DNA of 24,164 nt from a virus. The stretch covers positions 1 through 24,164 of IMG/VR virus record IMGVR_UViG_3300046011_010306; one strand, given 5' to 3'. This document shows positions 1 through 24,164 of the stretch, one piece after another (the stretch's first letter is position 1; each line of letters opens with the position of its first letter). The notes below the pieces were generated by a model. The model worked only from the letters and a program-made list of their open reading frames with translations. It did not search any database and was not told where the DNA came from. The position numbers and the translations under genes were made by a program.

Positions 1-1
1 A

Positions 2-2923
2 AGACCCAGGACTCTTTATGCTGTTAAACAAGACTTCTCCACACTTAAGGTTTCCGCTACAAAGGCAGATGCATTATTACCAAATCCAGTAACTCTGAGT
101 CTAAGAAGCTATGGCACGGGAATTCATAAAATATCTTCTAAAAACCCAAATTTAAATTCTTTAATAACAATAAACAATATTATTCAAGATCCAATAATTT
201 CCACGTCCACAACCACATCAACGGCCCAGTCTATTGTTGAAAGCGATCTTTCTGTCACAGTTGAAGACCCCGATGAATTAACCGGAGGAGACCTTATTCA
301 AATCAATAACGAAATTATGAGGGTTCTTTCTGTTGGAATTGGAACCACTAATAATGTTTTTATTGAACGATCTATACTTGGAACAAATGCGGGTATCCAT
401 AGTCAAAATTCCTTAGTCACGAAGGTTCGGGGAAATTATAATATCGTAGAAAACTTTATTCATTTTTCTGTTTCTCCTTATGGTAATAGTTTTGATCCTG
501 AAAGTGGTTTAACTAATTCTTCTACTTTCAGTGGAAGGGTGTTTTTAAGATCCGGAAAAGAAGGCACGACTATCGGTCCTTATGACAAAAACTTTATTTT
601 TGATTACATTTCTGAATCATTTACCGGTAAAAATTCTACTTTTACTTTAAAGAACAAAACAAATAATGTCGTAGGTATTTCTACTGATAACGCAATTGTG
701 ACCATAAATGATGTTTTCCAGGTCCCATCAAGACTGTCTGGAAATGTAATAAACGGCGCATACACATTAACCGAAAATGTTGGAATAAGCTCTATTGTTT
801 TCACTGGCATTTCTACTTTTCCTGATTACGACGTTAATATCTCAGAATACCCAAGAGGAGGTATCATTCTTTCTGTTGGGGCAACAGAAGGTTTTGGTTA
901 TCAACCATTAATTTCTGCTGGAGGAACCGCCATAGTATCAACCGCCGGAACTATTCAATCAATATCAATTGGCTATAGCGGTTCTGGTTATAGGTCAGGA
1001 ATTCAGACCGTCAATGTTGGTGTTGGTTATAGTGATGTTATTGGTTTTGACCTAGAGCAAATAGGAACAGCATCAATATCAAATGGTATTATTGTTGGGG
1101 TTAGCATAACAAATCCTGGTTCTGGATATACAAATACAAATCCACCAAATGTTTACTTTGATGCACCCCTTTCTTATGACAACCTTCCTCTGATCTATTC
1201 TGGTGGTTCTTCTGGCGTGGGCACCGGGGCAAAAATTAGTGTTGTAGTGGGCCAGGGATCTAGCGTGATAAATTTTGAACTCACAAATCTAGGTTTTGGT
1301 TATGAAGAAGGGGAGGTGTTAACCGTACCTATTGGAGGAACTACTGGTATTCCTACAACATCTGATTTTAGGCAATTTCAAATACAAGTAGGTTCTGTTT
1401 TTGATGATGATTCAAGTGTCAGAACAATAGGTCAACTTGTCATTTTAGATCCAATTGATTCATTATTTGATGGTAAAAGAAAATCATTTCCATTAAAATT
1501 AAATGGAGAACAAACAGCCATTTTGAGTAGAGTTGGTTCGGATCTTAATGTGGAAAATAATTTACTGATTTTTATTGACACTGTTCTGCAGGTTCCAGCC
1601 GAGGCTTATAGTTTTAGAGGCGGAAGCATTATAACATTCAAGGAGGCTCCTGTGGCTGGATCAAAATCAACCATTCTTTTCTATTCTGGAACCGAGGGAG
1701 TTGATACAAAATTAACCAATGTTCTAAAAACGGTTAAAATTGGGGATTATTTACAGATTTTTGATAACACAGATAGAATTGATGATCAAAATCCAAGATC
1801 AGTATCTGATATTTTGTCTGTAGACATCGTAAAAACAAATCTATATGATAAACAAGGTATTTCTGATCAAGACGAAATAAGACCCGTAAAATGGTGTCCT
1901 CAAAATGTTGACAGATTTATTACTGGATCTGGATCGACAACTAGTACAATTGTATCAAAAGACAGAGAAATTTATGAATCGGTAATTAGACCATCAACAT
2001 TTGTTATTTCTGGAATTGGCAGTACGTCTAGTGAGATATTTGTAGATAATGTAAAAACATTTTTTGATAATGTCAATGAATCTCTTGTTGTTAATAACAT
2101 CAGCATAATCTCACAAATACCCCAATCACAAGCAAATCTGATTGCAAATGTATCATTGGCCGGAACAATACAATCTGTTCAAATCGAGTCTGTCGGTCAA
2201 GGGTATCTTGTCCCACCAAAAATAGGCATCTCAAATCCGGTTGGTCTAGGGACAACTGCAGTATTAACTTGTGCCTTAAATTCTTCTGGTGGAATTTCTA
2301 CTGTGACTATTGTTAATGCCGGAATCGGTTACACAGGGCCACAACCTTTAGTAATTGTAGAAGAACCAAGGCAAATTATAGAAACCGCTTCTGATGTATC
2401 TTATGAAGGAGATTTTGGAATTATTGTAGGGGTGGGAACAACAACAGTAGGGGCATATTTTGACCTCTTTATTGAAGAGGATTCTTATTTAAGAGACCCT
2501 TCAATCAATTCAGTCGGTGCTGCAATAACCGGTCCTAGTGGAATCTCTACTAATTATTATTTCTACGTTTCAAACAGTAATGTTGGAAATGGTCTGACTT
2601 CTTTGAACATTTTGGATCAACCAATTGGAATTGGAACAACATTTATTGACAATGTTTATCAGGTGAATTCATGGAATATTATTCAAAGAAATATAGTCGG
2701 GGTCGGAACAACTTTCGTTAAGAGAGTTAATGTCAAGGTGGGAGATAATTCTTCTCTTGTAGGACTTTCGGCCACTGCATATTATGGTGATTATAGTTGG
2801 GGTAGAATTTATAATGTGATTAAAACGGGAATTTCTACCTTCCAGGCATATTCTCCTGGAATCACCACATCCACTATAATTCAAAGAAGTGTCCCTCTAA
2901 AATTTGTAAATTATCTAAACTAA
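2..2923 (+). CDS. Virion structural protein at the gp7 position, 5'-truncated
   Basis: The frame is open from base 2, so the gene enters from the left and about 973 residues are visible. The ATG at 317 is internal and not a credible start. The protein is rich in Gly, Ser, Thr and Ile, with no signal peptide or membrane segment. It carries repeated beta motifs: GSGY near 985-1000, GSGYTNTNPPNVYF near 1117-1158, GFGYEEGE near 1294, GQGYLVPP near 2197 and GIGYTG near 2323. Around bases 280-420 is a module with GGDLIQINNE and a later ERSILGT that recurs in gp15 and the giant protein. It lies directly upstream of gp8, where T4 has gene 7 (baseplate wedge initiator). I see no clear residue-level match to T4 gp7, so the assignment rests on position only. 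Baseplate or wedge-associated structural protein is the likely role. The stop overlaps a late-promoter-like box serving gp8. Confidence 0.6.
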   Translation, partial: RPRTLYAVKQDFSTLKVSATKADALLPNPVTLSLRSYGTGIHKISSKNPNLNSLITINNIIQDPIISTSTTTSTAQSIVESDLSVTVEDPDELTGGDLIQINNEIMRVLSVGIGTTNNVFIERSILGTNAGIHSQNSLVTKVRGNYNIVENFIHFSVSPYGNSFDPESGLTNSSTFSGRVFLRSGKEGTTIGPYDKNFIFDYISESFTGKNSTFTLKNKTNNVVGISTDNAIVTINDVFQVPSRLSGNVINGAYTLTENVGISSIVFTGISTFPDYDVNISEYPRGGIILSVGATEGFGYQPLISAGGTAIVSTAGTIQSISIGYSGSGYRSGIQTVNVGVGYSDVIGFDLEQIGTASISNGIIVGVSITNPGSGYTNTNPPNVYFDAPLSYDNLPLIYSGGSSGVGTGAKISVVVGQGSSVINFELTNLGFGYEEGEVLTVPIGGTTGIPTTSDFRQFQIQVGSVFDDDSSVRTIGQLVILDPIDSLFDGKRKSFPLKLNGEQTAILSRVGSDLNVENNLLIFIDTVLQVPAEAYSFRGGSIITFKEAPVAGSKSTILFYSGTEGVDTKLTNVLKTVKIGDYLQIFDNTDRIDDQNPRSVSDILSVDIVKTNLYDKQGISDQDEIRPVKWCPQNVDRFITGSGSTTSTIVSKDREIYESVIRPSTFVISGIGSTSSEIFVDNVKTFFDNVNESLVVNNISIISQIPQSQANLIANVSLAGTIQSVQIESVGQGYLVPPKIGISNPVGLGTTAVLTCALNSSGGISTVTIVNAGIGYTGPQPLVIVEEPRQIIETASDVSYEGDFGIIVGVGTTTVGAYFDLFIEEDSYLRDPSINSVGAAITGPSGISTNYYFYVSNSNVGNGLTSLNILDQPIGIGTTFIDNVYQVNSWNIIQRNIVGVGTTFVKRVNVKVGDNSSLVGLSATAYYGDYSWGRIYNVIKTGISTFQAYSPGITTSTIIQRSVPLKFVNYLN

Positions 2924-2930
2924 ATACTAT
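2920..2930 (+). promoter_or_regulatory. Late-promoter-like motif upstream of gp8
   Basis: CTAAATACTAT overlaps the stop codon of the preceding gene and lies 11 bases before the gp8 ATG. It resembles the T4-type late promoter (TATAAATA followed by CTATT) and the CTAAATA boxes elsewhere in this window. Transcription from here would start only a few bases before gp8 and give a very short leader. Promoter function is inferred. Confidence 0.5.
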
Positions 2931-2941
2931 TAAAAATACAA

Positions 2942-4522
2942 ATGGCCGCAATCATAACCGATAATTTAAGAATATCTAGGGCAAGACAGTTTGTTTCTGC
3001 TGCGTCTTCTTCAAATTATTATAGCTTTATTGGTTTACCAAACTCCAATGAATATTCATCAGATTGGAATGTTTCCCCAATAGCCCCAAAAGATAGTTTT
3101 GATGAAGAATCCTCTTATTGGGACACGATGATTGCCCTTAAAAAGATTCATACGAATGACATAAGACAGGCCATAAGAAAAATAAAATGGGAGAGCGGCA
3201 TAATTTATGATATGTACCGTCATGATATTACCCGAGATAATATTTCTAGACCATCAAGAGCAACTAGCCTATATTCTTCAAATTATTACGTTGTCAATAG
3301 CAATTATCAGGTTTATATCTGCCTTTATAATGGTGTTTCTCCTGAAAACCAAGAGGGTAGACCATCTCAGTTTGAGCCAACTTTTACTGATCTAGAGCCA
3401 AGAACCGCCGGAAACGGTTCTGATGGGTATATCTGGAAGTATCTTTATACCTTAAATGCTACCGAAATTATTAAATTTGACAGTACTAATTTTATCCCGG
3501 TTCCCCTAAATTGGGGCCAGGATCAACAAACATCCCTGATTAAAAACAATGCCCAGAATAATGGCCAAATAAAAACCTGCACTATAAAAAATCGAGGAAA
3601 TTATGAAAACGTTTCTACTGTAAGAAACCGTACTTTTAGAAACATCCCCATTAAAGGAGACGGAACCGGGGCCACGGTATCTATCTCATTCAATAATAAC
3701 TTTCAAGTAGAGAGTATTTTTGTTACTAATGGTGGTAGTAATTATACCTATGGTCGAATTGATTTAAGGGCGGGTGGTATTCTAGCAGCCGAGGTAGAGC
3801 CAGTATTTGATGTGATAATCCCACCCAAAGGAGGTCATGGATTTGATATTTACAATGAATTGGGTGCATTTTATGTCTCGGCCTATGCTAGAATAGAAAA
3901 TGATCTAGAAAATCCTGACTTTATAACCGGCAATGAAATTGCAAGAATCGGTATTGTTGAGAACCCAGAAAAGTTTAATTCAACCGATCTTTTAACCGTA
4001 GACAAGGCAAGTGCCCTTTCGGCCATAAAATTAGTCGGTATAACAAATCAAAATGATTATAACTCGGCCTCTTTCTCACCAGATTCTTTTATAACCCAGA
4101 CAGTAGGTGCTGGTGTGACCGCTGTTGGTAGAGTAATTTCTTATGATAAAAATACTGGAGTATTAAAGTATTGGCAAGATAGAACCTTAGTAGGGTTTGC
4201 CACAACTGGTGCCCAAAATTCGCCTACTTATGGATTTAATCTTGAGAAATTCACCTCGTCACCTGAAACTGGTGGAAGCCTTACTATTTCTGGTGGTAGT
4301 ATCAATTTAAACATTGATGTTTCTTTTGGTTCTACTGAATCACCAGGTATAACTACAGTGATAAATAATAGGACGTATAAGTTAGGTCAACCATTTGTCA
4401 ATGGGGTTTCTAATCCAGAAGTAAAGAAATATTCTGGAAACGTCATTTATGTTGATAACAGACCGGCCATTACAAGATCACAAAATCAAAAAGAAGACAT
4501 TAAAGTAATTCTACAGTTCTAA
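2942..4522 (+). CDS. gp8: Baseplate wedge subunit gp8
   Basis: This is a homologue of T4 gp8, a wedge component that binds gp7, gp10 and gp53 in the baseplate. The C-terminus is diagnostic: VIYVDNRPAI followed by QKEDIKVILQF lines up with the T4 gp8 end (MIYMENRPPI, then EEINILFTF). The central SDGYIWKYLY, followed by FIPVP, matches T4 GDGYVWEYLF and its following VVPWP. The N-terminal third (SNYYSFIGLPN, DSFDEESSYWDTM) fits the T4 layout. At 526 residues it is far longer than T4 gp8 (334). The extra length is mainly in the middle and contains the NGGSNYTYGR repeat type seen in neighbouring virion proteins. The ATG at 2942 follows a late-promoter-like box and no Shine-Dalgarno sequence is visible. 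It is separated from the next gene by 5 bases. Confidence 0.9.
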   Translation: MAAIITDNLRISRARQFVSAASSSNYYSFIGLPNSNEYSSDWNVSPIAPKDSFDEESSYWDTMIALKKIHTNDIRQAIRKIKWESGIIYDMYRHDITRDNISRPSRATSLYSSNYYVVNSNYQVYICLYNGVSPENQEGRPSQFEPTFTDLEPRTAGNGSDGYIWKYLYTLNATEIIKFDSTNFIPVPLNWGQDQQTSLIKNNAQNNGQIKTCTIKNRGNYENVSTVRNRTFRNIPIKGDGTGATVSISFNNNFQVESIFVTNGGSNYTYGRIDLRAGGILAAEVEPVFDVIIPPKGGHGFDIYNELGAFYVSAYARIENDLENPDFITGNEIARIGIVENPEKFNSTDLLTVDKASALSAIKLVGITNQNDYNSASFSPDSFITQTVGAGVTAVGRVISYDKNTGVLKYWQDRTLVGFATTGAQNSPTYGFNLEKFTSSPETGGSLTISGGSINLNIDVSFGSTESPGITTVINNRTYKLGQPFVNGVSNPEVKKYSGNVIYVDNRPAITRSQNQKEDIKVILQF

Positions 4523-4527
4523 TTATT

Positions 4528-7500
4528 ATGCCACAAGAAACTAATTTAAATGTATTTCCTTATTTTGATGATTTTAGTAGTGACAAGAATTACTATAAGG
4601 TCTTATTTAAACCCGAATATCCTGTTCAGGCAAGAGAATTAAATAATCTCCAGTCTATTTTACAAAATCAAGTTGAGCAGTTTGGTAATCATATTTTTAA
4701 AGAAGGTTCCGTTGTAATTCCTGGGCAACTATCTATTGACAATCCTTTTTATGCTGTAGAAATTGAGCCAGAATTCAATAACATCCCGATCTCGGCATAT
4801 TTTAACCAGATTTTAGGGAAAACTATACGTGGTCTAATTAGTGGAGTAAGCGCAACAGTTGTTTATGTCTTAGACAAACAATTTTCAGAAAGAAATAATT
4901 ATACTTTATACATACAATACCTAGAAAGTGGCGGTCAAGATTTTTCCAATAAGGTATTCTTTGATGGAGAAACCATCCTAACAGAATCAGTAATCACTTA
5001 TTCTGGAATAACCATTCAGGCTGGTCAAAGTATTTGTAATACGATTGCCGAGAATGCAACCTCAAGTGGTTCTTCTGTTAACATTGCTCCTGGCATTTAT
5101 TTTGTTCGTGGCACCTTTGCAAGAATAAATCAACAAAGAATTCTTCTTGATCAATACGGCACCTCACCTAGCTATAAGGTAGGTTTTAATGTAATTGAAA
5201 GAATCGTCTCGGCAGTAGAAGACGAGACCCTTTTTGATAACTCCCAAGGATTTTCAAACTATGCGGCCCCTGGTGCCGATAGATTTCAGATTGAATTAGA
5301 ATTAACGAAATATGGTCTAGACGAAACCCCGGATAATTTTGTAGAGATACTAAGAATTGTTAATGGCACCACACAATTTCTTCAAAAAGATCCTCAGTAT
5401 AGCCTAATACGAGATGAATTAGCCCGAAGAACCGCCGAAACAAATGGTGATTATTATGTAAAGCCATTTACTCTTTTTGTTCGAGATTGTCTAAATGATA
5501 GGGTATTAAATAATGGTATATACTTTGAGGATCAAAAAACCGTAAACGGCAATACACCAACCGAAGAAACAATGGTGTATGAAATTGGCCCTGGTAAGGC
5601 GTATGTTAATGGATACGACGTTGAAATTATTTCTCCTAGGTTACTAGAAGTTCCAAAAACAAGATCTACCAAAACAATTGAAGATCAATCGATTCCATAT
5701 AATGCTGGTAAGTTAATTCAACTTAACAATGTAAGCGGAGCCCCTTATATTGGTCTCGGGACTGATGCAACAATCAGCCTGATGGATTCCAGAATTGGAA
5801 TCAATTCAACCGTTGCTGCCGGAACAACTATTGGTGTTGCTAGGGTTTATGATTACGTTCCAGAATCTTCTTATGTTGATGACACCAGCATTCTAGATCT
5901 AAGACTATTCGATATTCAGACTTTTTCTAAAATAACCCTTACTACCGAAATCACCCAGGCAATCCCCGCTCTTATTAAGGGCCAAAGAAGCAATGCTTCT
6001 GGATATCTATATCAGTCGGTTTCTAATAGTAAAGACCTTATTCTTTATCAGGTATCCGGGGAATTTTCCCAAAATGAGCCGATATCAATTAATGGAATCT
6101 CCAATGGCAGGCTTATTGCAAGTGTTACCGATTATTCTGCGGCTGACGTAAAATCAATTTATTCTGCAACATTCAATGCCGATGTAGTTTTAAACAATAA
6201 AATTCTAATCGCCCCATCCGGCAGCCAATTCAATATCACTTCTGGATCTGGTGGAATCAGCACCGTAACTTCTATTTCGGACAATAACTTTATAGGAAAA
6301 ATACAACCAAACGACATCGTATCTTATTCTAATCCGGCTGCCCAAAACATAATTTATAATAAGGTAGGAACCGTTGCGTCTGGTGGCACCAGTTTTACTC
6401 TCTCTGGAATAACCACTGTAAGCGAAATTTGTGATGGTAGACTACCCATTTCTAATTTAACCGTAACAAATTTAGTAAAAGTTTCTGGAGACATTTTCTC
6501 AAGGGATTCATCTCTTCTCACTAGATTAAATAGGTCAAACGTATCATCTATAAGTCTAGATAGTACCGAAATAAAGCAAAGAAGAATTTTTACAAACCAA
6601 ACAATTGCCAGTGGATCTATTTCAGTATCCCTTTCAGATGATGACGTATTTTTCGATAATTTTGATGAAGACAAATACCTAATTTCTTATTCTAGTGGAA
6701 TTATTGAGCCATTAAGAAGAGATAAATTCCAGTTTGTCGGTAGCACTGGTAAACAGATAAAATTTAATGGACTCTCTCAGCCAGATGGAACAACTGCGAC
6801 TGTTATAACAACAGTAAAAAATATAAGACCAAATTCTAAGACTAAAATCTTAAATAAGGCAACCAAACTTACCATTGTAAATTCAAAATTTACCGCATCT
6901 GGTGTTGGGACAACCACCCTAAATGATGGACTGACCTTTAGTAATGTTTATGGCACCAGAGTACAAGACGAAGAAATCAGTCTAAACGTACCAGATGTTT
7001 TAAGGGTCATTGCGGTTTACGAATCATCGTCAACTTCCGATCCAAGTCTTCCTGTAATCCAGTTCTCATCTTTCAGCGGCCCGACTAATAGTAATCAGGA
7101 TCTTTTTGTTGGAGAACAAATTGTTGGTAAAACTTCTGGAGCAGTTGGCCTAATTGTTAATAGAATTGATTCCGACAAGGTTGAATATGTTTACCTTAAT
7201 ACCTCAACTTTCTCTGAAAATGAGGTCATTAAATCAAAAGAATCCAATATAGAGGCCAATATTATTGGTGTAACATTTGGTGATGCCAATGTGACCCAAA
7301 ACTTTATTTTTGATGATGGTCAAAGAGATTCCATTCTAGATTATTCTAGGATTATCCGCAAGAAAAATGTTTCGGAACCAACCAGAAAACTAACTGTTGT
7401 ATTCCAAAATTATGTTATAAATTCAAACGATGATGGAGAATTTGTATCGGTAAATAGCTATAGATCCGAAGATTATAAGCACAATATTCCTTATTTCGAT

Positions 7501-10500
7501 AAAGAAAGACTTTCTGATTATATTGATCTAAGACCAAGAGTTGCTCCTTATACATTAACAACTAGGTCTCCGTTTGAATTTAATTCAAGGAACTTCTCTG
7601 GTGATGGTCAATATTCAAATTACGTTATGGTCCCCGATGAAAATCTTTTATTAACCTATTCTTATTATGTGCCTAGAACTGACGTAGTATTCCTAGATCA
7701 AGATGGTAAATTTGAGGTGGTTCAGGGAACTCCAGATGATGTCCCACAACTTCCAGAATTTAAATCCAACTCTTTTGATATCGCCGTTGTAAATATTCCA
7801 CCTTATGTTTATGATGTAAAAAACATTGTAGTTAATATGTCTCAACATAAGAGATATCGAATGGAAGATATTTCTTTATTAGAAGATAGAGTTAACCGAG
7901 TCGAAGAATTTACAGTTCTATCAAGCCTAGAAAGTAAGACTGAAAACTTTAATATAACAGACGCCGAAACTGGTCTGAATAGATTTAAATCTGGTTTCTT
8001 TGTTGATGACTTTAAGAGCCATGCATATCATGATCTACAAAATTTCAACTTCAAGGCATCTATTGATAAACAGAAAAAGATTCTAAGGCCTCTTCATTAT
8101 ACGACTTCGGTTGATCTTCAACTTGGATCCGAGGCCATTGCAAACTTTACTGGTAGCTTTTCACCTAATGCGGACCAGAGTTTTGTAACCGATCTTGGTT
8201 CAAATGGCGTCAAAAAGACTGGTGATCTAGTAACACTTAATTATAATGAGGTTGTTTATGATCAACAATTACTAGCAACCAAAACAGAAAGTGTTACTGC
8301 ATTCCTTGTTAGGTATTGGTCTGGACTTCTTAATTTAAATCCACCACTGGATACCTGGGTTGATGAAAGGGCCATAACAACAAATAGTTTCAATGAAGTT
8401 AGAACAACCGAGGATTCCCTTCCCGATGTCAATATCCTAATTGACAATACCGTAGCAGAAAATCAGGCCGTATTTAGAGATCCACCTAATGCTCAAAGTG
8501 GTATTCAACCATTTGATTGGCTAGAAAATGCAAGAAGAAGAATCGCGGCTGGCGGGGAAATAAGTCTTGGCGGACAATCTACCCAGAGCCGTAGGGCTCT
8601 TGTTATAGGCAGAAGTAGCCGAGGAAATAGAAGAACCCTAGAAATTGTTAATGGCAATACAATTAGAATTGATGGTATAATCTGGACAACTGGGGATCTT
8701 TCTCTCCTAAGTCAATACGTGCCGACCGATGTTGCCCAGCAATTTTTAACCAGAATGCGGGCCACGGCCACAACTGGTCAGGCTGGGTTCTTAGAATTTA
8801 CTCCAAATAACGCGACCTCCACAACAAGTACTCAAACAACAACAAATACTGTAACCACAATAACGCCCGAAACAATTGTTGAAACTGTTAGCAATTCCTC
8901 TTCCTTATCAAATTACACTGAACCGGTAAGATACCTAAGAAGCCGGAATATTGAATTTGATGCTATTGGTCTAAAACCAAGAACCAGATTCTATTCGTTT
9001 TTCCAGGGCGTTAAAACAAATGACTACGTTATCCCTAAACTACTTGAAGTAGAAATGGTATCTGGAAGTTTTTCTGTTGGGGAAAGGGTAATTTCCGATC
9101 CAACTTTTGTTGATAAAAAAGTAGCATTTAGACTATGTACTCCAAATCATAAAATAGGACCACATAATAATCCAAGTGATACTTTTGAATTTAATCCTTA
9201 TACCCAGACTTCTTTTGAGACAAATTATTCACAGAGTTCTACTGTTTTAAATGTTGACACTAGATCACTAGAACTTCAGACCGAAACCGATTTTTATGGT
9301 CAGGTTTCTCCCAATATGCGTCTTATTGGCACTTCTTCAGGAGCCGTTGCCAGGGTCACAAGAATTAATTTGCTGTCTGATAATAGCGGGCGCCTAATTG
9401 GATCTCTTTATATTCCTGATCCTAATGTAATTGGAAATCCCAAGTGGATAAATGGTGAAAATACCTTTACACTAATTGACACTTCTGACCTAGACCAACT
9501 TAAATTGGTAGAGTTTTCACCTGACTCTAGAATCAATGAAAGTAGTGCCGAAACCGAGTTTACTTCAAGTGGCATAACGAATATTACAGAAAATAATATT
9601 CTAACAACCAGAAATATTAGAATCATTCCACCGAGAAATATTAATACTACTACTATCAATAATGTAACAACCAATACATCTAGTAGTAGTCAACAGATAA
9701 GTCCTGGTGTAGTTAATATTCAACAACCATATGATCCACTAGCCCAGTCTTTTTATGTTTTTGAAGACACTGGAGTGTTCTTGACTTCTGTTGAGGTTTT
9801 CTTTGAGACAAAGGATTCCAATAATCTCCCAGTTACACTTCAAATTAGGCCACTACTTGCCGGGGTTCCAAGTAATGTTGTTGTTCCGTTCTCTGAAGTA
9901 ACCCTTACTCCAGATAAAGTAAATCTTTCGGTTGATGGTTCGGTTTCTACTAAGTTTATTTTTAGTTCCCCCGTTTTCCTCCAGGGTCCAAAGCAACAAA
10001 CCGTCAGACAATCTCCTATTGCCAGCATTACCCAGGCCGAGTATGCGATAGTTCTTCTTTCAAATAGTCCTAATTATCGTGTCTTTATAACCCAGCTGGG
10101 TCAAAATGATATTGCTACTGGAGTTAAGGTCTCTAGCCAACCAACCCTAGGGAGCATGTTTAAATCCCAAAATGGTAGTGTTTGGACGCCTTCTCAACTA
10201 GAGGACTTAAAATATAAAATTAACCGGGCAGATTTCGTTAATGAAGGAATTGTTAGACTCTTCAATCCAAAGTTGGATATTGGAAACAAAAAGGTTTCTG
10301 TTACTGGGCCAAATCAATTTGAATTCTTATCAAAGAAAATAATTGTTGGTCTTGGTTCAACTGGTTATTCTCCAAATGTTACTCCTGGTGTAACTATCCG
10401 ACAAGGCTCGGCAAGTGCAGTATTAACCGGAATTGCCGGAAGTGTTGCTGGGGCCGGTGTAACAATTAGTAATGTAGGTTTTGGGTATACCAATGGAACA

Positions 10501-12237
10501 TTTACTGGGGTTAATCTAGAAACCGAAACAGGATTTGGTATAGGAGCTATTGCTACTATTGTTGTATCAAACAACCTAATAAATTCAGTAAGTATTACAA
10601 ATGGTGGTTCTGGTTATCTGGTAGGCGATTCTCTTGTCGTCCCGCCTATCGGGCAAGGAGTCGGATTTGGCGGTAAACTGACCGTAACCAATATTGGTTC
10701 TCTCAATTCATTTGTTCTAGACGAGGTTCAAGGAACCTTCTCGGTTGGTATAACAACCGTAAACTTTGTAAACTCTTCTGGGGTATCTACAACAGTTGGA
10801 TCTGGAGTAACAATTTCCTCAATAACTGAGGATCAGTATTATGACGGCCTTCACATGAAGGTTTATCAGCAAAATCATTGTATGCATTCCTCTGAAAATT
10901 ATGTAACCATTAGTAAGTTTAGGCCAGGAAATAATGATTTAAATACAAGACTATCTTCGGCGGTTTCTTCTACTCAAACAACTCCAATTTCTGTTGTTTC
11001 TACTTCTGGTTTTAACACTTTTGAAGGATTAACTGTAAGTGGATCAAATCCTGGATACTTAATAATCGGTGAGGAAATTGTTTCTTATACTGGTATTTCT
11101 GGTAATACGTTTACTGGAATAACCAGAGGTATTGACGGGACCCTTCCTATTTTATATCAAAACAATACTAGGGTTTATAAGTACGAATTCAATGGAATTT
11201 CTCTAAGGAGAATCAATAAGACTCATAATTTTGCTGAAGTTGATCCTACAAATACTGGTCGATTCCCAATTGATCTTAATAATTATTTTATAAAAATTGA
11301 TACTTCCGATACTGATTTCCTGAACAATGTTATTGGGACAAATAGAGAAAATAATCTTTATTTTAGAAAGCATTTCCAAGGAGGCATTTCTGGAACAATT
11401 GTTTCTAATAATATTCAATATGAATCAATTTCTCTTGATGTTGCCAATCTTATTCCAGCAAAAACCAATATTTCTACTAAAATTAGAACCTTTACTGGAA
11501 CAAGTGTTGGTGGTAATGAAAAATCATTCGTTGATAGAGGATTTGAAAATATCACGTTAGATACTCAGACCTATTTTAATGAGCCAAAACTAATTTGCTC
11601 TAGGGTTAATGAAGAGAGGTTTATGACTTCCTCTCCTGGTAATAAGTCTTTGACCTTTGAAATGCTTATGACCACGACTGACTCAAGAGTATCTCCGGTT
11701 ATCGATACTGTCAATGCCGCAGTGACTTTATACTCTAACCTAATTAATAATCCAAATGGAATTGGTGAAGACTCTGATTATAGCCTTGACTCTAATGTAA
11801 GAAGTCTCAATAACGACAATCATAATCTTGTATATCTATCAAAACCAGTAAGACTAAAAATCCCTGCAAATGCTATTAAGGTTATCCTTAGCGCAAGCCG
11901 AAATGATCTAAATGACATCAGGGTTCTTTATCAAATCTTTAGAGATGATGAATCCAATACTGAGCCTTCATTTAACCTATTCCCTGGTTATTCTAATTAT
12001 CGGGTAGATGGTTCAGGAATTAAGAGAGTTATTGATCCTTCTAAGAATAATGGATCTGCAGATTCTTTTGTTCAAGAAACATCAGACCGGGCCTTTAAGG
12101 ACTATGAGTATTCAATTGATGATCTTCCCGATTTTAGTGCATTTGCAATAAAAATTGTGGGTGCAAGTAGTAATCAGGCAACCCCTCCTCTAATTAGAGA
12201 ATTAAGGGCCATTGCAACAGTCAAACCTAGGATTTAA
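4528..12237 (+). CDS. Giant virion structural protein, DUF4815-like N-terminus
   Basis: This 2569-residue protein is the largest gene here. Its N-terminus (YKVLFKPEYPVQARELNNLQ, then GNHIFKEGSV) resembles the DUF4815 family of phage tail proteins. Near residues 1105-1160 is a predicted helical segment, RYRMEDISLLEDRVNRVEEF, followed by GLNRFKSGFFVDDF, a combination I associate with marine myovirus structural proteins. Around residue 1735 is DPLAQSFYV, and around 1836 AEYAIVLLSNSPNYRVFIT, then KSQNGSVWTPSQ. Glycine-rich GFGYTNGTF and GSGYLVGDSLVVPP repeats lie at about 1980-2050. An IIGEEIVSYTG...GITRGIDGT module is near 2135-2230. It lies between gp8 and gp13, where T4 has gp9-gp12 and wac, so a baseplate or fibre-like appendage role is likely. 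This is inference; no enzymatic motif was seen. No Shine-Dalgarno sequence precedes the ATG. Confidence 0.7.
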   Translation: MPQETNLNVFPYFDDFSSDKNYYKVLFKPEYPVQARELNNLQSILQNQVEQFGNHIFKEGSVVIPGQLSIDNPFYAVEIEPEFNNIPISAYFNQILGKTIRGLISGVSATVVYVLDKQFSERNNYTLYIQYLESGGQDFSNKVFFDGETILTESVITYSGITIQAGQSICNTIAENATSSGSSVNIAPGIYFVRGTFARINQQRILLDQYGTSPSYKVGFNVIERIVSAVEDETLFDNSQGFSNYAAPGADRFQIELELTKYGLDETPDNFVEILRIVNGTTQFLQKDPQYSLIRDELARRTAETNGDYYVKPFTLFVRDCLNDRVLNNGIYFEDQKTVNGNTPTEETMVYEIGPGKAYVNGYDVEIISPRLLEVPKTRSTKTIEDQSIPYNAGKLIQLNNVSGAPYIGLGTDATISLMDSRIGINSTVAAGTTIGVARVYDYVPESSYVDDTSILDLRLFDIQTFSKITLTTEITQAIPALIKGQRSNASGYLYQSVSNSKDLILYQVSGEFSQNEPISINGISNGRLIASVTDYSAADVKSIYSATFNADVVLNNKILIAPSGSQFNITSGSGGISTVTSISDNNFIGKIQPNDIVSYSNPAAQNIIYNKVGTVASGGTSFTLSGITTVSEICDGRLPISNLTVTNLVKVSGDIFSRDSSLLTRLNRSNVSSISLDSTEIKQRRIFTNQTIASGSISVSLSDDDVFFDNFDEDKYLISYSSGIIEPLRRDKFQFVGSTGKQIKFNGLSQPDGTTATVITTVKNIRPNSKTKILNKATKLTIVNSKFTASGVGTTTLNDGLTFSNVYGTRVQDEEISLNVPDVLRVIAVYESSSTSDPSLPVIQFSSFSGPTNSNQDLFVGEQIVGKTSGAVGLIVNRIDSDKVEYVYLNTSTFSENEVIKSKESNIEANIIGVTFGDANVTQNFIFDDGQRDSILDYSRIIRKKNVSEPTRKLTVVFQNYVINSNDDGEFVSVNSYRSEDYKHNIPYFDKERLSDYIDLRPRVAPYTLTTRSPFEFNSRNFSGDGQYSNYVMVPDENLLLTYSYYVPRTDVVFLDQDGKFEVVQGTPDDVPQLPEFKSNSFDIAVVNIPPYVYDVKNIVVNMSQHKRYRMEDISLLEDRVNRVEEFTVLSSLESKTENFNITDAETGLNRFKSGFFVDDFKSHAYHDLQNFNFKASIDKQKKILRPLHYTTSVDLQLGSEAIANFTGSFSPNADQSFVTDLGSNGVKKTGDLVTLNYNEVVYDQQLLATKTESVTAFLVRYWSGLLNLNPPLDTWVDERAITTNSFNEVRTTEDSLPDVNILIDNTVAENQAVFRDPPNAQSGIQPFDWLENARRRIAAGGEISLGGQSTQSRRALVIGRSSRGNRRTLEIVNGNTIRIDGIIWTTGDLSLLSQYVPTDVAQQFLTRMRATATTGQAGFLEFTPNNATSTTSTQTTTNTVTTITPETIVETVSNSSSLSNYTEPVRYLRSRNIEFDAIGLKPRTRFYSFFQGVKTNDYVIPKLLEVEMVSGSFSVGERVISDPTFVDKKVAFRLCTPNHKIGPHNNPSDTFEFNPYTQTSFETNYSQSSTVLNVDTRSLELQTETDFYGQVSPNMRLIGTSSGAVARVTRINLLSDNSGRLIGSLYIPDPNVIGNPKWINGENTFTLIDTSDLDQLKLVEFSPDSRINESSAETEFTSSGITNITENNILTTRNIRIIPPRNINTTTINNVTTNTSSSSQQISPGVVNIQQPYDPLAQSFYVFEDTGVFLTSVEVFFETKDSNNLPVTLQIRPLLAGVPSNVVVPFSEVTLTPDKVNLSVDGSVSTKFIFSSPVFLQGPKQQTVRQSPIASITQAEYAIVLLSNSPNYRVFITQLGQNDIATGVKVSSQPTLGSMFKSQNGSVWTPSQLEDLKYKINRADFVNEGIVRLFNPKLDIGNKKVSVTGPNQFEFLSKKIIVGLGSTGYSPNVTPGVTIRQGSASAVLTGIAGSVAGAGVTISNVGFGYTNGTFTGVNLETETGFGIGAIATIVVSNNLINSVSITNGGSGYLVGDSLVVPPIGQGVGFGGKLTVTNIGSLNSFVLDEVQGTFSVGITTVNFVNSSGVSTTVGSGVTISSITEDQYYDGLHMKVYQQNHCMHSSENYVTISKFRPGNNDLNTRLSSAVSSTQTTPISVVSTSGFNTFEGLTVSGSNPGYLIIGEEIVSYTGISGNTFTGITRGIDGTLPILYQNNTRVYKYEFNGISLRRINKTHNFAEVDPTNTGRFPIDLNNYFIKIDTSDTDFLNNVIGTNRENNLYFRKHFQGGISGTIVSNNIQYESISLDVANLIPAKTNISTKIRTFTGTSVGGNEKSFVDRGFENITLDTQTYFNEPKLICSRVNEERFMTSSPGNKSLTFEMLMTTTDSRVSPVIDTVNAAVTLYSNLINNPNGIGEDSDYSLDSNVRSLNNDNHNLVYLSKPVRLKIPANAIKVILSASRNDLNDIRVLYQIFRDDESNTEPSFNLFPGYSNYRVDGSGIKRVIDPSKNNGSADSFVQETSDRAFKDYEYSIDDLPDFSAFAIKIVGASSNQATPPLIRELRAIATVKPRI

Positions 12238-12239
12238 AT

Positions 12240-12461
12240 ATGACTTATTTAAAAGTAAAAGATAATGATCATCTTTTGAGAGACATTAATTCAAATGGAA
12301 TAATCAATACTGATGAAACAGAGTATAAAAATTATGTAAATAGTTACATAAGAAAAATAAATTCAAAGGCAAAATTAGAAGAACTTCAACAAGAAGTTGA
12401 TGAAATTAAAACCGATGTTAAAGAAATAAAAGAACTTATTTTAAAGTTGTTAAATAGTTAA
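12240..12461 (+). CDS. Small coiled-coil protein
   Basis: A 73-residue protein starts two bases after the giant gene's stop. The N-terminal half (YLKVKDNDHLLRDINSNGII) resembles a short conserved protein I associate with this position in cyanophages. The C-terminal half is strongly charged with heptad spacing (LEELQQEVDEIKTDVKEIKE), so it should form a coiled coil. The tight spacing between structural genes and the lack of stops argue for a real gene. Function is unknown; a minor virion or assembly role is a guess from context. A TTTAAATA sequence overlaps the gene junction and may be a weak late-promoter-like box. Confidence 0.7.
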   Translation: MTYLKVKDNDHLLRDINSNGIINTDETEYKNYVNSYIRKINSKAKLEELQQEVDEIKTDVKEIKELILKLLNS

Positions 12462-12466
12462 AAACA

Positions 12467-13285
12467 ATGGCAAAACCCTCCTCAAGGCAAGAACTAGTCG
12501 ATTATTGTAAAAGAAAACTCGGAGCCCCGGTTTTAGAAATTAACGTGGCTGATGAACAAATAGATGATCTGGTTGATGATGCTATTCAACTTTTTCAAGA
12601 AAGGCATTTTGATGGTGTGGCCCAGACATTTTTAAAATACGAGATAACCCAAGAAGATATTGACCGGGCCAGAGGCAAAACCGGAGAAGGAGTTTCTTCA
12701 AAAGTCGGTATTGCCAAAACTTATACATATCGAGAAAATTCTAATTACATCGAAATCCCGGATCACGTAATCGGTATTAATAAAATCTTCAAACTATTTG
12801 GTGGAAATAGTCTTGGTTATGGTATGTTTAACTTCAAGTATCAATTACTACTTAATGATCTTTATTATTGGGGCTCCACAGACATCCTGACCTATTTTTC
12901 AGTCAAAAGATATCTTGAGGATCTTGACTGGATTTTGAGTCCAGATATTATGGTAAGGTTTAATAAAAGAGACACTAAACTTTATATTGATATTGATTGG
13001 AAAACAGTTTCTCCCGGTAACATTCTTCTTATTGATTGTTATAGGGCTCTTGATCCATCAGATTCAACAAAAGTCTGGAACGATAGTTTTCTTAAACAGT
13101 ATCTAACGGCACTTATCAAAAGGCAGTGGGGTCAGAATCTTATTAAGTTTAGAGGAGTAAAACTTCCTGGTGGGGTTGAGTTAAATGGTCGGGAAATGTA
13201 TGATGATGCCCAAAAGGAAATTGATATGATTATGGAGCGTATGAGTTCATCATACGAGATGCCAAGCTTCGATCTTATAGGATAA
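12467..13285 (+). CDS. gp13: Neck protein gp13
   Basis: Homologue of T4 gp13, which with gp14 forms the neck that closes the filled head and accepts the tail. The N-terminus (SRQELVDYCKRKLGAPVLEI, then DEQIDDLVDDAIQLFQERHF) is typical of the cyanophage gp13 family. DWKTVSPGNILLIDCYRAL and the C-terminal LTALIKRQWGQNLIKFRGV are also characteristic. The length of 272 residues is close to T4 gp13 (309). It sits immediately before gp14, as in T4. The ATG follows the small coiled-coil gene by 5 bases, with a TTAAATA sequence just upstream (in TTAAATAGTTAAAAACA) but no Shine-Dalgarno sequence. No anomalies are visible. Confidence 0.9.
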   Translation: MAKPSSRQELVDYCKRKLGAPVLEINVADEQIDDLVDDAIQLFQERHFDGVAQTFLKYEITQEDIDRARGKTGEGVSSKVGIAKTYTYRENSNYIEIPDHVIGINKIFKLFGGNSLGYGMFNFKYQLLLNDLYYWGSTDILTYFSVKRYLEDLDWILSPDIMVRFNKRDTKLYIDIDWKTVSPGNILLIDCYRALDPSDSTKVWNDSFLKQYLTALIKRQWGQNLIKFRGVKLPGGVELNGREMYDDAQKEIDMIMERMSSSYEMPSFDLIG

Positions 13286-13288
13286 TTT

Positions 13289-14695
13289 ATGTTAAATCCG
13301 TTCTTTCTCCAGGGTTCAAAAACTGAACAGGGTCTCATAAACGACCTAGTAAAAGAGGCCATACAGATCCATGGTGTAGATGTTTATTATCTTCCTAGAG
13401 AGTATGTCACAAAAAGAACGGTCATAAGAGAAGTAATAGAATCTAAATTTAGTAATGCCTTTCCTTTAGAGGCCTATATTGACACTTATGAGGGTTATGA
13501 AGGTGCCGGTGTTCTTTTAAGTAAGTTTGGTATTCAACCAAGCACTGATATTACTCTTATTATATCAAAAGAAAGATATGAAACCTATATTACTCCATTA
13601 ATTAAAAATATTCCGAACATAAAACTACCAGACAGACCAAAAGAAGGTGATCTAATTTGGTTTCCTTTAGGTGACAGATTGTTTGAAATAAAATTTATTG
13701 AACATGAAATCCCCTTTTATCAACTACAAAAAACTTATGTTTATAATTTAAAATGTGAACTCTTTAGGTATCAAGACGAAACAATTGCGACTGGTATTGA
13801 TTTCATTGATGACAATACAATAAACGAAGGGTATACTGAAATTTACAATATGTTGGGTATTGGTGCAACCGCATCTGCCACGGCCACTATTGTTAATGGT
13901 GGTGTCAGATTTGTTACTGTAACCAATAGGGGCGATGGGTATAAAATTCCTCCTCAGGTTTCATTTTCGGCGGCTCCTCCTCCTGGAGAAACTGCTGCTG
14001 GTATTGCATCAATGATTTCTGGTATTGTTGATCTTTGTGAACCAGACGCAACTCTTCTCAGGGTCCAATCTGTTCAACTAACAAATACTGGTTTTGGATA
14101 TACTGTTGCTCCATCGGTTTCATTCAGTGGCGGTGGTGGAGGCGGCGCCCAGGCATTTGCAACAATTGGTGACGGTATTGTTGGTATTGTGAGCGTCACA
14201 AATGGCGGATCTGGGTTCCTAACGCCTCCAAATATTACTTTTGTCGGAGCCGCAACAAGTTCTGCTATCGCGGTTGCTGTTCTTAACAATGGTTCTATTT
14301 CACAAATTAATATGATTGATGCTGGTTTGGGTTATACAACTGCACCATCAATTGTTATTGATACTCCTTATAGCGCCGGTTTTGGTACTTATATTTTTAA
14401 TGAAGAAGTTGTCGGTAGTGCATCTAGCATGACGGCCAGGGTTAAAGATTGGAATGCCCAGACTTTAAGGCTCCAATTATCCAATACATCTGGACCATTT
14501 ACTGTGGGTGAATTAATCGTTGGCCAGGAATCTGGGGCCAGTTATCAGATTATTAGCGGCAATCAGTTAATAACTATAGACGAAAAAATTGAAGACGGAA
14601 TAGCGTTTGATGGGTTTACCCAAAACGACGATATCCAAATAGCCGCCAATGAAATACTTGACTTTAGCGAAAGAAATCCATTCGGGGTGCCATAA
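13289..14695 (+). CDS. gp14: Neck protein gp14 with internal glycine-rich repeats
   Basis: Homologue of T4 gp14, the head-neck partner of gp13. Residues 1-185 are the recognisable core: NPFFLQGSKTEQGLINDLV, VDVYYLPREYVTKRTVIREV, YEGYEGAGVLLSKFGI, and GDLIWFPLGDRLFEIKF. Residues about 190-360 are an insertion of Gly-rich repeats (RGDGYKIPPQVSF, GFGYTVAPSVSF, GSGFLTPPNITF, GLGYTTAPSIVI). Residues about 368-421 form another module (VKDWNAQTLRLQLS, then FTVGELIVGQESGA). A short tail, EILDFSERNPFGVP, looks like the normal gp14 end. The total of 468 residues against 256 in T4 is explained by these insertions. The stop overlaps the gp15 start as TAATG, so the two are probably translationally coupled. 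Confidence 0.9.
   Translation: MLNPFFLQGSKTEQGLINDLVKEAIQIHGVDVYYLPREYVTKRTVIREVIESKFSNAFPLEAYIDTYEGYEGAGVLLSKFGIQPSTDITLIISKERYETYITPLIKNIPNIKLPDRPKEGDLIWFPLGDRLFEIKFIEHEIPFYQLQKTYVYNLKCELFRYQDETIATGIDFIDDNTINEGYTEIYNMLGIGATASATATIVNGGVRFVTVTNRGDGYKIPPQVSFSAAPPPGETAAGIASMISGIVDLCEPDATLLRVQSVQLTNTGFGYTVAPSVSFSGGGGGGAQAFATIGDGIVGIVSVTNGGSGFLTPPNITFVGAATSSAIAVAVLNNGSISQINMIDAGLGYTTAPSIVIDTPYSAGFGTYIFNEEVVGSASSMTARVKDWNAQTLRLQLSNTSGPFTVGELIVGQESGASYQIISGNQLITIDEKIEDGIAFDGFTQNDDIQIAANEILDFSERNPFGVP
13856..14368 (+). repeat. Tandem glycine-rich beta repeats inside gp14
   Basis: Four degenerate repeat units of the form (V/I)xxxxxGxGYxxPPxVxF occur in gp14 residues about 190-360, cores GDGYKIPP, GFGYTVAP, GSGFLTPP and GLGYTTAP. 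A poly-Gly run (GGGGGG) sits between units two and three. The same unit occurs in the gp7-position protein, gp8 and the giant protein. Boundaries are approximate and come from reading the protein. Confidence 0.7.
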
Positions 14696-15696
14696 TGTTT
14701 GAACATTTTTATTACGAGGCCATAAGAAAAACGGTTATTGCCTTTGGCACATTGTTTAATAATATTTACATCAAACATAAAAATGATGAAGGAAGGGTTG
14801 TATCAACCCAAAAAGTTTCCTTTGCTTATGGTCCAACTCAAAAATTCTTGGCCAGACTAGAACAATCACCGGATCTAAACAAACCTATTCAAATTACAAC
14901 TCCTAGAATGTCTATGGAGATTATAGGTCTTTCTTATGATTCTCAGAGAAAGGGTGGTACAATGAGAGCCTTTACAGCAACAGATGATAATAATAAACCA
15001 AGAAGATCTTATTTACCTGTACCATACAACATCAATTTTGAACTAAGTATTTTTACTAAGTTAGAGGATGATATGTTCCAGATTGTGGAACAAATTCTTC
15101 CTTATTTTCAGCCACATTATACTATAACCATAACTCTTATTGAAGAAATTAATGAAAAAAGAGACATAAAATTTACCCTGGATAATATTTCATTAAGCGA
15201 TAATTATGATGTAAATTTTGAACAGAGAAGAGCCCTGATTTGGACATTGAAGTTCACTGCAAAAACTTATATGTTCTTGCCAATTTCCGGGACTTCTATT
15301 GAAAATAATATTATCAATAAGGTAACTCTTGGTTTTGCTGCAGGAGAAAACTCAAATACCATAAACAACGATATTGACATCACAGTTACTCCAAAAGCGG
15401 CCAAAAATTATACTGGTACTATTGTGACAACTGTTAAACAAGACACCGCTTCCGGCGACAAGTTAATTTATGTTGATGACGTCTCTAATTTGACTCCCCA
15501 AAGCATAATTCAAATTAATAATGAGACTCTTTATATTGAGACCGTAAATGCTGATTCAATCAATGTAATTAGAGGGATTTATGAGACCCAGGCCCAGTTG
15601 CATGTTTCGGGGTCTGATGTATTAAATATAACTACAGTAGATAATAATTTAATTCCACCAAATGATTTATTTGGTTTCATAAGCACATTTACATAA
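14695..15696 (+). CDS. gp15: Tail terminator / sheath stabiliser gp15
   Basis: Homologue of T4 gp15, the hexameric ring at the proximal tail end that stabilises the sheath and joins tail to neck. Core residues 1-200 carry MFEHFYYEAIRKTVIAFGTL, NNIYIKH, then FLARLEQSPDLNKPIQITTP and PRMSMEIIGLSYD. They also carry LPVPYNINFELSIFTKLEDD and EQRRALIWTLKFTAKTY, all typical of the family. Residues about 240-315 are a C-terminal addition: SGDKLIYVDDVSNLTPQSII, then NNETLYIETV and VIRGIYET. This is the same module type as at the start of the gp7-position protein and late in the giant protein. Total length is 333 residues (T4: 272). The ATG shares one base with the gp14 stop; gp16 follows after 4 bases. 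Confidence 0.9.
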   Translation: MFEHFYYEAIRKTVIAFGTLFNNIYIKHKNDEGRVVSTQKVSFAYGPTQKFLARLEQSPDLNKPIQITTPRMSMEIIGLSYDSQRKGGTMRAFTATDDNNKPRRSYLPVPYNINFELSIFTKLEDDMFQIVEQILPYFQPHYTITITLIEEINEKRDIKFTLDNISLSDNYDVNFEQRRALIWTLKFTAKTYMFLPISGTSIENNIINKVTLGFAAGENSNTINNDIDITVTPKAAKNYTGTIVTTVKQDTASGDKLIYVDDVSNLTPQSIIQINNETLYIETVNADSINVIRGIYETQAQLHVSGSDVLNITTVDNNLIPPNDLFGFISTFT

Positions 15697-15700
15697 TACC

Positions 15701-16147
15701 ATGACTAAGAAATTTAAAGAATTGAATGATGCCTTTGATATTGAGGTTCAAAGTGAAGTCATTTCTACTGCCATAGAACCTATAAAAGAAGAAAGAGTTC
15801 AAAAAACAGATATCAAACAAGATTATGAGTATTCAAGAGCAACCTTAACTTCTCTGGTTGATAAGGGTCAAGAAGCAATTGACAGTATTTTAGAATTGGC
15901 CAGGGAAACTGATTCTCCTAGGGCCTATGAGGTTGTGGGTCAACTTATTAAGACAGTGACTGATTCTGCAGAAAAGTTAATGGATATTCAAAAGAAACTT
16001 AAGGACCTAGAACAAGAAAAAACCGCAAGTACCGTTACAAATAATGCCCTGTTTGTTGGGACCACTAATGAGGTCTTGACCTTATTGAAAAATGAATTGA
16101 AATTAAAACCCAATAAATCTCTAAATAATAAGAATAAAGAAGATTAA
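15701..16147 (+). CDS. gp16: Small terminase subunit gp16
   Basis: This is the small terminase, an oligomeric regulator that recognises concatemeric DNA and stimulates gp17. The 148-residue length is close to T4 gp16 (164). The central helical segment (TSLVDKGQEAIDSILELARE, then SPRAYEVVGQLIKTV, LMDIQKKLKDLEQE) is the characteristic oligomerisation/coiled-coil region. The C-terminus is Asn/Lys-rich (NKSLNNKNKED). Position right after gp15 is as in T4, but gp17 does not follow directly: an extra gene is inserted between the two terminase subunits. A perfect CTAAATAATA box lies inside the 3' end of this gene. Confidence 0.9.
   Translation: MTKKFKELNDAFDIEVQSEVISTAIEPIKEERVQKTDIKQDYEYSRATLTSLVDKGQEAIDSILELARETDSPRAYEVVGQLIKTVTDSAEKLMDIQKKLKDLEQEKTASTVTNNALFVGTTNEVLTLLKNELKLKPNKSLNNKNKED
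16121..16130 (+). promoter_or_regulatory. Late-promoter-like motif within the 3' end of gp16
   Basis: CTAAATAATA is identical to the two boxes in the intergenic region before gp17. It lies 19 bases before the ATG of the next gene, a spacing suited to a short-leader late transcript. Function is inferred from repetition and placement. Confidence 0.5.
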
Positions 16148-16149
16148 AA

Positions 16150-17730
16150 ATGGCAAGGCTTTCAGAAGACCATAAAGAAATTCAGTCTGGTAAAAAATTA
16201 GATGACGAAGGATATAGTGCGAAAATTGAAATGCAAAAAATTGTCCAGTCTATCAATAAACTAAAAAAGGTTATTAAGACCTCTGATCAACAAATCCCGG
16301 CCTGGGTTCAATCGAAAATTACAAAGGCGAGTGATTATCTAGATATTGCGGCTGATTATCTTGCGTCTGATGTTGAGATAGACGAAAGCACTTCATTCAC
16401 TATTAACCCAAAATCACATACTCAGGCTCAAAAAAGAGAAAAAACTACACAAAAAATACAACAAAAAGCAACCAATAATCCGAGCCCAGAAGAAGAAAAA
16501 GTAGCAAAAACAATGCTTTCAAAAAGAGGTCCTCAACTTCCAGAAGAAACCTCTCTGGTTGATAAAATCCTGGCTGAAATGATGGGCGATAAGCCGGGAT
16601 GTGACACAAAAAAGCCAAAAAAGCTAAATGCAATTGCAAAAAAACATAAAGTCTCCATTGAATCACTTGAAAAGCAATTGCAAAAGGGTATTAAAATTGA
16701 AATGGAACACACCAGCGATATCGGAGAGGCCGAAACTATTGCACTTCACCATCTAGACGAAATTCCTGATTATTATTCTAGGCTCCATAAGATGGAAAAG
16801 GGTGCCGAGCTGAATGAAGACCTTAGAGATTGGCTTAAAGATGGAGTTGGTGGCGGTGGTTGGGACAGGTATAACAGTGAAGGAGAAAGAGTTGGTAAAT
16901 GCGGTGATGCAAAAGAAGGTGATCCATACTCGGCGTGTCTATCAAAAGAAAAGGCAAATAAATTAGGAAAAGAAGGAATTGCAAGTTTTGTAAAAAGAAA
17001 AAGAGACGCCCAGGATAAGGCTGGTTATGATGAAAAAGGCGAAGGCCCTAAAGGAAGAAAACCTGTATTTGTAAAAACTAAAATAGACGAGGATCTTGAA
17101 TTTTTAGAAGAAAAAAATGAGCCAACCAATCCTGAACTTTGGTCTAAGGCAAAGTCATTAGCAAAACAAAAATTTGATGTTTATCCAAGTGCCTATGCAA
17201 ATTTATGGGCATCTAAGTGGTATAAAAAAAGAGGCGGTTCCTGGAAGAGTCTTGATGAGGCAACAACTCGCCTTCCAATGCAAACTGGTCAGCTTCTTAG
17301 GGTTCTTATCAATTGGAGGGGTAAGCACCTTTCGGTTCAGATGTTCTTCCCTCAATTAGGAACTCCTAGAAGAGACGAGATTACTTATGCGGTAAATAAG
17401 GTTTATCCAGAGGCCAGAGTAATTAGTTACGTACCTTGTGAAATGGATTCAAGCACTCCTATTGTTCAGGTGAGAGAGGATTGGCAAAAAGTTAATAAAA
17501 AAGACAAAACTGATGGGATGAGTCAAAAGGCGGTAGATGTTTATAGAAGAGAAAATCCAGGTTCAAAATTAAAAACGGCAGTAACAGAAAAAAATCCATC
17601 AGGGAAAAGAAAACAAAGAAGAATTAATTATTGTACAAGATCAAAGGGTCAACAAGAAATGCATAATATTGATTGCTCTAAGACCCCAGATAAACCAATT
17701 TGTAAAGCAAGGCGTCGTTGGAAGTGTTGA
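16150..17730 (+). CDS. Multidomain protein of unknown function between gp16 and gp17
   Basis: This 526-residue Lys-rich protein has several small domains that I recognise from cyanophages and some large DNA viruses. Residues about 20-75 contain IPAWVQSKITKASDYLDIAA. About 150-215 is a DUF5661-like segment (AIAKKHKVSIESLEKQLQKG, then EMEHTSDIGEAETIALHHLD). About 222-310 resembles DUF6321 (DLRDWLKDGVGGGGWDRYNS, CGDAKEGDPYSAC, FVKRKRDAQDKAGY). About 325-370 is DUF5872-like (FDVYPSAYANLWASKWYKKR). About 378-445 has RLPMQTGQLLRVLINWRGKH and QMFFPQ. The end is Cys/Arg-rich (MHNIDCSKTPDKPICKARRR then WKC). Pfam names are from memory. It starts three bases after gp16 and ends 155 bases before gp17. 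Its place between terminase subunits hints at packaging or DNA handling, but nothing in the sequence proves it. Confidence 0.75.
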   Translation: MARLSEDHKEIQSGKKLDDEGYSAKIEMQKIVQSINKLKKVIKTSDQQIPAWVQSKITKASDYLDIAADYLASDVEIDESTSFTINPKSHTQAQKREKTTQKIQQKATNNPSPEEEKVAKTMLSKRGPQLPEETSLVDKILAEMMGDKPGCDTKKPKKLNAIAKKHKVSIESLEKQLQKGIKIEMEHTSDIGEAETIALHHLDEIPDYYSRLHKMEKGAELNEDLRDWLKDGVGGGGWDRYNSEGERVGKCGDAKEGDPYSACLSKEKANKLGKEGIASFVKRKRDAQDKAGYDEKGEGPKGRKPVFVKTKIDEDLEFLEEKNEPTNPELWSKAKSLAKQKFDVYPSAYANLWASKWYKKRGGSWKSLDEATTRLPMQTGQLLRVLINWRGKHLSVQMFFPQLGTPRRDEITYAVNKVYPEARVISYVPCEMDSSTPIVQVREDWQKVNKKDKTDGMSQKAVDVYRRENPGSKLKTAVTEKNPSGKRKQRRINYCTRSKGQQEMHNIDCSKTPDKPICKARRRWKC

Positions 17731-17750
17731 GATTTAAATAGTTATTATGT

Positions 17751-17760
17751 CTAAATAATA
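17751..17760 (+). promoter_or_regulatory. Late-promoter-like motif, first copy before gp17
   Basis: CTAAATAATA lies 20 bases after the upstream stop codon and 31 bases before the start of a hairpin terminator. No open reading frame lies between this box and the terminator. It may therefore drive a short untranslated RNA. A second TTTAAATA sequence lies at 17733-17740. Confidence 0.45.
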
Positions 17761-17762
17761 AG

Positions 17763-17825
17763 TCTGTTCAGATGGCACTCTCTACGGGCAGAAAAGGCGC
17801 TTCTTTATGAGGTGTCTTTTCTTTT
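17763..17825 (+). ncRNA. Candidate small late RNA upstream of gp17
   Basis: A transcript initiated just downstream of the box at 17751-17760 would run into the hairpin terminator at 17792-17820 and end near 17825, giving an RNA of about 60 bases. Its 5' part contains TTCAGATGGCA, which is exactly complementary to the gp17 leader at 17853-17863. The RNA is a prediction from promoter, terminator and complementarity. Nothing shows that it is made, and the start is approximate. Confidence 0.25.
17792..17825 (+). terminator. Hairpin (rho-independent-like) terminator
   Basis: AAAAGGCGCTTC (17792-17803) pairs over 12 positions with GAGGTGTCTTTT (17809-17820), allowing three G-U pairs. The loop is TTTAT. 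The 3' arm ends in TTTT and is followed by CTTTT. It would stop transcription coming from the unassigned gene or from the box at 17751, isolating gp17 transcription. Confidence 0.65.
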
Positions 17826-17841
17826 ATGAAAAATTATTAAT

Positions 17842-17851
17842 CTAAATAATA
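17842..17851 (+). promoter_or_regulatory. Late-promoter-like motif, second copy, for gp17
   Basis: CTAAATAATA lies 34 bases before the gp17 ATG and just downstream of the terminator, so it is the likely promoter of gp17. The transcript would start inside the right arm of the inverted repeat. Confidence 0.55.
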
Positions 17852-17872
17852 ATGCCATCTGAATAGAATAGT

Positions 17873-17877
17873 AAAGG
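17873..17877 (+). promoter_or_regulatory. gp17 ribosome binding site
   Basis: AAAGG lies 8 bases before the ATG at 17886 and supports that start. It is one of only two clear Shine-Dalgarno sequences in the window, the other being at gp18. Confidence 0.55.
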
Positions 17878-17885
17878 TAATCATT

Positions 17886-20800
17886 ATGTCAGATAGGAAT
17901 TACATGGGAAATCCTCTTCTCAAGAGGGCAAATATTCCCAGTGAATTTACACAAGAGCAATTAGTAGAATTAGCAAAATGCGCTTCTGATCCTGTTTATT
18001 TTGCTAAGAATTATATTAAAATCGTTAACATTGATGATGGTCTTGTACCATTCGATATGTGGCCTTTTCAAGAAAAGATGCTTACGACTTTTCATGAGAA
18101 TAGATTTAGTATTTGTAAACTTCCCCGTCAGCCTCTAGAGGATAACACTCCAATCCCGACTTCTGGCGGTTATACAAAAATTAAGGATTTAAAAATTGGA
18201 GATTGTGTTTATGATTTGTACGGGAAGAAAACAAAAGTCATAAACAAAGTAAGTTATAAAAATACTGAAAAATGTTATAAGCTTTCATTTAAAGGAAAAA
18301 CATTTGAAGAAGAAATCGTTTGTGATAAGGACCACTTCTGGAGAGTATATTTTGACGACACTTCTTCAGTACTAACAGCAGAGCAAATTTATGATTTAAA
18401 AAAAGAAGTTTTCTTAAAAAGACAATCGTTTAATACATTAGTTGATAATTGGGGCGAAGTAATAAAATTAGTATCAATAGAAGAAGTCGAGCCCGTAAAT
18501 GTTTCGTGTGTTGAAGTAGAAAATAAGGACCATTCTTTTTTATGTGGTAAGAATTTTATACCCACAATGAATTGTGGTAAAGCATTAGCATTAGATACTA
18601 AAATTCCAACACCAACTGGTTGGACCACAATGGGAGAACTAAAAGTTGGTGATGAGGTCTTGTCTCCTAGCGGAGATTCAGTCAAAGTATTAACCAAGAC
18701 TGATCCAATGTATGATCATAAGTGTTATAAAATATATTTTGATAATGGAGAAGAAATCGTTGCTGATGCCGATCATTTATGGGAAGTATGCAAAAATAAG
18801 TATAATAGTAAAAAAGAGATATTAACAACAGAACGGTTAGTAGAAAAATATAAAAATAAGACTAGCAAAAGCATTGTAAATTTGTATTACATAAATGTAT
18901 CAAACTCTATAAATTGTTTTACAAAAAAAGAACTTCCTATTGATCCATATTTACTTGGGGTTTGGTTGGGGGATGGTTTTTCTTCCGACAGTAGGATAAT
19001 TGCACATAAAGACGATTTTGAATTCTATAAAACAAAAATTGATAATATTGGACATATAGCAGAATCCAATAATTGTTATAGATTTAATATTCTTGATCTA
19101 CATTCAAAACTAAGAAAATTAAATTTAATAAAAAATAAACATATCCCCCAAGATTATCTGAGGTCTTCTCACGAAGACCGATTAGAACTTCTTCGGGGTC
19201 TTATGGATACAGATGGATCATTAAGACCAAATAGTAGATCATTTGAATTTTACCAAAAAAATTATGATTTAATATTACAAGTAATTGAATTATTGGCAAG
19301 TTTAGGAATAAAATCAAGAACTCGGATTAAAAAAATAAAGGACTGCTTGTATTATACAGTATCATTTAATACTGATGAAATCGTTTTTAATTTACCGAGG
19401 AAAAAAAATTTAATAAAAAAAATTGATAAACCTCTTTATAGAAATAAAAGAATCTACATTCAAAAAATAGAGGAAGTAGAAAGTGTTCCGGTTGCATGTA
19501 TTTCTGTAGATAGTGAGGACAAATTATTTTTATGTGGTAATTCCTTTATTCCTACTCATAATTCCACAACTGCAGTATCATTCCTTCTACACTATGCAAT
19601 TTTTAATGAAAACATCTCAATTGCTATCCTAGCAAACAAAGCATCAACCGCAAAAGATTTACTAGGAAGACTCCAAGTATCTTTTGAAAACCTTCCCAAC
19701 TGGATGCAACAAGGTATTAAATCATGGAATAAAACCTCATTAGAACTTGAAAACGGTTCAAAAATTATAACTGCTTCTACTTCCGCATCTTCTGTTCGGG
19801 GTGGTTCTTATAATATTATCTTTTTGGACGAATTTGCGTTCGTGCCAAATAATGTGGCATTGAATTTCATGAATTCGGTTTATCCGACTATTTCTTCTGG
19901 TAAAGACTCAAAAGTTATAGTTGTTTCTTGTGTAACTAAAGATACTTATTTATTAACGGATAAAGGATACAGAAGATTAGAAAGATTAATAGATGAGTCT
20001 AAAAAGGGAGCATATTATACAGACAATTATATTGTGAGAGGAAAAAATCGATTCTACTCTGGTAATATTGTAGTAAATAATAAAAAATCACCTACAAATA
20101 TAATAAAAACAAGATATGAAGAGCTAGAGTGTTCTGAAGACCATAAATTATGGGCATTCAAAGAAGGAAAATATCAATACGTTAGAAGTAATGATCTATC
20201 TGTTGGAGATTTTATTGCAGTAAAATATAATCAACAAATATTTGGTAATGATGATTATATTGGGTATACTCCAAAAAAAGGTAAATGCACGAACTGTTTT
20301 TCCTGTGATTATGTCAATGAAGACATTGCATATTTTGTAGGATTATACGTTGCGGAAGGATATGCAAGAGAGGTCATTAGCAAGCGCACAGAGTCTCTTA
20401 CGGGGGGTCAAATTGTAATAAGTTGTGGCGATGATATTACAGAATCTTTGAACAAATTAGGAGTATCATATCAAGAAACAGACGAGGTTCATTATACAAT
20501 AAACTCAAAACATCTTGTTGAATTTTTAAAACTACTCGGATTCAATATCAAAAATAAAGCAACTCAAAAAGTACTACCAGATAAGGTATTATCATGGTCT
20601 AAGAAAAATATTACTGCCCTATTAAGAGGCATGTTTGATGGTGATGGCGGAGTGTCTAAAAAAGGTAGAGTAGCATACACTTCTACATCGAGGGAACTAA
20701 TTAGGCAAGTACAGCTTTTATTAGCAAATTTGGGTATTATTGGTACTGTTCGTAAAACTGTATCGGCACCAACTAAAATTGTAAAAGTATATTCTACGCA

Positions 20801-22271
20801 TTATACTATCGAAATAGAAGGAAGTCACTCAGTTAAATATTTTGAAGAGATTGGATTTGGTCTTAAAAGAAAACAGGATCGCATATGTCATTTAAGAATT
20901 CCTAAAAGAATAGGTTCAAATGCCGATTTTGTTCCAAATTCTGCGGTTATTATAAACGAAAATAAAAACAAAGAAATTCGTAAATTAGGTCTTTGTATTG
21001 GTCGAGGAAAGAAATTTAAAAATTTCTCTAGGGGGTTTTTAATCTCTCATAAAGAGAAAATATACGAGCATTCCAATGAAATTTTAAAAGAATTCTTTGA
21101 TGATAATGTCCAAGAGGACATGTATTGGTTAGAAATTAAAAGTATAGAAAAATCAGAAAATGAGGTTTTTGATGTTTCACTGCCAGATATTAAAGAAGAT
21201 AAGTGGGCTCACTCGGTTCTTTATAATAACTTTTTAGGACATCAAACTCCTAATGGACTTAATCATTTCTATAAAATGTGGGATGAGGCCATAAAGAAAG
21301 AAAATGATTATATCCCATTAGAAATTAATTGGAATGATGTTCCTGGAAGAGACGATGAATGGAAGAGAAAAACTATTGCAAACTTGGGATCCCAGAAGGC
21401 CTTCGACCAGGAGTTTAATTGCTCTTTCCTCGGATCATCAGACACCCTAATCTCCGGAGCAAAACTCCAAACACTAGTACATAATAAACCAATAAAATCC
21501 AAAAAGTTCCTTGACACTTATGAAGAGCCGATAGAAGAACATCAATACATGATAACGGTTGACGTTGCAAGAGGCGTCGATCTTGACTATTCGGCATTTA
21601 CTGTTATTGACATAACCAAAATGCCTTATAAAATGGTAGCAAAATACAGGGACAACACAATCAAACCGATTATGTTCCCATACATCGTTAAGGACGTTGG
21701 GCTCCATTATAATAAGGCGTTTGTTTTATGTGAAACAAATGACGTTGGAGATCAGGTTGCCAATGCCCTCCATTATGACCTTCAATACCCCAACCTACTT
21801 ACCTGTTTTATTAAAGGAAGACAGGGGCAAGTTTTAGGTCAGGGGTTTGGTGGAAACCGGGTCGAGTATGGCGTTAAAATGTCTAAAAACGTCAAAAAAT
21901 TAGGCTCGATTAACCTAAAGATGTTAATCGAAGAAGATAAACTATTAATCAATGATTACGATACGATTAATGAATTATCGACATTTATTCAAAAATCCAA
22001 TTCGTTTATGGCCGAGGAAGGCAAAAATGATGACTTGGTTGCCTGTTTAATTCTATTTGCCTGGGCCTCGACAAACGAATATTTCAAAGAAATCACCGAT
22101 GATGATATTAGAAAAAGACTATTTCAAGAGAAACAGGCCAATGAAGAAAACGATATGCTCCCAATTGGGTTTTTAGAAGACGGTCTGCAACAAGAAACTT
22201 TTGTAGAAGACGATAAAATTTGGAGTGTTGTTTCTAATGAGGAACTAGCCGCCCTTTGGAATTTTTATTGA
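17886..22271 (+). CDS. gp17: Large terminase gp17 with three inteins
   Basis: This is the ATP-driven DNA packaging motor and headful nuclease. The precursor is 1461 residues; removing inteins at 83-229, 233-559 and 682-1120 leaves 548, close to other gp17 proteins. Extein segments are 1-82, 230-232, 560-681 and 1121-1461. The N-terminal FDMWPFQEKML and FSICKLPRQ match the region before the T4 P-loop. Joined exteins give RQ-CGK-STT (T4: RQLGKTT), the Walker A motif. Walker B is IIFLDE (D648, E649). VIVVS joined to TPNGLNHFY equals the T4 coupling motif region (IIITTTPNGLNHFY). Nuclease acidic residues are visible as YMITVDVARG (D1226), LCETN (E1283) and NDDLVACLILFAW (D1382/D1383). Without splicing, Walker A and the coupling motif are both broken, so activity must depend on all three inteins leaving. 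The frame is uninterrupted throughout. Confidence 0.95.
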   Translation: MSDRNYMGNPLLKRANIPSEFTQEQLVELAKCASDPVYFAKNYIKIVNIDDGLVPFDMWPFQEKMLTTFHENRFSICKLPRQPLEDNTPIPTSGGYTKIKDLKIGDCVYDLYGKKTKVINKVSYKNTEKCYKLSFKGKTFEEEIVCDKDHFWRVYFDDTSSVLTAEQIYDLKKEVFLKRQSFNTLVDNWGEVIKLVSIEEVEPVNVSCVEVENKDHSFLCGKNFIPTMNCGKALALDTKIPTPTGWTTMGELKVGDEVLSPSGDSVKVLTKTDPMYDHKCYKIYFDNGEEIVADADHLWEVCKNKYNSKKEILTTERLVEKYKNKTSKSIVNLYYINVSNSINCFTKKELPIDPYLLGVWLGDGFSSDSRIIAHKDDFEFYKTKIDNIGHIAESNNCYRFNILDLHSKLRKLNLIKNKHIPQDYLRSSHEDRLELLRGLMDTDGSLRPNSRSFEFYQKNYDLILQVIELLASLGIKSRTRIKKIKDCLYYTVSFNTDEIVFNLPRKKNLIKKIDKPLYRNKRIYIQKIEEVESVPVACISVDSEDKLFLCGNSFIPTHNSTTAVSFLLHYAIFNENISIAILANKASTAKDLLGRLQVSFENLPNWMQQGIKSWNKTSLELENGSKIITASTSASSVRGGSYNIIFLDEFAFVPNNVALNFMNSVYPTISSGKDSKVIVVSCVTKDTYLLTDKGYRRLERLIDESKKGAYYTDNYIVRGKNRFYSGNIVVNNKKSPTNIIKTRYEELECSEDHKLWAFKEGKYQYVRSNDLSVGDFIAVKYNQQIFGNDDYIGYTPKKGKCTNCFSCDYVNEDIAYFVGLYVAEGYAREVISKRTESLTGGQIVISCGDDITESLNKLGVSYQETDEVHYTINSKHLVEFLKLLGFNIKNKATQKVLPDKVLSWSKKNITALLRGMFDGDGGVSKKGRVAYTSTSRELIRQVQLLLANLGIIGTVRKTVSAPTKIVKVYSTHYTIEIEGSHSVKYFEEIGFGLKRKQDRICHLRIPKRIGSNADFVPNSAVIINENKNKEIRKLGLCIGRGKKFKNFSRGFLISHKEKIYEHSNEILKEFFDDNVQEDMYWLEIKSIEKSENEVFDVSLPDIKEDKWAHSVLYNNFLGHQTPNGLNHFYKMWDEAIKKENDYIPLEINWNDVPGRDDEWKRKTIANLGSQKAFDQEFNCSFLGSSDTLISGAKLQTLVHNKPIKSKKFLDTYEEPIEEHQYMITVDVARGVDLDYSAFTVIDITKMPYKMVAKYRDNTIKPIMFPYIVKDVGLHYNKAFVLCETNDVGDQVANALHYDLQYPNLLTCFIKGRQGQVLGQGFGGNRVEYGVKMSKNVKKLGSINLKMLIEEDKLLINDYDTINELSTFIQKSNSFMAEEGKNDDLVACLILFAWASTNEYFKEITDDDIRKRLFQEKQANEENDMLPIGFLEDGLQQETFVEDDKIWSVVSNEELAALWNFY
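18132..18572 (+). mobile_element. Intein 1 of gp17: class 3-like mini-intein, Pro1
   Basis: This 147-residue in-frame insertion (gp17 residues 83-229) lies between Gln82 and Cys230 of the P-loop. Block A is PLEDNTPIPTSGGY followed by LKIGDCVYD. Block B is DKDHFW (H150, W152). Block F is SCVEVENKDHSFL (C208) and block G is FIPTMN (T227, N229), followed by Cys+1. Pro at position 1 has no nucleophile. Trp152, Cys208 and Thr227 form the Trp-Cys-Thr signature of class 3 inteins. Only about 35-45 residues separate blocks B and F, so there is no endonuclease. The usual penultimate His is Met. It is clearly related to intein 2 (shared KCYK..F, EEIV.D.DH.W, IEEVE.V.V.C, FLCG..FIPT). Confidence 0.85.
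18573..18581 (+). other. Three-residue micro-extein Cys-Gly-Lys of the P-loop
   Basis: TGTGGTAAA encodes gp17 residues 230-232, between the end of intein 1 (TMN) and the start of intein 2 (ALALDT). Aligning RQ-CGK-STT with T4 RQLGKTT leaves no gap, so these are native residues. They include the Walker A lysine (K232) that contacts ATP phosphates. Confidence 0.85.
18582..19562 (+). mobile_element. Intein 2 of gp17: class 3-like intein with LAGLIDADG endonuclease, Ala1
   Basis: This 327-residue insertion (gp17 residues 233-559) splits GK from STT in Walker A. Block A is ALALDTKIPTPTGW then LKVGDEVLS. Block B is DADHLW (H297, W299). Block F is ACISVDSEDKLFL (C538) and block G is FIPTHN (T557, H558, N559), followed by Ser+1. 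Ala1 plus Trp-Cys-Thr and Ser+1 fit class 3 inteins. A LAGLIDADG endonuclease is present: first motif LLGVWLGDG (D363), second LLRGLMDTDG (D443). The DNA is strikingly AT-rich: bases 18841-18900 hold 11 G+C of 60, against 25 of 60 at 21721-21780 in the gp17 extein. Confidence 0.9.
19929..21245 (+). mobile_element. Intein 3 of gp17: Cys1 intein with LAGLIDADG endonuclease, Gln end
   Basis: This 439-residue insertion (gp17 residues 682-1120) lies between VIVVS and TPNGLNHFY, the ATPase coupling motif. Block A is CVTKDTYLLTDKGY, with Cys682 as nucleophile. Block B is LECSEDHKLW (H753). Block F is EVFDVSLPD (D1096, the ordinary residue at this position). Block G is NNFLGHQ, ending His-Gln instead of His-Asn, with Thr+1. 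It therefore looks like a class 1 intein with C-terminal Gln, unlike inteins 1 and 2. Endonuclease motifs are YFVGLYVAEGYA (E824) and LLRGMFDGDGG (D920). A Cys cluster CTNCFSC precedes the first motif. The position is exact against T4 gp17, with no extein residue lost or gained. Confidence 0.9.
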
Positions 22272-22274
22272 GCA

Positions 22275-23021
22275 TTATTTAATTCTTATTCTCTTCGATG
22301 GATCTATTCCTCTATTTCTCTGATAAACAGTCAACGGTCCAGGTTTAGATTGAAATCCAGTTTCAGTACATTCCCAAATCTGAGCAGAAGTTACTTTTCC
22401 TCCAACTTTTCCACCTTTTGATGCATTAATTTTTATTTGTTCTTCAGAAATGCCACCAAAAAAACCTATTCCTAGTTCTCTTTGAATTGCTATAGCTTTT
22501 TTTCCATTTTCAGAATGCTTCTCCTTTGAAATTCCATAAAACCCTGTTTTATTTAATTTATTAGTATTGTGTGAATTTTCAAGGGCTCTTTTTCTTTGCT
22601 CTTCAGTTAAATTAAAAATCCCTGTCTCCTGTTCTCTATTTTTTTCGGCTCCTTTTTTTGAATTTTCTTTTCTTTTTTCCTCACTTAAACCATGAACTCC
22701 TTTTTTTAATTCGTAGCATTTTTTACCCGCATTTATAGATATTTGTATGTCCACCACACCATTACAACATCTATTCAGGCAATATGGATCTTTGTTAAAT
22801 ACTTCACTTATTAATTCCTTTTCTTTTCTATATGCATCTTTTCTTGTTGTAAAAGTGTATAAGATTTCTTTTTGGGGAGTATATTTTTTCCAATAATCTT
22901 TGTTAGTTTTTGGCGACCCCATATAATACTCATCAAATTTTTTTTCTTCATGCATCCCATAATAGTAATGGGGAACCTCTAAAAAGGTTATTTTATAGAC
23001 ATAAATTCGTGGTTCAGACAT
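22275..23021 (-). CDS. Free-standing homing endonuclease, GIY-YIG-like with NUMOD3-like repeats
   Basis: This 248-residue protein is the only gene on the minus strand, inserted between gp17 and gp18, which are neighbours in T4. Residues 7-80 (YVYKITF, HYYYGMH, EYYMGSPKT, then RKEKELISEVF) look like a variant GIY-YIG nuclease with a plausible catalytic Glu around 67-73. Four NUMOD3-like DNA-binding repeats follow: GLSEEKRKENSKKG (111-124), NLTEEQRKRALENS (137-150), GISKEKHSENGKKA (163-176) and GISEEQIKINASKGG (190-204). The end (IWECTETGFQSKP, then YQRNRGIDPSKR) resembles a sequence-recognition tail seen in such enzymes. Its stop is three bases from the gp17 stop. The upstream side has a hairpin and late-promoter-like box but no Shine-Dalgarno sequence. 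The target site is unknown. Confidence 0.8.
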   Translation of the reverse strand: MSEPRIYVYKITFLEVPHYYYGMHEEKKFDEYYMGSPKTNKDYWKKYTPQKEILYTFTTRKDAYRKEKELISEVFNKDPYCLNRCCNGVVDIQISINAGKKCYELKKGVHGLSEEKRKENSKKGAEKNREQETGIFNLTEEQRKRALENSHNTNKLNKTGFYGISKEKHSENGKKAIAIQRELGIGFFGGISEEQIKINASKGGKVGGKVTSAQIWECTETGFQSKPGPLTVYQRNRGIDPSKRIRIK

Positions 23022-23024
23022 AAC

Positions 23025-23049
23025 AAATAAAACGGTGTGTTTTATTTAG
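23025..23049 (-). promoter_or_regulatory. Hairpin containing a late-promoter-like box before the endonuclease gene
   Basis: On the minus strand CTAAATA (23049-23043) overlaps the 5' arm of a perfect 9-bp hairpin: AAATAAAAC (23047-23039), loop ACACC, GTTTTATTT (23033-23025). The ATG follows 3 bases later. Longer upstream transcripts would fold this next to the start, whereas transcripts begun at the late box would start in or near the loop and escape it. Regulation is inferred. Confidence 0.4.
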
Positions 23050-23068
23050 TGGTGAATCAATTTTTTTT

Positions 23069-23078
23069 CTAAATAATT
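23069..23078 (+). promoter_or_regulatory. Late-promoter-like motif for gp18
   Basis: CTAAATAATT follows a T-run and lies 28 bases before the gp18 ATG. It is the fifth CTAAATA box I found on the + strand, and gives gp18 its own promoter after the inserted endonuclease gene. Confidence 0.55.
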
Positions 23079-23093
23079 AATAGCAAATATATT

Positions 23094-23101
23094 AAAGGGA
23101 G
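23094..23101 (+). promoter_or_regulatory. gp18 ribosome binding site
   Basis: AAAGGGAG lies 5 bases before the ATG at 23107. It is the strongest Shine-Dalgarno sequence in the window, fitting a protein needed in high copy number. Confidence 0.7.
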
Positions 23102-23106
23102 TACAC

Positions 23107-24164
23107 ATGGCTACACCTCAATTATCTCCTGGGGTTCTAATTAGGGAAGTTGATCTTACAGTTGGGAGAGTCGAAAACGTAATCGATAATATTGGCGCGA
23201 TTGCTGGTCCTTTCCCAATTGGACCTGTCGAAGAAGCCGTAGATATTACAACCGAGCAAGATCTAATCAACGTTTTCGGCAAGCCCCAGTCCACAGATTC
23301 CCAGTATGAGTATTGGATGAGTGCTTCCTCATTCCTCACTTATGGCGGCGTTCTAAAAGTCGTAAGAACCAGTGGTTCAAATCTTCTAAACGCTACTGCA
23401 GTACGAAATGCTGCTGGTGTTTCAACTGCTGGTATCGGTGTTACCATCAAAAACTTTGACGATTATGAGCTAAACCACGATAGCGACACCAAGGACTACA
23501 TATTCGCGGCAAAAAATCCAGGGACCTGGGCAAATAATCTAAAGGTTGCTATTATTGACGACAAGGCCGACCAAATTCTAGGTGTTACAACTTCTGTTGT
23601 AGCATCTGCTGTGGTTGGTCAGGGTGTCACTGCATCAATCGTAAACCAGACTATCCCCGGAATTGGTGTTACTTCCGTTTTCAATGGCTATCTAAAAGGT
23701 ATCATCACTGGTCTTGGCACATCAACCCTTGATGTAAAGATTGTTTCTCTTGTTGCTGCCGGAACCACTGCAGATATCCCTGTAAATTATCAGCAACGTA
23801 ATCAGGGTGGTTCTTTCCTTGTTGGAAACACTGTAACGGTAACTAATTCTTCTGGTGCGGCTGTTACTTCTCATACTCTTACCGAAGTAAGTGATTGGTA
23901 CGATAATCAGTTTATCGAACTAACCAATTCACGAATTCTCTGGAGTTCAATTGCCCCAAAACCAGTTTCTACTCAATATGCCCTTGATCGTAATGCAAAA
24001 AATGATGCGATCCACGTTGCTATTGTTGATGACACAGGTAGCCTAACAGGGATTGCTGGTAATCTTCTTGAGAAGCACCTGTTCCTTTCAAAGGCCGAAG
24101 ACTCTATTTCTGCAGTTAATCCGGCTCAGAGAAACTGGTGGAAAACCTATATCGCCCAATTCTT
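23107..24164 (+). CDS. gp18: Tail sheath protein gp18, 3'-truncated
   Basis: This is the contractile tail sheath subunit. The frame is open from the ATG at 23107 to the window end, giving 352 codons, about half of a typical sheath protein (T4: 659). The N-terminus (MATPQLSPGVLIREVDLTVG) is the classic sheath start. It is followed by IAGPFPIGPVEEAV, LINVFGKPQ and YEYWMSASSFLTYGG, then LKVVRT, as in T4-type sheaths. AAKNPGTWANNLKVAIID is the conserved segment before the variable domain. The gene has its own promoter-like box and a strong ribosome binding site. It is separated from gp17 by the endonuclease gene on the other strand. No anomalies are visible in the part seen. Confidence 0.95.
   Translation, partial: MATPQLSPGVLIREVDLTVGRVENVIDNIGAIAGPFPIGPVEEAVDITTEQDLINVFGKPQSTDSQYEYWMSASSFLTYGGVLKVVRTSGSNLLNATAVRNAAGVSTAGIGVTIKNFDDYELNHDSDTKDYIFAAKNPGTWANNLKVAIIDDKADQILGVTTSVVASAVVGQGVTASIVNQTIPGIGVTSVFNGYLKGIITGLGTSTLDVKIVSLVAAGTTADIPVNYQQRNQGGSFLVGNTVTVTNSSGAAVTSHTLTEVSDWYDNQFIELTNSRILWSSIAPKPVSTQYALDRNAKNDAIHVAIVDDTGSLTGIAGNLLEKHLFLSKAEDSISAVNPAQRNWWKTYIAQF

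Follow-up and report, generated by a model that had tools for sequence, protein, structure and literature searches.

The window, i.e., the whole stretch of DNA analyzed here, is itself a virus record of 24,164 bases, and contig IMGVR_UViG_3300046010_013872 is identical to it across the 11,020 bases compared. It holds T4-like structural genes in order, for baseplate wedge, head–tail connector, sheath stabilizer and small terminase, and then gp17. The gp17 ORF was recognized as a T4-type large terminase by Pfam domains for the ATPase (Terminase_6N, 3.9e-16) and the nuclease (Terminase_6C, 8.1e-12), both of which are split by inserts. Among isolates, gp17 was closest to that of Synechococcus phage B23, one of the Kyanoviridae (73% identity, 66% of the query covered), and no locus in the phage record collection covered 80% of the gp17 query. 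The source virus is related to phages of cyanobacteria. The features of the gp17 gene are listed in Table 1.

Two other ORFs adjoin gp17. An ORF of 526 aa between the small and large terminase (16150–17727) matched DUF5661 and DUF6321; its length varies among relatives, and its dN/dS was above that of its neighbors in most comparisons (0.16–0.38 against the relatives L007–L009). Directly behind gp17, on the minus strand, lies a free-standing homing-endonuclease-like ORF (22278–23021; PHROG 314, E 3e-19), for which a Pfam search at 0.01 gave no match. This stretch is skipped in the window alignments of L007, L008, L009, and L017.

Table 1. Features of the gp17 gene in the window, with the evidence on which each assignment is based.
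Feature	Position	Strand	Characteristics	Evidence
gp17 large terminase precursor ORF	17886..22271	+	1461 aa, three inteins	Pfam Terminase_6N/Terminase_6C; B23 terminase is the best isolate match
N-extein	17886..18131	+	82 aa, ends in LPRQ	Alleles of relatives, alignment
Intein 1	18132..18572	+	Mini-intein, 147 aa, P83–N229, Pro1, M228–N229 end, without endonuclease domain	Alleles of relatives; fold; PDB profile
Trp152	18339..18341	+	Intein 1 block B, W of WCT	Block alignment
Cys208	18507..18509	+	Intein 1 block F, nucleophile by homology, C of WCT	Block alignment
Thr227	18564..18566	+	Intein 1 block G, T of WCT	Block alignment
Micro-extein	18573..18581	+	C230-G231-K232, Walker A lysine and +1 Cys of intein 1	Alleles of relatives, S-PM2 alignment
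Intein 2	18582..19562	+	327 aa, A233–N559, Ala1, W299/C538/T557, THN end, LAGLIDADG motifs	Relatives, profile
Intein 2 endonuclease region	18933..19448	+	LLGVWLGDG and LLRGLMDTDG	LAGLIDADG_3; limits set for the dN/dS test
C-extein part A	19563..19928	+	STTAVSF... to VIVVS, remaining ATPase domain	B23 allele, S-PM2 alignment
Intein 3	19929..21245	+	439 aa, Cys start, GHQ end, LAGLIDADG_3, class 1 type	Pfam; empty site in L008, L009, and B23
C-extein part B	21246..22268	+	RNaseH-like nuclease domain	Terminase_6C

An earlier note, made from the letters of this DNA, had placed two inteins inside the Walker A motif (P-loop) of gp17. When the ORF translation was checked, its coordinates and residues for both inteins held to the base: Q82 ends at 18131, P83 starts at 18132 and N229 ends at 18572, while A233 starts at 18582, N559 ends at 19562 and S560 starts at 19563. 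Both inteins lack an N-terminal nucleophile, and the Trp, Cys, and Thr residues stand where the note had them in each. The interruptions that it proposed, after Gln82 and after Lys232, are borne out by filled and empty alleles in relatives, and the Cys-Gly-Lys micro-extein left between them does hold the ATP-contacting lysine of the motif.

In silico removal of 147, 327, and 439 residues left a protein of 548 aa, which is the length of the intein-free S-PM2 gp17. The two are colinear: global alignment gave 329 identities in 546 aligned columns and four gap columns, all of the latter outside the P-loop, where RQCGKSTT stands gapless opposite RQTGKSTT. A gapless comparison with T4 RQLGKTT, also put forward in the note, is in line with the T4-like phage ELT3, which reads RQLGK/intein/TTAV (slashes mark junctions). 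A different P-loop was looked for in homologues, and the sequences of B23 (RQCGK) and S-PM2 leave the reading standing. As for a peptide spanning the restored motif, trypsin would destroy RQCGKSTT, yielding QCGK; Glu-C would give a 30-residue junction peptide of the spliced gp17, NRFSICKLPRQCGKSTTAVSFLLHYAIFNE.

Further downstream, intein 3 ends with Gln and interrupts VVS/TPNGL. Its junction GHQ/TP recurs in five more loci that are without intein 1 (L028, L076, L081, L096, and L098).

The relatives form an allele series that includes all four states of the P-loop: neither intein, intein 1 alone, intein 2 alone, and both. Neither intein is present in S-PM2 and S-SCSM2R, which both read RQTGKSTT. 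Orthologues of intein 1 (75–100% identity) were detected in 12 IMG/VR contigs, and a profile-based scan recovered the same 12 among 21 matches. A thirteenth match, L018, was rejected as weak local similarity to another protein. The phage records yielded no match to intein 1 at ≥60% (191 records at E 0.01). In eight of the 12 contigs (L008 and L010–L016) intein 1 is alone in the P-loop, with CGKSTT or SGKSTT directly after it; the junction is FIPTMN/CGKSTT in L008 and FIPTIN/SGKSTT in L010–L016. The remaining four (L006, L007, L009, and L017) carry both inteins. L006 matches the window exactly; L017 starts within intein 1 at the contig end, with 116 of the 147 residues visible.

Intein 2 is the sole one of the three inteins in B23, which reads RQCGK/A...HN/TTT, and in at least 68 contigs. 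Counts for this intein are lower bounds, as they come from the best 80 of 103 relatives; within these 80, intein 1 was found beside intein 2 in four and was absent in 76. In total, sites 1, 2, and 3 were scored as filled (1) or empty (0) at 91 loci, 76 from the intein 2 search and 12 from the intein 1 search. The states were 010 (69 loci, including B23), 100 (eight loci), 011 (five loci), 111 (three loci), 110 (one locus), 000 (two loci), and 01? with site 3 unreadable (three loci), numbers that are not population frequencies because the loci were found by searches with intein 1 and intein 2.

As the contigs are metagenomic and both single alleles exist, the pair might be an assembly chimera of an intein 1 allele and an intein 2 allele. 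We consider this extremely improbable: the same junction was seen in four differing sequences (window/L006, L007, L017, and L009) with different IMG sample ids, and the alleles have just 9 bp in common at the join.

The assignment of both P-loop inteins to class 3 is based on signature residues and homology. When 45 related inteins were aligned by blocks, the class 3 columns took up the W, C, and T of both. Intein 2 has a non-nucleophile at position 1, the WCT residues, a THN end, and a +1 Ser (A233, W299, C538, T557, H558, N559, and S560). The alignment of intein 1 comprised 11 of the 12 copies found, L017 being omitted as incomplete at the contig end. Pro1 is present in all 11, so that position 1 is never Cys, Ser, or Thr, and the W, C, T, last Asn, and block B His are invariant. 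Pro1 also occurs in relatives of intein 2, e.g., L096. The C-terminal residue of intein 1, N229, is followed by a +1 Cys in five of the 12 contigs and by Ser in seven.

The penultimate His is absent from intein 1, which has Met or Ile there (TMN or TIN in place of the usual THN). This residue is usual in inteins of every class and lies outside the class 3 definition. It has been described as missing in some inteins that still splice (PMC7664689) and as variable among class 1 phage inteins (PMC5050341). As for the +1 position, Cys was known in one class 3 intein only according to a 2016 paper (PMC5222942), and a 2020 paper lists Cys, Ser, or Thr (PMC7891396).

Profile searches against the PDB placed class 3 DnaB inteins at the top for both inserts. 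The best matches of intein 1 were 6rix (5.8e-10), 6riy (1.3e-9), and 6bs8 (1.9e-8), and the same three entries came first for intein 2 (6bs8, E = 7e-25). Judged by these E-values, the identity of both inserts as inteins is beyond chance similarity. In Pfam, the splicing-domain model PF14890 was matched by neither intein when searched alone. Intein 1 gave a weak PT-HINT match (0.027) and nothing else there, and an NCBIfam search gave no match for it; intein 2 matched LAGLIDADG_3 (PF14528, 2.2e-10), with both LAGLIDADG motifs present.

Modeling of intein 1 with short flanks by AlphaFold2, for which the intein rows of L010 and L016 were left out of the alignment, predicted a complete Hint domain (pLDDT 75.6, pTM 0.73). 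The seven best Foldseek matches of this model were all chains of 6rix, 6riy, and 6bs8, which were also the top three entries in VIA-align (6rix_B, Z 19.4, rmsd 2.2, 130 aligned). The span aligned by VIA-align, model residues 21 to 167, is exactly P83 to N229, recovering the predicted ends of intein 1. These Foldseek matches and Z-scores indicate an intein fold and not a class: a class 1 Prp8 intein ranked next, its Z of 18.4 lying within 1 of rows two and three, while AceL NrdHF (6zgq), itself a class 3 intein, was not reached until rank 34 (Z 15.7). A model of the tandem precursor was weak (pTM 0.51), with residues 224–232 below pLDDT 50. Sequence, relatives, profile search, and predicted fold of intein 1 all support the central claim of the earlier note, that two class 3-like inteins are parted by only Cys-Gly-Lys in Walker A.

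Very probably, then, gp17 carries two distinct class 3-type inteins whose splicing yields RQCGKSTT; this confidence is placed in the two splicing inteins and does not extend to the hitchhiking considered below. The terminase would be made as an inactive precursor of 1461 residues with its P-loop broken twice, and each intein would run the class 3 pathway independently. By the chemistry predicted for block F, C208 would attack the Gln82–Pro83 bond and C538 the Lys232–Ala233 bond, the N-extein would be passed to the +1 residue (Cys230 for intein 1, Ser560 for intein 2), and cyclization of Asn229 and Asn559 would release intein 1 and intein 2, respectively. No order of splicing would be required because the removal of either intein leaves a type of precursor that is natural in single-intein relatives. 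Lacking the penultimate His, intein 1 would probably splice more slowly than intein 2. Since the inserts break the P-loop on both sides, the Walker A lysine K232 would stay out of register until both are excised, and RQ-CGK-STT would be restored once intein 1, intein 2, and intein 3 are out.

The two inteins might instead cross-splice: the N half of intein 1 would work with the C half of its neighbor, and both inteins would be lost along with CGK in a single step. Their splicing blocks are ~45% identical and their ends are similar (FLCG..FIPT.N), so the halves could mispair. We nevertheless regard such splicing as highly improbable because each intein is found alone in relatives with a full block set and intact flanks, because intein 1 with short flanks is already predicted as a full Hint domain, and because the product RQ-STT would lose the Walker A lysine.

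Selection on the inteins was estimated by the Nei–Gojobori method. dN/dS was 0.06–0.24 for intein 1 (seven of seven comparisons), 0.11–0.16 for intein 2 (six of six), and 0.11–0.22 for the endonuclease region of intein 2 (seven of seven), figures that are rough since many dS values exceeded 1. Purifying selection, as read from these ratios, acts on both P-loop inteins. This bears on whether intein 1 might be a degenerate, non-splicing passenger, with gp17 inactive or supplied in trans, as its lack of both an endonuclease domain and a penultimate His could be taken to imply. We find this improbable given the selection seen in all seven comparisons and the retention of W, C, T, last Asn, and block B His in the 11 aligned copies. 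Furthermore, intein 1 is the sole P-loop insert in eight contigs, and gp17 is essential in T4.

Two inteins of the same class at adjoining sites could also stem from a recent duplication in tandem, one intein being copied with a three-residue shift, but this appears very improbable and was rejected by the intein tree. This tree was built after removing the poorly aligned middle and has mostly low backbone supports; in it, intein 1 forms its own long-branched clade (100/100) outside the clade of gp17 P-loop inteins (94.2/95). In their splicing blocks, intein 2 shares 79% identity with the B23 intein, compared to the ~45% shared with intein 1. On these sequence grounds, intein 1 did not arise by recent copying of intein 2. 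In the extein tree, states 111, 110, 100, and 010 occur within one tight clade with inner supports of 43–86.

Synonymous differences between the window and L009, another carrier of the pair, were low across the pair and its flanks (N-extein 0.34, intein 1 0.34, intein 2 0.25, and C-extein A 0.37) and high outside (first part of gp15 0.72, gp16 0.67, and C-extein B 0.67). Taken as two sets, with N-extein, inteins, and C-extein A inside and the first part of gp15, gp16, and C-extein B outside, the difference was 0.30 versus 0.69 (Fisher P = 6e-29, with rounded counts and non-independent sites). The ORF at 16150–17727, at 0.47 overall, was excluded from both sets. The minimum, 0.08, was found at 18609–18788, directly behind the micro-extein, and within C-extein B the difference rose from about 0.5 near the start to >0.8 at the end. 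In the control comparison of the window with L008, this contrast was absent: the values were 0.34 versus 0.39 for N-extein and C-extein A (P = 0.32) and 0.30 versus 0.39 for intein 1 (P = 0.09). The window versus L008 also dips, to 0.11 at 18369–18548, though L008 is without intein 2.

The position of the pair within this tract of low synonymous divergence suggests a joint exchange of both inteins with their flanks, in a single block. Co-conversion around the homing site of intein 2 would leave such a trace. Recombination of the ordinary kind could also account for the tract, since part of the upstream ORF is low too: the difference from L009 was 0.30–0.47 at 16510–17289 and then 0.54–0.57 at 17230–17649, and the tract is not sharply centered.

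With regard to mobility, intein 2 probably homes alone via its conserved LAGLIDADG domain. Intein 1 may hitchhike on this endonuclease: being without one of its own and 9 bp from intein 2, it would be copied along in repair. In addition, intein 1 may guard an allele against intein 2, as its presence leaves just 9 bp of the target's left side. The eight alleles with intein 1 alone fit such protection but prove nothing, and the four double alleles show that the two inteins can co-occur. A more far-reaching reading, which we offer tentatively and think rather unlikely, is that the pair is a composite mobile unit and at the same time an AND gate for the terminase. As a mobile unit it would be co-converted across the 9 bp, with intein 1 shielding single-intein alleles by breaking the left half of the intein 2 target. 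As a gate, it would turn the terminase on only after both cysteine-dependent splicing reactions, given that the Walker A lysine sits between the two inteins.

Among the closest known counterparts, the mycobacterial class 3 DnaB inteins (M. smegmatis DnaBi1 and M. chimaera DnaB1; 6bs8, 6rix, and 6riy), which intein 1 matches best in both sequence and fold, have the WCT residues in common with it. DnaBi1 is a P-loop mini-intein whose host protein also holds an endonuclease-bearing intein, but in M. smegmatis a class 3 intein is combined with a class 1 intein, and the two occupy different motifs, the P-loop and H4, rather than sites three residues from each other (PMC6195587). The same paper reports that splicing of the class 3 mini-intein is inhibited by oxidation (PMC6195587). 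The mycobacteriophage inteins TerL1-a and TerL1-b likewise occupy the P-loop of a large terminase, at sites one residue apart, one of them between the invariant Lys and Thr, and five TerL inteins including TerL1-b were demonstrated to splice (PMC5050341). They differ in belonging to another terminase family, and the accessible text reports no double-filled protein there (PMC5050341).

Haloarchaeal MCM-a and MCM-d are likewise two inteins in one ATPase, one right after the Walker A Lys, with single, double, and empty alleles, whereas the MCM-d site lines the DNA channel (PMC10643990). Both MCM inteins have active endonucleases in the haloarchaeal species studied, as opposed to the gp17 pair, in which one intein has none. 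Neighboring inteins with active endonucleases co-homed poorly in haloarchaea, and the same paper asks how often an endonuclease-less intein uses the endonuclease of a neighbor (PMC10643990). Intein 2 itself is a member, at the same site, of the Kyanoviridae-like gp17 P-loop inteins found in B23 and IMG/VR contigs.

The earlier note knew of no description of paired inteins this close. Searches of open-access literature on paired or close, co-homing, terminase, and class 3 inteins brought up work on close sites and on double inteins but, in the text seen, no two inteins this close in one protein. Additional pairs were sought with the pattern FxPTxN-xGK-xL, which covers only x-Gly-Lys micro-exteins after F-x-P-T-x-N. 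In viral_contigs, it returned six stretches and no further pair: four were the known pair, L103 had no in-frame motif in any ORF ≥80 aa, and L108 was a single intein in another protein. Among the first 120 stretches listed for genome_contigs, no tandem was found; four lay in ORFs >250 aa, three of them passing neither block test and the remaining one, L167, proving on reading to be no tandem. The gp17 pair is the tightest natural intein pair found in the searches made here. While elements of this kind are known, their spacing, the pairing of two class 3 inteins, and the natural allele series are new as far as we found.

The pair suggests that two Hint domains can coexist within an essential active site with only three residues between them. 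As close relatives supply the empty, single, and double alleles, it constitutes a natural factorial experiment on the sharing of intein sites. Two questions could be addressed with these alleles: whether an endonuclease-less intein can spread via its neighbor, as called for in PMC10643990, and whether neighboring inteins aid or hinder each other's splicing. The variants of intein 1 with Cys or Ser at +1 would be of use in studying class 3 chemistry, and protein engineers may take an interest in a tandem that removes itself from around a three-residue insert.

Other multi-intein arrangements were also encountered. The genome of Pseudomonas phage HHBS8_1 (L101, PQ287644.1) contains four loci resembling the class 3 intein 2 query. 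A large ORF with several class 1-type inteins was observed in L018/L122 (one contig) and in L128, with two of the inteins parted by exteins of just 13 residues in L018/L122 and 12 residues in L128.
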